The notes beneath the pieces were generated by a model, which was not told where the DNA came from, searched no databases, and was given only the letters and a program-made list of their open reading frames with translations. A DNA stretch of 64,000 bases from Desulfurobacterium pacificum (GTDB taxonomy: Bacteria; Aquificota; Aquificia; Desulfurobacteriales; Desulfurobacteriaceae). The number at the start of each line of letters is the position of its first letter. Position 1 is the first letter of the stretch. The translations under genes were made by a program, and so were the position numbers. Where the stretch lies: positions 186,001 to 250,000 of the forward strand of contig NZ_FXUB01000001.1 in the NCBI RefSeq assembly GCF_900182835.1, read 5' to 3'. Shown piece by piece: positions 1 to 64,000 of the stretch.

Positions 1-262
1 TAGGTACAACCTTCAAAGCTTTTTTGTAGTGAAACTCTGAGTTTGCGTATTTACCCCACAAGTAATAAAGCCAACCCAAACGCAGATTAACGGTGTATCC
101 GTTGGGATAATTATTGTAAACAGGCGTTAAAACTTCTATTGCCTTCTTGTAGTTACCCTCCTTCTCATAAGAGTAAGACTTAATGTAACACTCTTTTATC
201 TGCTCATAAGTGAGGGCAAAAGCCCCCACAGAAGAAAAAATCCCCACAAAAACAACAATCAA
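1..262 (-). CDS. Secreted TPR-like helical-repeat protein (partial, 3' end outside window)
   Basis: Only the N-terminal 87 codons are in the window. The likely start is TTG at 262-260, since no ATG lies in frame nearby. It gives a hydrophobic leader (FLIVVFVGIFSS) ending at a plausible cleavage site after AFA. The mature part has paired amphipathic helices with TPR-like spacing (YEKEGNYKKAIEVL, then LGWLYYLWGKYANSEFHYKKAL). Such proteins usually act as periplasmic scaffolds. The gene follows the beta-barrel gene by 4 bp, so it is probably the distal gene of the same operon and a periplasmic partner of that barrel. The leader contains a GGGGATTTTT motif at 236-245. The start codon is uncertain. 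Confidence 0.6.
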   Translation of the reverse strand, partial: MIVVFVGIFSSVGAFALTYEQIKECYIKSYSYEKEGNYKKAIEVLTPVYNNYPNGYTVNLRLGWLYYLWGKYANSEFHYKKALKVVP

Positions 263-266
263 AAAT

Positions 267-1157
267 TTAGAAAGAATATCCGAAAGAAACCGTTGCCGTT
301 GTTTGAGTAACATCATCTTCAGTCTCTACCTCTTTATACTTATTTACACCAAGATTGAGAGAAACTCTCGCTCTCGGTGAAATGGAATATCCAAACTCTG
401 CAAAAGCACCACCTTTGTACTTCTCGGTAAGATTATAAACCACAAAACCACCATTTTTAACAGCGAAAATCTGTTTTCCCAACCATCCACCAACCTTAAC
501 GTCAAACTTCTTGTAATAATATCTCAAATCGGCTTCGGCAGAGTAGTAGTTACTATTACCTATATCAATCTCAGAAGCCTTCTCTACGTGTATATAGTAC
601 CCTTTCAAATCAGCATAAACACCACCAACTGTTGGACTTGAATATAAACGGAAAGAAGCGTGAGGAGTTAACTGCAAGACGTCAAAATTAACCTTATTAT
701 CATATTTGGAGTAGTAAATGCCTAAACCACCGCTCCAGTTAAATAGGTAAGGATAAACTTTTTGGTAATTGAAATAAGTTCCATCAAAAAAGAGAGTATA
801 CCCCCCATCTGTTAACTCATCATCGCTATTTATGTAGTGTCCTCCAAAAGTAAACGTATGATTTTTTAGAATACCGTTGGTATTTGAATAAACAAAAGTA
901 AAATCTTCCTGATTAAGGTCGCTTTTGTTCTTATAGTTTATTTTCGTATACGAAGCTCCAATTTGCACTGCGTTACCAAAACCATCTCCAGAATTTACAT
1001 ACAAAGTAGAAGAATACCCATCACTCTTCAAATCTGACCCCGAATAGTTGATATAAGTCCCGTAAACAGAAGCGTAAGTGTAAGGTTTCCCACCGGCAAG
1101 AGCAGCATTAGAACCAGCAAGCAACAAAACTGCAGCGCTAAGTAGAAGTTTTCTCAT
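267..1157 (-). CDS. Outer-membrane beta-barrel protein
   Basis: This 296-residue protein has a clean signal peptide (about residues 1-21, ending AALA) followed by alternating Tyr/Phe/Gly-rich stretches typical of beta-hairpins. It ends FGYSF, with the terminal Phe that the BAM complex recognises. Short turns rich in Asp, Asn and Gly separate roughly a dozen predicted strands. I do not recognise a specific family. A strong ribosome-binding site (AGGAGGAAGG) precedes the ATG, which lies inside the last 20 bp of the urea-transporter/M23 gene, so the two are translationally coupled. By context it may be the outer-membrane channel or receptor of this gene cluster. That role is inference; the barrel call itself is well supported. 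Confidence 0.75.
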   Translation of the reverse strand: MRKLLLSAAVLLLAGSNAALAGGKPYTYASVYGTYINYSGSDLKSDGYSSTLYVNSGDGFGNAVQIGASYTKINYKNKSDLNQEDFTFVYSNTNGILKNHTFTFGGHYINSDDELTDGGYTLFFDGTYFNYQKVYPYLFNWSGGLGIYYSKYDNKVNFDVLQLTPHASFRLYSSPTVGGVYADLKGYYIHVEKASEIDIGNSNYYSAEADLRYYYKKFDVKVGGWLGKQIFAVKNGGFVVYNLTEKYKGGAFAEFGYSISPRARVSLNLGVNKYKEVETEDDVTQTTATVSFGYSF

Positions 1158-3228
1158 CCTTCTTCCTCCTAATAATTATTTTATCGCCGAAATTGAGCTC
1201 ATCAAAACCTAAGGTATCAGATACGACTGCGCAAGCACTTTTTCTTTTTCCCAATCCTTCTATTTGTGAAACTATCTTTAATTTATTATCGGATGAAACG
1301 AATCTCAAATTAGCACCTATCTCAAACAGAGAATGTGAAAAAGAGGAAATAAACAGTAGTATAGAACGTTTCAAAGTAGAACTTATGGAAATTAAAGGTA
1401 AATAATCCCTCCACTTTAGGTTTTCTCTAAACGTAAGAGGAACTTTTGAAGCACAAAATAGAAAATATTTCAAAGGTGAGTTCACATTACCCTCTATATG
1501 ATAAAAATAAAAGGTTGAATTGGATACACCAAAGTAGAGTTTCGCACTTCCGTCTGTAAAGTAAAACGTCCCATCAGGAGCCATTTTAACTTTTATATTA
1601 AGTTCTTCTACTCTTTCCCCCATTATTACTTCATAAGAAAACTCCTGGTCTATCAAGAAGTTCAACCTATTCTGCAGTCCTTTATCAGGATACACAGGTT
1701 CTACTACTTCTCCTTTTTTGGGAATACCTACATCGTAGAAAAACTCTTTTGAAACGTAAGAAGAAAACTTGAAAGGAACAGTAGGAACGCCTGCTTCCGG
1801 AAGAAGCTGAACGTGAACGTGAATATGAGGTTGAGGAGAGTAACCAGAGTTACCACAAAGCCCTAAAAATGTTCCTTTTGCAACAAAATCACCAACCTTT
1901 ACCTTTATAGACCCCTGTTTGAAATGGGCAATTAAAACGTAGAAGCCTCTCTTATCGTAAATAACAACGTAGTTACCCCAGTTTCTTTCCCTATCTGCAG
2001 AACCGGGAGGATTATCCGGTACATCGTTTACCACAAAAACTACCTGCCCATCAATAGGCGAAAGGACAGGTTTCCCAAAAGCATAATAATCGGTTAAGCT
2101 ATAACCATCTCCTTTAAAAGTGTTACCGTCCTCATCGGTTACAACGAAATCTACCGCATATTTCCAGGCTCCTTTATGAGTCCATTCATCGTCAAAAGAC
2201 TGCCAAACAGTCCACTTACCAGAGAACGGCAAAGCAATTTCTCGTCCCGTAAAAGGAAACCTCTTTTGAGAAGTTAAAAAGTAATCAAGAGTTCTTTCAG
2301 GTGTTCCTTTATAAACTTTTGTAACGTAGTAGAAGCTAACTGACATAAGAACGTATAGAAGTATATGGGTTACCAAATTAAAAGGTAAAGCAAAAACAGG
2401 TATTCCGTAACTTTCCCAAAAAACCTTTATTCCTTCAACAACAGGAACAGAAATAACAGAAGAAAGTAAAGCAAACTTGTAACTTCTCAAAGAAGGAATA
2501 AGAAAAACTCCACCAACAGCCATAGAAACCAAAATAAAATTGAAAGCGGAAGTATCTGAAAAAGCCTGATAGTACGAACCCTTCAATAAAGCCTCAACAA
2601 AAACGCCCGAAAAGTACCCTAAAACAGACAGAAAAAACAGAATACGTGAAACAGAGAACAAAACTATTGAAATCACTAAACCTGCAATAACCTCCGGCAT
2701 AAAGAAAACTGCCCCAAGAGACTGCAAATACCCTTTCAGCCACAACGGAACTCTCAGCAGAGAGAAGTTATCGTGGTAATAAAGAGAACCTACAAAGAGG
2801 TTGGAAAACTTCACTGAAGCCAAATAGAACAGAGAACTTACCAAAACGAAAGGAACGCTGAGAACAGGTAATCTAAAGTAGTAAGAAAGAACTGAGGACA
2901 TAACGTAAGTTAAGAGAAACGTTACAATACCCGCAACTGAAAAGAAGAAAATACTCAACAGATTTACTTTAAAAAGATAACCTAAAGACAAACCTACAAG
3001 CAGCGGATTATAGATATAGTAATCAAGCCGTAAAAACTCCTTTTTAAAACCGATTAATCTCGCAAAAATGTAAGAAGAAAAAACAGATACAAGACCGCCA
3101 ATACCTAAATTAAGGTTTGTAAAAAAAGTAAGAAGGAGGAGGACGACTCCTCCCGCCAAACTTGAATTAAAAAACACTGCCGAATAGCTTCTCACTACCG
3201 GAAGGAGAAATCTTCTATAATCACTCAT
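1138..3228 (-). CDS. Urea-transporter-like membrane domain fused to M23 metallopeptidase
   Basis: The 696-residue protein is a two-part fusion. Residues 1-305 are about ten hydrophobic segments with urea-transporter hallmarks: an NPLLVGLSLG selectivity-type motif at 74-83 and a second-half LPFNLVT motif near 281. Residues 335-500 are a LytM/M23 peptidase: H351 and D360 (in YAVDF) are first zinc ligands, H435 lies in LIAHF, and H468/H470/H472 form the HxH site. About 190 further residues at the C-terminus are unassigned. M23 enzymes cut glycine-containing peptides or peptidoglycan cross-links in the periplasm. The start overlaps the decarboxylase stop by 4 bp. The context suggests processing or transport of a small peptide product rather than urea uptake, since no urease genes are visible. 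Confidence 0.85.
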   Translation of the reverse strand: MSDYRRFLLPVVRSYSAVFFNSSLAGGVVLLLLTFFTNLNLGIGGLVSVFSSYIFARLIGFKKEFLRLDYYIYNPLLVGLSLGYLFKVNLLSIFFFSVAGIVTFLLTYVMSSVLSYYFRLPVLSVPFVLVSSLFYLASVKFSNLFVGSLYYHDNFSLLRVPLWLKGYLQSLGAVFFMPEVIAGLVISIVLFSVSRILFFLSVLGYFSGVFVEALLKGSYYQAFSDTSAFNFILVSMAVGGVFLIPSLRSYKFALLSSVISVPVVEGIKVFWESYGIPVFALPFNLVTHILLYVLMSVSFYYVTKVYKGTPERTLDYFLTSQKRFPFTGREIALPFSGKWTVWQSFDDEWTHKGAWKYAVDFVVTDEDGNTFKGDGYSLTDYYAFGKPVLSPIDGQVVFVVNDVPDNPPGSADRERNWGNYVVIYDKRGFYVLIAHFKQGSIKVKVGDFVAKGTFLGLCGNSGYSPQPHIHVHVQLLPEAGVPTVPFKFSSYVSKEFFYDVGIPKKGEVVEPVYPDKGLQNRLNFLIDQEFSYEVIMGERVEELNIKVKMAPDGTFYFTDGSAKLYFGVSNSTFYFYHIEGNVNSPLKYFLFCASKVPLTFRENLKWRDYLPLISISSTLKRSILLFISSFSHSLFEIGANLRFVSSDNKLKIVSQIEGLGKRKSACAVVSDTLGFDELNFGDKIIIRRKKDEKTST

Positions 3229-4574
3229 TGCAACTTCAACCTCTCTGGCAATCTCTCTCTTCTAACGATATCTTCAAGGTTTTCAGCTTCTCTTATAAGT
3301 TCAACGTTGCCATTTTCTCCTATCAAAACAACAGCTGGACGATACCTTATAAACTGCATCCACTGGGTAACGTTGTAAGCTCCTACTGGTGAAAGTATCA
3401 ATCTCGTTCCTCTCGGTAAAGGTGGTAGGTAAACCATATCGTCAACAACGTCTATGTTCATACACAAAGGACCGTACAAGACACAGGGTTCAGTAGGACC
3501 TTGCACGTCTCTATCAATCTCTACGTTAAAGTGGTACCAGAAAGCAGTAAAGAGAACGTTTACACCAGCGTCCAAAACGTAAGCTCTGCGTCCATCAGGC
3601 ATCCTCTTGGCAGCGTGAACGGTAGTTATCAAATAGCCTGCTTCATCTACTATGGCTCTACCGCTTTCAAGGATAAGTTTGGGATAATCGCCAGGTCTTA
3701 AACTCTGTAGTAAAGCGGTACATACTCTATCCGCAAATTCTTCAATAGAAGGTACCGCAACATCAGGCGGCAGATAAACACCTCTCAATCTGTTTTTTGA
3801 AGGAAATCCTCCCCCAATGTCTAAATATTCAATCTTGAATCCAAACTCATCCTCTACTCTATAGGCAAATTCAACCATTTTCTTAACTTCTGTTTCGTAA
3901 GCCTTGGGGTCAAGAATAAACGTTCCTATATGGCAGTGAAGTCCGTTAAGTTCTAACTTGCCGCCAGAAGCTATCCTCTTAACAGCATCCCATGCCTGCC
4001 CATTCTCAAGATTAAAACCGAACCTGCTCCACTGAGGCTGAATTCCTGTATCCATGTTAAGACGAATCCCTACTTTTATTTTCTTTCCTAATTCATCTGC
4101 AACTTGTTCAAGGTCAGAAATCTCTTCAAAATGGTCAACGTTAATTCTCGCCCCTTCAGAAACGGCAATTCTTAAAGCATCTAAAGGTTTGTAAGGACCG
4201 TTAAAGATTATTTTGCTTCCCGGAATACCAAGTCTCCTCGCTTTTTCATACTCAAATTCAGAAACCACTTCTGCAGTTTCACCTTCCTGATGGAGAATGC
4301 AACAGATGGCATCAAGATAGTTAGTTTTATAAGACCAACTAAATTCAACGTTCGGATACCTGAGAGTAAAAGCGTTTTTTATCTCCCTAAACTTATTTCT
4401 AAGCTTCTTTTCAGAAAAAACAAATAGAGGAGAACCAAATTTTTCAACTAATTCTTCAACAGGAACGCCATCAATGTCCCCTCTTACCTTCCTAAAGTAA
4501 GCTCCACCTCCGAACTTGTTCATGAACCCTGTTTTAAGTTTGAAAATTACTGGTTTTTCGTAAGCCTTTTTCAT
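3225..4574 (-). CDS. PLP-dependent decarboxylase, DAP/ornithine decarboxylase fold (type III)
   Basis: The 449-residue protein has the alanine-racemase-type barrel and C-terminal beta domain of DapDC/ODC/carboxynorspermidine decarboxylases. The PLP lysine is K83 in SYKTN; HCHIGT near 214 and GGGFPS near 255 bind the cofactor phosphate. A GPLCMNID segment near 366 supplies the Cys and Asp that act across the dimer interface. It is not an obvious LysA, because the genes around it are for peptide modification rather than lysine synthesis. The substrate cannot be read from sequence: it may be a free amino acid, an ATP-grasp product or a peptide C-terminus. AAGGAGG precedes the ATG, and the gene begins 15 bp after the second Cys-rich peptide gene. 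Confidence 0.82.
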   Translation of the reverse strand: MKKAYEKPVIFKLKTGFMNKFGGGAYFRKVRGDIDGVPVEELVEKFGSPLFVFSEKKLRNKFREIKNAFTLRYPNVEFSWSYKTNYLDAICCILHQEGETAEVVSEFEYEKARRLGIPGSKIIFNGPYKPLDALRIAVSEGARINVDHFEEISDLEQVADELGKKIKVGIRLNMDTGIQPQWSRFGFNLENGQAWDAVKRIASGGKLELNGLHCHIGTFILDPKAYETEVKKMVEFAYRVEDEFGFKIEYLDIGGGFPSKNRLRGVYLPPDVAVPSIEEFADRVCTALLQSLRPGDYPKLILESGRAIVDEAGYLITTVHAAKRMPDGRRAYVLDAGVNVLFTAFWYHFNVEIDRDVQGPTEPCVLYGPLCMNIDVVDDMVYLPPLPRGTRLILSPVGAYNVTQWMQFIRYRPAVVLIGENGNVELIREAENLEDIVRRERLPERLKLQ

Positions 4575-4589
4575 TTTATACCTCCTTAT

Positions 4590-4712
4590 TTACCATCTAC
4601 AGTGCCAGCAGTGACAAAACGCTCCATGACACCCTCTAAGCCCGCAACAAAAACCTCCTAAAACCCAAAGAACAACTAAGATAACTACCAAAATCCACCA
4701 TCCACCTCTCAT
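4590..4712 (-). CDS. 40-residue Cys/His-rich single-pass membrane peptide
   Basis: This ORF has its own Shine-Dalgarno site (GAGGAGG at 4718-4724, within the end of the preceding peptide gene) and starts ATG at 4712. The product is MRGGWW, then a long hydrophobic run (residues 7-20), then a short tail with six Cys and three His: FCCGLRGCHG followed by AFCHCWHCRW. The tail could bind metal or be the substrate of the adjacent modifying enzymes. It sits 2 bp after the first peptide gene and directly before the decarboxylase. I recognise no family. A working translation signal on both sides and the shared Cys-rich character support it as a real gene. Confidence 0.72.
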   Translation of the reverse strand: MRGGWWILVVILVVLWVLGGFCCGLRGCHGAFCHCWHCRW

Positions 4713-4714
4713 TT

Positions 4715-4846
4715 TTACCTCCTCGCAGGTGGACAGGGACAGCATCTATGAGGATAACAACCACAGTTTTTGTAGCAGGGACAACAAGAAGATAAAACAC
4801 CTCCAAACGTTACAAGAAGAAAGAAAAGAGCTATCAGTTTTTTCAT
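4715..4846 (-). CDS. 43-residue Cys-rich lipoprotein-like peptide
   Basis: The ATG at 4846 lies one base after the ATP-grasp stop codon, with GGGGAGGTG as its ribosome-binding site. The product begins MKKLIALFFLLV, a signal sequence, and reaches a lipobox-like LSSC near residues 19-22. The remaining 22 residues hold eight Cys in the pattern CCPC-(3)-CGC-(4)-CCPC and end PPARR. If lipidated, the mature chain would be a tiny Cys cluster anchored in the membrane. It could be a metal-binding peptide or the precursor of a ribosomally made modified peptide, given the PqqD, ATP-grasp and decarboxylase genes around it. Function is inference. Confidence 0.75.
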   Translation of the reverse strand: MKKLIALFFLLVTFGGVLSSCCPCYKNCGCYPHRCCPCPPARR

Positions 4847-4847
4847 A

Positions 4848-5876
4848 TTACACCTCCCCTCTTGTAACTATCTTTTGGAACTTTTCCATATCGGTTACAA
4901 AGTCATCTGTAAAGCGAACGTATAACTTACCTGCCTCGTAATCGGAATCTCTTTCAGGCTCAATACCTAAAGAAGCTTTAAGAAGCCTTCCAGGCAGGTT
5001 TACACCAACACCAGTGGCGAAATACACCCAGGCAGGAAACCTTGGGTTTATCTCTATCAGGTATATATCATCACCGTTCACTATACATTCAAATTCAAAA
5101 GCACCTCTCCACTTAAAGGCTTCCACAAAGCGCTTAGCGGCAGCTGTAAGTTTTTCATTTTTTAGAGTAACGCCCGTCCATATCTTTCCAAGTGACGTTA
5201 TCCAGAGCTTCTTTATGGCAACAAGTCCGAAATCACCACCTTCGCCATCACCCACGCCAACAACGTTCATCTCTTCACCGGAAACAACTTCCTGAACGAT
5301 TATTGGATATCCCCACTCAGAAGCTATGGAGTTAAAGTAAGAGGTAGCCTGAGAGATATTGAACGCCTTGTAAGCCTTGTAAAAAATCCCCTTCACCATC
5401 ACAGGAAAACCAACCTCTTCAACAGCTTTAACGAAATCCTCGTAAGAAGTTACAACTAATGTTTTAGGAACCTTAACTTCTATTTTTTCAGCAACTTCAG
5501 TTAACTTATCCTTACTTCTCAACCTAAACTGCTCTTCAGTAGGAAGAAACGTAGCAATACCAAAAGAAGAAAGTTTCTGAGCGTTCTTTATGAAAAGCGG
5601 CAATTCAGCATCAAGGGCAGGAATAACTGCATCAAGACCGCTTTTTGACTTAATGTAAAGAAGTCTTTCAATAAAAATCTCTTCGCCTTCAGATGGATAA
5701 GGCATTATGTAACTTTTGTCTATCAGCCAATCCATATATATTCCCGGTTCCATAGCATCGTAAGCAAAACCGATAACTTTTACTTCTAAACCGCTCTCTT
5801 TAACGCTCTTAGCTATTCCTATACCAGGACCTGGGTTGTCAACAGCGTTTATTCCGGAAACTCCTACCCTATACAT
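4848..5876 (-). CDS. ATP-grasp carboxylate-amine ligase
   Basis: The 342-residue protein has a CarB-like layout: an N-terminal Rossmann-like pre-ATP-grasp domain (residues 1-110), then ATP-grasp subdomains including a Lys-containing GFPVMVKG strand near 175, VQEVVSGEEMNVVG near 215 and the Mg-binding EINPRFPAW near 290. Members join a carboxylate to an amine through an acyl-phosphate and serve in peptide tailoring and small-molecule synthesis. Its ATG lies inside the last 8 bp of the PqqD gene, and the first Cys-rich peptide gene starts 1 bp after its stop. That tight pairing suggests it acts on a peptide held by the PqqD-like protein. Position 5382-5391 carries one GGGGATTTTT motif. Confidence 0.85.
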   Translation of the reverse strand: MYRVGVSGINAVDNPGPGIGIAKSVKESGLEVKVIGFAYDAMEPGIYMDWLIDKSYIMPYPSEGEEIFIERLLYIKSKSGLDAVIPALDAELPLFIKNAQKLSSFGIATFLPTEEQFRLRSKDKLTEVAEKIEVKVPKTLVVTSYEDFVKAVEEVGFPVMVKGIFYKAYKAFNISQATSYFNSIASEWGYPIIVQEVVSGEEMNVVGVGDGEGGDFGLVAIKKLWITSLGKIWTGVTLKNEKLTAAAKRFVEAFKWRGAFEFECIVNGDDIYLIEINPRFPAWVYFATGVGVNLPGRLLKASLGIEPERDSDYEAGKLYVRFTDDFVTDMEKFQKIVTRGEV

Positions 5877-6120
5877 TTTTTGCCTCCAAAATTCCCATCA
5901 ACCTGAGCTGCTCCAAGAAATCAATCAAATCTTTCTCTGCTTCTTCTCTTTCTACCTCGTAGTTTTCAACCAAAGCATCAAGAATTTCCGATTCACCCTT
6001 TCCTTCTTTTAGCTGTTTTAAAATGAAGAGCCCCACTTCGTTTACCGTATAGCTATTTCCCGTTTCCGGGTCAAAGATAAAACCTTCATCGTTAATAGCT
6101 AACCTGTTCAGTTTGTTCAT
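5869..6120 (-). CDS. PqqD-family peptide chaperone (RRE-type winged helix)
   Basis: The 83-residue protein starts ATG at 6120; a longer in-frame extension exists but lacks a ribosome-binding site, while AGGAGGTGAAAAG sits just before this ATG. It shows the PqqD pattern: FDPETGNSYTVNEVG at 16-30 (beta-hairpin), a helix containing ILKQL, EILDALVENY, and a C-terminal DLIDFLEQLRLMGIL. PqqD-like domains bind the leader of a ribosomally made precursor and present it to modifying enzymes. It overlaps the DUF4405 stop by 4 bp (ATGA) and the ATP-grasp start by 8 bp. No radical SAM enzyme is visible here, so this is not a PQQ operon. Confidence 0.85.
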   Translation of the reverse strand: MNKLNRLAINDEGFIFDPETGNSYTVNEVGLFILKQLKEGKGESEILDALVENYEVEREEAEKDLIDFLEQLRLMGILEAKNV

Positions 6121-6932
6121 CTTTTCACCTCCTGTAAAATCTGAAAGACCTGATAGGGATACATTCCATTTCCAAAAGCGATATCCCTCAAAGTGGTATC
6201 GGGAGAAACGTTTTTCAAACCATTCTGCTTTAAAACAATCACACATCTGTTCACTGGAATTCCCATTTCTCTACATATCTCTCTTAGCGTTTTTCTCCCC
6301 ATACCAGAACCTGGAACAAAAACGGCACTTCTTCTATTTTCTTTAAAAGAAACAGCTCTTTTAAGAATGGAATAAACGTAAGCTGGCGTAACTCCGTTCT
6401 CTACAGCTATCTGCTTCAAAGTTTCTTTAGGAGACTCTACTTTTAAGCCTTTAGATTGAAGAATAGCAACAGCTTTTGAAGGGGAAATTCCTAAAGTAGA
6501 ACTGACTCTTTCAAGGGTAAAAAGCTCAGCGTGAGGAGCCGGAGGCATAACGGCTGGTTTCTTCCACGAATTTTTAATTTTCTCTCCTAAACTCATAAAT
6601 GAACTAAATGGAGGAACGTTAAGAATAGTTCCTATCAAACAGACAAGAGCTAAAATCGTTGCTGAGAGGAAAATCCCCCCACTCTTCTCTATATACTTCA
6701 CTATATTCTTCCAGTTTAAAATAACGTGCCATACTCCAAAAATCACCATTAAAAATCCAAAAATCGTGTGTACGGCATCCCATTGGTCTTTGTCAAGTCC
6801 AAGAAATCTCCAGCCTGTCCAATAAGCAACTCTCCCATGTGGCATAATGTAGAGAACAATTCCAGAAACAATCATTACTACAAGGCAGTAAAGGAGAAAC
6901 AGGCTGACAAATTTCCTTGTCTTCATTTTCAA
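6117..6932 (-). CDS. DUF4405 membrane protein with two C-terminal helical repeats
   Basis: The 271-residue protein has three hydrophobic segments (about 8-30, 52-73 and 86-105) and resembles DUF4405 proteins, cytochrome-b561-like four-helix proteins. H32 (MPHGRVAYWTGW), H55 and H69 are candidate haem or metal ligands. After the conserved GTILNVPPFS segment a soluble part holds two copies of one module, at about 141-192 and 216-269, each reading roughly LGI-x-AV-x-IL-x-GLK-x-SP-x-TL-x-IA-x-NG-x-P-x-V-x-x-IL. This suggests a redox or membrane-anchoring protein with a peptide- or protein-binding tail. It is cotranscribed with the PqqD gene (4 bp overlap). A hairpin upstream may set its level relative to the Gln-rich gene. 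Confidence 0.75.
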   Translation of the reverse strand: MKMKTRKFVSLFLLYCLVVMIVSGIVLYIMPHGRVAYWTGWRFLGLDKDQWDAVHTIFGFLMVIFGVWHVILNWKNIVKYIEKSGGIFLSATILALVCLIGTILNVPPFSSFMSLGEKIKNSWKKPAVMPPAPHAELFTLERVSSTLGISPSKAVAILQSKGLKVESPKETLKQIAVENGVTPAYVYSILKRAVSFKENRRSAVFVPGSGMGRKTLREICREMGIPVNRCVIVLKQNGLKNVSPDTTLRDIAFGNGMYPYQVFQILQEVKR

Positions 6933-6939
6933 CCTCCTT

Positions 6940-6964
6940 AAAAAGGTGGAGGCAGACCGCCTCC
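6940..6964 (-). terminator. Hairpin with U-tract, likely attenuator between Gln-rich gene and DUF4405 gene
   Basis: On the minus strand GGAGGC-GGTCT-GCCTCC (6964-6948) is a perfect 6-bp GC-rich stem with a 5-nt loop, followed by ACC and five T (6944-6940). It lies 4 bp after the Gln-rich gene stop and 8 bp before the DUF4405 start. The three bases between stem and T run make it weaker than a canonical terminator, so partial read-through is likely. Confidence 0.6.
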
Positions 6965-7311
6965 GGAATTAAGCGTAAACGCTTACAGAGCTTTCCGAGG
7001 TCTGGGAGGAGGCAACAGAAGAGATGATGTCCATAACAGATGTAAACAACTGGTCGGGGGAGATGGAAGAAAGGTCCAGCTGTAAAATCTGGTTTTTCGC
7101 CTCTGCCCTTAAATCCTGGGGGAGGTTCTGAAGGGCAGAGGAAATCTGTTGCCTCTGGTCAGGAGTTAACTGCTGCATAACCTGTCCCAGACCTTTTTTG
7201 TACCTATGACGATATTGATGCATCTGTTGTAAGTAATCCTGGGAGTAGTTCTGGTTTACTCTATCAATCATGATTCTCTACCTCCAACCCGGTTTTTAGC
7301 GGTCTGCCTCC
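6948..7311. repeat. 13-bp perfect inverted repeat bracketing the Gln-rich gene
   Basis: GGAGGCAGACCGC reads on the plus strand at 6948-6960 and its exact complement GCGGTCTGCCTCC at 7299-7311. In the minus-strand transcript the two copies flank the 100-residue gene and could pair over about 340 nt. The downstream copy also forms the local terminator-like hairpin, so the two structures exclude each other. Confidence 0.65.
6969..7271 (-). CDS. Gln-rich 100-residue protein of unknown function
   Basis: I do not recognise a family. The protein has no signal peptide and no membrane segment. It is rich in Gln (YLQQMHQY, VMQQLTPDQRQQ) and is predicted mostly helical, ending in a Ser/Thr-rich tail (SSVASSQTSESSVSV). 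It starts ATG at 7271 behind GGAGGTAGAGAATC. Translation looks strong, and the hairpin after it may make it more abundant than the downstream genes. It lies between the DUF2202 gene (44 bp gap) and the DUF4405 gene and is probably part of the same sigma-54-driven transcript. A regulatory or chaperone role is possible, but nothing in the sequence proves it. Confidence 0.6.
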   Translation of the reverse strand: MIDRVNQNYSQDYLQQMHQYRHRYKKGLGQVMQQLTPDQRQQISSALQNLPQDLRAEAKNQILQLDLSSISPDQLFTSVMDIISSVASSQTSESSVSVYA

Positions 7312-7315
7312 AAAG

Positions 7316-8632
7316 TTAAGGACATCTTCTCAAAGTAGTTTCTTTGTTTGTAGTTAAATCTTTTATATAGCAAGCCATATAGGTATTAGAAGTGTTAAAC
7401 CTTCTCCAGACAGGTGGTGTATAAACTCCTACCTCAACATCATCTCCTACTTTGACATCAGGATTAGCCAATCTCCATACAGGAGACAAATAGACTGTGT
7501 ACCTTTCATTGGTAGGAGTAATCACTTCCACAACCCACCAGTTGATGGGTCTTCTTAAACCTTTCCTCTGTTCTACTTTAGCTACAATTCCTTTAATAAC
7601 AGTTGTTTTTCTACTAACAGCACTAAATCTTTTCTTGGTGGTGGAAGAAGTTGAAACTTTCTTACACCATCTTCTCCAAGAAAAATCGTAACTAACTCCG
7701 GTATTTTCATCCTTCAGCGTGCAAGCCATATAACCGTTTAAGCCTTTCATAATCCAGAAAGGAGGTTGGAATCCAGTAAAAGTAACCTTGTCTCCCTCTT
7801 TAACACCCAAGCTTCTGTAGAACCAGGTAGGTGCCAGCCTTACCTCTACAACTCCTTTATCGGTCTTAACATCAACAGCCCACCAGGTTACACCTCTCCT
7901 ACCGTATCCAGGAACTTGCTTAACACCAACAACAGTACCGGAAATCTCAGCAGAATTAATCAAACTGTATCCCGAAGTTGTATAAACTCCCGTTTCGTGC
8001 TTTGTTGACATAATTCTGTCAAACTCAGCTTTAGAGATGTACTTTGGCGTATAGTCCAAACCAAATCTCCTGAGAATACCCACAAAAGCTCGCATATGGT
8101 TTCGTGAACCTTTCATTAGATTCTGATAAACAAACTTGATATCTTTGTTATCCGTTCTTGAAATAGCATCTTCAAGGTCTTTAATGTCAAGGTCTTCTAT
8201 GGTGGCGCCAACTTTAAGGGCATCAATCAGAGATTTTTTACCCTGATTGACTAACTGAACGTAAAGTTCCCGCATTTTCTTGCTCTTAAATACTCCAACC
8301 TTATCGCCCACTTCTTTCACAGGGTCTTTAATGTTGTAGCGTTTCAGAAGAAAAGCTATCATTTTTGTATGCCAGTTTTCCGACTTTGCGATATTTTTGA
8401 AAACGGGGAGAGGGTAATACTTTGAAAGGGTAAGGTAAACATCTCGTGCCAACTTCTCCTCTTCTCTCATATGAATAAGGTCTTTTATTTCCTGAGGAGA
8501 AAGAGGCTGTTTGGGAAGATTCTTAAGGTAAGTGAGTGCTGGCGGAGCATTCTCTTTTACGTTAGCCGCCTGAGATGCGCTAATTCCTCCTAACGCAACT
8601 AATGTCATCGTTATCGCTATTAACTTCCTCAT
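7316..8632 (-). CDS. DUF2202 ferritin-like protein with duplicated C-terminal domain
   Basis: The chosen ATG at 8632 has AGGAGGAAACG before it; a longer frame starts upstream of the promoter and is rejected. The 438-residue product has a signal peptide (1-22, ending SQAA). The ferritin-like DUF2202 domain (about 45-190) holds EEEK at 57-60, SENWH with E85/H88, E146 and H179 in SRNHMRAF as likely di-metal ligands. Two copies of a beta-rich module follow (about 226-323 and 343-437), each with a WW pair, a V-x-L-x-P-x-W strand, V-K-x-GD-x-V and a closing YMAC...KD...C. The protein is probably periplasmic and metal-binding. It is the first gene after the sigma-54 promoter. Confidence 0.8.
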   Translation of the reverse strand: MRKLIAITMTLVALGGISASQAANVKENAPPALTYLKNLPKQPLSPQEIKDLIHMREEEKLARDVYLTLSKYYPLPVFKNIAKSENWHTKMIAFLLKRYNIKDPVKEVGDKVGVFKSKKMRELYVQLVNQGKKSLIDALKVGATIEDLDIKDLEDAISRTDNKDIKFVYQNLMKGSRNHMRAFVGILRRFGLDYTPKYISKAEFDRIMSTKHETGVYTTSGYSLINSAEISGTVVGVKQVPGYGRRGVTWWAVDVKTDKGVVEVRLAPTWFYRSLGVKEGDKVTFTGFQPPFWIMKGLNGYMACTLKDENTGVSYDFSWRRWCKKVSTSSTTKKRFSAVSRKTTVIKGIVAKVEQRKGLRRPINWWVVEVITPTNERYTVYLSPVWRLANPDVKVGDDVEVGVYTPPVWRRFNTSNTYMACYIKDLTTNKETTLRRCP

Positions 8633-8667
8633 CGTTTCCTCCTGAATTTGGATTTCAGTTAAGTATG

Positions 8668-8686
8668 AAGCAAAAAAGATGCCAAG
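8668..8686 (-). promoter_or_regulatory. Sigma-54 (-24/-12) promoter for the DUF2202 gene and probably the downstream cluster
   Basis: The minus strand reads CTTGGCATCTTTTTTGCTT. The GG (8683-8682) and GC (8671-8670) doublets are exactly 10 bases apart, and the TTGGCA and TTGCT contexts agree with the consensus. Transcription would start near 8658, about 26 nt before the ATG. An NtrC-type activator with a GAFTGA loop is encoded immediately upstream. Confidence 0.8.
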
Positions 8687-8734
8687 TTTGAATCGTTGAA
8701 AAATAAGGGAGTGGAAGAGGGGAGGACGGGGATT

Positions 8735-8772
8735 TTTCCGAATCAAGCCAAAAATTCGGAAATTTTTCCGAA
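8735..8772. promoter_or_regulatory. Palindromic enhancer-like site for the adjacent NtrC-type regulator
   Basis: TTCGGAAA-TT-TTTCCGAA (8755-8772) is a perfect 8-bp inverted repeat with a 2-bp centre. A third half-site TTTCCGAA lies at 8735-8742, 20 bp from the inverted half and 30 bp from the direct one. The cluster is 50-100 bp upstream of the sigma-54 promoter, the usual place for activator binding. It begins 4 bp after the kinase stop codon, and on the minus strand it is followed by TTTTT, so it may also act as a weak terminator for the kinase operon. Confidence 0.65.
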
Positions 8773-8775
8773 CGG

Positions 8776-9888
8776 TCAAGAAATCGGGAAAATCAGACGA
8801 AAAACCGTTCTATCCTTCGTTTGAAAGACCTCAACTTTTCCCCCGTGAGCTTCAACAATTCTTTTAACGTTATAAAGTCCCAAACCAAAACCGTTTTTCT
8901 TCGTTGAATAGAACGGCGAAAATATTTTCCCTTTATCAAAGGGTTTAACCGCAGAATCTCTTATTTCCAGAATACAGTCATTCTTCCTTTTCTCACATAC
9001 AATTTCTATTTTCCCGTTCTTTCCTATTGCCTCAACAGCGTTTTTAAGTAAGTCAACAACCACCGATTTCAATTTTTCTCTATCACCTGTTACAACACAA
9101 TTGTTCAAAGAAAGATTAATTTCTATTTCGCGAGAAGATAATAAATCTCTAAACTGAGAAACCGTCGTTTCAACAAGGGTCTTAAGGTTAACTCTTTCTT
9201 TTACCAGCTTCAAAGGCTTCCTCAAGTTCGCCGTTTCTTCCACGTATCTTGAAAGGTTAACTATCTCTTCTTTCAGGGAATCAATCGCAAGACTTTTACA
9301 ATCCTTTTCTACCTTATAGAGTAAAAGTCTGAAAGCGTTCAAGCGGTTTTTAACTTCATGAAGAATGGAGTGAATAACCAAGTTTATACTTTCAAGTTTA
9401 TCTTTTTCTTTTCGTTCGTTTTCAAGGAGGATTTTTTCCTTATAGTATTCCCTCAAAATAGCAAACAAAACTGCTATGAAAATGAGAGTGAAAACCACTA
9501 ATGACAGCAACGCATAAACGATATGCTTATTTAATTCCCTGACGTAATGGAAATCATAATAGAGAGTGAACTTAAAAGGCTCAGCCGTTATAGTAACTTT
9601 ATAATAGTTATCAGAAACGTCAGAACCTGGAATAATGATTTCCCTACCTTCAAGAGAAAAGGTTGCACCTTTTAAAAGTTTAGAACTCTGCATATAAGAA
9701 GCTATGGCTTCTACCGGGTCTCCTCCTCCTGCCAACGTTCCTTCAACCAAAGACTTAACTCTTGCAGTTTCTTCCTCTATAACCAAGTTATAAAAATCCC
9801 CCAACTCCTTATGAAGCAAATAAAGATTAGCAACAATAACGCCTAAAAGCGTTACTAAAACGAAAGAAAACGGCAGCAACTTTTTCAT
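8776..9888 (-). CDS. Sensor histidine kinase of an NtrB-like two-component pair
   Basis: The 370-residue protein has transmembrane helices at about 5-25 and 122-146 enclosing a periplasmic sensor domain of about 95 residues. The cytoplasmic part has the phospho-accepting H177 in HEVKNRLNAF, an N-box (LLKNAVEAIGKNG) and a G-box with FYSTKKNGFGLGL. The HExxN-type H-box is typical of kinases paired with sigma-54 activators. It overlaps the response regulator stop by 4 bp and follows it in the transcript. The sensor domain has no recognisable ligand motif. It presumably phosphorylates the upstream-encoded regulator and so controls the sigma-54 promoter at 8668-8686. Confidence 0.88.
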   Translation of the reverse strand: MKKLLPFSFVLVTLLGVIVANLYLLHKELGDFYNLVIEEETARVKSLVEGTLAGGGDPVEAIASYMQSSKLLKGATFSLEGREIIIPGSDVSDNYYKVTITAEPFKFTLYYDFHYVRELNKHIVYALLSLVVFTLIFIAVLFAILREYYKEKILLENERKEKDKLESINLVIHSILHEVKNRLNAFRLLLYKVEKDCKSLAIDSLKEEIVNLSRYVEETANLRKPLKLVKERVNLKTLVETTVSQFRDLLSSREIEINLSLNNCVVTGDREKLKSVVVDLLKNAVEAIGKNGKIEIVCEKRKNDCILEIRDSAVKPFDKGKIFSPFYSTKKNGFGLGLYNVKRIVEAHGGKVEVFQTKDRTVFRLIFPIS

Positions 9889-11183
9889 ATCCCGTACTTT
9901 TTCCTCTTATACCTCAAAGATTTCTCATCTATTCCGAGCAACTTAGCAGCTTTCGTCTGAACGTAATTAGCTCTCTTCAGGGCGTTTTCTATCAATTCTT
10001 TTTCAAATTCTGCAACCAATTCCGGTAAAGTCTTTGAAAAATTTTTACCCTTCTCCTTAATTCCTACAATTTCCTCAAGATTGCTTTTAGAAATTTTTCT
10101 ATCAGAAACTATAACAAGCCTATGAATAAGGTTTTCAAGCTCTCTTACGTTACCTGGAAAGTCGTACGAAAGAAGAAGTTCCAAAGCTTCCGGCTCAAAC
10201 TCTATCTTTTTACCGTACCTCTCTCCAAACTTCTTCAAAAAATAACCCACAAGCTCTGCAATATCTTCCGGTCTCTCCCTTAACGGCGGAATCTCCAAAG
10301 TAAGAACGTTCAATCTATAGTAAAGGTCTTCTCTGAACTTTCCTTCCTCAACCAACTTCTTTAAATCCCTGTTGGTAGCTGCAACAACCTTAACGTCAAC
10401 TTTAACAGGCTTCAAGCCACCTACCGGTCTTACTTCCCCTTCCTGTAAAACTCTCAAAAGCTTAGCTTGAAGAGGTAGCGGCATTTCACCTATTTCATCA
10501 AGAAACAGCGTTCCGCCATCAGCCTCAACAAAAAGTCCAGGTTTACTAAACGTAGCTCCGGTAAACGCTCCCTTCTCGTATCCAAACAATTCACTTTCAA
10601 ACAGCTCTTCCGGAATGGCAGCACAGTTGATTGAAACGAACTTACCTTTTCTTCCACTCTCTTTATGAATAAACTTGGCTATCAATTCCTTTCCTGTTCC
10701 ACTTTCACCTAAAATAAGAACAGGAGCATCGGCTTTGGCAAAAACAGAAGCTTTCTTAAGCAGGTCTTCCATTACTTTGGAGGAATAAACAATCTCTCTG
10801 CCGTCCGGTTTAACGCTTTTAAGTTGGGACAGCTGCCCTGCCTTCTCTATAAGGTTAAGTAAAACATCTGGGTCGTAAGGTTTTGTGACGTAGTGGAATG
10901 CTCCCTCTTTAATAGCAGAAACGGCATCTTCAACGTTACTAAAAGCAGTAACAACTATTACTTCAACGTTAGGACAAAGCTCCTTTACTTTCTTCATAAA
11001 AGAAAGACCATCTTCTCCAGGCAACCGAACGTCCGTAACAACTACGTTAGGAAGATATTTATCCAAAATCTGGTAAGCCCTTTCTGCACTTCCGCAAGAA
11101 TAAACTTCAAACCCTTTCTCCTTTAATATTTCTTTAAGTAGTTCTCTCTGAATATCATCATCTTCAACGACTAAAACCTTCAT
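9885..11183 (-). CDS. Sigma-54-dependent NtrC-family response regulator
   Basis: The 432-residue protein has three domains: a receiver (1-120) with acidic pocket EDDD, phospho-acceptor D51 and the conserved KP; an AAA+ domain (about 130-365) with Walker A GESGTGKE, the sigma-54-contacting GAFTGA loop and a LDEIGEM Walker B; and a C-terminal Fis-type helix-turn-helix ([23 protein letters not shown] in part). It would bind enhancers as a dimer or hexamer and open sigma-54 promoters by ATP hydrolysis. Its coding region abuts lpxI with no gap and overlaps the kinase. The palindrome at 8755-8772 is a natural candidate binding site. Confidence 0.93.
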
Positions 11184-11981
11184 TTAAACTCCAACAACCG
11201 TTACGCCAAAAGTTTTCGCAGAGTTGATTATTTTTTCTTTATCAAGGAGGTACGTTTTCTCTGCCTCAAAAATTAAAGCTTTCCCTCCCAACTTTCCTAT
11301 CAATTCAACAGTGTTCTTTCCGATTGTCGGAACATCTATCCTCATATCCTGTCTTCTCCTTGCAGCCTTGCAGACGACAAAACCACCACCGGAAAGTTCT
11401 GCACCTCTCTTTATACACTCATCGGTTCCTTCAATCCCTTCAACGGCAATAACAGTTCCATCTTTAACTACAACCGTTTGTCCGACATCTAAAGAGGCGA
11501 TTTCCTTAGCTACTTTCATTCCCAATTCCATATCACGTTTTAAGCTTTCCTCTAAATCCCCCACCAAAACACCGGAAGGTTGAAGGAGATGAGAAAGAAA
11601 TGGAGTGGGGTCAATAACTTTTACACCAGCTTTTTCTATTTCTTCAATGATTCCTCTTATTATAGTTTCCGGTTTCCTGTCTTTTAAGGACAGAATGAAA
11701 GAAAGAGCTTTAAAATCAAAACCTGTCAGAGAAAGAGCATTTCTGTGCTCAACCTTTCCCAAAATAGCCAAATTTTTAACTTCCGATTTTTTCAGTAGAG
11801 AGAGGAACTTTCCTAACTTAAAAGGCTTTATCCAGAATACATTCCCTGCATACTCTTCAACAGAAGGGGAAGTTATACCTTCAAGGGCAAAGACGGTAAC
11901 AGAATATCCTTTCTCTTTTGCGGATTTTAAAAACTCTAAAGGCAGTTCTCCTTTTCCTGCAAGTAAACCTAAATTACTCAC
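11184..11981 (-). CDS. lpxI: UDP-2,3-diacylglucosamine pyrophosphatase LpxI
   Basis: The 265-residue protein matches the LpxI (DUF1009) family throughout: N-terminal GLLAGKGELPL, central GKVEHRN, a conserved TDECIKRGAEL near 182-192, and KAARRRQDMRIDVPTIG near 205-220. LpxI hydrolyses UDP-2,3-diacylglucosamine to lipid X and UMP at the inner membrane face, replacing LpxH in lineages that lack it. Its presence indicates a lipid-A-containing outer membrane. It overlaps nusB by 8 bp and directly precedes the response regulator gene. Confidence 0.92.
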   Translation of the reverse strand: MSNLGLLAGKGELPLEFLKSAKEKGYSVTVFALEGITSPSVEEYAGNVFWIKPFKLGKFLSLLKKSEVKNLAILGKVEHRNALSLTGFDFKALSFILSLKDRKPETIIRGIIEEIEKAGVKVIDPTPFLSHLLQPSGVLVGDLEESLKRDMELGMKVAKEIASLDVGQTVVVKDGTVIAVEGIEGTDECIKRGAELSGGGFVVCKAARRRQDMRIDVPTIGKNTVELIGKLGGKALIFEAEKTYLLDKEKIINSAKTFGVTVVGV

Positions 11982-12393
11982 TACCTTCCCTTCTAATCTT
12001 ATCTAAAACTGCATTAATAAAAGCTGGAGACTTTACATCTTCTCCGTAAACTTTCGCAAGGTCAACAGCATCGTTAATCACTGCAGCAGGCGGAGAAAAA
12101 GAGCCGTTTAAAAGTTCATAAGCGGCAACTCTTAAAATTGACCTATCCATAGGTAAAAGCCTTGAAATGAACCAACCCTTCTTTAAATGCTTTGAAATCT
12201 CAGCATCAACGTTTTTAAGAGATTTAACAGTATTCAAAAACAAATTGTTAGCCTTTTCAACAACTTCTTTTTCCTCTTTTTTATCTTCCCAATAGTTGGA
12301 GATAACCTCTTCAGGCTGAAGTTTACTTAAATCCCACTGATACATCATCAGGTAAGCGTGTTCTCTCGCCTTCCTCTTCTCCTTGTTGGTCAT
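11974..12393 (-). CDS. nusB: Transcription antitermination factor NusB
   Basis: This 139-residue all-helical protein begins with the family's basic region ([16 protein letters not shown]) and carries the conserved [16 protein letters not shown] and [28 protein letters not shown] segments in the second half. NusB with NusE (S10) binds boxA RNA and promotes antitermination in rRNA operons. It overlaps ribH by 4 bp, a pairing seen in many bacteria, and lpxI by 8 bp. Length and motifs are normal. Confidence 0.93.
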
Positions 12394-12854
12394 TTTTCCA
12401 CCTTCCTGAGAAGATTAGCCATCTCTATAGCTGAAAGTGCTGCCTCCCAACCTTTATTACCTGCTTTCGTTCCCGCCCTATCAATAGCCTGTTCCACAGT
12501 ATCTGTTGTAAGAACGCCGAAAGATATAGGTTTTCCTACTTCCAAAGAAGCAGCCGCTATTCCTTTACTTACCTCTGCCGCAACGTAATCAAAGTGTGGA
12601 GTTTCTCCTCTTATAACCGCACCTAAAGCTATAACTGCATCGTAGTCTTTCTGCGCAAGCTTTTTGGCAATCAGAGGAAGTTCAAAAGCTCCCGGAACTT
12701 TAACCACATCTATATCTTCCTTTTTAGCGCCGTGCCTCAGAAGGCAATCAACTGCACCTTCAACAAGCCTTTCTGTAATAAAAGAATTAAATCTGCTTAC
12801 AACGATTGCAAACTTTAGACCTTCTGCTATTAGCTTTCCTTCTATAACGTTCAT
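12390..12854 (-). CDS. ribH: 6,7-dimethyl-8-ribityllumazine synthase
   Basis: The 154-residue protein has the RibH signatures: VSRFNSFIT near 20, VPGAFELP near 51, [16 protein letters not shown] near 77-92 and [12 protein letters not shown] near 112. It condenses 5-amino-6-ribitylamino-uracil with dihydroxybutanone phosphate in riboflavin synthesis and forms icosahedral or pentameric shells. It is the first gene of the ribH-nusB-lpxI series and is divergent from gyrB. No riboflavin riboswitch is visible in the 133 bp between them. Confidence 0.95.
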
Positions 12855-12930
12855 TTTTCACCCCAAAAAGAATTTATGAAACAGCAGGCTTAATTTTAGC
12901 AGTTTGAAAAATATAAGCTAAAACTTTTAA

Positions 12931-15805
<2,875 letters not shown>

Positions 15806-15814
15806 AGGAAAGCG

Positions 15815-16228
15815 ATGAAAAGTTACACAGAATATCTAATTTTCAACACAGAAAAGCGTAGAGACCTAATAAGAATAACCGAAAAAGTAAAGGAAGCAGT
15901 TAAGAAATCTCAGGTAAAAGAAGGCTTATGCCTTGTTTCTGCAATGCACCTTACAGCTGCCGTAATCATTCAAGACGATGAAGAAGGACTTCACGAAGAT
16001 ATATGGGAGTGGCTGGAAAGGTTAGCACCGTTTAAACCCGATTATAAGCACCACAGAACAGGTGAAGACAACGGAGATGCCCATTTGAAGAATCTTTTAG
16101 TTCACCTTCAGGTAGTTTTACCTATAACTAACGGAGAGTTAGATTTGGGACCTTGGCAGGAAATATTTTACGCTGAGTTTGACGGTCAGAGACCTAAAAG
16201 GGTGATAATAAAAATTATCGGAGAGTAA
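15815..16228 (+). CDS. YjbQ/UPF0047 family protein
   Basis: The 137-residue protein has all UPF0047 landmarks: [14 protein letters not shown] near 37-50, [12 protein letters not shown] near 88-99, [11 protein letters not shown] near 107 and a final [11 protein letters not shown]. Some members show weak thiamine-phosphate synthase activity in complementation, hence the name secondary thiamine-phosphate synthase, but the true role is unclear. It has its own GAGGAAAG ribosome-binding site and is followed by hemH after one base. Confidence 0.88.
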
Positions 16229-16229
16229 T

Positions 16230-17174
16230 TTGAAAGAAGCCATACTGTTAACCTATATGGGAGCGCCATCAAACGTAGATGAAATAAAACCATTCTTGTT
16301 CAGGTTATTTTCCGACAGAGACCTCATCAATTTCGGCGTTCCTTCTTTCCTTCAAAAACCTTTAGCCTACGTTATCTCAACTTTTAGAACGCCTAAGGTA
16401 AAACCTCAATACGAAGCGATAGGTGGTGGAAGTCCCTTAGTAAAGTATTCTTTAGAGCAGGCTTCTTTGTTAGAAAAAGAAACTGGACTAAAAGTGTTCA
16501 CTGGTATGCTGTATTCTGAACCGCTTCTTGAGAAAGTTGCTAAAGAAATAGAGAGCAACGGTATTGAAAGGTTATACGTTCTAACTCTCTACCCTCAGTA
16601 TTCAAAAGCAACTGCAGGTGCCTGCATTAGAGATGTTAAGAAACTTCTTGAAGGGAAAACAGAGCTTAGAATAGTAAATTCCTGGTGTAGAAACGAAAGT
16701 TATATAAAATGGATTCAGGAAATGCTTAAAAAAGCATTGGATAAATCGGAACCGGAAGACACCGCTGTTCTTTTCTCTGCACACAGCCTGCCAGAATACT
16801 TTGTAAAAGAGCTGCAAGACGCTTACGTTGAGGAAGTAAGGGATACAGTAAATTTGGTAATGAACGCTTTTCCTGAATATAGATGGTTTATTTCTTACCA
16901 GAGTAAAGTTGGACCTATTAAATGGCTTGAACCTTCCACGGAAGAAACGATAAAAAAACTAAAAGAAAAGGGATTTAAAAAGGTTGTTGTTTTCCCTGTA
17001 AGTTTTGTATCTGAACATATAGAAACCTTATACGAGTTAGATGTGGAATATAGAGAGTTAGCGGAAAAGATTGGTCTTGAGTTTGAGAGAGTGAAACTTG
17101 ACCATAAATCACCGCTACTTATCAATGCACTTAAAAGTGAAGTGGAAAAATTGCGTTTGACGGAGGAAAAGTGA
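16230..17174 (+). CDS. hemH: Ferrochelatase (coproporphyrin or protoporphyrin)
   Basis: The 314-residue protein starts with TTG at 16230, one base after the preceding stop, behind GGAGAG. It carries N-terminal LLTYMGAPSN, YEAIGGGSPL near 71-80, the catalytic FSAHSLPE near 181 and VFPVSFVSEHIETLYELD near 255-272. It inserts ferrous iron into the porphyrin ring. It is followed with a 4-bp overlap by the HemY-type oxidase, so the two terminal haem steps are coupled. Sequence alone does not settle which branch of the haem pathway is used. Confidence 0.93.
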   Translation: MKEAILLTYMGAPSNVDEIKPFLFRLFSDRDLINFGVPSFLQKPLAYVISTFRTPKVKPQYEAIGGGSPLVKYSLEQASLLEKETGLKVFTGMLYSEPLLEKVAKEIESNGIERLYVLTLYPQYSKATAGACIRDVKKLLEGKTELRIVNSWCRNESYIKWIQEMLKKALDKSEPEDTAVLFSAHSLPEYFVKELQDAYVEEVRDTVNLVMNAFPEYRWFISYQSKVGPIKWLEPSTEETIKKLKEKGFKKVVVFPVSFVSEHIETLYELDVEYRELAEKIGLEFERVKLDHKSPLLINALKSEVEKLRLTEEK

Positions 17175-18547
17175 AAATTGCCGTTATCGGAGCTGGAATA
17201 TCTGGATTAGCAGTAGCCTTTTATCTCAAACAGGCTGGCGTTGAAGTAAAAGTATTTGAAAGCGAGAAACAAGCCGGCGGAAAAATGAGAACCGTTTACG
17301 AGAACGGATACATAATAGAAACCGGACCAAACGGATTTTTAGACGGCAAACCTTACACTCTGAATTTAGTTAAAGCTTTAGGTATAGAAGACAGGCTATA
17401 CAGAAGTTCGGATAAAGCAAGGAAACGATTTATATATACAAATGGCAGACTGGTAAGGTTACCTGAAAATCCAATAGCCTTCCTCTCATCCTATCTACTA
17501 TCCTGGAAGGGCAAACTACGCCTTGTTGGTGAATTTTTCGTCCCGCCGAAAAAAGATTTATCAGATGAAACTTTGGGCGATTTCGCCAGGAGACGGATAG
17601 GAGAGGAAGCGCTTGAGAAGTTGCTGGACCCGATGGTGGCGGGGATTTTTGCAGGCGACCCGGATAGAATGAGTTTAAAAGCTGCATTTCCTGCCATCTT
17701 CTACCTTGAAAGGCAGTACGGCGGACTCATTAAAGGTCTAATAGCAAAAATGAAAGAAGCTAAAAAGAAAGGAACAAAATCTTCAGGACCTGCAGGACCA
17801 GGAGGAGTGTTAACCTCTTTCAAACACGGAGTCAACGACCTTATAGATGCTTTAACAGAAAAGTTAGGAAAATCCATTGAAACAGAAACTCCCGTTACCA
17901 GAGTAGAAAAAACCAGCAATAAATGGAAAGTAACATACATGAAAAACGGCGAAAAAAAAGAAGAAGTTTTTGATAAGCTTATAATGTCAACACCTTCTTA
18001 CGTGGCAGCAAAACTTTTAAAAACTGTTAATGAAGAACTTTCTGACTTACTCTCTCAAATAGAATATTCACCCATTTCAGTTGTAACTTTAGGATTTGAA
18101 AAGAAAGGATTAGGACACAACCTTGATGGCTTTGGATTTTTAGTGCCAAGGAAAGAAGGAAGAAAAATTTTAGGTGCTTTGTGGGATAGCTCTGTATTCC
18201 CCAATCGTGCACCAGAAGGTAAAGCATTAATAAGAGTCATGATAGGAGGTGCAAGACAACCAGAACTGGCTCTTCTTGATGATGAAGAACTACTAAAAAT
18301 ATCTCTGAAAGAGTTAAGAAGAATAATGAAAATCCGCCACTACCCCGAAACCGTTAAGATATTCAAGCATGAGAAAGGAATTCCTCATTACACTTTAGGT
18401 CACTGCGAAAGAGTTGATAGGATATTCCAGATAGCTGAAAACTTAGGAAACCTATACTTCTGCAATAACGCTTACAGAGGTGTTGGAGTTAACGACTGCA
18501 CGAAATTAGCTGAAGAAACAGCTCAAAAAATCTTGAAAGGTAGGTAA
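17171..18547 (+). CDS. hemY: HemY-type protoporphyrinogen/coproporphyrinogen oxidase
   Basis: The 458-residue flavoprotein starts GTG at 17171, overlapping the hemH stop (GTGA). It has the dinucleotide site GAGISGLAVAFYL, the GG motif GGKMRT, the family segment ETGPNGFL near 54-61, AGIFAGDPDRMSLKAAFP near 159-176 and a C-terminal NAYRGVGVNDC FAD-binding segment. It oxidises a porphyrinogen to a porphyrin or coproporphyrin. The HemY family normally uses O2, which is notable if this organism is anaerobic. Codon positions 157-160 carry a GGGGATTTTT motif (17641-17650). Confidence 0.92.
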   Translation: MKIAVIGAGISGLAVAFYLKQAGVEVKVFESEKQAGGKMRTVYENGYIIETGPNGFLDGKPYTLNLVKALGIEDRLYRSSDKARKRFIYTNGRLVRLPENPIAFLSSYLLSWKGKLRLVGEFFVPPKKDLSDETLGDFARRRIGEEALEKLLDPMVAGIFAGDPDRMSLKAAFPAIFYLERQYGGLIKGLIAKMKEAKKKGTKSSGPAGPGGVLTSFKHGVNDLIDALTEKLGKSIETETPVTRVEKTSNKWKVTYMKNGEKKEEVFDKLIMSTPSYVAAKLLKTVNEELSDLLSQIEYSPISVVTLGFEKKGLGHNLDGFGFLVPRKEGRKILGALWDSSVFPNRAPEGKALIRVMIGGARQPELALLDDEELLKISLKELRRIMKIRHYPETVKIFKHEKGIPHYTLGHCERVDRIFQIAENLGNLYFCNNAYRGVGVNDCTKLAEETAQKILKGR

Positions 18548-18548
18548 G

Positions 18549-20372
18549 ATGTGCGGAATCGTCGGTTACGTAGGTAAAGATAACGCAAAAAACGTAGTAA
18601 TAGATGGGCTGAAAAGATTAGAGTATAGAGGTTACGATTCTGCCGGCATAGCTCTAATCGTTAACGGTAAACTTCAAGTTTTCAAAAAATCCGGAAAAAT
18701 CAGAAACTTAGAAAGGGAACTCAACAAATTAAACGTTTTCTCAAACATAGGAATAGGACATACAAGGTGGGCAACCCACGGCGACCCAACGGATATAAAC
18801 GCTCATCCCCATACAGACTGCACCAAAACTGTTGCGGTAGTCCATAATGGAATAATTGAAAACCACTCTTCTTTGAAAGAAAGGCTAATTAAAGAAGGAC
18901 ACCGATTTACATCAGAAACAGACACAGAAGTTATAGCTCACTTGATAGAAGAAAAATTAAAAAAACACGACCATTTTTTTGAAGCTTTTACACAAGCCGT
19001 AAAGGAACTTAAAGGTTCTTATGCAATAGTCGCAATAACAGAAAAAGAACCGGATAAACTCTTCGTAGCAAGGAAAGATAGCCCTCTCGTATTGGGAATA
19101 GGAGACGAAGAAACGTTTGTAGCTTCAGACATTCCCGCTTTTCTTTCATATACAAATAAAGTAGTCTTCCTGGAAAATGGCGAAGTTGGAGTAATAACGC
19201 CAACATACTTCAAAATATTTGACCTTCAAGGAAAAGAGCGAAAAAAAGAGATAACAACGATAAACTGGTCCTTAGCTCAGGCTGAGAAAGCTGGATACAA
19301 ACACTTCATGCTGAAGGAGATATACGAACAACCAAGAGCAGTTGCAGACACGATAAGTGGAAACCTGCCATGGTTTAGAGGTGAAATGCCCATAAAAGGT
19401 CTGGGAAACTTCAAACCAGAAAGAATTCAAATAGTAGCCTGCGGAACTTCCTACTACGCCGGACTTGTAGGGAAGTTTTACTTTGAAAACTTTGCCAGAA
19501 TACCTACAGAAGTTGATTACGCATCAGAATATAGGTACAGAAATCCTGTAGTTAATGAGAACACCTTGATAATAGCTATAACTCAGTCAGGTGAAACAGC
19601 AGATACATTAGCAGCAATGAGACTGGCAAAGGAAAGAAAAGCAAAAGTGTTAACCGTATGTAACGTCATAGGTTCTTCAGCAACGAGGGAATCCGACGCT
19701 GTTCTTTACACCTACGCAGGACCGGAAATAAGTGTAGCTTCAACAAAAGCTTTTACCACCCAGTTAACAGTTCTGTATTTGCTGTCCATACACTTCGCAG
19801 TAAGGAAAAACTTAATTTCAAACCCTGACATTTACCTTGAAAAGATTTCCGAAATCCCTTCACTTATGGAACAATTCTTAGAAGAGGAAAAGAAAAAGCA
19901 GGAAGTAAAAAATTTAGCTGACAGATTTCATAAAGTATCAAACGCTTTATACTTGGGAAGGCACGTAAACTATCCAATAGCTTTAGAGGGAGCTTTAAAA
20001 CTTAAAGAGATTTCATACATACACGCTGAAGGATACCCTGCAGGTGAGATGAAGCACGGACCTATAGCTCTAATAGATGAAAATATGCCAGTAGTAACTA
20101 TAGCAACTAAAGGAAGAGTTTACGAAAAAATCCTCTCCAACCTCGCCGAAGTCAAATCCCGCAAAGGAATAACCATAACGGTAACGAATGAGTCCTGCAA
20201 AGAAGTTATTGAAAACTCTGACTTCTCAATTATCGTCCCCGAAACAGATGAATTCCTATCACCGCTCATAAACGTAATACCTCTACAGCTTTTAGCCTAC
20301 TACATAGCCGACTTTTTAGGTTACGACGTTGACCAGCCAAGAAACTTAGCAAAAAGCGTAACGGTGGAGTAA
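18549..20372 (+). CDS. glmS: Glutamine-fructose-6-phosphate aminotransferase (isomerizing)
   Basis: The 607-residue enzyme begins MCGIVGYVG, with catalytic Cys2 of the class II glutaminase, plus HTRWATHG near 75 and HNGIIENH near 98. Two SIS domains follow (about 285-425 and 455-600), including ACGTSYYAGLVGK and TQSGETADT. The C-terminus DQPRNLAKSVTVE is diagnostic. It makes glucosamine-6-phosphate for peptidoglycan and LPS. It starts 1 bp after the hemY stop. No glmS ribozyme can be present in the absence of a leader. Confidence 0.97.
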   Translation: MCGIVGYVGKDNAKNVVIDGLKRLEYRGYDSAGIALIVNGKLQVFKKSGKIRNLERELNKLNVFSNIGIGHTRWATHGDPTDINAHPHTDCTKTVAVVHNGIIENHSSLKERLIKEGHRFTSETDTEVIAHLIEEKLKKHDHFFEAFTQAVKELKGSYAIVAITEKEPDKLFVARKDSPLVLGIGDEETFVASDIPAFLSYTNKVVFLENGEVGVITPTYFKIFDLQGKERKKEITTINWSLAQAEKAGYKHFMLKEIYEQPRAVADTISGNLPWFRGEMPIKGLGNFKPERIQIVACGTSYYAGLVGKFYFENFARIPTEVDYASEYRYRNPVVNENTLIIAITQSGETADTLAAMRLAKERKAKVLTVCNVIGSSATRESDAVLYTYAGPEISVASTKAFTTQLTVLYLLSIHFAVRKNLISNPDIYLEKISEIPSLMEQFLEEEKKKQEVKNLADRFHKVSNALYLGRHVNYPIALEGALKLKEISYIHAEGYPAGEMKHGPIALIDENMPVVTIATKGRVYEKILSNLAEVKSRKGITITVTNESCKEVIENSDFSIIVPETDEFLSPLINVIPLQLLAYYIADFLGYDVDQPRNLAKSVTVE

Positions 20373-20374
20373 AG

Positions 20375-21226
20375 ATGGAAACAGCAACGTTATTAATATC
20401 CTGTCCTGACAGGAAAGGAATTCTTTCAGAAGTTACCGGATTTATATCAAAAAACAACGGAAACATAATCAATGCAGACCAGCACATAGACTCCCAAAAA
20501 CAGATATTCTTCATGAGGATTGAATGGGATTTAAACGGCTTTCAAATAGAAAAAGAAAAGATAAAGGAAGCGTTTAAACCCATAGCAGATAAATTCCATA
20601 TGGACTTTTCACTACACTTCAGCTCAGAAGTTCAGAACGTAGCAATATTTGTCTCAAAATACGACCATTGCCTATATGAACTACTATACCGTTTCAAAGC
20701 TGGCGAACTGAAAGGCAACCTGAAAATGGTTATAAGCAACCACGAAGATTTAAAACCGATAGCCGAGATGTTTGGCGTTCCTTTTTTTCACTTTCCCAAA
20801 AACAAAGACAACAAGTTAGAAGTTGAAAAAGAAGAATTAAAAATCTTAAGAGAAAACAGCATAGACCTCATAATTTTAGCAAGATACATGCAGATTCTCA
20901 GCGACAACTTCGTAAAACAATACAGAAACAGAATAATAAACATTCACCATTCGTTCCTTCCAGCCTTTGTAGGGGCAAAACCTTATCACAGAGCATACGA
21001 AAGAGGTGTAAAAATCATAGGCGCAACCAGTCACTACGTTACTGAAGAGCTTGACCAGGGACCTATAATAGAGCAGGACGTTGTAAGGATAAGCCACAGA
21101 GACAGCGTAGAAGATATGATAAGAAAAGGAAGAGACTTGGAAAAGTTGGTCTTAGCAAGGGCTGTCAAGTGGCACCTTGAAAACAAAATCTTAGTCTATG
21201 GAAATAAAACCGTTATTTTTGAATAA
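20375..21226 (+). CDS. purU: Formyltetrahydrofolate deformylase
   Basis: The 283-residue protein has an N-terminal ACT domain (ISCPDRKGILSEVTGFI, residues about 7-80) and a C-terminal formyl-transferase fold with INIHHSFLPAF near 189, GATSHYVTEELDQGP near 210 and GRDLEKLVLARAV near 252. PurU hydrolyses 10-formyl-THF to formate and THF, supplying formate to PurT or balancing one-carbon pools; the ACT domain responds to Met and Gly. It starts 2 bp after the glmS stop and ends convergent with secG with no spacer between stops. Confidence 0.94.
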   Translation: METATLLISCPDRKGILSEVTGFISKNNGNIINADQHIDSQKQIFFMRIEWDLNGFQIEKEKIKEAFKPIADKFHMDFSLHFSSEVQNVAIFVSKYDHCLYELLYRFKAGELKGNLKMVISNHEDLKPIAEMFGVPFFHFPKNKDNKLEVEKEELKILRENSIDLIILARYMQILSDNFVKQYRNRIINIHHSFLPAFVGAKPYHRAYERGVKIIGATSHYVTEELDQGPIIEQDVVRISHRDSVEDMIRKGRDLEKLVLARAVKWHLENKILVYGNKTVIFE

Positions 21227-21532
21227 CTACTTTTTAGCAGGCTTTACAGGTGCTTTTTGCTCCTGCGTTTTAACAACCTTTTCCACTACGGAGTTAGAAG
21301 TCATCATCTTCGTTCCTACAACCGTAAGAAGCAGAGAGTTAAGCATAAAGATAGCACCCAAAATAGCAGTAGTCTTCGTAAGAACAGCTCCAGTATCTGC
21401 ACCGAAAGCGCTTCCCGTTCCTGTGCCTCCCATCATAGCCATACCTTCATCAGCTCCAGGCTGAATGATAATAACAATAATCAAAAGCAAAGCTATAAGT
21501 GCATGAAATATCAAAAGTGCCGTAAACATCAC
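21227..21532 (-). CDS. secG: Preprotein translocase subunit SecG
   Basis: The 101-residue protein has two hydrophobic helices (about 3-21 and 53-72) separated by the SecG loop with IIQPGADEGMA, GGTGTGSAFG and TKTTAILGAIF, and a charged tail ending KAPVKPAKK. SecG associates with SecYE in the inner membrane and aids SecA-driven export. It overlaps tpiA by 4 bp, the common tpiA-secG arrangement. Confidence 0.95.
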   Translation of the reverse strand: MMFTALLIFHALIALLLIIVIIIQPGADEGMAMMGGTGTGSAFGADTGAVLTKTTAILGAIFMLNSLLLTVVGTKMMTSNSVVEKVVKTQEQKAPVKPAKK

Positions 21533-22281
21533 TCCTCCTTATCAAACTTCACAATCTTAGAAAAGCTATCTGCCTTCAGGCTTGCGCCACCAACCAATGC
21601 CCCATCAATATCCGGCATTGCAAGTAAATCTGCCGCGTTGTTCGGCTTAACGCTTCCGCCGTAAAGGATTCTGACTCTATCTGCAACATTCTTAGAAAAC
21701 ATTCCTTCAATAATACTTCTTATAAACTCATGAACTTCTTGTGCCTGCTCAGGAGTTGCCGTCCTGCCGGTTCCAATTGCCCAGACAGGCTCATAAGCTA
21801 TAACGAATTCTTCAGAAGATATCCCTTTTAATCCTTCCTTTATCTGTCTCTCCACTACTTCTTTCGTCTTTCCCGATTCTCTATCTTCTAAAGTCTCACC
21901 TACACACAGGATAGGAATAAGCCCGTTTTCTAAAGCAGAAAGAACCTTCTTATTAATAAGCTCATCGGTTTCACCGAAAATATGTCTTCTCTCTGAGTGT
22001 CCTAATATAACGTAAGAACAACCAACATCCTTTAGCATCAACGGAGAAATTTCTCCTGTAAAAGCTCCTTCAAGCTCATAGAACATATTCTGCGCGCCTA
22101 AATCTATATTACTGCCTCTTAGCTCCTGCGAAACGGGATAAAGGGCGGTAAAAGGTGGACACACCAAAATATCTCTATCGGTAACGTCAGAAACTAAATT
22201 TTTCAGCTCCCTCACAAGCTCTATCGCTTCCCCTACAGTTTTATGCATCTTCCAGTTACCAGCTATTAAAAGCCTTCTCAC
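21529..22281 (-). CDS. tpiA: Triosephosphate isomerase
   Basis: The start chosen is GTG at 22281 with GGAGGAGG before it, giving a 250-residue product starting with RRLLIAGNWKMHK. The active-site residues are K in GNWKMHK, H in GHSERRHIFGE and E in YEPVWAIGTGRTAT; the C-terminal GGSVKPNNAADLLAMPDIDGALVGGASL binds phosphate. It interconverts DHAP and GAP in glycolysis or gluconeogenesis. It is between clpX and secG on one transcript. Confidence 0.96.
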   Translation of the reverse strand: MRRLLIAGNWKMHKTVGEAIELVRELKNLVSDVTDRDILVCPPFTALYPVSQELRGSNIDLGAQNMFYELEGAFTGEISPLMLKDVGCSYVILGHSERRHIFGETDELINKKVLSALENGLIPILCVGETLEDRESGKTKEVVERQIKEGLKGISSEEFVIAYEPVWAIGTGRTATPEQAQEVHEFIRSIIEGMFSKNVADRVRILYGGSVKPNNAADLLAMPDIDGALVGGASLKADSFSKIVKFDKEE

Positions 22282-22295
22282 AACCTCCTCCACAC

Positions 22296-23531
22296 TTAAG
22301 AAGCCTTAACCAACTCATACTTGGGTTTACCGGTTTTGACAGCTTCGGCGTCAATTATAACCTTTTTAACGTCTTTTCTATGAGGAACTTCAAACATAAC
22401 GTCAGTCATTATCTTCTCCATTATAGCTCTCAAGCCTCTTGCCCCTGTCTTTCTTCTTATAGCTTCTCTCGCTATTTCTCTTAAAGCTTCGTCTGTAAAT
22501 TCCAATTCAACTCCTTCAAGTTCAAGCATTTTCTTATACTGCTTGACCAGAGCGTTACGAGGCTCTACCAAAACCCTAACAAGGTCTTCTTCCTTCAATT
22601 CATTCAAAGTAGCAATTACAGGAAGCCTTCCTATAAGCTCTGGAATAAGTCCAAACTTCACCAAATCTTCAGGCTCAACGTATTTCAGAAGTTCGTCTCT
22701 TTCCATCTTTTTCTTATCAACATCTGCAGTAAATCCCATTGCTCCCTTACCTATACGGCGCGCAATAATATCTTCAAGTCCTACAAAAGCACCACCGCAA
22801 ATGAACAGAATGTTAGAGGTATCTATTTGAATATACTGCTGCTGCGGATGTTTTCTTCCACCCTGCGGCGGAACGTTCGCTACAGTCCCTTCAAGTATCT
22901 TGAGAAGTGCCTGCTGAACGCCTTCACCGGAAACGTCGCGGGTAATTGAGGGATTCTCGCTCTTTCTTGAAATCTTATCTATTTCATCTATGTAGATTAT
23001 TCCTCTTTCAGCTCTCTCAATATCGTAATCTGCAGCCTGAATAAGCCTCAAAAGTATGTTTTCCACGTCTTCGCCAACGTATCCAGCTTCTGTTAAAGTC
23101 GTAGCGTCAGCAATGGCAAACGGAACGTCAAGAAGCTTCGCCAGAGAGCGGGCAAGCAAAGTCTTTCCTGAACCTGTAGGACCTATAAGCAAGATGTTAC
23201 TCTTTTCAATCTCTACATCGTCAACAGCACCACCGGAAGCTATTCTTTTATAGTGGTTATAAACGGCTACAGAGAGAACTTTTTTAGCTTCTTCCTGCCC
23301 TATAACGTATTGGTCAAGGAACTCTTTTATCTCTTTAGGTGTAGGCAGCTTTTCAATACTGAAATTAGTTGGTTTCTTCTTCTCTTCCTTCTCATGAATC
23401 ATTTGATAGCACTCATCTATACAAAAGTTACAGATAGAAACTCCTCCAGGACCTGTTATCAAAGCCTCAACTTTACTCTGATCTCTTCCACAGAAAGAAC
23501 ATCTCCTAACAGGAATTTTCGTTTCAAACAT
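22296..23531 (-). CDS. clpX: ATP-dependent Clp protease ATP-binding subunit ClpX
   Basis: The 411-residue protein has the N-terminal four-Cys zinc-binding domain (CSFC ... CNFCIDEC), then an AAA+ module with Walker [16 protein letters not shown], Walker [11 protein letters not shown], the pore loop region with GYVGEDVE, and sensor-2 GARGLRAI. ClpX unfolds tagged substrates for ClpP. The ATG at 23531 is preferred over the in-frame ATG at 23537 because GGAG lies too close to the latter. clpP is not next to it here. Confidence 0.96.
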
Positions 23532-23580
23532 TACCATCTCCTTAAGGCAAATTTGTTAGGCAAATAAATATATTCCTTTT

Positions 23581-25275
23581 TTAGACAAGTCGCCTTATTT
23601 CTCCTTTCACAGACGTGAAAACGTTTTTGAGAAAAGGCAGCAAATCAACAGAACAGACCACTAAAATTTGGTTATCGGAAATAGCTCCCACGTAAAAGAA
23701 TTTACTGTCAAAACATCTCATAATCTTTTTAACGGTATCTTCTAAAAAATCTGTCGTGATAACGAAAACGGCTATATCTTCCTCTCTCCAATTACCACAT
23801 GAAAAACAACTTAAAGCCTCTTTTTTTCTGTATAGGTCAACTATCTTCGACTCTTTCAACATATCTTCTATTTTTTCTTCTCTATAAATAGATGGAAATA
23901 GTCTAACTGCAACCTCTACTAATTGAGGGTCAAGAGGTTCTTTTCTCAAAAGCCCTATAGCTTCATCAACGGACAATTTCTTTCTATAAGGTCTATCCGA
24001 TGTTACAGCATCAAAAACGTCTGCAACAGCCATTATTCTTGAAAGGAGCGGAATTTCTTCTCCTACAAGCCCTTCCGGATAACCGCTTCCATCCCAACGT
24101 TCGTGATGATATCTAATAGCTTCCGAAACTTTCTCAAAACCACTCATACCTTTTAAAAGCTCAGCTCCCACTTGCGGGTGAAGTTTTATTATCTCCCTTT
24201 CAGAAGAAGTTAATGGAGTTGGTTTAAGCAATATTTTATCGGGAATTGCTATTTTGCCTATATCATGGAGGAGGGCGGCTTTGGAGAGGATTTTCAACTC
24301 CTCATCTTTAAGCCCTATCTCTTCTCCCAAAGCAACAGAATAGTAAGCTACATTCTCTGAGTGTCCCCGCGTGTAAGGGTCTCTTATTTCTATAGTCTTA
24401 ATTAGGAGCTCTAACAACTCCCTTTTCCTAATGCCCTCTTCAATAAATTTTCTATAGCTTAATAGCGGTGGCAAAAGCGTTTTCTCTATAGCAGGAAGCA
24501 AAAATTTTTCCTCTAAAAGATTTACATCAGCTGATAGTTTTATTTCAAGTCCGTCTGCTTCAAGAGAAAACTCCTTTTCTTTGGGCTTCTTAGAAGAAAG
24601 CTTCAACTCTTCCCCTTTACAACTGACAGATAAAAGATTCATCTTTAAAGCTGAAAACATTTTAACTAAAAAGGAAAGTAGTTCATTCCTATCTTGAAGT
24701 TTGTAAATTTCCCGCGAAAACCTTTCCACCTCTAAGAATTTCATAGCCATATTAATAGCTATTCCTACCAACGAAGAAAAAACCAAAAGAAATAAAAGCG
24801 AAAAAAGGAAAAATATCCTTTCCTGAAGAGGAAAAAGGGACCAAGTACCAGCAACTATAAGAGCCAGCATCAGCAGATAAACACCTACCAGCCACGTCTT
24901 CCAACCGTAGAAAGCTATATAAAGCAAGTTTATCGTTATAAAGTACAGCTCCGTTATAAAAATAATATGCGTGTTAAAAAGAACGTTGATAAGCGCTGCC
25001 AAAACAGGTGCAGCAAAAACTAAAGGAGCAAGCTTAGAAGTATTTTTGTGAAAAATAAAATGTGAAACGATTAACTGAACAGTGCCTGGAACAAAATAGT
25101 AAAGGAACAAGTTTTTCAAAGCGTCATATGTTGATATACTTCCTGAAATATAACTTAGGATAATTTCTATGAAGAAGGTTATAGCTAAAAGAACAGCAAC
25201 TGCAAGGTTTAAAATGGCAAAAAGCTTATTTCTATCATTGAACGATAGTAGCTCCGTTAACCCTAATGCATTCAT
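23581..25275 (-). CDS. Membrane HD-GYP domain protein (probable cyclic-di-GMP phosphodiesterase)
   Basis: The 564-residue protein has about six hydrophobic helices in residues 17-180, a linker, and an HD-GYP domain at about 290-460. Metal-binding and signature residues are visible: RDPYTRGHSENVAYYS, LLHDIGKIAIPD and HHERWDGSGYP, with VADVFDAVTSDRPYR afterwards. HD-GYP enzymes hydrolyse c-di-GMP to pGpG or GMP. A further C-terminal stretch of about 100 residues with a Cys pair (CFSCGNW) is unassigned. It is divergent from trpF across a 93-bp AT-rich gap in which I see no clear promoter. Confidence 0.88.
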   Translation of the reverse strand: MNALGLTELLSFNDRNKLFAILNLAVAVLLAITFFIEIILSYISGSISTYDALKNLFLYYFVPGTVQLIVSHFIFHKNTSKLAPLVFAAPVLAALINVLFNTHIIFITELYFITINLLYIAFYGWKTWLVGVYLLMLALIVAGTWSLFPLQERIFFLFSLLFLLVFSSLVGIAINMAMKFLEVERFSREIYKLQDRNELLSFLVKMFSALKMNLLSVSCKGEELKLSSKKPKEKEFSLEADGLEIKLSADVNLLEEKFLLPAIEKTLLPPLLSYRKFIEEGIRKRELLELLIKTIEIRDPYTRGHSENVAYYSVALGEEIGLKDEELKILSKAALLHDIGKIAIPDKILLKPTPLTSSEREIIKLHPQVGAELLKGMSGFEKVSEAIRYHHERWDGSGYPEGLVGEEIPLLSRIMAVADVFDAVTSDRPYRKKLSVDEAIGLLRKEPLDPQLVEVAVRLFPSIYREEKIEDMLKESKIVDLYRKKEALSCFSCGNWREEDIAVFVITTDFLEDTVKKIMRCFDSKFFYVGAISDNQILVVCSVDLLPFLKNVFTSVKGEIRRLV

Positions 25276-25368
25276 TCATATTACCTCAACTAATAGAAAT
25301 TTTACTAAAAATCTTTATAAAATATAAAGAAATTAGGATAACAATTAGTTAAGATTTTGGAGGTCTAA

Positions 25369-25998
25369 ATGGTAAGAGTCAAAATCTGCGGAATAACAAA
25401 CTTGGAAGACGCACTAATTAGTATTAATAGAGGGGCAGACATTTTAGGCTTTATAATGTATTCCAAGAGCAAAAGGTATATTAAACCTATAGATGTAAGA
25501 CACATAACATCTCAGCTACCTCCTTTTATTTCAAAGGTAGGTGTTTTTGTCAACGAAAATCCCCGCAACGTTTTAGAAATCCTTAGTTACGCACACTTAG
25601 ATTACGCACAACTACACGGAGATGAAACACCAGAAGACTGCGAATACGTAGGACCCGAAAGAGTTATAAAGGTATTTAGGTTCAAAAACATAGAAGAAAT
25701 AAACATTATTGAAAACTACATAGGTAAGGTAAAAGCCATTCTCCTTGATACCTATTCCAGCAGAGTTTATGGCGGAACAGGAGAACCTTTTGACTGGAAC
25801 ATTGCAAAAGCTGTAAAAGAAAGATACCCAGAATTACCGATAATCCTATCCGGAGGGTTAAAACCAGAAAACGTAAGAGAAGCAATTTCAATAGTTAATC
25901 CGTACTGCGTAGACGTAAGTAGCGGAGTTGAAAAAACTCCGGGAAGGAAAGACCCACAAAAGATAAGTGAATTCATAAAAATTGCAAAGTGCAGCTAA
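25369..25998 (+). CDS. trpF: Phosphoribosylanthranilate isomerase
   Basis: This 209-residue TIM-barrel protein starts VRVKICGITN with the catalytic Cys (KICG), has HGDE near 83-86, LLDTYSSRVYGGTGEPFDW with the catalytic Asp near 125, and the phosphate-binding LSGGLKPENV and VDVSSGVEKTPGRKD near the C-terminus. It catalyses the Amadori rearrangement in tryptophan synthesis. GGAGG precedes the ATG. It stands apart from other trp genes here. Confidence 0.96.
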   Translation: MVRVKICGITNLEDALISINRGADILGFIMYSKSKRYIKPIDVRHITSQLPPFISKVGVFVNENPRNVLEILSYAHLDYAQLHGDETPEDCEYVGPERVIKVFRFKNIEEINIIENYIGKVKAILLDTYSSRVYGGTGEPFDWNIAKAVKERYPELPIILSGGLKPENVREAISIVNPYCVDVSSGVEKTPGRKDPQKISEFIKIAKCS

Positions 25999-26059
25999 TT
26001 TGCAATACGGAAAATAAGGTTTAAGTTCAAGAATATAACGTAATCTTAAAGGAGACATT

Positions 26060-26557
26060 ATGGGAAGAAAAGCACAGGAATTGGTAGGAGAACACAGAGA
26101 AAGAATTGTAGAACTACTCAACAAGGCTCTATGCGATGAATGGCTCGCATATTATCAATATTGGATTGGTTCAAAAGTGGTGAAAGGTCCTATGAAAGCC
26201 TCCGTCGCCGCAGAATTAGTTCAACACGCCGGTGATGAACTTAGACATGCAGACATGTTGGTTATGAGAATAATGGAATTAGGTGGAACACCGGTTCTAA
26301 CACCAAAGAAATGGTTTGAATTAACAAACTGCGGATACGACGCTCCAGAAAACCCGTTCGTTAAAGAGTTATTAATCCAAAACATCAAAGGAGAACAATG
26401 CGCCATAGACACTTACAATAAAATAATGAATTTCTGCAAAGATATAGACCCGGTTACCTACAACTTAACCCTGCAGATAATGACCGACGAAATGGAACAC
26501 GAAGAAGATTTACAGGGACTACTTGAGGATTTAGAAAACATGAAATTCTTGAGGTAG
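26060..26557 (+). CDS. Two-Cys ferritin-like protein (DPSL/thioferritin type)
   Basis: The 165-residue four-helix protein has ferritin-type metal ligands: E27 in CDEWLAYYQYW, E60/H63 in DELRHAD, E112 in KGEQC and E/H in DEMEHEEDL. C91 (NCGY) and C114 (GEQC) match the paired cysteines of Dps-like and thioferritin proteins from archaea and anaerobes. Such proteins use peroxide to oxidise Fe(II) and protect DNA. A good AAAGGAG site precedes the ATG, and a strong terminator overlaps the stop, so it is a monocistronic, probably stress-related gene. Confidence 0.85.
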   Translation: MGRKAQELVGEHRERIVELLNKALCDEWLAYYQYWIGSKVVKGPMKASVAAELVQHAGDELRHADMLVMRIMELGGTPVLTPKKWFELTNCGYDAPENPFVKELLIQNIKGEQCAIDTYNKIMNFCKDIDPVTYNLTLQIMTDEMEHEEDLQGLLEDLENMKFLR

Positions 26558-26578
26558 GGGATTTTCCCTACCTCTTTT
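26551..26578 (+). terminator. Intrinsic terminator shared by the ferritin-like gene and hldD
   Basis: GAGGTAGGG (26551-26559) pairs perfectly with CCCTACCTC (26566-26574) across a GATTTT loop and is followed by TTTT. The stem includes the ferritin-gene stop codon TAG. It reaches the hldD stop from the other side, so it separates convergent transcripts. Confidence 0.9.
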
Positions 26579-27518
26579 AATAAGGCAACTTCTCCCAATT
26601 AACGTTTTCTTTAATCCAATCAATATATAGTGGAATACCTTCCTCTATTTGAATACTCGGCTTCCAGCCCAAAATTTCTTCAGTTTCAGTCAAATCAGCC
26701 TCTGTGTAGTTTTGATAAAAGTCGTAAGGATTATCAAAGTATTCAGTATCTACATCAACATCTAAAGTTCTCTTTATAACGTCAACAACTTCATTAAAAC
26801 TTCTTGCTCTTCCCGTCCCCACGTTAACTATTCCACTTTTCTCAGATTCAAAAGCCTTTATGTTTGCTTCAACACAATCAGCAACGTAAACAAAATCTCT
26901 CTTCTGCTCGCCCCACTTAAACAAACGAGGTCTTTTACCTTTTAAAATCTGAACGGTAAGCTGGAGCACCATGCTTGCCATTTTTCCTTTATAAGTTTCT
27001 CCCGGACCGTAAACGTTAAAATATCTGAGTCCTACAACTTTAGCATTAGGGTATTCTTTCAGAAGCTTAAGAGTCAACATATCCATGGCATATTTTGAGA
27101 AACCGTAGATATTCTCAGGACTTAAGTTGCTATAAACCTTCATAGGCGCCGGAGTATTACCGTAAACGGCAGCAGAGGAAGCGTAAATTATGGAAGTTCC
27201 GCTAATTGCAAGGTTAAGAAAATATTTAAACGATTCGTAGTTTACTTCCATAACTTTTTTCTGGTCAGTCTCTGTAGTGTTTGCATTTGCCGCCTGATGG
27301 AAAACAACATCAAAGTTGTAATCTTCAAGCGATTCAAGCAAATCCCAATCGGTAAGAGAACCTGTAATTATTTCTCCGTCAAACCCTATTAAATTCTTAA
27401 AATGACCTGAAGAAAAATCATCCAAAACAAAAATCTCCCAGTCGGGAAATCTTTTAGACAGCTCTTTTACCAAATTACTCCCAATAAATCCTGCTCCCCC
27501 AGTTACTAAAACTCTCAT
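26577..27518 (-). CDS. hldD: ADP-L-glycero-D-manno-heptose 6-epimerase
   Basis: The 313-residue extended short-chain dehydrogenase has GGAGFIGSN at the N-terminus, SSAAVYG near 115 and the catalytic YGFSK. The HldD-like features are HQAANANTTETD in the position of the family's H-x-G-A-x-S-x-T-T-E segment, RYFNVYGPGE and LFKWGEQKRDFVYVADC. It epimerises the C6 of ADP-heptose for the LPS inner core. It overlaps the 105-residue gene by 4 bp. Confidence 0.88.
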   Translation of the reverse strand: MRVLVTGGAGFIGSNLVKELSKRFPDWEIFVLDDFSSGHFKNLIGFDGEIITGSLTDWDLLESLEDYNFDVVFHQAANANTTETDQKKVMEVNYESFKYFLNLAISGTSIIYASSAAVYGNTPAPMKVYSNLSPENIYGFSKYAMDMLTLKLLKEYPNAKVVGLRYFNVYGPGETYKGKMASMVLQLTVQILKGKRPRLFKWGEQKRDFVYVADCVEANIKAFESEKSGIVNVGTGRARSFNEVVDVIKRTLDVDVDTEYFDNPYDFYQNYTEADLTETEEILGWKPSIQIEEGIPLYIDWIKENVNWEKLPY

Positions 27519-27832
27519 TCTCCTACTTCTCCCTTTACGTGAGTTTCATAGCCCTTTGACTTAAAAAAGTCAGCAAGAGCATAAGCATACCTTCTCGCAA
27601 GACTCCACTTGTGGAACTTTGCATAAGTTGAGGATTCAACTAACTCATCTCCTTCAAAAATCAAAACGGAAACGCCCCAATCAAACTGCTTCATTGACTC
27701 ATCTCTATAAACTTTTTGAACGAAAATATCACAAATATTTCCCGCCTCACCCAAAATTTCTGATAACTCTTCTGAACTCTTACCGAGCGCATCTGCCATA
27801 AGCTCTCTAAAAAACTCATCTCCAGCAGGCAT
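27515..27832 (-). CDS. 105-residue conserved-looking protein of unknown function
   Basis: I do not recognise this protein. It is acidic, soluble and has no signal peptide. The N-terminal half is helical (FFRELMADALGKSSEELSEI) and the second half is a likely alpha-beta unit (DWGVSVLIFEGDELV then SLARRYAYALADFFKSKGYETHV). It lies between the DHQ synthase II gene (9 bp) and hldD (4-bp overlap), so it is certainly transcribed with them. Its ribosome-binding site is weak, and translation may depend on coupling. Confidence 0.7.
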   Translation of the reverse strand: MPAGDEFFRELMADALGKSSEELSEILGEAGNICDIFVQKVYRDESMKQFDWGVSVLIFEGDELVESSTYAKFHKWSLARRYAYALADFFKSKGYETHVKGEVGE

Positions 27833-27841
27833 ATCAGCCTC

Positions 27842-28846
27842 CTATTTTTCTACTATACTTTCTTTAACTTTCATTCCAAAATGCCTTCCAGGTTCTTCAG
27901 TGTAGGCTAAAACTTCATCGCCTTCCTTAAGGTCAACCACAGAAATAGGAGTTCCATCGGGTTTTGTAAGCCTTATAGTCTCTGCATTCTGAAGAATAGC
28001 TGAAACTTTCTTTCCTTCCTTAGTTTCCGCTTCTATCAACAACATCGGTCTCTTCTCTATCTTCGCCCTTCCAACGTAGGCGATTCTTCCTTCTCCCTTA
28101 TAGTTATAAATCATTATCTCATCACCACTTTCAATCTCTGCTAAGTACTTCGTCTTCCCGCCCGGAAGCCTAACGTACATATGAACAGCACCAGCATTCA
28201 CCCTAAAAGGTCTTGCTGCAACGTACGGGTTAGATTCCGTTTCGGCATGAACCAAAAACATACCGGCAGAAGAATTACCTACAAGAGCCCCTTCACCTCT
28301 TACCATATTGGAACAGGTATCTATGCAAACCCTGTCGCACATTCCAATCGGTTTAACGCGTTTTATCGTCGCAGTTTCAAGCTTCACGTTTTCTCCTTGA
28401 AGATTTATAGCCTGCCCTGCCGCTTTTATCTCGTTAACATCTTCCGTATCAAGCACAACGCCTTTAACCCCTTTCTCCAAAATTGTTATTGCCGTCTCCG
28501 CTTCTTCAGCATTCCTAACCCAAGCGTAAACGTTATCACCCTGGGCTAATAAGTTTTCAAGAGGAATAATGGTCCAATCAGTAGTTTTAACTATAACGTT
28601 TTTACCAGCTTTTAAAAGAGAAGCTGCTCTTTCTTCATCTTCCTTACCTTTTATCTCAACAATAATAAAATCCTCACCTAACTTAAAATCACCATCTGGC
28701 GCTATAGTTTTAACTCTGGCAAGCTGCTTAACTTTCTTACTTTCAGGTTTATCAAGAAGTAAAGCGAAAACACCAGATTCAAGGGCAGAAGTAACAATTT
28801 TCTTGTTAGACGGGTCTTTCACGTAGACAATAAGCTGTTTCTTCAT
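27842..28846 (-). CDS. 3-dehydroquinate synthase II (archaeal type)
   Basis: The 334-residue protein matches the AroB' family: short N-terminal VYVKDP, KTTDWTIIPLENLLAQ near 88-103, IGMCDRVCIDTCSNMVRGEGALVGNSS around 166-193, NPYVAARPFRVNAGAVHMY and a C-terminal EPGRHFG. DHQ synthase II makes 3-dehydroquinate from 2-amino-3,7-dideoxy-D-threo-hept-6-ulosonate by oxidative deamination and cyclisation, replacing AroB. Its archaeal pathway begins from aspartate semialdehyde and a C6 sugar phosphate. The partner aldolase gene is not in the window. Confidence 0.93.
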   Translation of the reverse strand: MKKQLIVYVKDPSNKKIVTSALESGVFALLLDKPESKKVKQLARVKTIAPDGDFKLGEDFIIVEIKGKEDEERAASLLKAGKNVIVKTTDWTIIPLENLLAQGDNVYAWVRNAEEAETAITILEKGVKGVVLDTEDVNEIKAAGQAINLQGENVKLETATIKRVKPIGMCDRVCIDTCSNMVRGEGALVGNSSAGMFLVHAETESNPYVAARPFRVNAGAVHMYVRLPGGKTKYLAEIESGDEIMIYNYKGEGRIAYVGRAKIEKRPMLLIEAETKEGKKVSAILQNAETIRLTKPDGTPISVVDLKEGDEVLAYTEEPGRHFGMKVKESIVEK

Positions 28847-28855
28847 TAATCCCTC

Positions 28856-29542
28856 CTAATACTTTCTTTCACCAAATATTGCACTTCCTATTCTGACAAT
28901 TGTAGCACCCTCTTCTATGGCTATTTCAAAATCATGAGACATTCCCATAGAAAGCTCTGGCAACTGTAAGCCAAACTTTTGCTCTAATCTATCTCTAATA
29001 TCTCTTAATTGAGCAAAATAAGGACGCACCTTTTCCAAATCTTCAAAATAAGGAGGAACTGTCATCAATCCTTTTAGTTCCAAAGTATCTTTAGATAAAA
29101 CATAATCAACCAAAGAATCTACATCTTCAGGTAAACAACCATGTTTAGTTTCTTCCGGCGAAAGTTTTACTTCTATTAACACTGGCATTACCTTTCCTTT
29201 TTTTGAAAGCCTCTTGTCAAGTTCATCTACCAAAGACTTTCTATCTACCGTTTCTATGCAGTGAAAAAGGTCAACCGCATACTTCACTTTATTGGTTTGA
29301 AGATGTCCTATCAAGTGCCACTCTATTGGAAGGGAAGAGAGAACGGGGATTTTATCTCTTGCTTCTTGAACTCTATTTTCACCAAAGAGTTTTATACCAG
29401 CTTCAAAAGCTTCTTTTATCTCCTCAGGACTTCTCGTTTTAGAAGCTGCCAGCAACTTAACCAAAGAAACATCTCTACCGCTACGTTCACAGGCTCTCTC
29501 TATTCTTTCAAAAATGCGTAAAACGTTCTCCTTAATTCCCAT
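28856..29542 (-). CDS. yggS: YggS/PLPBP family pyridoxal-phosphate homeostasis protein
   Basis: The 228-residue TIM-barrel protein has PLP lysine in LLAASKTRSPEEI near 30-42, GENRVQEARDK near 54, WHLIGHLQTNK near 74-84, and the C-terminal LSMGMSHDFEIAIEEGATIVRIGSAIFGER. Members bind PLP without known catalysis and influence amino-acid and PLP balance. It overlaps the upstream secreted-protein gene by 11 bp. Confidence 0.95.
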   Translation of the reverse strand: MGIKENVLRIFERIERACERSGRDVSLVKLLAASKTRSPEEIKEAFEAGIKLFGENRVQEARDKIPVLSSLPIEWHLIGHLQTNKVKYAVDLFHCIETVDRKSLVDELDKRLSKKGKVMPVLIEVKLSPEETKHGCLPEDVDSLVDYVLSKDTLELKGLMTVPPYFEDLEKVRPYFAQLRDIRDRLEQKFGLQLPELSMGMSHDFEIAIEEGATIVRIGSAIFGERKY

Positions 29543-30638
29543 CTTCTATCCTCTCGTAAACCTCATCAGCAAAGAACCACAAGTCATCGTTTAAGTCAGA
29601 ATCGGAGTATTTTAGAAAATCATCGTAGTTATCGTACTTACCCGCTTTATAAAGGTGATAACTTACAGCTACAAACCCCTGCTTGTCGTAACCTTCTTTA
29701 TCAGGGTCATACCTATAAACTTCTATTTCAACAAACTTATTGATACCGTTATCAAAACAGGATTTAGCAAGTTTAAGCCAAAAGTCAAAGTTTGATTTTT
29801 TTAGTATTAAGCGGGTTTTTCTATCATTAATAGGTTTTCCATCGTTCATAAAAAACCTGTGTTTCAATCTAATTATAATTCCTCTACCGGAAGCGGTGTT
29901 GATTAAGGAAACATCTTCATCTGTTAAAGGCATAGTTTTTACGTAATAGCCCAATCTCTCCGCTATTGGAGAAGAAAACTTTGCGCTGTTATAAATGTCT
30001 ATTAAGTGATTTAAGGTAGAAATAAGTTGCTCTTTATCAAAATAACTTTCACTATCATTCTCCCTTCTTACCGTCCAAAAAGCACCGTTATAAAGAACTT
30101 CTCCATCATCAGCAATCAGTAAGGGAATTCCTGCCTTAAGACTTATACTCTCGTAACCATAATCAGAGACAAGAGTAACAGGAGAAGTCAAAACAGAAAC
30201 GTCAAAGGTCTTTTCCTCCTCATTGCCGAAACTTTTACTTACCTTTACTCCTTGCCCTTTAAAGCTACCTACAACGTAATCCTTTCCTTCTTTTGCCACA
30301 ATAATTACAGAATCAGCAGGTATGTAAACTGTCCCATTATCTGTATCTGCAGTAACACCACTTTCAACACGGAAGATTTTCAGGGTTAATTCACCCGTTT
30401 TTAAAAAGAGAGGTTGGAAATAATCTGCAAAATCAAGATTTACCCAGCCATTTTCACCTTTTGCCCAAAACTCAAACTTAGCCAAAAGCGGTTGAGAATA
30501 TCCTTTACTTAAAGTTCCTACAATCTCTTCTCTATCTGGAAGCGTCCTTAAAGAAGTTGCATCTGTTAAAACGGTAAACTCCTGAGAAACTGCCGATAGG
30601 GGAAGTAATAGAAGAAACAACTGCATTAAAAGTCTCAT
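29532..30638 (-). CDS. Secreted protein of unknown function with SH3-like N-terminal region
   Basis: The 368-residue product has a signal peptide (MRLLMQLFLLLLPLSAVS, about 18 residues). Residues 20-75 (FTVLTDATSLRTLPD, then VGTL and NGWVNLDF) look like a bacterial SH3 domain. The middle is beta-rich and the C-terminal 130 residues are alpha-beta, with YHLYKAGKYDNYDDF near the end. I recognise no further family. It lies between the thioesterase gene and yggS with 4- and 11-bp overlaps. It is probably periplasmic and may bind the cell wall. Confidence 0.68.
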   Translation of the reverse strand: MRLLMQLFLLLLPLSAVSQEFTVLTDATSLRTLPDREEIVGTLSKGYSQPLLAKFEFWAKGENGWVNLDFADYFQPLFLKTGELTLKIFRVESGVTADTDNGTVYIPADSVIIVAKEGKDYVVGSFKGQGVKVSKSFGNEEEKTFDVSVLTSPVTLVSDYGYESISLKAGIPLLIADDGEVLYNGAFWTVRRENDSESYFDKEQLISTLNHLIDIYNSAKFSSPIAERLGYYVKTMPLTDEDVSLINTASGRGIIIRLKHRFFMNDGKPINDRKTRLILKKSNFDFWLKLAKSCFDNGINKFVEIEVYRYDPDKEGYDKQGFVAVSYHLYKAGKYDNYDDFLKYSDSDLNDDLWFFADEVYERIEDGN

Positions 30639-31042
30639 TCCTTCTCCTTTAAAATAAACATCAAAGCTTCTGCTTCTGCTATCTTCTTTCTATCAGAAAC
30701 TCTGACTATCTCAGCCCTGGTAACTTTAAAGCGTTTTCTATCTTCTTTAACTTCGGCAAAAACTTCCACTTCTTCTCCTGCAAGTAAAGGAGCGTGATAC
30801 TTCACAGTCAACTTACCTGTTAAAAACCGCTCTTCATAAGTCTGAAGGTAAGCCATAGCCTCATCAAGTATGAGCGCAATTATCCCACCGTGAATAACAT
30901 TTTCGTAACCCTGGTAGTAATGAGAAAGGGAAAACTTAGCGTAAACCCTATCTTCCAATTTTTGAAAAGAAAGGTGCATACCTTTTGGATTATCCTTACC
31001 GCAAACGAAACAAAAGTTATCTCTGATTAACTCTTTCTCCAT
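30635..31042 (-). CDS. PaaI-like hot-dog-fold thioesterase
   Basis: The start is taken at ATG 31042 (MEKELIRDN), 10 bp after the aspS stop; an in-frame ATG further upstream lies inside aspS. The 135-residue protein has an N-terminal NFCFVCGKDNPKGMHL with a Cys pair, followed by the hot-dog signature VIHGGIIALILDEAMAYL and a KYHAPLLAGEEV strand. These are typical of cytosolic acyl-CoA thioesterases of the PaaI/YbgC group with an N-terminal CxxC. The acyl substrate is unknown. Confidence 0.87.
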   Translation of the reverse strand: MEKELIRDNFCFVCGKDNPKGMHLSFQKLEDRVYAKFSLSHYYQGYENVIHGGIIALILDEAMAYLQTYEERFLTGKLTVKYHAPLLAGEEVEVFAEVKEDRKRFKVTRAEIVRVSDRKKIAEAEALMFILKEKE

Positions 31043-31052
31043 AACAGCGAAA

Positions 31053-32843
31053 TTATTCTCCCTCCTCTTTAGTTTCAACAGAAATGTGAAGTTCTGAAAG
31101 CTGTTCGGGTCTAACGGTATCGGGTGCGCCTGTGAGAAGGCACTGACCCCTTTGAGTTTTCGGAAAGGCTATAACGTCTCTAATAGATTCCTCTCCTCTC
31201 ATAATGGCGCAGAGTCTATCAAGTCCGAACGCCATACCGCCGTGAGGGGGAGCACCGTATTTCAGGGCATCAAGTAAAAATCCAAACCTTTCTTTTGCTT
31301 CTTCTTCAGAAAGTCCTATTACTTTAAATACCTTTTCCTGAACGTCTTCTCTGTGAATACGGATACTTCCGCCGCCTATCTCAACGCCGTTGAGAACCAT
31401 ATCGTATGCTCTCGCCCTCGCTTCTGCTGGATTGTCAAGCAGCTTTTCAATGTCTTCCTCTTTCGGACTGGTAAACGGGTGGTGAAGGGCTTCCCACCTG
31501 TTTTCATCTTCGTTCCACTCAAACATCGGAAAATCCACCACCCACAACACATCAACCCTACTCTCATCAATAAGCCCAACCATCTTCCCAAGCTTTAATC
31601 TCAGGTTAGAAAGCGCAGCGTTCACAACATCCTTTTTATCGGCAACGAAGAAGAGAATATCTCCCACTTCTGCTTCAAGCCTTTCAAGAATTTTGTTCAT
31701 TTCGCCTTCTGTAAAGAACTTAACGATAGGCGACTGCAACCCTTCCGGTAGAACTTTAATCCAGGCAAGACCTTTAGCACCGTAAACACCAACAAACTTC
31801 GTTAAGTCGTCAATTTCTTTTCTTGAAAGCTTGGCACCGCCTTTGAAGTTAATCGCCTTAACTATCCCGCCGTTTTCAGCAACAGTCCTAAAAACCTTGA
31901 AGTTACAGTTAGCGGCAATGTCTGTAATGTCTTTCAGCTCAAGTCCAAAGCGGGTGTCCGGTCTGTCGGTTCCGAACCTCTCCATCGCCTCGTCGTAACT
32001 CATAACGGGAATTTCACCTATCTCAATGCCTAAAAACTCCTTATACAGCTTTCTTAAAAGCTTTTCAGCAACGTTCATCACATCTCTTTCTTTAACAAAG
32101 GACATCTCAAAGTCTATCTGGGTAAACTCCGGCTGCCTGTCTGCCCTTAAATCTTCGTCCCTGAAGCACCTTGCTATCTGGTAATACCTGTCAATACCGG
32201 CAACCATCAATATCTGCTTGAAAAGCTGCGGTGACTGGGGCAGAGCGTAGAACTTGCCCGGATAGATTCTGCTTGGAACTAAAAAGTCTCTCGCTCCTTC
32301 AGGGGTGCTTTTTGTAAGGTAGGGGGTTTCAACTTCTATAAAACCTTCTTCGTTAAACACTTCTCTCGTTAACTGGTAAAGTTTGTGGCGGAAGAAGATG
32401 TTTTCTGCCATTTTCTTTCTTCTCAGGTCAAGAAAGCGATAGCGAAGGCGAACGTCTTCTCCTACTTTTATTTCGTCTTCTATCGGAAACGGAAGAGGAA
32501 GAGACTTGTTCAGAATTAAAAGCTTTTCAACGTATATCTCAATTTCGCCGGTTTTTAGTTTCGGGTTTTCCGTTCCCGGCGGTCTCCTTCTGACCTCTCC
32601 CTCTACTGCTATTACAAACTCGTGCCTTAACTTTTTAGCCCTCTCTACAAGCTCTTCGCTTATTTCAGGTGAAAAGACAACCTGAACTTTGCCGGTTCTA
32701 TCCCTTAAGTCAACAAATACAACGCCGCCGTGGTCTCTGGTGCTGTCAACCCAGCCGGCAACCTTCACTTTTTTGCCTAAATAATCTGTATTAACTTCAC
32801 CGCAGTAGCAGGTTCTTTCAAACTCTCCAAGATGCTCAAGCAT
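31053..32843 (-). CDS. aspS: Aspartyl-tRNA synthetase (bacterial type)
   Basis: The 596-residue class II synthetase has an N-terminal OB domain (VKVAGWVDSTRDHGGVVFVDLRD), motif 2 region CFRDEDLRADRQPEFTQIDFE around 210-230, the bacterial GAD insertion (about 290-420) and motif 3 GLDRLCAIM near 550. Whether it is discriminating or non-discriminating cannot be decided by eye; no gatCAB genes are in the window. It is 26 bp downstream of purB. Confidence 0.96.
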   Translation of the reverse strand: MLEHLGEFERTCYCGEVNTDYLGKKVKVAGWVDSTRDHGGVVFVDLRDRTGKVQVVFSPEISEELVERAKKLRHEFVIAVEGEVRRRPPGTENPKLKTGEIEIYVEKLLILNKSLPLPFPIEDEIKVGEDVRLRYRFLDLRRKKMAENIFFRHKLYQLTREVFNEEGFIEVETPYLTKSTPEGARDFLVPSRIYPGKFYALPQSPQLFKQILMVAGIDRYYQIARCFRDEDLRADRQPEFTQIDFEMSFVKERDVMNVAEKLLRKLYKEFLGIEIGEIPVMSYDEAMERFGTDRPDTRFGLELKDITDIAANCNFKVFRTVAENGGIVKAINFKGGAKLSRKEIDDLTKFVGVYGAKGLAWIKVLPEGLQSPIVKFFTEGEMNKILERLEAEVGDILFFVADKKDVVNAALSNLRLKLGKMVGLIDESRVDVLWVVDFPMFEWNEDENRWEALHHPFTSPKEEDIEKLLDNPAEARARAYDMVLNGVEIGGGSIRIHREDVQEKVFKVIGLSEEEAKERFGFLLDALKYGAPPHGGMAFGLDRLCAIMRGEESIRDVIAFPKTQRGQCLLTGAPDTVRPEQLSELHISVETKEEGE

Positions 32844-32869
32844 TCTTTCTACTCCTTGTCCGTTTTTCT

Positions 32870-34189
32870 CTAACCGAAAACTCTCTTGAATATGTAGTCA
32901 ACGTTCTTTGTGTGGTAGGAAAGGTCAAAAATTTTCTCAATCTCTTCGTCAGAAAGCACCTTTTTAACCCTTTCGTCTTTCTTAAGAAGTTCTTTAAAGT
33001 CAGCGCCTTCGTTCCAGACTTTCATTGCGTTTTCTTGAACGATTGCGTAAGCGTCTTCCCTTGAAAGCCCTCCCTTTTCTATGAGAGTGAGAAGAACTCT
33101 TTGAGAGAAAACAAGCCCCCTTAAGAGGTTGAGGTTCTTGAGCATGTTTTCGGGATAGACAACTAAGTTCTCCATAAGGTTTGCAAACTTTTGAAGCATG
33201 TAATCTAAAGCTATGCAGGCGTCAGGGAAGATTGTTCTTTCTGTGGAAGAGTGGGAAATGTCCCTTTCGTGCCAGAGGGGAACGTTTTCCATTCCAACGA
33301 TTGAAGCGCTCCTTACGACTCTTGCAAGCCCGCAGAGCCTTTCTGAAAGTATCGGGTTTCTCTTGTGGGGCATGGCAGAAGAGCCTTTTTGACCTTTTCT
33401 GAAAGGTTCTTCAACTTCGCGGACTTCTGTTCTCTGAAGATGTCTGATTTCTGTTGCAAACTTTTCTATTGAAGAAGCCGTTAAAGCAAGGGCATTTAAG
33501 AATTCAGCGTGTCTATCCCTCTGAACTACCTGATTGGAAGCGTTTGCGTGCTTTATTCCAAGCCTTTTACAGGTAATCTCTTCCACTCTTGGGTCTATGT
33601 TTGCAAACGTTCCAACGGCGCCAGAAATCTTACCGACAGCCGCTCTTTCAACGGCAGCCCTCACCCTTTCGTAGTTTCTCCTCATCTCGTCATACCAGAT
33701 GGCAAGCTTTAAACCGAAAGTAATCGGCTCTGCGTGAATGCCGTGGGTCCTACCTATCATAACGGTGTATCTATGTTCAAAAGCTCTCTTCTTTATAGCT
33801 TCCATAACCTTTTTTATATCTTTGAGTATGAGCTCGCCAGCCTGCTTTATCTGTAGGGCAAAGGCTGTATCAAGCATGTCGGAAGAGGTCATGCCGAAGT
33901 GAAGGTATTTAGCCTCGTCGCCGACAATCTCCTTTATGTAGGTGAGAAAAGCAATGACATCGTGGTTGGTTACAGATTCTATCTCGTTTATCCTTTGAAT
34001 GTCAAAGTCTTTTTCGCCTTCAAGGTAGGGCTTTAACTTTTCTTTCAGGGTTTTGACGGCTTCGGTGGGGATTTTTCCTATTTCAGACCAGGCTTCGCAC
34101 GCAGCAACTTCCACTTTCAGCCAGTTTCTCAACTTGTTCTGCTCGTCCCAAATCTTTCCCATCTCAGGTAGAGTGTATCTGGGTATCAT
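32870..34189 (-). CDS. purB: Adenylosuccinate lyase
   Basis: The 439-residue fumarase/aspartase-fold enzyme begins IPRYTLPEMGKIWDEQNK, has NHDVIAFLTY near 74, HFGMTSSDMLDTA near 97 with the active-site TSSD, IGRTHGIHAEPITFG near 150 and the signature GSSAMPHKRNPI near 272. It acts twice in purine synthesis, on SAICAR and on adenylosuccinate. It lies between hslO and aspS. Codons near the N-terminus carry a GGGGATTTTT copy on the opposite strand (34067-34076). Confidence 0.96.
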   Translation of the reverse strand: MIPRYTLPEMGKIWDEQNKLRNWLKVEVAACEAWSEIGKIPTEAVKTLKEKLKPYLEGEKDFDIQRINEIESVTNHDVIAFLTYIKEIVGDEAKYLHFGMTSSDMLDTAFALQIKQAGELILKDIKKVMEAIKKRAFEHRYTVMIGRTHGIHAEPITFGLKLAIWYDEMRRNYERVRAAVERAAVGKISGAVGTFANIDPRVEEITCKRLGIKHANASNQVVQRDRHAEFLNALALTASSIEKFATEIRHLQRTEVREVEEPFRKGQKGSSAMPHKRNPILSERLCGLARVVRSASIVGMENVPLWHERDISHSSTERTIFPDACIALDYMLQKFANLMENLVVYPENMLKNLNLLRGLVFSQRVLLTLIEKGGLSREDAYAIVQENAMKVWNEGADFKELLKKDERVKKVLSDEEIEKIFDLSYHTKNVDYIFKRVFG

Positions 34190-34232
34190 TTTTCCTCCCG
34201 AAACGATTTTGTGGGGGAAATTCTAAACAATT

Positions 34233-35201
34233 TTAGTTGTCTCCCTGCTTTTTCTCCTGAAGGATTTCTTCAAGCTCTTTGGCAGAGAAGAAGTATTCAG
34301 TACCGCAGAAGTTACACTTTATTGAAACGCCGCCTTCCTTTATCAGTTCTTTAATTTCCTCTTCTGGAAGCATTAAGATGCTGTTTTTAGCAATCTCCTT
34401 AGAACAGCGGCAGCGGAAGGAAAGTTCTTTTAGAGCTAAAAGTTGAGGTGAAAAACCGTCAAAAATTAGTTCAACGATGTCTTCCGGTCTTTTACATTCT
34501 TTGAGGAGGGTGGTGATGGGGGGGATTTTTCTAACGTTTTCTTCTAACTTCTCTATTGCTTTGTCGGTAGCGCCAGGTAAAGGCTGCGCCAAAAATCCCC
34601 CCGCCACCTCAACCTTCCCGTCTTCATTTACAAGAACTCCCAAAGAAACAGCAGAAGGTATCTGTTCAGATTTTAATAGATAATACGCTATGTCCTCCGC
34701 TATCTCGCCAGAAACCAAAGGAACAGAACTTTCATAAGGTTTTCCAAAACCGAAGTCCTTTATAACGGTCAGCGTCCCCTTTCCAACTGCCCTGGCTATG
34801 TCAAATTTCTTTTTTCCATCAGCTTCTTTTACGAAAGTTTCAACGTTTGGATTTTCCACAAATCCCCTAACTTCACCTTTAGCATTTGCCTCAGCAACCA
34901 CAAGCCCGATAGGTCCGTCACCTTCTATCCTCAAAAGAAGCCTCTGGTTAGTTCCGTGTTTTAAAAGAGAAGTAAGAAGCAGCGCTCCTGCCAAAGCTCT
35001 TCCTAAAACAGCAGCAGCGATTGGAGATAGCTTATGTTTCAATCTTGCAACTTCACATAAGTTAGTAGTCCTTACAACAAACGCCCTTAAAGCATCTTCT
35101 TTAGTAACAGCTATAACGCCGTAATCCCTATCCTTAAAGTAATTTTCCAGGTCATTTTTAACCTGCTGGTCTAAATCTTTCAGTAGCTCTTTCCTTTCCA
35201 T
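34233..35201 (-). CDS. hslO: Redox-regulated chaperone Hsp33
   Basis: The 322-residue protein has the Hsp33 N-terminal domain beginning after a ~40-residue extension (RTTNLCEVARLKHKLSP), conserved GRALAGALLLTSLLK, and GDGPIGLVV. The C-terminal zinc redox switch is CRC near 264 and CNFC near 300. Oxidation releases zinc and activates holdase function. The gene contains two oppositely oriented GGGGATTTTT copies 60 bp apart, with matching flanks, which puts runs of G and C unusual for the genome into a coding region. Confidence 0.93.
   Translation of the reverse strand: MERKELLKDLDQQVKNDLENYFKDRDYGVIAVTKEDALRAFVVRTTNLCEVARLKHKLSPIAAAVLGRALAGALLLTSLLKHGTNQRLLLRIEGDGPIGLVVAEANAKGEVRGFVENPNVETFVKEADGKKKFDIARAVGKGTLTVIKDFGFGKPYESSVPLVSGEIAEDIAYYLLKSEQIPSAVSLGVLVNEDGKVEVAGGFLAQPLPGATDKAIEKLEENVRKIPPITTLLKECKRPEDIVELIFDGFSPQLLALKELSFRCRCSKEIAKNSILMLPEEEIKELIKEGGVSIKCNFCGTEYFFSAKELEEILQEKKQGDN
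34502..34612. repeat. Inverted pair of GGGGATTTTT-type dispersed motifs inside hslO
   Basis: The plus strand has GGGGATTTTT at 34521-34530 with flank GAGGAGGGTGGTGATGGG, and its complement AAAAATCCCC at 34591-34600 followed by CCGCCACCTCAACC. Read in the same orientation, both flanks contain GGTGG or GAGGTGG before a G run. Other exact copies begin at 236, 5382, 8728, 9792, 17641, 34067, 39903, 48115, 50025, 56034, 56606, 60319 and 61772. Confidence 0.85.
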
Positions 35202-35217
35202 CTTTTTCTCCTTTCTG

Positions 35218-37389
35218 TTAAAGAATTCCCTTTTCCTGCAAAATCCTCTTCACTTCTTCGTTGTTCTCGGCATATTTTTTCAAAAGCTCTACGAACTCCT
35301 GTTCGTTTATCGTCTTAATTCCCAACTTCTGCGCTTTTGCTAACTTAGAGCCGGGATTCTCACCTACAACAACAAAACTGGTTTTCCTCGTAACGGAATT
35401 TGTAGGATTTCCACCTAATAGTTCTATTAAATGCTGCGCTTCTTTGCGCTTAAAGTGTTCAAGCTCACCGGTAAATACAACGTTCTGCCCTTCTAAAGGT
35501 TTGGGAAGTTGCTCCTCCATTTCCTCTTCTGGCGTTCTTTCAAACTTAAAGCCCGCTTTTTCAAGTTCTTTAATCATTTCCACGTTCTGTTCTGCTTTGA
35601 AGAAGTTCTTAATGCTCGTCGCAGTTATAGGTCCAATACCGGGAATGGAAGCAAGTTCTGAGAAACTTGCGTTCATTAATTCTTCAAGGTTTTTAAACTT
35701 CTTAGCCAAAAGCTGGGCTGTTTTCTCACCAACGTGTCTTATCCCCAAAGCCGTAATTTTCTTATAGAAAGGCGCTTCTTTAGACTTTTCTATTTGCGTA
35801 AGGAGATTTTCAGCTTTTTTCAGCCCCCAGCCGGGCAGTTTAACAAGCTCGTTCTTATCAAGGTAGTAAATATCAGCTATTGACTTCACAAATCCTTTTT
35901 TAAGCAGCGTGTTAGCTGTTGATTCACCCAATCCCTTAATGTCTAAAACCTTACCCCAATAAATAAGGTGCTCTTTCAACTGCGCAGGACAGTTAATATT
36001 AGGACATCTTGGCACCGCTTCATCAAGTTCTTTTACTATCGGCGCGCCACAAACGGGGCAGTGAGTAGGAACTTCAACCGGCTTTTCTTCTCCCGTTCTC
36101 CTCTCTTTTACAGGCGCAACGATGTAAGGTATCGTTTCTCCCGCCCTTTCCACTATAACATAATCGCCAATCCTTATATCTTTCTGCTTTATAAGGTCTG
36201 GATTAAAAAGAGATGCCCTTGAAACTACCACTCCTCCAACTTCCACAGGCTCTAAAATGGCAACCGGCGTTAAAGCGCCAGTTCTTCCAACCTGCCACAC
36301 AACATCTAAAAGTTTTGTAACAGCCTGCTTTGCCGGGAATTTATAGGCAACAGCCCATCTTGGATGGTGTAACGTCTCACCTAACTTCTCCCACGCACAT
36401 ATATCGTTAACCTTTACAACCATTCCGTCAGCTTCAAAATCCCAAGACTCTCTTTCTTTCTGCGCTTTCAAAACGGTTTCTATTACTTCCTCTATATCCT
36501 TACAAACTTTCTGTATAGGAGGCGTCTTAAACCCGCAGTCTGCCAAAATTTCCAAAGCCTGCTTTTGCGTTTTTATATCTTTACAAAGCTTAACAGGCTC
36601 AGAATAAAGAATTTGATATGTATAACAATCAAGCCCTCTCTTCGCTACTTCTGCTGGATTTTTCAATCTCAGCGTTCCGGCTGCAGCATTTCTTGGATTT
36701 GCAAAAAGGGAAAGCCCCTGTTTTTCTCTTTCTTTATTCAATTTTTCAAAAACGCTTTTAGGCATTACGATTTCACCACGAACAGAAATCCTTTTTATGC
36801 CGTGTTTTGAAAAATCAGCTCTCAAAGGTATTGATTTAATAGTTTTCACGTTCATCGTAATGTCTTCACCTACTATACCGTCACCTCTCGTAACGCCCCT
36901 TACTAAAATATCGTCTTCATAAACAAGTTCTATGCTGGCGCCGTCAAACTTAGGTTCAACGATGTATTCCACCTCATCAACGCCTAAAAGCTGTTTAACT
37001 CTTTTGTCCCATTCTCTCAAATCGTCGGCAGAATAGGTATTTTCAAGGGAAGTCATCTCTGCAAGATGTTTGACCTTTTCAAATTCACCGGTAAAAGCAG
37101 GAGATATTCTCTGAGTCGGAGAATCCGGAGTAACAATTTCTGGATGCGCCCTTTCAAGAGCCTCAAGAGCATGAAAAAGTTTATCGTACTGGTAGTCAGA
37201 AATTACCGGATTAGCCTGAACGTAATATTTATAATCGTGATACCTAATTACTTTTCTTAAATCTTCCGCTATTTTAGAAGCTTCTTCAGTAGAAAGACTT
37301 TTCCAGTAATTCTCGTCTTTCCCTTCTACAAGTTCAAGGAGTTTATCGGTAAGTTGCTGTAGTTCCTTTTCTTCAGCAGTTGCATACAT
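35218..37389 (-). CDS. ligA: NAD-dependent DNA ligase
   Basis: The 723-residue ligase has the Ia domain, adenylation motif EPKFDGASIELVYE with the nucleophilic Lys, RGDGIVGEDIT, an OB fold, a four-Cys zinc finger (CPVCGAPI ... CPNINCPAQ), helix-hairpin-helix repeats and a C-terminal BRCT domain (FTGELEHFKRKEAQ onward). It seals nicks in replication and repair. It is about 50 residues longer than E. coli LigA, mainly at the N-terminus. A separate promoter is likely just upstream. Confidence 0.96.
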   Translation of the reverse strand: MYATAEEKELQQLTDKLLELVEGKDENYWKSLSTEEASKIAEDLRKVIRYHDYKYYVQANPVISDYQYDKLFHALEALERAHPEIVTPDSPTQRISPAFTGEFEKVKHLAEMTSLENTYSADDLREWDKRVKQLLGVDEVEYIVEPKFDGASIELVYEDDILVRGVTRGDGIVGEDITMNVKTIKSIPLRADFSKHGIKRISVRGEIVMPKSVFEKLNKEREKQGLSLFANPRNAAAGTLRLKNPAEVAKRGLDCYTYQILYSEPVKLCKDIKTQKQALEILADCGFKTPPIQKVCKDIEEVIETVLKAQKERESWDFEADGMVVKVNDICAWEKLGETLHHPRWAVAYKFPAKQAVTKLLDVVWQVGRTGALTPVAILEPVEVGGVVVSRASLFNPDLIKQKDIRIGDYVIVERAGETIPYIVAPVKERRTGEEKPVEVPTHCPVCGAPIVKELDEAVPRCPNINCPAQLKEHLIYWGKVLDIKGLGESTANTLLKKGFVKSIADIYYLDKNELVKLPGWGLKKAENLLTQIEKSKEAPFYKKITALGIRHVGEKTAQLLAKKFKNLEELMNASFSELASIPGIGPITATSIKNFFKAEQNVEMIKELEKAGFKFERTPEEEMEEQLPKPLEGQNVVFTGELEHFKRKEAQHLIELLGGNPTNSVTRKTSFVVVGENPGSKLAKAQKLGIKTINEQEFVELLKKYAENNEEVKRILQEKGIL

Positions 37390-37448
37390 AATTGCCTCCC
37401 TGGAAGCATTTGCTACGTTTAATGATATTCCCTCAACAGGAGAATTTC

Positions 37449-37454
37449 ATTATA
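37449..37454 (-). promoter_or_regulatory. Probable -10 element for ligA
   Basis: The minus strand reads CTTATATAATG, a perfect TATAAT hexamer about 60 bp before the ligA start. No strong -35 is seen (TAAACT is the closest). The 79-bp gap between the ResB-like stop and ligA contains nothing else recognisable. Confidence 0.45.
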
Positions 37455-37468
37455 TAAGTAGAAAAAGT

Positions 37469-38095
37469 TTAAATACCTACATAAAGAACAAACGGCAACA
37501 AAATGAGAAAAACAATTGAAAACGCGAAAAGAATAAAAGGAGCTACTGAAAATTCCATATACTCAAACTTAAAAACAGGCATCCCCTCCTGCGAGGCAAT
37601 TCCCTGAATCCACAGAAAACCTTTTGTGGAAATAAATGGTGAGTTAAACGCCACTATTCCTTCTGCTTTACCATCTTTATCCTGAATAAATACCCTGCAC
37701 TTTAAGTTTTGACTTTTAGGGTCAAAAGAAAAGTTCTCCAACGCCACCACTTTTCCGTCAATCTCCACGTAACTTTGCGGATACAGCAGAACATATTCAG
37801 CCTTCGCAGTGAAGCTGAAAATTAGTATCAAAGCTAAAATGCCAGCCACACAGAAATGGAAAAGAAACATCAACTTCTTTTTAAAAGAAAGACAAAAAAG
37901 CGTCTGCAGTGCAATAAATAAAAAAGAAAGCACGAGAAGAACAAGCCCTAAAATCCACCCCCACCCCGCCTTACTTAAAAACTGCTGAACTTCAAAAACC
38001 TGCACCACTCCCCTGTGAGAAAGCGAAAGAACAAAGGCAGAAACGCCAAAAAGCAGTATCAAAAACAAAAACAGCTTTACAGACCTAAAAACCAT
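37469..38095 (-). CDS. Small ResB-like membrane protein (cytochrome c maturation)
   Basis: The start is ATG at 38095, overlapping the CcsA-like gene by 11 bp; a longer frame inside that gene is rejected. The 208-residue protein has a first hydrophobic helix, a conserved-looking VFEVQQF linker, two central helices (about 47-90), a beta-rich periplasmic region (about 110-180, YVEIDGKVVALENFSFD) and a last helix. Its place after a CcsA-like gene and this topology suggest a reduced ResB/Ccs1, the apocytochrome-presenting partner. It is far shorter than typical ResB (450 or more residues), so the family call is tentative. Confidence 0.55.
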   Translation of the reverse strand: MVFRSVKLFLFLILLFGVSAFVLSLSHRGVVQVFEVQQFLSKAGWGWILGLVLLVLSFLFIALQTLFCLSFKKKLMFLFHFCVAGILALILIFSFTAKAEYVLLYPQSYVEIDGKVVALENFSFDPKSQNLKCRVFIQDKDGKAEGIVAFNSPFISTKGFLWIQGIASQEGMPVFKFEYMEFSVAPFILFAFSIVFLILLPFVLYVGI

Positions 38096-38774
38096 GAGTT
38101 CCTCCAAACAGGTAGTTAACGCCCAAAAACGTAAAGAGAACAATAACGCCTGCAAAAGCCACAAAGTAATCAGCATACCTTCTCAAAAAGCTGTCCTGTC
38201 TAACGTGAAGGAGAAACGCAAGGTAAAACCACAGCAAAAAAGAAAAGAGAGATTTAGGACCTATCGGGAAGATGTCCCCCCACGCCAGAAAAGCCCAAAT
38301 ACCGCCCACAACCATTGAAAGAGAAAAGAAAAAGAACGCAACCTTTAAAACAGCAAAACTTTCTCTCTTTTCTCTACTGAAGAAGTGCAAAACGGCAATC
38401 ACAGACGCCGAAAGAACAAAACCGTAGGCAATCATGGCACTTCCAACGTGAACCAAAAACAGAGGGGTTTTAATAATTGGCGGTATGTCTTTTATCTTAT
38501 CGCTCACAAACAGTAAAGGAACAGAAAAAAGAAGCGACAACGCGTAACCCACTCTGCTCTCTACCTTAGAAATCAACAAAGCTATTAAAAACGTTATTAC
38601 AAACAAAAGGATTGAATCAAAAGGGTCAAAAAACGGCGGAAAGCCGCAATTAACCGTTCTTAAAGCAGCAACAGCAACAAAGAAAAAGAGGGAAACAGCA
38701 CCTAAAAGGCGAATCGGCTTAAAAACAGCAATCAAGAGTGAGACAATCCCCAAAAGAAGCACAATCTTATCCAT
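38085..38774 (-). CDS. CcsA/CcmC-like haem-handling membrane protein (short, divergent)
   Basis: The 229-residue protein has about seven hydrophobic helices. The CcsA-like core is in the second half: LVHVGSAMIAYGFVLSA, then WAFLAWGDIFPIGPKSLFSFLLWFYLAFLLHVR (read in two parts around 164-195). The two helix-associated His of CcsA are present, but the tryptophan-rich WGxxWxWD motif is degenerate (WGDIFPIGP). It probably exports or presents haem with its ResB-like partner for cytochrome c maturation. It is preceded by GGAGATGG before the ATG and is divergent from moaCB. Confidence 0.72.
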   Translation of the reverse strand: MDKIVLLLGIVSLLIAVFKPIRLLGAVSLFFFVAVAALRTVNCGFPPFFDPFDSILLFVITFLIALLISKVESRVGYALSLLFSVPLLFVSDKIKDIPPIIKTPLFLVHVGSAMIAYGFVLSASVIAVLHFFSREKRESFAVLKVAFFFFSLSMVVGGIWAFLAWGDIFPIGPKSLFSFLLWFYLAFLLHVRQDSFLRRYADYFVAFAGVIVLFTFLGVNYLFGGTHGF

Positions 38775-38820
38775 CTCCCTTCTCCTTAAATTAGTGGGCT
38801 AATTATCATACAACAAATCT

Positions 38821-38826
38821 TATAAT
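38821..38826 (+). promoter_or_regulatory. Probable -10 element for the moaCB-mobA-moaE operon
   Basis: TATAAT at 38821-38826 lies 27 bp before the moaCB ATG, in the 79-bp gap to the divergent CcsA-like gene. The -35 region (GCTAAT) is poor. No Moco riboswitch structure fits in this short leader. Confidence 0.5.
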
Positions 38827-38853
38827 TTCATTAAAGTTTCATAGGAGGTTAAA

Positions 38854-39765
38854 ATGAAAACGGTAGACATAACGACAAAGTTTGACAACTTAAGAACGGC
38901 AAAAGCCGTTGGTAGAATTAAATTATCGCCGGAAACGATAAAGAAAATCGTAAATAGAGAAATACCCAAAGGTGATGTTTTAGCAGCAGCCCAGATAGCA
39001 GGCATAATGGGCGCAAAAAAGACGGCCGAACTCATGCCTTTCTGCCATCCCATACCTATTGACCACATAGAAGTAAACACGAAAGTTGGTGAAAACTATA
39101 TAGAAGTTGAAGCAGAAGTAAGGGGAATCTGGAGAACAGGCTACGAGGTAGAAGCGGTAAACGGCGTAATGATGGCTCTGTTAAACATCTTTGACATGTG
39201 CAAAGCCTTTGACAAAAACATGGAAATCGGTGAAATAAAGGTGGTTTCAAAGAGCGGAGGAAAGTCAGACTGGGCAGAAGACTTAAAAGGCGTGAAGGTT
39301 GCCGTTATAACGGTAAGTGACTCTGCAAGCAGGGGCGAAAGGAAAGACAAAAGCGGTAAGCTGGCAATGGAAATCGTAAAAGAATACGGCGGTGAAGTTA
39401 TAGGCTACAAAGTGGTTCCAGACGAGAAAGAAGAAATTAAAAAAGCCATCTTGGAATTTAAAGATAAAGGGGCAAATCTCATTTTAACGACTGGCGGAAC
39501 AGGTTTCAGTCCGAGGGACGTTACGCCGGAAGCAACAGAAGAAGTGATAGGGAAGGAGATGGTGGGATTTTCTGAAGCCATGCACATTTTAGGTGTCAGG
39601 TTTACTCCAAAAGCCCTGATGTCAAGGGCAAAAGCGGGAATAATAGACCAGAACTGCATAGTAATAAACCTGCCCGGAAGTTCAAAAGGCGTAGAGCAAA
39701 ATCTCAGAACCTTTGCTCCGCTGATAAAACACGCCCTTAAAATGTCCGCCGGAGGTAGACACTGA
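38854..39765 (+). CDS. MoaC-MogA/MoaB fusion, molybdenum cofactor biosynthesis
   Basis: The 303-residue protein joins MoaC (about 1-148; MPFCHPIPIDHIEV, EAVNGVMMALLNIFDMCKA split near 96-115, SGGKSDW) to a MogA/MoaB domain (about 150-303; VSDSASRGERKDKSG, TTGGTGFSPRDVTPEAT, NLPGSSKGV). MoaC makes cyclic pyranopterin monophosphate with MoaA; MogA/MoaB adenylates molybdopterin. Such MoaCB fusions are known in a few bacteria. It is first in an operon with mobA and moaE, and AGGAGG precedes its ATG. Confidence 0.94.
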   Translation: MKTVDITTKFDNLRTAKAVGRIKLSPETIKKIVNREIPKGDVLAAAQIAGIMGAKKTAELMPFCHPIPIDHIEVNTKVGENYIEVEAEVRGIWRTGYEVEAVNGVMMALLNIFDMCKAFDKNMEIGEIKVVSKSGGKSDWAEDLKGVKVAVITVSDSASRGERKDKSGKLAMEIVKEYGGEVIGYKVVPDEKEEIKKAILEFKDKGANLILTTGGTGFSPRDVTPEATEEVIGKEMVGFSEAMHILGVRFTPKALMSRAKAGIIDQNCIVINLPGSSKGVEQNLRTFAPLIKHALKMSAGGRH

Positions 39766-40340
39766 TAACGGCAGCCGTTTTAGCAGGGGGGAAAAGTAAA
39801 AGGTTCGGCAGCGACAAGCTACTCCAGCCGTTTTTCGGTAAAACGGTTATTGAAAGAGTCGTAGAAGCTCTTTCACCTTTTAACGAAGTCTTGATAATAA
39901 CGAAAAATCCCCCCAAACTCCCCTCCACTCTCTCAAAAAACAGCAAAGTCAAGCTGATAACCGAAATCTTTACCGAACAATCCCCCCTATACGGACTTTT
40001 TACCGCCCTCAAACACGCCACTTTTGATAAGGTTCTAATAGTTCCCGGTGATGCGCCTCTCTTCTCTCCTCTCTTTCTTTACCACTTTGCCCGAATGGAA
40101 GCCCCGGCTTTCATAGTAGAAAACGGCAGAAAACACCCACTAATCTGCATCCTGAAAAAAATCCACATAACAGCAGTAGAAGAACTCATTAAAGAAAACA
40201 TGCACAAAGTAGCCGAACTCCACAAAAAGATAAACAGCAAAGAAGTTAACTTTGACCAATTCAAAGTTTTTGACTACAGAAAAAAATCGCTTATAAATGT
40301 GAATAGAAAGGAGGATTTCTATGAAGCTCTCTACCGATAA
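39762..40340 (+). CDS. mobA: Molybdenum cofactor guanylyltransferase MobA with apparent CTG start
   Basis: The N-terminal nucleotide-binding motif of MobA (TAAVLAGGKSKRFGSDK) is encoded from 39768 onward. In that frame there is a TAG at 39756-39758 and no ATG, GTG or TTG before the motif. The only plausible initiator is CTG at 39762-39764, six bases after GGAGG (39751-39755) and overlapping the moaCB stop as CTGA. The 192-residue product also has VPGDAPLFSPLF near 90 and a C-terminal NVNRKEDF. MobA attaches GMP to molybdopterin. A GGGGATTTTT-type site is at 39903-39912. ATA at 39765 is the only alternative initiator. Confidence 0.85.
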   Translation: MITAAVLAGGKSKRFGSDKLLQPFFGKTVIERVVEALSPFNEVLIITKNPPKLPSTLSKNSKVKLITEIFTEQSPLYGLFTALKHATFDKVLIVPGDAPLFSPLFLYHFARMEAPAFIVENGRKHPLICILKKIHITAVEELIKENMHKVAELHKKINSKEVNFDQFKVFDYRKKSLINVNRKEDFYEALYR

Positions 40341-40677
40341 AATAATCAAAAAACTTAAAGAAAAAGCCAATCCTGAAAATTTAGGAATGATATTAGTTCA
40401 CAACGGCATTGTCAGAGGAACTTCAAAATCCGGCAAGAAAGTTAACGGAATGAAGCTAACCTGCGACAGAGAAAAACTGCGCAAAACCGTTCAGGAACTT
40501 GAAAGAAAAGAAGGCATAGAAGGAATAGAAGTAGTGATAAACGAAGGAAACTTAAAAGTAGGTGACACGATAATGATAGTAGCAGTAGCCGGAAGCTACC
40601 GCTCCACAGTAATTCCCGTGTTTGAAGAACTTCTGACTAAACTCAAAACCGAAATTCTGAAAGAAGTAGAAATTTAG
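40321..40677 (+). CDS. moaE: Molybdopterin synthase catalytic subunit MoaE-like
   Basis: The 118-residue protein has ILVHNGIVRGTSKSGKKV near 24-41, a central EVVINEGNLKVGDTIMIVAVAG segment and the VFPAL-like VIPVFEELLTKLK end. These match MoaE, which transfers sulfur from MoaD thiocarboxylate to cyclic pyranopterin. The N-terminal half is shorter than usual and moaD is not adjacent. The ATG at 40321 overlaps mobA by 20 bp and has AAAGGAGG in front. Confidence 0.85.
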   Translation: MKLSTDKIIKKLKEKANPENLGMILVHNGIVRGTSKSGKKVNGMKLTCDREKLRKTVQELERKEGIEGIEVVINEGNLKVGDTIMIVAVAGSYRSTVIPVFEELLTKLKTEILKEVEI

Positions 40678-40693
40678 AGGGACGCTAAAAACT

Positions 40694-41239
40694 TTAAATC
40701 CTTTTCCAAACAGCAGAGATATCCACTTTGAAAGGACAGTCAATTTCAAACGTAAAGGAACCTGAATCGCTATCAAAGACTTTTTCAAATTTTCCGTTTT
40801 TCAGCTCAAAAACCCTCATCTTCTTAATGTCTGGGTAAACAAGGGCATAAAACTTCACCTTCTCCTTTTCATAGAGAGAAAACTTTATCTTCTCATCTTT
40901 AAAAGAAGTTGTCTTTGACACTATCTCAAAAACTACTTCTGGCGTTTTTTTAAGGTGTTCCTCAAGTTCTATCTCTCCACAGACCACTACTAAATCAGGT
41001 CTTACCACCGTTCTTTCGTCTATTATCCAATCAATTTCCTGACAGACATAACATCCTTTAGGACAATCTTCAAGTTGCTCCTCTATTTGTTTAAACAACA
41101 AGCCAGAAATACGCTGATGCTTCCAGATAGGAGAAGGAGCCATAGCATAAGGAATACCATCTATCAATTCCCAATTCCCTTCCCAGAATTTATAGTCTTC
41201 CACAGTATAACGAGGTAAGAATTCCTTAGCAGTTGTCAC
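40694..41239 (-). CDS. Uma2-family (DUF820) restriction-endonuclease-fold protein
   Basis: The 181-residue protein starts with GTG at 41239 (AAGGGG upstream). It has the Uma2 signature: YTVEDYKFWEGNWELIDGIPYAMAPSP at the N-terminus, the PD-(D/E)XK core VVRPDLVVVCGEIE, VFEIVSKTTSFKDEKIKFSLYEK and LVYPDIKKMRVF. The catalytic Asp, Glu and Lys positions appear intact. The family is common in cyanobacteria and often mobile, with no firm function. The gene lies alone between the moaE end and a ProC-like gene. Confidence 0.88.
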   Translation of the reverse strand: MTTAKEFLPRYTVEDYKFWEGNWELIDGIPYAMAPSPIWKHQRISGLLFKQIEEQLEDCPKGCYVCQEIDWIIDERTVVRPDLVVVCGEIELEEHLKKTPEVVFEIVSKTTSFKDEKIKFSLYEKEKVKFYALVYPDIKKMRVFELKNGKFEKVFDSDSGSFTFEIDCPFKVDISAVWKRI

Positions 41240-41303
41240 AATACGCCCCTTCCAACATTGCCATTTGTATTTAAATTATTCATAACATACAACCCGTCAA
41301 CTT

Positions 41304-42080
41304 TTAAGGTGAAATCTTCTTAAACAGCTTAAGCAACGTTTCCTCATAAATTTTTCTGATTACTTCCTCTTTATCTTTCAAAGGCTTAACAGGTATCAAA
41401 TCTTTTACCAGTTCCCTGTCCAGTTTCTCATCGTAAAACATATCTACCGCTGCTTTTAAAGTCTCACCAACAGCTCTCTTTGCCTCATCTCTATCCAGTC
41501 CCATCTTAACACCAAGTTCTTCAATAGTTTCCCACTGAAAGTAAAAGTATGTAGGAAGCATCGCAGAAACTATTGCATAAGCTTCAAGTTTTCTTTCTTC
41601 AACTTCAACAACCTGCCCTAACAAAGAGAAAATCCCCTTCAAACTTCCTTTTTCATCCTCAGGAAAATCAGGAGCAAAAGCCACAGGATTGTAACCTCTG
41701 TTAATAAAAGAAGTAGCCGTCGGTATCATCCTCATCACCTTCTTAACGCCAAGAGCAGAAGATATTTTCTTTATCGTGAACTTAGGCGCCAAAGAGATTA
41801 CAGTCACATTATTCCCTAACTTTCCAGACAACTTTTCAAGAACTTCTGCCATAGCAGGAGGATGAACTGCAAGGCAAACTATATCTTTCCCCTCTATTTC
41901 ATCTATGCTACTTAAAACCTTTACATTAGAAAAATCCTCCCCCAACCTCCTACTCACCTCCTCATTAACATCGTAAACCCTTACCTCAGGCTCATATCCT
42001 CTATTCTTAAATCCCTGAAGCAAAATCCTTACCACCCTTCCAGCACCCACAAACTCAAAGCATCTCTTTTCCATCTGCAA
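41304..42080 (-). CDS. Pyrroline-5-carboxylate reductase-like NAD(P)-binding protein
   Basis: The 258-residue protein has an N-terminal Rossmann domain with FVGAGRVVRILLQGF, CLAVHPPAMAEVLEKL near 70 and ISLAPKFTIKKIS, then RMIPTATSFINRGYNPVAFAP near 120-140, which matches the RxMPN region of ProC in relaxed form, and a helical dimerisation part (VSAMLPTYFYFQWETIEELG). True ProC has a stricter MPN-x-P-A segment, so the exact reaction is uncertain. It is divergent from the tRNA nucleotidyltransferase fusion gene. Confidence 0.75.
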   Translation of the reverse strand: MQMEKRCFEFVGAGRVVRILLQGFKNRGYEPEVRVYDVNEEVSRRLGEDFSNVKVLSSIDEIEGKDIVCLAVHPPAMAEVLEKLSGKLGNNVTVISLAPKFTIKKISSALGVKKVMRMIPTATSFINRGYNPVAFAPDFPEDEKGSLKGIFSLLGQVVEVEERKLEAYAIVSAMLPTYFYFQWETIEELGVKMGLDRDEAKRAVGETLKAAVDMFYDEKLDRELVKDLIPVKPLKDKEEVIRKIYEETLLKLFKKISP

Positions 42081-42166
42081 CCTCCTTATTTGGTGTATGA
42101 CAAACTAAAATATATCTCAAATCATTTCTGGTGAACAGCATCTAAAAAGCATAAAATTCCGTTACT

Positions 42167-44809
42167 ATGGAAAAGACAGTAATCACAACCCACAGAAACA
42201 TGGATTTAGACGCTTTAGGCGCAGTTTTAGCCACTTCAAAGCTTCATCCAGAAGCAGAAATCGTTCTGCCAGACACAAAAGGCAGCGACGTTATAAAACT
42301 TCTAAGCGAAAACAAAGACGTAATAAACTATACAGAAGCAAACTCTTTTGAAGGAAGAATAAAGAAACTCATAATTGTTGATACAGATTCAATAGACAGA
42401 ATACCTGAAAACGTCAAAGAAAACCTTTCAGAAAATGCCGAAATAATCGTTTACGACCACCATTCAGGCACCTTTGACATCAAAACAAAGGAGTTCCACT
42501 TCAAAAACGCAGGTGCTGTAACGTCAATGTTAACGCTCGTTCTCAAAGGAAAGAGAATAATCCCCTCACCCATAGAAAGTTCCATAATGTTAACAGGTAT
42601 TTACTCCGATACAGGTAGCTTTAAATTTCCCGGCACCACTCCCCTTGACTTCATAGCTGCTGCATATCTACTAAGCTGCGGTGCAAACCTTGAATTTGTT
42701 AAAAGATACCTGCCCCAAGAACTTACTGAAGAAGAGTTAAGTTATCTGAAAACTTTAACAGATAACCTCAACGTTACAGAAATAAACGGAAACCGCATAG
42801 GAATAACTTACGCAAGATTTGACAACTATATTGGAGATATAGCCCACCTGATAAGCAAACTGATAGAAATTACAGGTCTCCCAGCTATAATAGGCGTAGT
42901 AGAGATAGAAAAAACAACTTTCATCATAGGAAGGTCTCGCTCACCCAAAATTGACGTATCAAAAGTAGCAACAGCTTTTGGTGGAGGCGGACACAAAGAA
43001 GCTGCATCAGCCGCAATAAAAGGAAAAACAGCTTTTGAAGTTTTAGAAAAATTGAAGGAAATTTTGCCCAAAGCCGTTGAACCGCTCAAAAAAGCTTCAG
43101 ACATTATGACTACCCCACCTATAACAGTCAGCAAGGAACTCACCGTCTCAGAAGCAAGATTAACGCTCATGAAAAACGGAATAAACGCTGCTCCAGTAAT
43201 AGACAAAACCGGAAAAATATTAGGCATAATAAACCGAAGCTTGTTAGATAAAGCGGTATACATGGGATTGGAAAAAGAGAAAGTAGAAAACGTGATGGAA
43301 AGAGAGTTTTACTCTGTATCACCAGACGATTCCATCAATTTAGTAGAAGAGATAATAATAGACAAACACCAGAGCTTTGTTCCCGTAATAAAAGATGAAA
43401 AACCTATCGGCGTTATAACAAGAACTGATATTTTAGTAAACCTTCACCGAGACGAAATAAACGAGATTGAAAAGTTTTATGAAAATAGATTTAAAGTATC
43501 ACCAAAAACAAAGAACATCGCGCAGAAACTCAAAGAAGCTCTACCTAAAGAGCTTTTCTCTCTCATCAAAAAAATAGGAGAAACAGCCGAAAATTTAGGA
43601 ATAAACGCTTACATAATTGGCGGCTTCGTTAGAGACCTCATAATAGGCAGGAAAAACTTCGACCTTGACGTTGTAGTAGAAGGCGATGCAACCGAGTTTG
43701 CTAAGAAAATAGCAAAACTCTTTAATGCAAAAGTTCACACCTTTGACAGATTTAAAACGGCAACGGTAGTTTTCCCTGACGGAAACAGAATAGACTTTGC
43801 TTCAGCCCGAACAGAAGTCTATCGCTCACCCGGTGCCTTGCCTGAAGTTGACATGGCACCGCTTAAAAAAGACTTGATGAGAAGAGACTTCACCATAAAC
43901 ACTTTAGCAGTAAAAATAAACTCAAAAGATTTTGGAAAACTAATAGACTTCTTCGGCGGCTTAAAAGACATAAAAGACAGAAAAATCCGCGTCCTTCACT
44001 CCCTTTCCTTCGTAGAAGACCCAACCAGAATTTTAAGAGCTTTAAGATTCGCCACACGTTACAGGTTTGAATTAGGAAGTCACACAGAAAAACTCCTAAA
44101 AATGGCTGTTCAAAGGAAGTTGTTTAAAACAGTTGAAGGACAAAGAATATACCACGAATTGAAACAAATAATGTTAGAAGACAATCCTTTAAGAGTATTA
44201 AACAAGCTTGAACAGTATAAAGTGCTATCTTCTCTATTTGACAACCTAAATTGGAACAGATGGGAAAAAGACCTATTTGAAAGGTTAAGAAAAGTTGTAA
44301 TATGGCATAAACTAAACTTCCCAGAAAGTTCCATTAACTACCATCTACCTTTCTTTGGCGCTCTTTTTTTAAAAGAGGATTACGAAGATGTTAATAGATA
44401 TCTCTCTTTTCTATCCGTCCCTGAAAAAGAGAAAAAAGAAATCCTTGATATGTGCCGCCTCATAATTCCTACAATAAAACGGATAGAAAAAGCGAAAAAG
44501 AATAGCGAAATCTATTCCTTACTGAAAAGTAAAAGCGAAGAGTTTATTCTTCTCTTGGCTGCTTATCCAGAATCTGAAGAGACAAGGGAGAAAATTCTTA
44601 AATATTTGAAGGAATGGAAAGACGTTAAACCTTTAGTTAGCGGTAAAGACCTAATCAACCGCTTTAAACTCAAACCAGGTCCCATTTTCAAAGAAATTCT
44701 AAATAAGTTAAAATATGCAATAATTGATGAAAAAATTCCTGAAGATAACAAGGAGAAACAGCTCAGCTACGTGGAGAAGTTATTAGATGAGAACCGAAAA
44801 ATGGACTGA
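42167..44809 (+). CDS. DHH phosphoesterase-CBS-tRNA nucleotidyltransferase fusion
   Basis: The 880-residue protein has three parts. Residues 1-305 are a DHH/DHHA1 phosphoesterase (THRNMDLDALGA, VDTDS, YDHHSG, FGGGGHKEAASA). Residues 310-430 are a pair of CBS domains (ITRTDILVNLH at the end). Residues 455-880 are a class II poly(A) polymerase/CCA-adding enzyme (GGFVRDLI, FDLDVVVEGDA, RRDFTINTLA, EDPTRILRALRFA). It probably adds A or CCA to tRNA 3' ends while the DHH part degrades short RNA or oligonucleotides. Fusions like this are known in some Aquificota and deltaproteobacteria. Its end overlaps gspC by 23 bp. Confidence 0.9.
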   Translation: MEKTVITTHRNMDLDALGAVLATSKLHPEAEIVLPDTKGSDVIKLLSENKDVINYTEANSFEGRIKKLIIVDTDSIDRIPENVKENLSENAEIIVYDHHSGTFDIKTKEFHFKNAGAVTSMLTLVLKGKRIIPSPIESSIMLTGIYSDTGSFKFPGTTPLDFIAAAYLLSCGANLEFVKRYLPQELTEEELSYLKTLTDNLNVTEINGNRIGITYARFDNYIGDIAHLISKLIEITGLPAIIGVVEIEKTTFIIGRSRSPKIDVSKVATAFGGGGHKEAASAAIKGKTAFEVLEKLKEILPKAVEPLKKASDIMTTPPITVSKELTVSEARLTLMKNGINAAPVIDKTGKILGIINRSLLDKAVYMGLEKEKVENVMEREFYSVSPDDSINLVEEIIIDKHQSFVPVIKDEKPIGVITRTDILVNLHRDEINEIEKFYENRFKVSPKTKNIAQKLKEALPKELFSLIKKIGETAENLGINAYIIGGFVRDLIIGRKNFDLDVVVEGDATEFAKKIAKLFNAKVHTFDRFKTATVVFPDGNRIDFASARTEVYRSPGALPEVDMAPLKKDLMRRDFTINTLAVKINSKDFGKLIDFFGGLKDIKDRKIRVLHSLSFVEDPTRILRALRFATRYRFELGSHTEKLLKMAVQRKLFKTVEGQRIYHELKQIMLEDNPLRVLNKLEQYKVLSSLFDNLNWNRWEKDLFERLRKVVIWHKLNFPESSINYHLPFFGALFLKEDYEDVNRYLSFLSVPEKEKKEILDMCRLIIPTIKRIEKAKKNSEIYSLLKSKSEEFILLLAAYPESEETREKILKYLKEWKDVKPLVSGKDLINRFKLKPGPIFKEILNKLKYAIIDEKIPEDNKEKQLSYVEKLLDENRKMD

Positions 44810-45617
44810 ATTTATCGTAATTTTACCACTAATCTTTTTAGCCTTCGCCATTTCTTCCTTCATTTCATCTCTATTCCTTTTCAAGCTAAAACCCTGTTTA
44901 AACATAACGAGCGTCAAACTCCAACAACAAAGGTTGGAACTTCCTATTTTCACTCCCTTAGAAAAAGAAGGTTTTTTCAAATCCCCTTCCAAAAATCTCA
45001 AACAAACCTCCGCTTCACTCCCCCAAAAACAAACTGTTACCTTTAATTTGGACAACTACGTATTAAAAGGCACTATAATCTGTAGTCAGTGTAAACACAG
45101 CATTGCCCTCTTAAAAGATATGAAAACAGGAAAAACACAACCAGTTACAGTAGGCGAGGAAATTAACGGTTTTAAAGTTAAAGAGATAGCTCCAGAATAC
45201 GTAATCTTCTCAAGAGATGGAAAGGAAATTCAACTTAGGCTATTCAAAACAAAAGCTAACCAGAGTAGTAAGATAAGCACCGTATCACCTATCAGTTCTA
45301 TCTCAAAGCGTACCTATACGGTTAAAAGGAGTGAAATAATAAAAGAAATTTCATCAGGAAAATTCCTCAGATACATAAACATCCTTCCAGTTGAAAAACC
45401 TCAGTCAGGTTTAAAGGTAATTTACGTAAATCCAAGAAGTTTCATCTACAAGTTAGGAATTAGACCTGGAGATATTATCGTTTCAATCAATAATATTGCC
45501 ATAAGAACTCCTGAAGATTCATTTTCAGCTTTTGAACAGCTTAAATCCTCTGACTCTGTAACAATAACGGTTTATAGAAATAGAAAACAAGTAACACTTC
45601 ATTATGAACTGGAATAG
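44787..45617 (+). CDS. gspC: Type II secretion inner-membrane protein GspC
   Basis: The 276-residue protein has one N-terminal membrane helix (about 8-34), a linker, an HR-type beta domain (about 85-150, YVLKGTIICSQC and GEEINGFKVKEIAPEYV) and a C-terminal PDZ domain (about 205-276, YVNPRSFIYKLGIRPGDIIVSINNI). GspC links the inner-membrane platform to the secretin. The HR domain contains an unexpected CSQC pair. It is first in a gspC-D-E-F series and overlaps the upstream fusion gene. Confidence 0.88.
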   Translation: MRTEKWTEFIVILPLIFLAFAISSFISSLFLFKLKPCLNITSVKLQQQRLELPIFTPLEKEGFFKSPSKNLKQTSASLPQKQTVTFNLDNYVLKGTIICSQCKHSIALLKDMKTGKTQPVTVGEEINGFKVKEIAPEYVIFSRDGKEIQLRLFKTKANQSSKISTVSPISSISKRTYTVKRSEIIKEISSGKFLRYINILPVEKPQSGLKVIYVNPRSFIYKLGIRPGDIIVSINNIAIRTPEDSFSAFEQLKSSDSVTITVYRNRKQVTLHYELE

Positions 45618-45626
45618 GAGGAAGTT

Positions 45627-47516
45627 ATGAGGAAATTCTTAGCTATCGTAACCACCTTAACATTACTATCTACACCCACACTGGCAGCAAACAAACAGAA
45701 CCAAACAGTTCAAATAAACCTTGATTCCGCCGATATTCAAGATTTTACAAAGATTGTTAGTCAAGCCACAGGTAAAAATTTTATCGTTCCTCCCGGATTG
45801 AAGGGAAAAGTAACCATCATCTCTCCCAAACCTATTCCCAAAAAACAACTATTAGATTTATACACTGCCGCCCTTGACGAATTAGGTTATCAGATAGTTG
45901 ATTACGGTAGTTACGTCAAAATAGTAAGAAACAGAAGTGCAACAAAAGAAAGCGCTACAGTCAAAAGCGGAAAAATTGATGGTGGAGATAGAATACTTAC
46001 CTACATAATCATTCCCCACCATATAAAAAGCGTAACGATAGAAGGACTTATAAGAAACTTACTTTCCCCTATAGGTAGAGCAAGCTTCGTCAGAGACATC
46101 AACGCCATCGTTGTAACTGACAAAGAAAAGAATATCCACAAGATAGAAAAAGTCCTACGCCGTCTCGACATATCGCCCGTAAAAATGGAAATAGCTTCAT
46201 TTCAATTTAAAAACGGAAAAGCTGGAGATGCAGCCAAAATCCTAACGGCATTACTTAACAAATCTTTCGCTATAGACTTAATTAAAGCATACCCGTTACC
46301 GGGAAGGGATTACTACCACTTTGCCGTTGATAGCAGAACAAATACTCTATACGTAGTGGGAACCCCCAACGTTATTAAAGAAGTAGCGTCTCTCTATAAG
46401 AAATTAGATAAACCTATTAAAGTTGAAGAAGGGAACATTCATGTAGTAAAACTCAATTACTCCTTCGCCGAAGATACAGCAAAAATATTGGACAAGCTTT
46501 TCAAAGGTAATTCTAAGAAGCTGGGACTTACCGGAACAATAAAAATAGTAGCAGACAAAGGCAGCAACGCTCTCATAATACTTTCTTCTCCTGAAGATTT
46601 TCAGATAATAAAAGACATCATTAAAAATATTGATGTAAAACGTCCACAGGTATTTGTAGAAGTCCAGATAGTAGAAATGTCAATGGATAAACTACTGCAA
46701 ATGGGAGTTGAGTGGAAATTTTTATCCCGTGGTAACTTAGTTCCTTTTGGTGGTAGTCTATACGGAAACCTACCTTTGCAAGAAGGTTACCCATCTGCTT
46801 CACCTGGTCTACTTTTAGGTCTTGCCAAATGGCGAAACGGTTTACCTGATATCGGTTTACTGCTTAACGCCTACGCTAAAGAAGGCGGCGTAAACGTTAT
46901 AGCAACTCCCCAAATATTAACTCTGGATAATGAAGAAGCAGAAATAAACATATCCAAAGTTATTCCTTACTCTACAGGCGTTAAATACGATGCCAATAAC
47001 AACCCTGTAATCAGCTACGACTACAAAGATGTCGGAATTACTTTAAAAATCACTCCCCATATTACTGCATCTGGAGACGTTCGTTTAAAAATCTACGAGA
47101 AGGTGGAGGACGTTGTAGGATATGCCAACGCTGACCAAACAGCCCCTATAACTTCAAAGAGAGAAGCAAAAACAACCGTTGACGTTCAAGACGGTCAGAC
47201 TTTAGTGATAGGTGGTTTAATCAAAAGTAAAAAGCTCACTACGATAGAAAGAGTACCTATCTTAGGTAATATCCCCATAATCGGTAACTTATTTAAGAAA
47301 ACCGGACACCAAATAGAAAAAACAAACCTTTTAGTGTTTATCACTCCAAGAGTAGTAAGAACGAGAGAGGAAGAAAATGCCCTCACAGAAAGTAAGGTTA
47401 AAACTTATGAAAACAACATACGTAAACTTCAGGAATCAAGAAAAGGAATCCTTTCCGACGTTAAAGGATTTGGCGAATTTAAAATGGAAGGAGTAACAAT
47501 AGAAAATGTTAAGTGA
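45627..47516 (+). CDS. gspD: Type II secretion secretin GspD
   Basis: The 629-residue protein has a signal peptide (1-20, ending TLAA), an N0 domain (IQDFTKIVSQATGKNFIVPP), three N domains and the secretin core (about 340-590) with VFVEVQIVEMS, an A-x-x-GG-x-N-VIATPQILTLDNEEAEI segment, VGITLKITPHI and VIGGLIKSKK ... VPILGNIPIIGNLF. It forms the outer-membrane channel. The AGGAGG site precedes the ATG. It is one of two secretins in this operon. Confidence 0.94.
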   Translation: MRKFLAIVTTLTLLSTPTLAANKQNQTVQINLDSADIQDFTKIVSQATGKNFIVPPGLKGKVTIISPKPIPKKQLLDLYTAALDELGYQIVDYGSYVKIVRNRSATKESATVKSGKIDGGDRILTYIIIPHHIKSVTIEGLIRNLLSPIGRASFVRDINAIVVTDKEKNIHKIEKVLRRLDISPVKMEIASFQFKNGKAGDAAKILTALLNKSFAIDLIKAYPLPGRDYYHFAVDSRTNTLYVVGTPNVIKEVASLYKKLDKPIKVEEGNIHVVKLNYSFAEDTAKILDKLFKGNSKKLGLTGTIKIVADKGSNALIILSSPEDFQIIKDIIKNIDVKRPQVFVEVQIVEMSMDKLLQMGVEWKFLSRGNLVPFGGSLYGNLPLQEGYPSASPGLLLGLAKWRNGLPDIGLLLNAYAKEGGVNVIATPQILTLDNEEAEINISKVIPYSTGVKYDANNNPVISYDYKDVGITLKITPHITASGDVRLKIYEKVEDVVGYANADQTAPITSKREAKTTVDVQDGQTLVIGGLIKSKKLTTIERVPILGNIPIIGNLFKKTGHQIEKTNLLVFITPRVVRTREEENALTESKVKTYENNIRKLQESRKGILSDVKGFGEFKMEGVTIENVK

Positions 47517-49104
47517 AAAAGAATTTATCAAACTATTAAAAGAAAACGGATTAGTTCCAGAATCAGCATCAGAAACGTTTTCTAAAATCATAGGAACTTT
47601 GAAATGGAACTCGCCTTTTTTGAAAAATTTATTCAGGAAAGTTAACGTTGAGTTTTACGAAAAGTTACCCACCCTTCCCGATAACAAATTAGTTGATAAA
47701 CTAACTCCAAATTTTATAAGGAAAGAACGCATAATCCCCGTATCCGATAACGAAGAAGAAGTTATTATTGCTACAGATAATCCATTTAACTACACAGGTC
47801 TTAAAAAAGCTGAATGGCTTTTAGAAAAACCTGTTAGAGTCGTAGTTGTTCCTTTTGATGAAGTTAATGAATTTTTAGCGTCACTTTCCTCAGTTGAAGA
47901 AAGTGAGGAAATTGAAGAAACTTTAGAAGATGACTTATTAACCTCTACCGATGAAGCCCCAATTGTCCAATTAGTAAATGACTTGTTAATGAGCGCAGTC
48001 AGAATTAAAGCAAGTGATATCCATTTTGAACCTTTCAAAAATAAAATGAGAATACGCTTTAGAATTGACGGCGTACTTAAAACTGTAAGAGAGATACCAG
48101 CTTCAAAAATCCCCTCCCTCACCTCCCGCCTCAAAATAATGGCAAAATTAGACATAGCCGAAAAACGCCTGCCACAAGACGGCAGGATAATGATAAAAAT
48201 AGGTGGTAAAGAAGTAGACATAAGAGTTTCTACCCTTCCAACCTACTTCGGCGAAAGAGTAGTATTAAGACTTCTAAGTAAAGAATCAATACTATACTCA
48301 ACAAAAGAATTAGGACTTTTAGAAGATGACTATCAAACATTTAGAAAACTAATCGGTTCACCCCACGGAATCATCTTAGTAACAGGACCCACAGGCTCAG
48401 GTAAGACAACAACCCTTTACGCTTCTCTGTCAGAAATTAACAAAGAAGAGATAAACATAATAACAGTAGAAGACCCTGTTGAATACCAACTTGAAGGTAT
48501 CTCACAGGTTCAGGTAAAGCCTGAAATTGGCTTAACCTTTGCAAACGCCCTTCGCAGTATTTTAAGGCAAGACCCTGACGTGATAATGATAGGTGAAATA
48601 AGAGATGTAGAAACGGCAGAAATAGCAATTCAGTCCGCATTAACAGGTCACTTAGTTTTCTCAACTCTTCACACGAACGACGCTGCAAGTTCCGTTACAA
48701 GACTCATAGATATGAAGATAGAACCATTTTTAGTTGCATCTTCCGTTATAGGCGTCATAGCTCAAAGACTTGTAAGAAAGATATGTCCCTACTGTAAAGA
48801 ACCCTACACTCCTACGAAGGAAGAATTAAAGGAATTGGGAATAGAAAGTTTTAATGGTAATTTCTTCAAAGGAAAAGGTTGCGAAAACTGCATGGGAACA
48901 GGTTATTTAGGAAGAACAGCCATCTATGAAATTCTCGTTGTGGATAAAAACGTCCGAAAAGCCATATTAGATGAAAAAGACTCAGATATAATCAAAGAGT
49001 TAGCAGTAAAAAACGGAATGAAAACGTTAAGAATGGACGGAGCAGAAAAGGTAAAAATGGGGATTACGACAACAGAAGAAGTACTAAGAGTTACGAGAGG
49101 ATAG
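47506..49104 (+). CDS. gspE: Type II secretion/type IV pilus assembly ATPase GspE
   Basis: The 532-residue ATPase has an N1E-like domain, Walker [16 protein letters not shown] near 290-305, Asp box VEDPVEYQL, Walker B-region LRQDPDVIMIGEIRD, His box TGHLVFSTLHTNDA and a four-Cys zinc site (CPYC and CENC). It powers pseudopilus or pilus assembly. The ATG overlaps gspD by 11 bp. It is a GspE/PilB type rather than PilT type because the N-terminal domain and zinc site are present. A GGGGATTTTT-type site lies at 48115-48124. Confidence 0.94.
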   Translation: MLSEKEFIKLLKENGLVPESASETFSKIIGTLKWNSPFLKNLFRKVNVEFYEKLPTLPDNKLVDKLTPNFIRKERIIPVSDNEEEVIIATDNPFNYTGLKKAEWLLEKPVRVVVVPFDEVNEFLASLSSVEESEEIEETLEDDLLTSTDEAPIVQLVNDLLMSAVRIKASDIHFEPFKNKMRIRFRIDGVLKTVREIPASKIPSLTSRLKIMAKLDIAEKRLPQDGRIMIKIGGKEVDIRVSTLPTYFGERVVLRLLSKESILYSTKELGLLEDDYQTFRKLIGSPHGIILVTGPTGSGKTTTLYASLSEINKEEINIITVEDPVEYQLEGISQVQVKPEIGLTFANALRSILRQDPDVIMIGEIRDVETAEIAIQSALTGHLVFSTLHTNDAASSVTRLIDMKIEPFLVASSVIGVIAQRLVRKICPYCKEPYTPTKEELKELGIESFNGNFFKGKGCENCMGTGYLGRTAIYEILVVDKNVRKAILDEKDSDIIKELAVKNGMKTLRMDGAEKVKMGITTTEEVLRVTRG

Positions 49105-50322
49105 ATGGCAGTATTCTCTTACAAAGGCTATACTGTAGAAGGAAAAGAAACAAAAGGCGTAATAGAAGCTCCAAACAAATCTGTTGCCATAAGAGAACTC
49201 AAAAGGCAAAATATTTTCCCGTACGAAGTTCAAGAGAAAAGTACAAGCGCTTCTAAGAAAGAACTAAAACTCTTCTTCCTGCGAAAAACTCCAATATCTA
49301 ACGAGGAGTTAGCTCTTTTTTTTAGAACTTTAGGAATTATGCTAAACGCAGGAATACCTATATTAGACGCAATAAACTCACTCTCTAAAGAAGCAGAATC
49401 TGAAAAGTTAAAGGCATTTTATTTAGAAATAGCTTCCGGACTAAAAGAAGGTTTAACGTTAACAGAATCAATAAAGAAAGCTGGTATTAGAGACCCTGTC
49501 TTAATAAATCTCATTCACTCCGGAGAAAAAAGCGGATACCTATCTTCAAACCTACTCATAGCCGCTGAAATTTTAGAAAAGAGAGAGAAACTCAAAAACA
49601 AAGTGGTACAAGCATTAGCTTATCCAACAATACTCATAACGATAGCTTTTAGCGTTGTAGTTTTCATGTTAGTTACAGTCGTCCCTAAAATCGTAAACAT
49701 CTATAAATCAACGGGCGCTGAACTTCCAACAGTTACAAAGTTCACAATAGCGATGAGTAATTTATTCATTAATCATTACGTTATTTTATTACTCTCAACT
49801 CTTTTACTAACACTGCTCCTCTATTACTTTGCAAAGAAAAAACCGCTAACAATAGACAAATGGAAGTTAAAGTTAGGCGTGTTAGGAAAAATTATTCTAT
49901 TTTCTGAACTGCAAAGATTCTTCTCCACAATGGCAATTCTCCTAAAATCGGGAGCTCCGTTAATAGAATCTGTAAACATCTCCATCCAGGCGCTAAAAAA
50001 TACCTACGTAAAGAATAAACTGCAAAAAATCCCCGTCCTCCTCAACTCCGGACACTCTCTAAGCCCTTCCCTATCCCAAACTTCTGTACTTCCAGGATTC
50101 ATACTCCAACTCCTAAAAGCTGGAGAGGAATCTGGAGAGCTACCACAAATGCTTGAAAGAATTGACCTTATCCTAACAGAAGAGATAGAGAGAAAAACTC
50201 AATACTTGACATCTCTATTAGAGCCTGTTACTATGTTATTAGCGGGGTTTATAGTGGGGTTTATCATCTACTCCCTACTTTTACCAATTGTTAGTATAAG
50301 TGTCATTAAGGGGATAAGATGA
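49105..50322 (+). CDS. gspF: Type II secretion/type IV pilus inner-membrane platform GspF
   Basis: The 405-residue protein has the family layout: N-terminal FSYKGYTVEGKETKGVIEAP, two homologous cytoplasmic four-helix domains and three membrane helices (about 170-192, 222-245 and 375-400). Motifs GELPQMLERI and FFRTLGIMLNAGIPILDA are diagnostic. It starts immediately after gspE and overlaps pilM by 4 bp. A GGGGATTTTT-type site lies at 50025-50034. Confidence 0.93.
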   Translation: MAVFSYKGYTVEGKETKGVIEAPNKSVAIRELKRQNIFPYEVQEKSTSASKKELKLFFLRKTPISNEELALFFRTLGIMLNAGIPILDAINSLSKEAESEKLKAFYLEIASGLKEGLTLTESIKKAGIRDPVLINLIHSGEKSGYLSSNLLIAAEILEKREKLKNKVVQALAYPTILITIAFSVVVFMLVTVVPKIVNIYKSTGAELPTVTKFTIAMSNLFINHYVILLLSTLLLTLLLYYFAKKKPLTIDKWKLKLGVLGKIILFSELQRFFSTMAILLKSGAPLIESVNISIQALKNTYVKNKLQKIPVLLNSGHSLSPSLSQTSVLPGFILQLLKAGEESGELPQMLERIDLILTEEIERKTQYLTSLLEPVTMLLAGFIVGFIIYSLLLPIVSISVIKGIR

Positions 50323-51368
50323 AAAAACTAATCAAGTTCTTGAAGGGGGGAGGAAACTACCTCCCAGGCATAGACATAGGTAGTTACAGCGTAAAATTAG
50401 TTCACCTTGAAAGCTATAAAAGGCAATTTAAACTCATTGCTCACGCAGAAATTAAGTACGAAGACCAGGTCATAGCTGGTACCGAAATTGTTGATAGATA
50501 CATGCTTGCCAATTACATTAAAGAACTCCTTAATTCAGCAGGAGTAAAAGAAAAAGAGGTAGCTATACACATCCCCCTATCTTCCTGTTTTTATACAGTC
50601 ATAAGCGTCCCGCAAGAAAAAGACCCGGAACAAGCCGTTAGCGAATATATGCAAAGTATAATAAGCCCTGAAGAAATTTCCGAAGTGAAGATAGATTACA
50701 AAATACTCCCTCTTTCAATAGAAGAGGGGACTATTGATATAGCAATTGCCGCAGTAAAGAAAACCTTCATCAACGATAGAGTTTCTCTCTTAGAACAAGC
50801 CGGATTAAAAGCCGCTGTCGTTGACATAGAACCTGCAGCCTTAAACAATCAGTTCTACATGAACAATCCTGAACATACCGCCACTCCCGTGTGTCTGGTA
50901 GACATAGGTGCATCGTTTACCAAAATAATAGTTTCTTTTGGAGGGTATCCTTACATTACCAGAAACATAGAAACAGGCGGTACTTCCATAACTGAACAAC
51001 TGCAAAAGGAATTTCTGATAAGCGTTGAAGAAGCAGAAGCTCTAAAAAGAGGGGAAAACCTTAAAGAAGTATCCTACGAAACCGCTTTTGAAAAAGTAAT
51101 AACAAAATTTATCAAAAAACTCATTACAGAAATCATGTGGACAATAGAAAACTTCAAAGATAGATTCAATTTAGAGGTAGAAGATATATTCCTTTACGGT
51201 GGTTCATCTAAGCTTAAGGGAATTATAGACGAGATAAAAACCTACTCAGGAAAGAACGTTTATCCTGGAGAACCTTTAAAATTCTCCCAAATTCCAGGAT
51301 GCCAGGAATTTGGAATAGCAACAGGACTATCTCTAAGATATAAGGGTGACGAAAATGCTAAGGTTTAA
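50319..51368 (+). CDS. pilM: Type IV pilus assembly protein PilM
   Basis: The 349-residue actin-like protein has PGIDIGSYSVKLV near 16-28 (phosphate loop 1), VVDIEPAALNNQFY near 168, CLVDIGASFTKIIV near 193 and LYGGSSKLKGI near 291. PilM is cytoplasmic and binds the N-terminal tail of PilN, here a short region beginning LRFNFAEV. The overlap with gspF shows that the T2SS-type and T4P-type genes form one operon. Confidence 0.92.
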   Translation: MKKLIKFLKGGGNYLPGIDIGSYSVKLVHLESYKRQFKLIAHAEIKYEDQVIAGTEIVDRYMLANYIKELLNSAGVKEKEVAIHIPLSSCFYTVISVPQEKDPEQAVSEYMQSIISPEEISEVKIDYKILPLSIEEGTIDIAIAAVKKTFINDRVSLLEQAGLKAAVVDIEPAALNNQFYMNNPEHTATPVCLVDIGASFTKIIVSFGGYPYITRNIETGGTSITEQLQKEFLISVEEAEALKRGENLKEVSYETAFEKVITKFIKKLITEIMWTIENFKDRFNLEVEDIFLYGGSSKLKGIIDEIKTYSGKNVYPGEPLKFSQIPGCQEFGIATGLSLRYKGDENAKV

Positions 51369-51906
51369 TTTTGCAGAAGTTAAAGAATCACAACTCGCAA
51401 AGTATTTAAATCCCGACATACTATTTGCTCTAATAGTAATAATAGGAATCTTATCTGTTACTTACCTTCAAAAAACGGTAATCCAGCAAGAGATAAGCAA
51501 GATTCAAAGTGACATATCTCGTCTGCAAGCAGAAAAAAGAAGGTTATCTGCCGTAGCTAAAGAAGAAAAAATCCTCAAAAAGAAAAAAGAAGAACTCAAC
51601 AGGAAGTTATCTGTAATATCTCAATTAGACAAATCCAGAAATGTTCCATCTTTCCTATACTTCTTCGCAAACCCTTCAAATACTAAAGGTATCTGGCTTG
51701 ACGCTGTTTTTGAAAGAAATAAAAACGCTCTATTCATATCCGGATACGCTTACAACCTCAACAGGCTTTCAGACTTTCTTAAAAAAGTATCTCAAAATTT
51801 AGGAGATATCACTTTCAAGGATGCTTACAGAAAAACGTACGAGAATAAAGAGTTAAAACTAAAAATCAATTACTATACCTTCCAAGTAAACGTGGAGAGA
51901 AAATAA
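51355..51906 (+). CDS. pilN: Type IV pilus alignment protein PilN
   Basis: The ATG at 51355 behind AAGGGTGA is preferred over GTG at 51346. The 183-residue product has a short cytoplasmic tail, one membrane helix (about 22-42), a coiled coil (EISKIQSDISRLQAEKRRL) and a periplasmic ferredoxin-like domain. It overlaps pilM by 14 bp and pilO by 1 bp. PilN pairs with PilO and binds PilM through its tail. Confidence 0.87.
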   Translation: MLRFNFAEVKESQLAKYLNPDILFALIVIIGILSVTYLQKTVIQQEISKIQSDISRLQAEKRRLSAVAKEEKILKKKKEELNRKLSVISQLDKSRNVPSFLYFFANPSNTKGIWLDAVFERNKNALFISGYAYNLNRLSDFLKKVSQNLGDITFKDAYRKTYENKELKLKINYYTFQVNVERK

Positions 51907-52505
51907 TGGAAGCTCTAAGAAGTATATATGAAAGAATAAAAGAAATCCCACGATGGCAGAGGTGGATAGCGATAATTATCATCGGCGGGATTTTGTACTT
52001 ACTCTTATATTCTACACAAATAACACCTCTAAAAGAAAACCTCCAAAGGTTAGAAAAAAATAGAAATACACTCTTACTTTCCGTTAATAGACTCAAAGCA
52101 GTAGAAAAAAGGAGAAACGTTTTAAAGCAAGAAATAGCAAAGTTAGAGAATGAAATCAGAAGCTTAGAATCAAAGTTACCGACTGGTACAGAAAAAGTTG
52201 ATGAAATTATTAAATCAATAAGCTCAGCTGATTCTCAAATGAAAATAATGAGTATCAAACGCTCTAACCCCACCCAAAAGAAATACTACGTTGAAACGCC
52301 TTATCAAATAACGATGATAGGAACGTATCCGCACTTTTTAAGATGGTGTGAAAAGTTATCAAAAGCCAACAGGATATTAGCTTTCGGCAATATATCAATA
52401 AAAGCTATTCAAAGAACTGGAGAAGTTGGTACAGACAAAAACAGTTCAACAAAGGACACCATTCAAGTAGATATGAAAATAAAAGCCTTTAACTTAAAGA
52501 GGTAG
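51906..52505 (+). CDS. pilO: Type IV pilus alignment protein PilO
   Basis: The 199-residue protein has a short basic N-terminus, a membrane helix (about 21-37, WIAIIIIGGILYLLLY), a coiled coil (ENLQRLEKNRNTLLLSV, VLKQEIAKLENEI) and a ferredoxin-like periplasmic domain with TEKVDEIIKSISSA and the MIGTYPHFLRWCEKLSK segment typical of PilO. It forms the inner-membrane alignment complex with PilN. Confidence 0.88.
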   Translation: MEALRSIYERIKEIPRWQRWIAIIIIGGILYLLLYSTQITPLKENLQRLEKNRNTLLLSVNRLKAVEKRRNVLKQEIAKLENEIRSLESKLPTGTEKVDEIIKSISSADSQMKIMSIKRSNPTQKKYYVETPYQITMIGTYPHFLRWCEKLSKANRILAFGNISIKAIQRTGEVGTDKNSSTKDTIQVDMKIKAFNLKR

Positions 52506-52508
52506 TTA

Positions 52509-52946
52509 ATGAAAGGAAAAGTAACCGTTACTTTAATAATCGTTTTTATACTCGCCTCTCAGTCGTCATTTGCTTATAAAAAAGACCCATTTTTAAATCC
52601 AATCAATCTAATTATCAAGAAGAAATTGGCAGAAAAAGCATACCTGAACAAAAAAAAGTTAAACCTAAAACCTTCAAAAGTTAAGCTATTCAAACCTGTT
52701 ATACCCGTTCCTCTTGACTCGCTCGTAATAGAAGGAGTTATAGGGGTAGGAAACGATAACTATCAGCTGGTAACAACTGACCCCAACACAGGTAGAACGT
52801 TCATAATAAAACCAGGAGACCCGATAGCTCCAGACGCCAAAGTAGTAAAAATAACACCTAACAAAGTATATATCGTTAAATACTCCAAAGTAGGAAAAAA
52901 ACTGGTAAAGAAAACTTTAGTCCTCAAAGTGAATACGGAGGGTTAG
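52509..52946 (+). CDS. pilP: Type IV pilus assembly protein PilP
   Basis: The 145-residue product has a signal peptide (about 1-22) without a clear lipobox Cys, an extended region, and the PilP beta-sandwich (LDSLVIEGVIGVGNDNYQLVT, IIKPGDPI, KITPNKVYIV). PilP connects PilNO to the secretin PilQ. The missing lipid anchor is unusual for PilP, which is normally a lipoprotein. It sits 3 bp after pilO. Confidence 0.85.
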   Translation: MKGKVTVTLIIVFILASQSSFAYKKDPFLNPINLIIKKKLAEKAYLNKKKLNLKPSKVKLFKPVIPVPLDSLVIEGVIGVGNDNYQLVTTDPNTGRTFIIKPGDPIAPDAKVVKITPNKVYIVKYSKVGKKLVKKTLVLKVNTEG

Positions 52947-52950
52947 ACAA

Positions 52951-54870
52951 ATGAGGAAAATAATATCTATAACTACAGCCATATTAATAAGCGGAACAGC
53001 TTACGCAGGAAACGTTGAAAGCATAAATGCTATTTACGATGGTAAACAGTTTGAAATAGATATTTCTGCTTCTCAAACCTGCAAAGTTATCCCTGAAGCC
53101 ACAAGAGGAAAAGAGATAAAAGTAAAATTGGAGGATTGCACAGTTTCCAAACTCTACAACATAGGCAAAAGGGGTAATTTTGTAGAATCAGCTATCATAA
53201 AACCTTACAACAAAGGTTCTTTAATAGATTTAAGTCTGCTTAAAAAAGGTGAATTAAAAGTCGTTCAAAACGGCAAACAGATAAAGTTAATTGTCAAACC
53301 AGCTGATTACGTAGTGCCAAAGTTCAACACTGTTAGACTTAAATCTGGCGAAAAACTCATAATCTCTCTGCCTAAACAACCTCAGAAAATAGAGTACTCA
53401 AAATCTAGGAATTTTGTCAGCGTAACCGTATATGGTTTAAAACTCAAAGAAGGTCTTTATAAAGTTCCTTCTCAGTCAATAGAAAGTATTCAAATACAAA
53501 ATAGCAAAAATACCTCACAAATAAAAGTTAAAGTTAATGCAAAAGCAGTTGAAGTCAACGTAGGAAATAACACCATCTCTATAGTCGCATTTTCTATACC
53601 CGAGAAAAAAACGTATGATAAACTAGCAGCAAAAGAAGATAAAACTCTTAAGCTTACTTTAAAATTCACAAATGCCGATGTAAGGTCCGTAATAAAAGCT
53701 ATAGCAAGCGCTGCCGGGTTTAACGTAGTGTTTGACCCGGAAGTTAAAGGTACGGTAAACATAGACTTTTCCAAACCTGTTCCTTGGAAAGAAGCTTTAA
53801 AAGCTGTTCTGGAACCGCTAAACCTTACATACATACAAGCCGAAGATTACATTAGAATCCTACCAAAGAAAAAAATAATCGTTCAAAGGAAGTTGGAGCC
53901 TGTAAACAGTTATATCATTAAGTTGCAGTACGTTGATGCAGAGAAAATCGCCAAGAAACTAAACGAACTGTTCAAATTCAGCAACAAAGAAAAGATAGTA
54001 ACCATTCCAGCAACAAATTCTTTAATCCTAAACGTTACGGAAACACACTATAAAGAAATAGCAAGCGTAGTAAAAGATATAGATAGACCTGAAAAGCAAG
54101 TAATGATTAAAGCTAAAATTATTCAAATTCAATCCAACGCCGAAAAACAGTTAGGTTTTAGTTGGTACATAAGTGGATTTAGCCACTTAGGAACACCACC
54201 TGCTACAGGATTAGCAGGAAGTTATGGATTTAACACCTCAGGATATAATGCACTGATATCTCCCGATGCTCTGTCATCTTCCACTCCTTTTGCTAACGTT
54301 CCTGTAGGAGATAGCACATTAGCATTGGGTATTCTTAATCCATCTCAAACTTTAAGAGTAGAGTTAGCTCTAAAAGCTCTTGAAATTGATGGTGGCGTTC
54401 AAATACTTTCAAGTCCAAAAGTAATGACTCTGAACAACCAAGAAGCATCAATTGAACAGGGTATAGAGATTCCTTATACTGAATCTACATCTACATCAGC
54501 TGGAACAACAACAACTGTATCGTTTAAAAAAGCATCCTTGATATTGAAAGTCAAACCCCATATTACTGGTGATAACAACATAATTATGAATATTGAAGTT
54601 AGAAAGGACTCTCCAAACTACGAATACACAGCTATCACAGGAAACAACGAACCAGCCATTGATACAAGGAACGTCAAATCTGTAGTTAGAATTAAAAACG
54701 GAGATACAGTAGTGATAGGTGGTATTTATGAAAAAGAAAAAATGAAAAGTTCATCAAGAGTTCCCGTTCTTAGCAGAATTCCACTACTTGGTTGGTTATT
54801 CAGAAGTACAGATGTACAAGTTAAAAATACTAAGTTGTTGATATTTATTACGCCAGAAATTATCAAGTAG
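52951..54870 (+). CDS. pilQ: Type IV pilus secretin PilQ
   Basis: The 639-residue protein has a signal peptide (1-19), an N-terminal AMIN-like beta domain (about 25-210), an STN/N0 domain (LTLKFTNADVRSVIKAIASAAG near 230), an N1 domain (YIIKLQYVDAEKIAKKLN) and the secretin core from about 385 (KQVMIKAKIIQIQ, GVQILSSPKVMTLNNQEA, VVIGGIYEKE, VPVLSRIPLLGWLF). It is the second secretin in the operon and clearly differs from the GspD protein in its N-terminal domain. Confidence 0.94.
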   Translation: MRKIISITTAILISGTAYAGNVESINAIYDGKQFEIDISASQTCKVIPEATRGKEIKVKLEDCTVSKLYNIGKRGNFVESAIIKPYNKGSLIDLSLLKKGELKVVQNGKQIKLIVKPADYVVPKFNTVRLKSGEKLIISLPKQPQKIEYSKSRNFVSVTVYGLKLKEGLYKVPSQSIESIQIQNSKNTSQIKVKVNAKAVEVNVGNNTISIVAFSIPEKKTYDKLAAKEDKTLKLTLKFTNADVRSVIKAIASAAGFNVVFDPEVKGTVNIDFSKPVPWKEALKAVLEPLNLTYIQAEDYIRILPKKKIIVQRKLEPVNSYIIKLQYVDAEKIAKKLNELFKFSNKEKIVTIPATNSLILNVTETHYKEIASVVKDIDRPEKQVMIKAKIIQIQSNAEKQLGFSWYISGFSHLGTPPATGLAGSYGFNTSGYNALISPDALSSSTPFANVPVGDSTLALGILNPSQTLRVELALKALEIDGGVQILSSPKVMTLNNQEASIEQGIEIPYTESTSTSAGTTTTVSFKKASLILKVKPHITGDNNIIMNIEVRKDSPNYEYTAITGNNEPAIDTRNVKSVVRIKNGDTVVIGGIYEKEKMKSSSRVPVLSRIPLLGWLFRSTDVQVKNTKLLIFITPEIIK

Positions 54871-54874
54871 TCTA

Positions 54875-55720
54875 ATGTTGGGATTTTTAGTAGTTGATAA
54901 ACCTAAAGGGGTAACGTCCCACGACGTTGTAAAGGAAGTAAGAAAGTTAGTCAAAGATAAAGTAGGGCATTGCGGAACGCTTGACCCGTTGGCTACGGGG
55001 GTTTTAATACTTTCCGCAGGAAAGGCAACAAGACTTTCTGAATATCTGTTAAAACAGGATAAATGTTACCTTGTAAAAGGTGTTTTCGGTTACGACAGTG
55101 ACACCTACGATACAGATGGAAGCGTAAGAAAAGAAGAGTGCAAAACCATATTTAAAGAAGAACTTGAAGCTACTTTATCAAAATTTAAAGGTAAGATTAA
55201 GCAAGTTCCACCTCCTTTTTCAGCAGTTAGAATAAAAGGGAAGAGAGCTTACGAACTTGCAAGAAAAGGCGAAAAAGTAGAACTGCCAGAAAGAGAAGTA
55301 GAAATTTACAAAATAGAACTCATTGATTACAATTTCCCTGAATTTGTTCTAAACGTTTGCTGCTCTTCTGGTACTTATATTCGTTCGCTTGTCTATGATA
55401 TTGGAAAGAGTTTAGGGTGTAGTGCTATCGTTTCTGAATTAAGGAGAACTAAGATAGGAAAAATCACGCTAAATGAAACTGTTAAATTAAGCCAGCTTAA
55501 CAAAGAAAACATTAGTAAATACTTACTAAGTCCCGAAAAAATCCTCCCCTTCCCCACCCTCTCTCTAACCGAAGAACCTTCTTTCAAACGCTTCAAAAAC
55601 GGCGCTCCTTTAAAGGTAAAAGAAAAAGACGGATTATACTCCGTTATGTTTAACGAAAAGTTTATCGGCGTTGGCAGAGTAAAAAATAACGTTCTCAAAG
55701 CAGAAAAGGTTATACTTTAA
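54875..55720 (+). CDS. truB: tRNA pseudouridine-55 synthase
   Basis: The 281-residue protein starts GFLVVDKPKGVTSHDVV, contains the catalytic Asp in GHCGTLDPLATGVL, KYxxKxxFG-like CYLVKGVFGYDSDTYD, and VCCSSGTYIRSLVYDIG, with a short C-terminal PUA-like end (GAPLKVKEKDGLYSVMFN). It makes the universal pseudouridine 55 in the T loop. It starts 4 bp after pilQ and its end overlaps the convergent reverse gyrase gene by 11 bp. Confidence 0.95.
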   Translation: MLGFLVVDKPKGVTSHDVVKEVRKLVKDKVGHCGTLDPLATGVLILSAGKATRLSEYLLKQDKCYLVKGVFGYDSDTYDTDGSVRKEECKTIFKEELEATLSKFKGKIKQVPPPFSAVRIKGKRAYELARKGEKVELPEREVEIYKIELIDYNFPEFVLNVCCSSGTYIRSLVYDIGKSLGCSAIVSELRRTKIGKITLNETVKLSQLNKENISKYLLSPEKILPFPTLSLTEEPSFKRFKNGAPLKVKEKDGLYSVMFNEKFIGVGRVKNNVLKAEKVIL

Positions 55721-58700
55721 CAGCTTTTATGCCGTCAACTGCCTTTCTCAGCTCTTTTAAAACTTCCTGATAATCAACCTTTCCCTCTTCTATCCTGTCC
55801 ATCAACTCTTCAAGACTGCGAGTAAACTCTTCAGAAGTATAGAAAGGAAAGCGTTCCGATAAGTACTCGTAAACCTTAATTCCAAGAGAAGTAGGATACA
55901 GGAACTTGCCTTTTTGAACCACGTATTTTCGGTCAAGCAGAGTTTGAACAATCTTTGCGTAGGTAGAAGGTCTACCTATTCCTCTCTTCCTCATCTCTTC
56001 AACCAATTCTCCTTGAGTAAAGGGATAAACTTTGGGGATTTTTCTTTTAATGAGTTTTAAGACGTCAAGTTCCAACTCATCTGTCTCAATATCCAAAAAT
56101 CTCACCTTCATAGGCAAAATCAAATTCCAGCCGTCTTTAACTATTCTTACAACGGCAGTTTCTTCCTCTTTAATTTCAGAAGGTAAAAGGGTTAAGAGTA
56201 TTTCCACCTCTTCAACTTCAACGGGGACCATCTGAGAAGCAATAAACCGCCTGAAAATCAAGTCGTAAAGGGCAAAGTGGTCTTCTGTCATCCTGAAAGT
56301 TGAACCGGAAACCGTTATGAGCGTTCTTAAACCATCTGCATCGGCAGGACGTGTAGGTCTTATACACTCGTGAGCGCCTCCCTCTCCCCACGGTCTCAAT
56401 TTAACGTAATCGGCGCCGAACTTTTCGGAAATATACTCCTTTGCAACCCCCATTCCAGCAGTGGAAACTCTTGTTGAGTCAGTTCTATGGTAAGTAATAA
56501 AACCGCCTTCAAAAAGGTCCTGCGCCAAGTTCATTGTAGTATCTGCCGAAAATCCCAAAACGTTGGACGCTTCTTTTAAGAGTTCTCCGGTGTTGAAGGG
56601 AGGGAGGGGATTTTTCTCCCTTATATTCTTTGAAAGAACGCTGATTTTTAACTTTTCCGCCTCTATCTGGTTTAAAAGTTCTAAATCCTCCACCTTAAAA
56701 GAAAACGTTCCCAACTCCGTCTCTACTTCAATTAAACCTATCTTCTCCTTACTCTCTTCATACCTCTTTATAACCCAACCTAAGACAGGCGTCTGAACTC
56801 TACCGGCAGAAAGCCACTGTTTACCGAAAACGCCCCACAAATGCTCACTTAGAGCAAAACCTATCCACCTGTCGGCAACTCTCCTGACTATCTGGGCTTT
56901 TATGAGGTTTTCATCAACGTCTCTGGGGTTTTCAAGAGCTTCTAAAAACGCCCACTTCGTAATTTCGTGGAACTCCATTCTCCGCATGTTTCTCTGGTAT
57001 GGCTTTAGAACCGTTCCAACGTCCCACCCTATCTTTTCACCTTCGGTATCCGGGTCGCTGGCTATGAGAATTTCATTAACTTCAAGAGAAACTTCTCTCA
57101 AAGCTTTGATTATATCTATCTTATCTACATCAGGCTTCTTTTTACACTTGGAGCAGAAAGGTTCCGTCGTTTGTTCGTTGCAGGCAGAACAGTATTTAAT
57201 GGTATCGTAGTAGGGAATATATCGGTTATCTTCCTCTTTAACTCCCCACAAGCCGTCCCTCACGGTCAGGTCAAAAACGTGTCCCTTTGAAGCGGTAAGG
57301 AGGAAAACCTTTTTCCCCGTGTTTATCTCGTAAACGTCAACGGTCTTTATCTTTCTCCTTACAGGTTTATCGAAAAATCCCGCTATCGTTCTTGCCTTGT
57401 TAGGTGACTCAACAACAACCAAAGCAGTGGTAACTAAGTTCTTCGTCTCTGCAGTTATCTTCCCAGAGAGAATCTCTTTCACTCTTTCCCTATCTTCATC
57501 AACCTTTCTGAAAATTCTCTTTAACTCCTCTTCAGTTATCAGCTGAAAGCCAAACTTTTCTGCAAGTTTTCTTCCTTTATCCTCATCTAAAACTTTGAAA
57601 GTGATATCTTCAAGGAAAACGGTTAACCTTTTCTTAAGAGAATTTAAAGCCTTCAAGTCATCAACAATCGTTAAGGCAACGCCTTTTGTCAAACCGCCAG
57701 CAAACATTCGCGAAGTTCTACCGGAAGCTTGAACGTAACCTGCCGCATCACCGACAACTACGTAAAGTTCTCCGTTGATTTCCTTTAAAGAAACAGATTC
57801 TGAACGCCTTATCTTTTGCAAGAAACTCTCGTCTGAAAGATAACGTTCAAGAAAAGATTTAATCTCTTCCAACTTTTCCTTTATCTTTGGATACCTGTCA
57901 ATTAACTCCTCTTTCAGGCTTAAATACTTCTTTAGGTAGTTTATGTAGCCCAAAACTTTTGTGCTTTCTTCTGAAGGAAAGAGTTCTCTCAAAGCTATAA
58001 GAAGCCCAAAAAGGCGAATAGGGGAAAGAGTTAACTTAACGCTGAACTCCATTTTGGGAACGCCGATAAAAACGGCATATCTGACAGCCTGAGGCAGGTC
58101 TATTCCTCTGGCAAGGGGGTTACGATAACTTGAGATACCTACAACCGCTTCTATCTCGCCATCTATGAACTTTTGCTGGTTTTCCGGCGTGAAATCTTCA
58201 TAAGATATGGCTGTAATGCCGTTTTCCGAAAAGAAATCAACTACCTTATCAACGTATTCTCTGCCAAAATCTGAAGCTACGAAGACGAAAACGCCTCTAC
58301 CCCACTTTTTGATAAGTTCAAGGGATTTCTTAAGGTAATCTGTATCTGTATAGATAAGGATATCTTCAACGTTGCGGAGGGTGGTGGCGGATTTTCCAAC
58401 TTCAAATCCTAAAAGCTCTCTGAAAAGTTTTACTCTCTTTGAACGGGGTTGGGACGTTGCAGAAGAAACAACCAAAACGTTCTTTATCTGTTCTCTCTTC
58501 TTTTCCAATATAGCTTCTAGTTTGCGAATCCTCTCAATAAGTTTTTTGTCAGCCTTTTCGCCAAGCTTAGCCAAAAGGGATTTAAGGTCTATCACTTTTA
58601 AAGCTAATTCAAAATCTTTCTCGTCAAACCCTAAAAGACCTATAACTTTGTCAACGTTTTTGGCGCTCTTTAAAAGGGAATCAACGTCATCAACGAAAAC

Positions 58701-59267
58701 GAAGTTAAAAGGTTTAGGAATTATGTCGTAGTTTCTGTAAAGAAAGTTCGTAGTCGTAATAAGAATTTCAAAATCACCGCTCTTTATAGCTTCCTTCTCA
58801 CTTTTCTTTCCTGTATAGGCAACAATTTTTTTATCTGTCCATTTACTTAAACGCTCTTTAGTCTGCATAACCAAAAGTTTAGAAGGAACTATCACGTAAA
58901 CTTTTCCCTCAATAAAAGCTGCAGTTACAAGCCCCCACGTTGTTTTACCAACGCCTGTAGGTGCAATAAGCGTAAAAGATTTACCTAAAGCAACCCTCTT
59001 GGTCCAGGTAATCTGTAAGTTCCAAGGAGTAAATCCCGTCTTTTCTTTAAAGAAGTCACAATACTTGGAAACGAAAGAATCAAGTTCGCACAGTATTTCA
59101 AAGTTTTTTAGGTTCTCTCCTAAGGCACGGCAGACTTCTTGAGGTGACTGGTAAGAAATCTCAAAGGATAAACATTTTTCACATGGAAGTCCTTTTTTCA
59201 AGCGTTCATCGGATATAAGACCGCCACAGTTAGGGCACATTCTATGAAATTCAGCTATTTTTTGCAT
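55710..59267 (-). CDS. rgy: Reverse gyrase
   Basis: The 1185-residue protein joins an SF2 helicase half and a type IA topoisomerase half. Seen in order are an N-terminal zinc finger (C11, C14, C29, C32), Walker A APTGVGKTTWG near 105, a DDVD box (FVFVDDVDSLL), a helicase-C region with QASGRTSRMFAGG near 512, then the TOPRIM start VVESPNKARTIAGFF near 628, a second zinc finger (CSAC, CSKC) near 683, DPDTEGEKIGWD, the active-site Tyr in GGFITYHRTDSTRVS and GIGRPSTYAKI. It introduces positive supercoils and is the hallmark of thermophiles growing above about 60-70 C. Confidence 0.98.
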   Translation of the reverse strand: MQKIAEFHRMCPNCGGLISDERLKKGLPCEKCLSFEISYQSPQEVCRALGENLKNFEILCELDSFVSKYCDFFKEKTGFTPWNLQITWTKRVALGKSFTLIAPTGVGKTTWGLVTAAFIEGKVYVIVPSKLLVMQTKERLSKWTDKKIVAYTGKKSEKEAIKSGDFEILITTTNFLYRNYDIIPKPFNFVFVDDVDSLLKSAKNVDKVIGLLGFDEKDFELALKVIDLKSLLAKLGEKADKKLIERIRKLEAILEKKREQIKNVLVVSSATSQPRSKRVKLFRELLGFEVGKSATTLRNVEDILIYTDTDYLKKSLELIKKWGRGVFVFVASDFGREYVDKVVDFFSENGITAISYEDFTPENQQKFIDGEIEAVVGISSYRNPLARGIDLPQAVRYAVFIGVPKMEFSVKLTLSPIRLFGLLIALRELFPSEESTKVLGYINYLKKYLSLKEELIDRYPKIKEKLEEIKSFLERYLSDESFLQKIRRSESVSLKEINGELYVVVGDAAGYVQASGRTSRMFAGGLTKGVALTIVDDLKALNSLKKRLTVFLEDITFKVLDEDKGRKLAEKFGFQLITEEELKRIFRKVDEDRERVKEILSGKITAETKNLVTTALVVVESPNKARTIAGFFDKPVRRKIKTVDVYEINTGKKVFLLTASKGHVFDLTVRDGLWGVKEEDNRYIPYYDTIKYCSACNEQTTEPFCSKCKKKPDVDKIDIIKALREVSLEVNEILIASDPDTEGEKIGWDVGTVLKPYQRNMRRMEFHEITKWAFLEALENPRDVDENLIKAQIVRRVADRWIGFALSEHLWGVFGKQWLSAGRVQTPVLGWVIKRYEESKEKIGLIEVETELGTFSFKVEDLELLNQIEAEKLKISVLSKNIREKNPLPPFNTGELLKEASNVLGFSADTTMNLAQDLFEGGFITYHRTDSTRVSTAGMGVAKEYISEKFGADYVKLRPWGEGGAHECIRPTRPADADGLRTLITVSGSTFRMTEDHFALYDLIFRRFIASQMVPVEVEEVEILLTLLPSEIKEEETAVVRIVKDGWNLILPMKVRFLDIETDELELDVLKLIKRKIPKVYPFTQGELVEEMRKRGIGRPSTYAKIVQTLLDRKYVVQKGKFLYPTSLGIKVYEYLSERFPFYTSEEFTRSLEELMDRIEEGKVDYQEVLKELRKAVDGIKAVKV

Positions 59268-59273
59268 GATTAA

Positions 59274-59723
59274 CTATTCTCCCCAGTTGTTCTTTCTTAA
59301 AACAAGTTTGTATTTTTTACTTACAATCTCAATAGCATTAGATTTATATTCTTCTTCATAGATTCTACATATGTTTTGTAAAAGGCGAGGAATTTCGTTA
59401 ACCGCTATATCATAAACATCATCAAAATCAATAACATCATAATCATGAACACATATATGTCTGAATCCTGCAATGCTCTCCCAATCTTCATACGGATATT
59501 TATCAAAAATATTCGTCTGTGTAAGAAGCTTCCAAACATTTTCACCTATATTCTCAAGCCTTTTAGCTATTGCGTCTCTTTTTTCATCCATCGTTTCCTT
59601 CTCACTTTCTACAAATTCTTTTTTATCAACTCCTTTAATTCGTTTTGAAACCTTCAAACAATCCCTGACAATTCTTTCAAGATAACCCCTTACCTTTTCA
59701 GAAGAAAATCTTTTAGAAGACAC
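59274..59723 (-). CDS. hepT: HepT-like RNase toxin (DUF86/HEPN)
   Basis: The 149-residue helical HEPN protein has the active motif R-HICV-H-D-Y (RX4HXY) near residues 88-95. In the characterised MntA/HepT pair, the toxin cleaves RNA and the antitoxin AMPylates the motif Tyr. It overlaps the nucleotidyltransferase gene by 11 bp and lies downstream of it. It is longer than many HepT proteins owing to an N-terminal insert rich in Lys and Glu. Confidence 0.9.
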   Translation of the reverse strand: MSSKRFSSEKVRGYLERIVRDCLKVSKRIKGVDKKEFVESEKETMDEKRDAIAKRLENIGENVWKLLTQTNIFDKYPYEDWESIAGFRHICVHDYDVIDFDDVYDIAVNEIPRLLQNICRIYEEEYKSNAIEIVSKKYKLVLRKNNWGE

Positions 59724-60030
59724 TTTTAAAACTCCTTTTTACACTTTTTGCAAACGATGGAAGAATTCCCCTTTCTAAAACTTTTTCCTTGATAATATCA
59801 ACTCTACGCCCCAACAAGGATTCAAGATAATTTTTAAGCTTTAGAGTATTTCTGTAACTATCCTTTTTACTATCTATTCTTACTATCAAATCCACATCAC
59901 TGTCTCCCCTTTGACTACCCAGACCGAAAGACCCAAAAACGCCTATATGAATAACCCCATACTTTTCTTCCAATTCTCTCCTATGTCTACGTAATATTTC
60001 CTGTACTTCTTCATAGTTCTCAACCATCAT
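59713..60030 (-). CDS. mntA: MntA-type minimal nucleotidyltransferase antitoxin
   Basis: The start chosen is ATG at 60030 (a GTG at 60039 is in frame); the ribosome-binding site is weak. The 105-residue protein carries the catalytic GSFGLGSQRGDSDVDLIV, matching GSX10DXD, plus a third acidic residue in RRVDIIKEK. It should AMPylate and neutralise HepT. The gene sits 31 bp downstream of the ABC ATPase gene, in the place where permease genes would be expected. Confidence 0.9.
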   Translation of the reverse strand: MMVENYEEVQEILRRHRRELEEKYGVIHIGVFGSFGLGSQRGDSDVDLIVRIDSKKDSYRNTLKLKNYLESLLGRRVDIIKEKVLERGILPSFAKSVKRSFKSVF

Positions 60031-60060
60031 TCTACCCACAAAGCCTTATACTAAAATATA

Positions 60061-61713
60061 TTACATAACTGAAAGGACAAAAACGTCTTCCATTGTTGGT
60101 TTAACTCTTTCTATCTTTCCAATTTTTAGTTCCTTTTTGAGTCGCTCAACCGTAACAGCGTCAGTATATATTCTTACCTTTCTTCCGAAAACGGTAACTT
60201 TCAATCCCCTTTTTTTAAGAAGGGAATAAAGCCTAAATGGAGAATCTGTAAATATCTCGTAAACTCCACCCACCTTTTCTTCTACCTCTCTTTTAAGTTC
60301 ATCTGGACTGCCTTCCTTAAAAATCCCCCCCTCCCTCATCAAAAACACCCTATCGCAAAACTCCGCTTCATCCATATAGTGAGTGGTCACAAGGGACGTA
60401 ACGCCCCTTTTAGAAAGTTCTCTGATAATCTGCCAGAAGACGTTCCTTTCAACAGGGTCAACGCCGCTGGTCGGTTCATCCAAAAACAAAATAACAGGGT
60501 AATGAAGAAGAGCAGCAGCAAGGGCAACTCTCTGCTTAACTCCTAATGGAAGAGAAGATACAAGAGCAGATTTAAACTTATCTAACTGTAAAATCTCAAG
60601 GAACTGCTTTATCCTTCGCTTTAAATCTTTAAACGGCACATCGTAAACAGAACCCCAAAGAATGAGATTTTCATTAACGGTCATATCTTCATAGAGAGAA
60701 AACTTTTGAGACGTATACCCTATGATTTTTCTGCACCTCTCAACGTTTCTATAACCTGCAATTTCAACGTAACCAGAATCTCTATCGTATATACCTAAAA
60801 TCGTTTTTATCAACGTGGTTTTACCTGCGCCGTTTGGTCCTAAAAATCCCGCTATCTCACCTCTTTTAATCGTTAAAGATACGTTATCAACGGCAACGAA
60901 ATCACCAAACTTTTTCGTAACGTTTCTAACAATAACGGCGTTTTCCGGAACGTTAACAACGCTTTTAAAAGGAACAGACACACGAACCTGGTTTCTTTCT
61001 ATCTCCTCGTTAAAGTAGTCTTCAAGGGAAACCTCTCCCGGCTTAAAACGCAGAACTATCTCTCCGTTTTCCATAACGAAAACGAACGTTCCCCTCTCTG
61101 CCTCATCAATGTAAGAGGTTGAAACTAAAAACGTTATTTTCTCCTTCTCTGAAAAGGTGTAAATCAGATTCCAGATTTCTCTCCTTGAAACAGGGTCAAC
61201 GCCCGTTGTAGGTTCATCAAGAATGACAATCTCTGGATTGTGCATAAGGGAACAGCAGATTCCTAACTTCTGCTTCATTCCACCGGAAAGGTGCTCTACT
61301 TTTCGGTTTTTAAAAGGGGCAAGCCCCGTAATCTTCAAAAACAACTCTTTTTTCTCTTCCTTTTCTTTTCCTTCAATACCCCTCAGAGCAGCGAAAAAGT
61401 CAAGGTTTTCCTCTACAGATAATCGCTGGTAGAGATTGAGTCCGAGCCCCTGCGGCATGAAGGATATTTTCTCTCTTATCTTTTCAACTTCCTCATCGTT
61501 ATTGGGGTCAAAACCTAAAACGGAAACCTTACCTGAAGAGTACTTGATTACTCCAGCAACAGATTTAAAGAGAGAAGATTTGCCGGCGCCGTCTGGTCCT
61601 ACGAACAGATAAATTCCTCCCCTTTTAACAGAAAAGGAGACGCCTTTAACAGCAACAGTTCCGTTTTTATAAGCAACGAACAGGTTTTCAACTTCAACAA
61701 CCTTTTCTGTCAA
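60061..61713 (-). CDS. Double-ATPase subunit of an ABC-2-type exporter (YbhF-like)
   Basis: The 550-residue protein has two complete nucleotide-binding domains. The first has Walker A GPDGAGKSS (Asp in place of Asn) near 34, signature LSGGMKQKL and LDEPTTGVDP. The second has GPNGAGKTT near 295, a relaxed signature SSLPLGVKQRVALAAAL and LDEPTSGVDP. Tandem ATPases of this type drive YbhFSR-like drug or metal export with a HlyD-family adaptor and TolC. No permease gene follows. It starts 5 bp after the HlyD-family gene. Confidence 0.92.
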   Translation of the reverse strand: MTEKVVEVENLFVAYKNGTVAVKGVSFSVKRGGIYLFVGPDGAGKSSLFKSVAGVIKYSSGKVSVLGFDPNNDEEVEKIREKISFMPQGLGLNLYQRLSVEENLDFFAALRGIEGKEKEEKKELFLKITGLAPFKNRKVEHLSGGMKQKLGICCSLMHNPEIVILDEPTTGVDPVSRREIWNLIYTFSEKEKITFLVSTSYIDEAERGTFVFVMENGEIVLRFKPGEVSLEDYFNEEIERNQVRVSVPFKSVVNVPENAVIVRNVTKKFGDFVAVDNVSLTIKRGEIAGFLGPNGAGKTTLIKTILGIYDRDSGYVEIAGYRNVERCRKIIGYTSQKFSLYEDMTVNENLILWGSVYDVPFKDLKRRIKQFLEILQLDKFKSALVSSLPLGVKQRVALAAALLHYPVILFLDEPTSGVDPVERNVFWQIIRELSKRGVTSLVTTHYMDEAEFCDRVFLMREGGIFKEGSPDELKREVEEKVGGVYEIFTDSPFRLYSLLKKRGLKVTVFGRKVRIYTDAVTVERLKKELKIGKIERVKPTMEDVFVLSVM

Positions 61714-61718
61714 CTCTT

Positions 61719-62885
61719 TTACCTTAAATAGATGTAGCAGTCTGCAGGCATTCCGGGTTTTAGGAGGTGGTGGGGATTTTTAACAACCCTCAATTTAACT
61801 TTAAATACCTCTTTTACCCTTTCCTCCTTCGTTTGAACCTCTTTAGGCGTAAACTCTGCGCGGGAACTCACGTAAGTAAGTCGAACCGGAAACTTTCTGT
61901 TGGGGTAAGTATCAACCTTCAGGTAACCTTTCTGTCCTATACTCAAAAAGCCAACTTTACTTTCGGGAACGTAACCCTCAAAATAGACGTCATCGGGATT
62001 ATAGAGGGTAAACAACCGGTAACCGGCTGGAATCACCTCTCCCGGTTCAACCATCTTCTCCATTACAATTCCATCAATCGGAGAACGAATTTTCATATCT
62101 TTTAAAACAGCTTCTAACCTTTCAAGTTCCGCCTCTGCCTGACGGCTTTTCTCTCTATAAGCAGAAACAACCGATTTCAACGCCTTTAAGTTTTCTTCCA
62201 TTGAAGCGATTTTATGTTTCAAAGAAGGAATCTCTTTTAGCTTTTCTTCGGCAAGCTTTAGTTGCCTGCGGGCTATCTGCAAATTCTCTTTAGCCTTTTC
62301 AACTTCTGCTGCAGCCGTTTTCTCCCTATCAAGTAGCTGTTTATAGTTCAGCTCAACTCTCTCAAACTTGTCCTTTGAAATAACCCTCCTTTCGTAGAGA
62401 GATTTAAAGCGTTTGTAGTCCTTTTCCGCTTTGGACAAAGCGGAACGAACCGAAGAGAGAGAAAATTCCGCCTGTTTTACTGCAATCTGGCACTCTTTAA
62501 CTCTACTTTTAGCTATCTCTATCTCTTCAGGAACGGAAGAGTGAAGTTCCTTTAACTTTTCCTGAAGAGATTTGATTTCTTCTCTTAAAGACAAAGCCTC
62601 TTTTTCCTTTGCTTCAACAACGTTTTGGGAAGACTTTAAAAGCGCCTCTGCCCCTCTTACTTGAGCTCTTAACTCTTTAGAATCAAGAACGGCTAAAACC
62701 TGCCCTTTCTTAACGGAATCTCCCTCTTTTACCAACACTTTCTCAACCTTTCCAGGATACTTGTTTCCTACGTCGTACTCGTCACACTCTATTCTGCCGT
62801 TAACGTATAAAAGGTTTGCATTTTCTTTTTTCCCGCAACCAAAAACCGCCGCAAACAGCAGTAAAACAACAAATATTCTTTTCAT
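61719..62885 (-). CDS. HlyD-family membrane-fusion protein
   Basis: The 388-residue product has a lipoprotein-like leader (LLLFAAVFGCGKK, lipobox AVFGC at about 13-17), a biotinyl-lipoyl segment split around a long coiled coil (about 75-255), and a C-terminal beta barrel (GYLKVDTYPNRKFPV, LKPGMPADCYIYL). Such adaptors bridge inner-membrane transporters to TolC. It overlaps the TolC-family gene by 4 bp. A GGGGATTTTT motif with a GGAGGTGGT flank lies near its 3' end (61772-61781). Confidence 0.93.
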   Translation of the reverse strand: MKRIFVVLLLFAAVFGCGKKENANLLYVNGRIECDEYDVGNKYPGKVEKVLVKEGDSVKKGQVLAVLDSKELRAQVRGAEALLKSSQNVVEAKEKEALSLREEIKSLQEKLKELHSSVPEEIEIAKSRVKECQIAVKQAEFSLSSVRSALSKAEKDYKRFKSLYERRVISKDKFERVELNYKQLLDREKTAAAEVEKAKENLQIARRQLKLAEEKLKEIPSLKHKIASMEENLKALKSVVSAYREKSRQAEAELERLEAVLKDMKIRSPIDGIVMEKMVEPGEVIPAGYRLFTLYNPDDVYFEGYVPESKVGFLSIGQKGYLKVDTYPNRKFPVRLTYVSSRAEFTPKEVQTKEERVKEVFKVKLRVVKNPHHLLKPGMPADCYIYLR

Positions 62886-64000
62886 CTCTCTATTCTCTTT
62901 CCGATTGCGTATTCAAGGTCGGCTACTGCCCTGCTGTAATCTGCAACAGCGGAGTTGAGAATACCTTTAGCTTTTGTAAGGTAGGCTATGGCGTCAACTA
63001 CTTCCGTTGACGTTCCAACGTGTTCTTTATACCTTTCCTTAGAATCTTTTAGAAGTTCTTCCGCTTCTCTGACCATCGCTTTGGCAGTCTCTATCCTTTT
63101 CTGGGCAGTTTTAAGCTTTGAGTAAGCTGCCGTAACCTGCAGTTTAACGGCGTTTACAGCTTTTTCATACTCGTAGTCAACTTTCCTTCTCATTCCTTTA
63201 GCTTCTTCTACTCTGAAAAACCTGTATCCCCCTTCAAAAAGTGGAAGCGAAACGCCAAGCGAAACCTGAACGTTATCAAAATTGCCGTTCATCGGATACT
63301 GGTCTGTCTTTTCGTAGGTAAGGTTGAGAAAAACGTCAGGAGAGAAAGAAGCGTAACTCATCTTTACCCCTTCATCAGCAGCCTTCTTTTCAAGTTTTAA
63401 CGCTTTTAAAATCGGTCTGTTTTTAAGCGCCAACTTGATAAGTTCTTTTAAACTCTCTTTCACCTTTACAAAATCGGTTTTTATTGGAACGTTTTCATCT
63501 TTAAGGGTATATCCTGTATCTTCTTTTAGCTTTTCAATAGCGACCTTGTAGGCGTTTTTAGCTTTTTCTAAAGACTCCTCAGCTTCTTTCAGATTTACTT
63601 CCGCTTCTAAAAGGTCTCTCCGCGCTACTATTCCTTCGTCGTAAAAGGCTTTGACGGTTTTATAGTGGCTTTCAGCAGCCTTTAAATACTCTTTTGCTAT
63701 AAGAACGGCGTTTTTCGCTTCTACTGCCGTATAGAAATCTTTTTTCACCTGGCAGACAATCCTGTTGGTAACTTCTTCAAACTGGTAGAAGGAAGCGGTA
63801 TGTATTTTCTTTTTTATCTCTTTGTTAAGTATTAACTTCCCGCCCATGAAGATAGGTTGCGTGGCGGAAACTTTGAACATGTAAAAGTTCTTTTCAAAAA
63901 GGGAAAAGTTCATAGGCGGCAACCCGGGAATACTCATAGAGTAGGAAGGGACGTCTGAAAGGTGAGTTTTAAAGTATTCCAACTTAACGTCTGGGAAGAA
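62882..64000 (-). CDS. TolC-family outer-membrane efflux protein (5' end outside window)
   Basis: The frame stays open to the window edge, so the real start is upstream; the first residues seen, FFPDVKLEYF, are typical of a TolC strand after a helix. The 373 visible residues contain two OEP repeats with long helices (VEAKNAVLIAKEYLKAAE, LLEAEVNLKEAEESLEKAK, AVADLEYAIGKRI) and beta segments (VQVSLGVSLPLFEGGY). It provides the outer-membrane duct for the exporter encoded by the next two genes. Confidence 0.93.
   Translation of the reverse strand, partial: FFPDVKLEYFKTHLSDVPSYSMSIPGLPPMNFSLFEKNFYMFKVSATQPIFMGGKLILNKEIKKKIHTASFYQFEEVTNRIVCQVKKDFYTAVEAKNAVLIAKEYLKAAESHYKTVKAFYDEGIVARRDLLEAEVNLKEAEESLEKAKNAYKVAIEKLKEDTGYTLKDENVPIKTDFVKVKESLKELIKLALKNRPILKALKLEKKAADEGVKMSYASFSPDVFLNLTYEKTDQYPMNGNFDNVQVSLGVSLPLFEGGYRFFRVEEAKGMRRKVDYEYEKAVNAVKLQVTAAYSKLKTAQKRIETAKAMVREAEELLKDSKERYKEHVGTSTEVVDAIAYLTKAKGILNSAVADYSRAVADLEYAIGKRIER

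Follow-up and report, generated by a model that had tools for sequence, protein, structure and literature searches.

The window analysed here is a stretch of 64,000 nucleotides from Desulfurobacterium pacificum (contig NZ_FXUB01000001.1, positions 186,001 to 250,000 of the forward strand). A row of genes at its left end, all on the minus strand and in the order given by the original prediction, was annotated as follows (window coordinates).

1..316, minus strand: TPR protein with signal peptide, core gene 6; the coding region extends left past the window edge, to about window -367
267..1157, minus strand: outer-membrane beta-barrel protein, core gene 5; signal peptide and barrel-like sequence, position conserved in Aquificota and other phyla
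1138..3228, minus strand: UT-M23, core gene 4; UT-fold channel (residues 11-293), M23 metallopeptidase (residues ~335-490) and C-terminal domain
3225..4574, minus strand: fold-type-III (alanine-racemase-fold) PLP decarboxylase, core gene 3, with a FigC-like GPLCMNID loop
4509..4574, minus strand: leader-like tail at the N-terminus of the decarboxylase, MKKAYEKPVIFKLKTGFMNKFG, with a YxxPxI RRE-recognition motif
4590..4712, minus strand: cys1, accessory; 40 aa, single TM, Cys/His-rich C-terminus
4715..4846, minus strand: cys2, accessory; 43-aa Cys-rich predicted lipoprotein
4848..5876, minus strand: ATP-grasp ligase, core gene 2; CarB/PRK12767/PylC-like superfamily
5869..6120, minus strand: PqqD-like discrete RRE, core gene 1; 83 aa, PF05402
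6117..6926, minus strand: DUF4405 membrane protein, accessory; two C-terminal HTH-like repeats, also in Thermodesulfobacteria
6969..7271, minus strand: small Gln-rich protein, accessory; relatives in G131 and G132 only
7316..8632, minus strand: DUF2202 ferritin-like secreted protein, accessory, operon gene 1; DUF2202 match 4.3e-54
8669..8684, minus strand: predicted sigma-54 -24/-12 promoter, TGGCATCTTTTTTGCT, called from its motif
8776..9888, minus strand: sensor histidine kinase, upstream neighbour conserved in Desulfurobacteriaceae
9885..11183, minus strand: NtrC-type sigma-54-activating response regulator, conserved upstream neighbour

The genes listed in the original prediction were found to be real, but five of them do not belong to the core, and a TPR gene overlapping the barrel gene had been missed. 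Three start sites were revised. DUF2202 was set at 7316-8632, pqqD was placed at 5869-6120 rather than starting at 6246, and cys1, given before as 4590-4745, was shortened, its most likely start being the ATG at 4712, which is preceded by a strong Shine-Dalgarno sequence (AGGAGG). The cys2 signal peptide is of the lipoprotein type (..LSS/CC). The barrel-like protein has zero Pfam matches.

Cassette core and distribution

UT-M23, ATP-grasp ligase and decarboxylase were each searched for in 136 Aquificota genomes. The three were found together in 40 of the 44 genomes with any of them, far above chance (Fisher p about 1e-29 to 1e-32, for genomes that are not phylogenetically independent). Of the four exceptions, G084, G127 and G110 are assemblies 71-95% complete and G121 has a decaying operon. 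In the last of these the PLP and UT-M23 genes are interrupted by stops (L100, G121:C107:1-12000) in a nearly complete genome, which makes the cassette dispensable.

In neighbourhood maps of Aquificota the order PqqD, ATP-grasp, PLP, UT-M23, barrel, TPR is constant, and the small Gln-rich ORF, DUF2202, DUF4405 and both Cys-rich ORFs are variable. The UT-M23/barrel pair is unlinked from PqqD/ATP-grasp/PLP in G124-G126, and in G108 the PLP, UT-M23 and ATP-grasp genes lie on three contigs, all being kept. One Aquificota family (L072, L073, L082, G108:C12) has the cassette split into unlinked loci with the parts retained, and the PLP tail is kept in L082. A partial tandem copy, DUF4405-PqqD-ATP-grasp, was seen upstream of an intact cassette at L065 (G116:C65).

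The GTDB genome collection was scanned with the ATP-grasp alignment, yielding 253 relatives, the best 80 of which are at 56-81% identity (about 60% between phyla). The cassette is present as an operon in more than a dozen other lineages, with the same gene order in distant phyla. Lineage labels among the best 80 of 253 were Aquificota, Thermodesulfobacteria, Desulfofervidaceae, Desulfurellales, Desulfococcaceae, Verrucomicrobia, Lentisphaerae, Planctomycetota, Kapabacteria, Ignavibacteria/Melioribacter, Calditrichota, Gemmatimonadota, Nitrospinia, Eremiobacterota, Riflebacteria and WOR-3; many of the 80 are MAGs, whose labels are possibly wrong. Isolates among them are Thermodesulfobacterium hydrogeniphilum, Thermosulfurimonas dismutans and Thermodesulfatator autotrophicus. 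PqqD, ATP-grasp, PLP, UT-M23 and barrel are all present in 33 loci with a called ATP-grasp ORF, and many other loci end at contig ends. The cassette is real, and ancient or widely transferred. Because the ATP-grasp enzyme is so deeply conserved, many Gram-negative bacteria probably have a general use for the cassette product.

No plasmid-borne homologues were found. An anti-phage system was rejected, there being no PADLOC match, as was a phage origin, there being no informative PHROG match. Apparent PqqD-ATP-grasp gene fusions were traced to start-site artefacts of the overlapping frames. No description of this gene set was found in the open-licence literature searched, and none of the family libraries searched has a name for the cassette. 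The original prediction of an unusual system that joins an RRE and an ATP-grasp enzyme to envelope parts, with neither radical SAM nor YcaO enzyme, was thus upheld within that literature as to the system, but not as to its proposed substrate, a Cys-rich peptide.

The PqqD-like protein and its candidate ligand

The protein called PqqD-like in the original prediction was confirmed as an RRE domain (wHTH), with a PF05402 score of 63.4 bits against a cutoff of 23.4 (E 2.5e-17) and with the YxxP-binding residues in register. Its best NCBIfam match was the lasso-peptide RRE model NF033530 (43.5 bits, below cutoff). The HPr-rel-A PqqD model TIGR04353 was barely exceeded (36.7 against a cutoff of 35), and there was no HprK-like kinase among the Pfam matches of the operon.

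Discrete RREs bind the motif [Y/W]xxPx[L/V/I/F/A] (PMC13381572; PMC12710340). In the LppB pocket Tyr is held by D70 and Pro by V35 and F74; N33 fixes the kink, and T30, L32, F74, M78 and L83 hold the hydrophobic residue that follows (PMC13381572). LppB N33, D70, F74, M78 and L83 were aligned with N27, D64, F68, L72 and I77 of the window PqqD, the N-to-D spacing being 37 residues in both. Among 110 PqqD sequences the Asp was found in 109 and the Phe in all 110, and the Asn position is N in 90, with S in the other 20. Conservation of the Asp and Phe in the RRE helix may be a general trait of the PqqD family, and would therefore indicate a competent pocket rather than this ligand.

Ligands were first proposed among the Cys-rich peptides: according to the original prediction, cys1 and cys2 are precursors that are modified by the PqqD and ATP-grasp proteins, processed by M23 and exported. 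Both genes do lie inside the operon, together with PqqD and ATP-grasp domains. Cys-rich genes between ATP-grasp and PLP were, however, found only in four genomes (G000, G132, G133, G135): no cys1 homologue was present at other loci in the neighbourhood maps, cys2-like genes beyond the window genome were confined to G132, G133 and G135, and about 100 other loci have either nothing or no conserved ORF in this slot. In G131 the slot is occupied instead by a 96-aa secreted CxxCH, c-type cytochrome-like protein (L063:8194-8484). Furthermore, cys2 and its relatives carry Sec/lipoprotein signals and no YxxP leader. PqqD and ATP-grasp genes do occur without the peptide genes, then, but not with an already known product. 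Being extras of particular lineages, the Cys-rich peptides give the idea of a Cys-rich RiPP no support; that idea is already largely refuted by this distribution and is very improbable.

A separate precursor sharing the leader of the decarboxylase tail was searched for and rejected. A tail profile hit one place in the whole window genome, the decarboxylase itself, and no small ORF in the 120 fetched loci carries the tail. The separate precursor of a RiPP gene cluster was therefore not found, as far as precursors with a YxxP-tail leader are concerned. No conserved small ORF was found in the gaps between cassette genes in other phyla.

The N-terminus of the decarboxylase has about 25 residues to which its PDB relatives, solved DAP decarboxylases among them, do not align. 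The consensus of this tail is MKxxYEKPVIxKLxTGxMNKFG, and Y[E/Q]xPx[IVLMF] is found at the N-terminus of all 98 PLP homologues (98/98). A weak match to DUF5972 covers the first 12 residues.

At locus L115 the PqqD, ATP-grasp and PLP genes share one reading frame, and a stop-read-through translation could therefore be modelled in AF2 as a single chain. With PqqD present, residues 423-434 (KKAYEKPVINPI) formed an ordered island between disordered stretches (block mean pLDDT 74), with tail strands at 424-425 and 431-433; the model is of an artificial fusion from one locus, lacks about 13 N-terminal residues of PqqD, has a pTM of 0.54 and was judged from pLDDT and strands. In the same chain without PqqD no strand formed, and the whole tail fell below 50 (block means 30-35). 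Docking of the tail to PqqD predicts such PqqD-dependent ordering. What PqqD probably binds is the N-terminal tail of the decarboxylase itself, and of the mechanistic claims made here this predicted docking is the best supported, by motif, pocket residues and AF2 together.

The discrete RREs FusB1, LppB and PqqD, of lasso peptide, LPP and PQQ pathways, share with the window protein PF05402, the YxxPx[hydrophobic] ligand motif and pocket residues in register. In contrast to those pathways, the putative ligand here is the N-terminus of a 450-aa decarboxylase, and the cassette has no precursor peptide, leader peptidase, cyclase or radical SAM enzyme.

The tail could alternatively be the substrate that is modified. 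PqqD would present it to the ATP-grasp enzyme for addition of an amino acid or isopeptide in the TGxMNKFG region, the adjoining active site would decarboxylate the adduct and M23 would free it, the enzyme acting as its own RiPP-like carrier. A second conserved block, MNKFG, does lie behind the leader motif; graspetide ATP-grasp enzymes modify leader-bearing peptides (PMC8939145); and the homologous BtrK decarboxylates a carrier-bound amino acid (PMC7857480). Thermodesulfobacteria, however, keep YxxP and have an LREKK-type sequence for MNKFG, the MNKFG part was not ordered in AF2, and a 50-kDa protein spent per product would be costly unless the tail were recharged. Modification of the tail was considered unlikely.

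Chemistry of the decarboxylase and the ATP-grasp ligase

The best sequence and fold match of the PLP enzyme was FigC (7kh2), an N-citrylornithine decarboxylase. The alanine-racemase fold, the SYKTN Lys and the Cys of the C-terminal loop were all identified. The loop reads CMN in 97 of 98 PLP homologues, the Asp beside the catalytic Cys being replaced by Met. That Asp binds side-chain amines in ODC, ADC and DAPDC, and is Met in FigC (PMC7857480). The specificity-helix segment, LFTAFWY, has neither Asp nor the Arg of DAPDC. A diaminopimelate decarboxylase was not recognised: the LysA model scored 237 bits against a cutoff of 297.9, and the loop is CMNID, not CES.

FigC, SbnH, AcsE, MccE and BtrK decarboxylate conjugated or carrier-bound amino acids (PMC7857480). 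Because the window enzyme resembles FigC, with the same Met beside its catalytic Cys, its substrate is, by analogy, probably an amino acid conjugate that the ATP-grasp enzyme has made; the adjoining ligase would be the natural conjugate maker. Like this clade (FigC/FslC, SbnH, AcsE, MccE, BtrK), the enzyme lacks the Asp that binds side-chain amines, and it has the Met of FigC. It differs in an invariant CMNID loop and LFTAFWY helix of its own and in the extra leader-like tail, and its partner is an ATP-grasp ligase rather than an NIS synthetase.

An ATP-grasp ligase and a fold-III decarboxylase also act in sequence in butirosin biosynthesis (BtrJ/BtrK/BtrI), BtrJ being the ATP-grasp enzyme; unlike that pathway, the cassette has no acyl carrier protein and has an RRE and envelope parts. 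Graspetide clusters are alike in the ATP-grasp ligase and, in some groups, in a recognition partner. Here, by contrast, the ligase is CarB/PRK12767-like, and no precursor with an acceptor-rich core was found beside it in the cassette.

A metallophore route was also weighed, in which the ATP-grasp ligase and the FigC-like decarboxylase would make a siderophore-like conjugate, with DUF2202 and the barrel handling metal. FigC, the closest decarboxylase, helps to make the siderophore rhizoferrin (PMC7857480), and DUF2202 and DUF4405 are linked in two phyla, having been seen beyond Aquificota in Thermodesulfobacteria only. The same two genes are nevertheless missing from most cassette carriers, neither an NIS-synthetase nor a TonB-receptor gene was recognised among the cassette genes, and H357 of FigC, a predicted citryl contact (PMC7857480), aligns with the Ile of CMNID. 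This route was considered improbable.

Envelope proteins and a proposed RRE-organised cassette

The UT domain of UT-M23 was assigned to the UT fold by PF03253 (6.7e-63, 213 bits), and the M23 domain by PF01551 (4.4e-13). Both pore Phe of the UT half-repeats are retained, as in dvUT and other bacterial urea transporters. The cassette protein differs from dvUT in its fused M23 domain and at positions equivalent to dvUT Q24, E187 and T130, which we take to be the urea filter; they are changed to E/G/A, A and S, respectively. Urea transport was rejected on these residues and on the score against the urea transporter NCBIfam equivalog (118 bits, cutoff 274.6). M23 residues H351, D360, H435, H468 and H470, the metal and catalytic set, are invariant in 57 of 57 sequences, and a single invariant Cys458 adjoins the active site.

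The intact M23 site would suit an envelope-remodelling system, in which an amine or peptide is put into or taken from peptidoglycan, periplasmic M23 acts on murein and UT moves small fragments inward. The relation of the decarboxylase to DAP decarboxylase and the envelope location of TPR protein and barrel agree with it. Against it, the positive-inside charge distribution and the known UT topology place M23 on the side of the UT N-terminus, predicted to be the cytoplasm; the lone Cys458 also fits the cytosol; and the decarboxylase lacks the DAP-binding residues (PMC7857480). Remodelling was regarded as quite unlikely. A cytoplasmic M23 is likewise odd for export, as well as for an M23 enzyme.

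Of 80 loci, 39 have a member of the TPR family after the barrel. The two form one ORF in L138 (Verrucomicrobia), and because of this fusion they appear to be functionally tied. BcsC and PgaA are TPR-barrel exporters, and likewise combine TPR and outer-membrane barrel; the cassette barrel is smaller and has no accompanying glycosyltransferase.

The explanation preferred overall is an RRE-organised cassette, in which an ATP-grasp/decarboxylase product is exported by UT, TPR and barrel proteins and, in Desulfurobacteriaceae, is under a sigma-54 switch; as a whole it was given an even chance of being correct. The PqqD-like RRE would bind the YxxP tail of the decarboxylase, as motif, pocket residues and AF2 suggest, and this binding would gather the decarboxylase and the ATP-grasp ligase into a putative assembly. 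The ligase would couple an amino acid to a carboxylate; judging by its FigC-type active site, the decarboxylase would then strip the alpha-carboxylate from the conjugate, as FigC, SbnH, BtrK and MccE do. From the protein architectures, the product would leave by way of the UT-fold channel, the M23 domain fused to it cutting product or carrier, and would be carried across the outer membrane by the TPR/barrel pair. The probable output of the cassette is an exported small amine, although we infer both the product and the direction of transport. Some split loci have no linked UT-M23 or PLP, which counts against the scheme.

Within this scheme the RRE would be used outside RiPPs: the leader would be a permanent enzyme tag, and the RRE would assemble an ATP-grasp/decarboxylase complex for a metabolite exported via the UT-fold channel. 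This use is held tentatively, with slightly more doubt than belief. If true, RREs would gain a second job, enzyme docking, and a new RRE use would be joined to a new metabolite pathway. Tools that infer a missing RiPP precursor wherever an ATP-grasp gene has a PqqD-like protein nearby would be misled by a large group.

The predicted sigma-54 element (TGGCAT-N5-TTGCT) lies 37-52 bases before DUF2202. Most Desulfurobacteriaceae have an equivalent element ahead of their DUF2202-led operon, as do four loci of Thermodesulfobacteria (L118, L120, L127, L139). The kinase and the NtrC-type regulator adjoin the operon in Desulfurobacteriaceae, where, from motif and synteny, this sigma-54/NtrC two-component system would switch it. 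In the DUF4405 protein (6117-6926) the HTH-like repeats are fused after the membrane domain, an unusual fusion.

Follow-up and report, generated by a model that had tools for sequence, protein, structure and literature searches.

A dispersed family of tiny cysteine-rich, putatively lipid-anchored peptides in operon gaps of Aquificota

Described cysteine-rich peptides and the Desulfurobacterium pacificum locus

Bacterial metallothioneins such as SmtA and MymT are short proteins with a high content of cysteine and histidine, and in mycobacteria short polycysteine reading frames attenuate operons. Copper-responsive upstream frames of the DUF2946-like CruR/CutF type, marked by CXXC and a C-terminal RAPP and placed first in copper-linked operons, encode an exported Cys-containing peptide directly before a gene. 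The bufferins, which include Buf1 (DUF2282) and Buf2, are Cys-rich periplasmic copper-binding RiPPs, and lipoprotein signals are predicted in about 16% of Buf2 (PMC12452194).

We analyzed a window of 64,000 nucleotides from D. pacificum in which two tiny Cys-rich frames, here called P1 and P2, lie back to back on the minus strand. P1 shares short length and Cys/His richness with SmtA and MymT and adds to these an export signal and a lipobox, with no Pfam match. Like the bufferins it is small, Cys-rich and predicted to be Sec-exported, but its mature part is very short and neither P1 nor P2 matches the Buf1 family DUF2282 in Pfam. The MNIO maturase (PF05114), which makes Cys-rich copper RiPPs, was detected in 0 of 22 family genomes, with a control search positive in 2 of 14, and bufferin-type maturation is therefore unsupported there. 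As in CruR/CutF, the putatively exported peptide stands directly before a gene; P1, however, has neither a DUF2946 match nor a RAPP motif, is not at the head of its operon and belongs to a family found in six unrelated contexts. Finally, P1 resembles the mycobacterial frames in being a tiny Cys-rich frame within an operon, whereas its family retains a signal and lipobox and five of its members follow the last gene of a run.

The surrounding genes form an operon-like series on the minus strand. In the order of transcription, these encode a DUF4405 membrane protein (6117..6932, Pfam DUF4405), a PqqD-like protein (5869..6141, Pfam PqqD E 1e-17, the start at 6141 being one choice and the longest frame beginning at 6246), an ATP-grasp ligase (4848..5876, Pfam ATP-grasp_3 and others), P1 (4715..4846), P2 (4590..4712), a LysA-like PLP decarboxylase with a leader-like N-terminus, YEKP...NKFG (3225..4574), a urea transporter-like domain fused to an M23 peptidase (1138..3228, Pfam UT and Peptidase_M23) and a conserved last gene of the cassette without a Pfam family, outer-membrane barrel-like by eye (267..1157). 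A terminator-like hairpin on the minus strand (6948-6964) separates a 100-aa gene from the DUF4405 gene, which may thus open a new transcription unit.

The initial annotation had described frames of 43 and 40 codons with their own Shine-Dalgarno sites, and we recovered every one of these features on the minus strand. P1 is 43 aa long (MKKLIALFFLLVTFGGVLSSCCPCYKNCGCYPHRCCPCPPARR) and P2 40 aa (MRGGWWILVVILVVLWVLGGFCCGLRGCHGAFCHCWHCRW); the gaps are 1 bp from ATP-grasp to P1, 2 bp from P1 to P2 and 15 bp from P2 to the decarboxylase, and the Shine-Dalgarno-like sequences GGGGAGG and GAGGAGG precede the ATG of P1 and P2, respectively. The Cys-rich tails are likewise present. P1 carries a signal and, by eye, the lipobox LSSC before the Cys that is invariant in its family, followed by a mature part that we count from the lipobox Cys as 23 residues with 8 Cys. 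P2 has a hydrophobic helix and no lipobox; counted from its CC, 19 residues contain 6 Cys and 3 His. Neither frame has a Pfam match.

Chance is a poor explanation for these frames. A scan of the whole window for 25-70-aa frames in which 25 residues hold 6 or more Cys found P1 and P2 and no others, P2 being caught via a longer upstream ATG although the Shine-Dalgarno site belongs to its own start at 4712. In 60 windows simulated by a Markov model such Cys-rich frames numbered 0.083 per window, and no simulated frame had a Shine-Dalgarno site.

The two frames differ in what relatives have to say about them. That both were real small genes, as initially proposed, is well supported for P1, with its family in other genomes, and weakly for P2, an orphan conserved in no genome searched. 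Among 80 other genomes P2 had no credible relatives, only weak matches (best E 0.019). Its likeness to the P1 profile was not clearly above shuffles, 26 of 500 of which reached its score, and its match to the lmo0937 family membrane protein (NCBIfam NF033488; E 0.003) scored 17.6 bits against a curated cut-off of 30 bits. In the only other genome of the genus examined (G001, assembly 83% complete), neither the ATP-grasp nor the decarboxylase gene was detected. P2 is thus an unproven gene, suggested by its own sequence: a frame of unusual composition that fills the gap and is preceded by a good Shine-Dalgarno site. Beyond the frame, it would probably be a second membrane-anchored Cys/His peptide with a use similar to that of P1.

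Distribution and selection of the P1 family

A profile built from 12 aligned P1-like frames was applied first to 81 genomes and later to 136, all of the latter from the phylum. We found 14 members in 12 of the 136 genomes, covering 4 genera and 2 families, and no Pfam or NCBIfam entry names them. Two members absent from the initial profile were recovered by it: one in G133, a genome from another family of the same class (E 1.7e-7), and a second copy in G009 (E 8e-4). All 14 members have an invariant Cys-Cys at the lipobox, although, judged by eye, the lipobox is imperfect in several of them (NPGC, TSGC, APSC). Mature parts span 15-25 residues with 4-8 Cys and 0-5 His, and purine runs resembling Shine-Dalgarno sites lie upstream of 13 of the 14 (by eye).

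With sequences this short and rich in Cys, convergence could account for some of the members. In a leave-one-out comparison with 300 composition-matched shuffles, 11 of the 14 members had 0 or 1 shuffle reaching their score (P1 itself, 0 of 300); the weaker ones were those of G006 (5/300), the second copy in G009 (14/300) and the slot copy of G014 (44/300). Several further profile matches were rejected as chance, three of them (G053, G093 and G116) despite E up to 0.001: the weak matches in G053 and G044 run antisense within a 369-aa gene, that in G093 contains internal stop codons, that in G116 corresponds to no frame, and that in G187 covers the signal part only, inside a 205-aa frame. Low-scoring matches were inspected at 9 places, of which one was real (the second G009 copy) and 8 had no small Cys-rich frame. 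Searches of plasmids gave no match to P1, and the profile found no credible member either among 41 genomes from the class to which a Thermosulfurimonas locus belongs or among 25 from the phylum that includes a Hippea locus. We found no description of P1-like peptides among the papers listed in the literature searched, in which few subscription papers were covered.

The members are spread over unrelated settings. Five occupy the slot between the ATP-grasp and decarboxylase genes, and five lie behind a gene for pyruvate carboxylase subunit B/oxaloacetate decarboxylase alpha (hereafter the carboxylase site), where the next gene is a tRNA-Pro gene for four of them and, for the other, an HrcA-like gene on the opposite strand. 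Each of the remaining four lies between a different pair of genes: rlmN and a fructose-bisphosphatase gene; the genes for a NiFe-hydrogenase cytochrome b and its maturation protease (here the member overlaps the longest protease frame); an ArsA/Get3-type ATPase gene and mtaB; and a Crp/Fnr-type gene and a lysine-aminomutase-like gene. The members thus occupy six places, and nine sets of flanks compared by blastn shared no DNA between different places. With at least six places lacking common flanking DNA, the gene may have moved or re-arisen several times.

Occupancy of the ATP-grasp/decarboxylase slot is patchy. The ATP-grasp gene is present in 28 of 81 genomes, 18 of them, D. pacificum included, in family f1. 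A P1-like peptide fills the slot in five of these 18 loci, namely D. pacificum (G000) and all four genomes of genus g4 (G004, G009, G014 and G017). Twelve have no small Cys-rich frame in a gap of 2-70 bp, and the last, G005, has a gene for a 96-residue cytochrome c-like protein (L009 2529-2816) with a CASCH motif, a Cys-rich tail and a match to Pfam Cytochrome_CBB3 at its cut-off. A second scan took in 80 loci from named genomes, partly the same family genomes; both flanking genes were found in 74, and 73 were counted after L122, with a partial decarboxylase match only, was set aside. In 72 of these 73 the slot held no frame with at least 4 Cys, and the sole exception (L092) was G014 again. 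A tree of the two flanking proteins gives moderate support to a position of genus g1 outside a cluster of g4 and the other group members, which implies that the slot was either filled early and then emptied, or filled more than once.

Purifying selection on the family is clear at the carboxylase site. In four alignable sequences pooled pS was 0.54 and pN 0.15, variable columns fell at codon positions 1/2/3 in a ratio of 15/6/24 (p 0.0045), and seven Cys columns were invariant. Amino-acid changes were below random placement in 6 of 6 pairs (p 0.02 or less), as were Cys losses (p about 0.002-0.04), the six pairs being non-independent because they share sequences and the fifth member (G021), of different length, being excluded. 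The picture in the slot is different. The one comparable pair there, G004/G017, has 4 synonymous versus 15 nonsynonymous differences and has lost two Cys positions, no better than random, whereas the neighboring ATP-grasp and decarboxylase genes of the same pair have pN near 0.02. Hence, of the conservation expected by the initial annotation, P1-like frames were indeed kept in relatives, but within the slot itself the substitutions in one close pair are unbiased by codon position and Cys is lost. For this pair at least, the pattern speaks against a strong role of P1 in the operon. Taken together with the slot member of G014, which retains only 4 Cys and fails the shuffle test, it suggests that the P1-type gene may be decaying or relaxed in the slot.

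Possible role of P1 and competing explanations

Starting from the frame, its family, the dispersal of that family and purifying selection at one of its sites, lipidation of P1, a membrane location and binding of metal or sulfur are plausible readings of the sequences. We propose that P1 is an exported, lipid-anchored mini-peptide that serves as a periplasmic buffer for soft metals or sulfur, a proposal to which we give about even chances. P1 would be exported by Sec, and the first Cys of the invariant Cys-Cys would be lipidated. Cleavage by signal peptidase II, for which D. pacificum encodes LspA (PF01252, E 4e-40), would leave a thiolate/imidazole peptide of 15-25 residues on the periplasmic side of the membrane, and the tethered peptide could then bind soft metal ions, or polysulfide, in the manner of a metallothionein. 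Its task would be buffering, not participation in an enzyme; the absence of a common neighbor across the family favors such a free-standing buffer over a subunit. Its gene would occupy gaps in unrelated operons and be co-read with them, and in D. pacificum it would be dispensable for the pathway of the ATP-grasp and decarboxylase genes between which it lies. For the family at large, found in several unrelated operons of relatives, anchoring in the membrane and binding of metal or sulfur are probable. The broader claim, that Aquificota harbor an unnamed family of tiny lipid-anchored thiolate peptides (mature part of 15-25 residues, up to 8 Cys) that buffer metal or sulfur from gaps in housekeeping operons and have moved or re-arisen several times, is made more tentatively and is somewhat more likely to fail than to hold. 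Tiny frames such as P1 and P2 fall under annotation cut-offs, and a possible membrane-tethered metal or sulfur buffer of these thermophiles may have been overlooked in this way. The family also lends itself to testing: its peptides are short enough for synthesis, selection is visible in an alignment of four orthologues, and relatives offer sites where the gene is missing.

Among the alternatives, the one that fares best is that P1 and P2 are near-neutral and short-lived genes that arose in operon gaps or were copied there, and that have no settled function in the slot. The relaxed G004/G017 pair, the degenerate G014 copy, the orphan status of P2 and the patchy presence of the slot peptide all fit this explanation. 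It accounts poorly, however, for the purifying selection at the carboxylase site, for a Cys-Cys kept in every one of the 14 members and for upstream purine runs in nearly all of them, and we regard it as unlikely, though not negligible.

A second alternative is that P1 is a translated leader that senses metal or cysteine and controls the decarboxylase in the manner of CruR/CutF. Of the five slot members, four end in two Arg codons (AGGAGG) that double as the Shine-Dalgarno site of the next gene, and translation is thus probably coupled to that gene; CutF likewise pairs an export signal with a Cys motif (PMC9973294). The DUF2946 and RAPP features are, however, missing from P2 as well as P1, P1 lies in the middle of its operon rather than first, and there is scant space for an intergenic hairpin. 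Moreover, the folding of 341 nt of RNA around P1 (z -1.08) is not unusual over P1 and P2, and none of the five members at the carboxylase site is directly followed by a coding gene on its own strand. We consider this explanation quite improbable.

The PqqD/ATP-grasp/decarboxylase cassette

The initial annotation had favored precursor peptides or metal-binding subunits of the system encoded around P1 and P2. Their closely spaced position within the operon, their Shine-Dalgarno sites and the P1-like peptides in 5 of the 18 f1 slots (4 of 4 in g4) would agree with a precursor or accessory role in the PqqD/ATP-grasp/decarboxylase system, but with 12 of the 18 slots empty and one holding a cytochrome c-like gene, 9 of the 14 family members in other operons, and Sec-type rather than leader N-termini in both peptides, this is the least probable of the explanations and very doubtful. 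P1 did not co-occur with the PqqD and ATP-grasp genes in 13 of the 18 f1 loci, and the 12 empty slots imply that it is no required part or precursor of the system; together with the 72 of 73 second-scan loci lacking the peptide, these counts leave the claim that the peptides are "of the system" unsupported.

The claim of precursor peptides is unsupported at the level of the recognition motif as well. Leader binding is a property of PqqD-like domains, and a characterized recognition motif in a group that includes PqqD is YxxP (PMC12710340). The YxxP type of RRE recognition motif was looked for and is absent from P1 and P2. Near the start of the decarboxylase a Y-x-x-P occurs in each of the 82 distinct N-termini taken from the 106 loci examined (81 matched the pattern, and L139, with YEAP, was recognized by eye; the N-terminus was missing from one additional row, L122), in most of them followed by a stretch resembling G-x-M-N-K-F-G. 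In D. pacificum this N-terminus is encoded at 4500-4574. With MNIO absent from all 22 family genomes as well, reading P1 and P2 as precursors of this widespread cassette can be set aside, and the decarboxylase N-terminus becomes the likelier PqqD target and a possible partner, as judged from its motif. This N-terminus looks like a RiPP leader fused to a PLP enzyme beside a PqqD gene.

The cassette itself, consisting of PqqD, ATP-grasp, LysA-like decarboxylase, urea-transporter/M23 fusion and the barrel-like last gene (267-6141), occurs in many phyla as judged from record titles (L086-L165); at least 547 relatives of the ATP-grasp protein were found and 80 loci were inspected. We found no description of it in the literature searched. 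Variants were seen as well. In G080 an ATP-grasp gene with 66% identity (L064 5460-6482) had no PqqD, decarboxylase or transporter gene detected within 12.5 kb, and in G011 the full cassette is accompanied by an additional PqqD gene and by part of another ATP-grasp gene, covering query residues 1-161 (L051 8625-9345).
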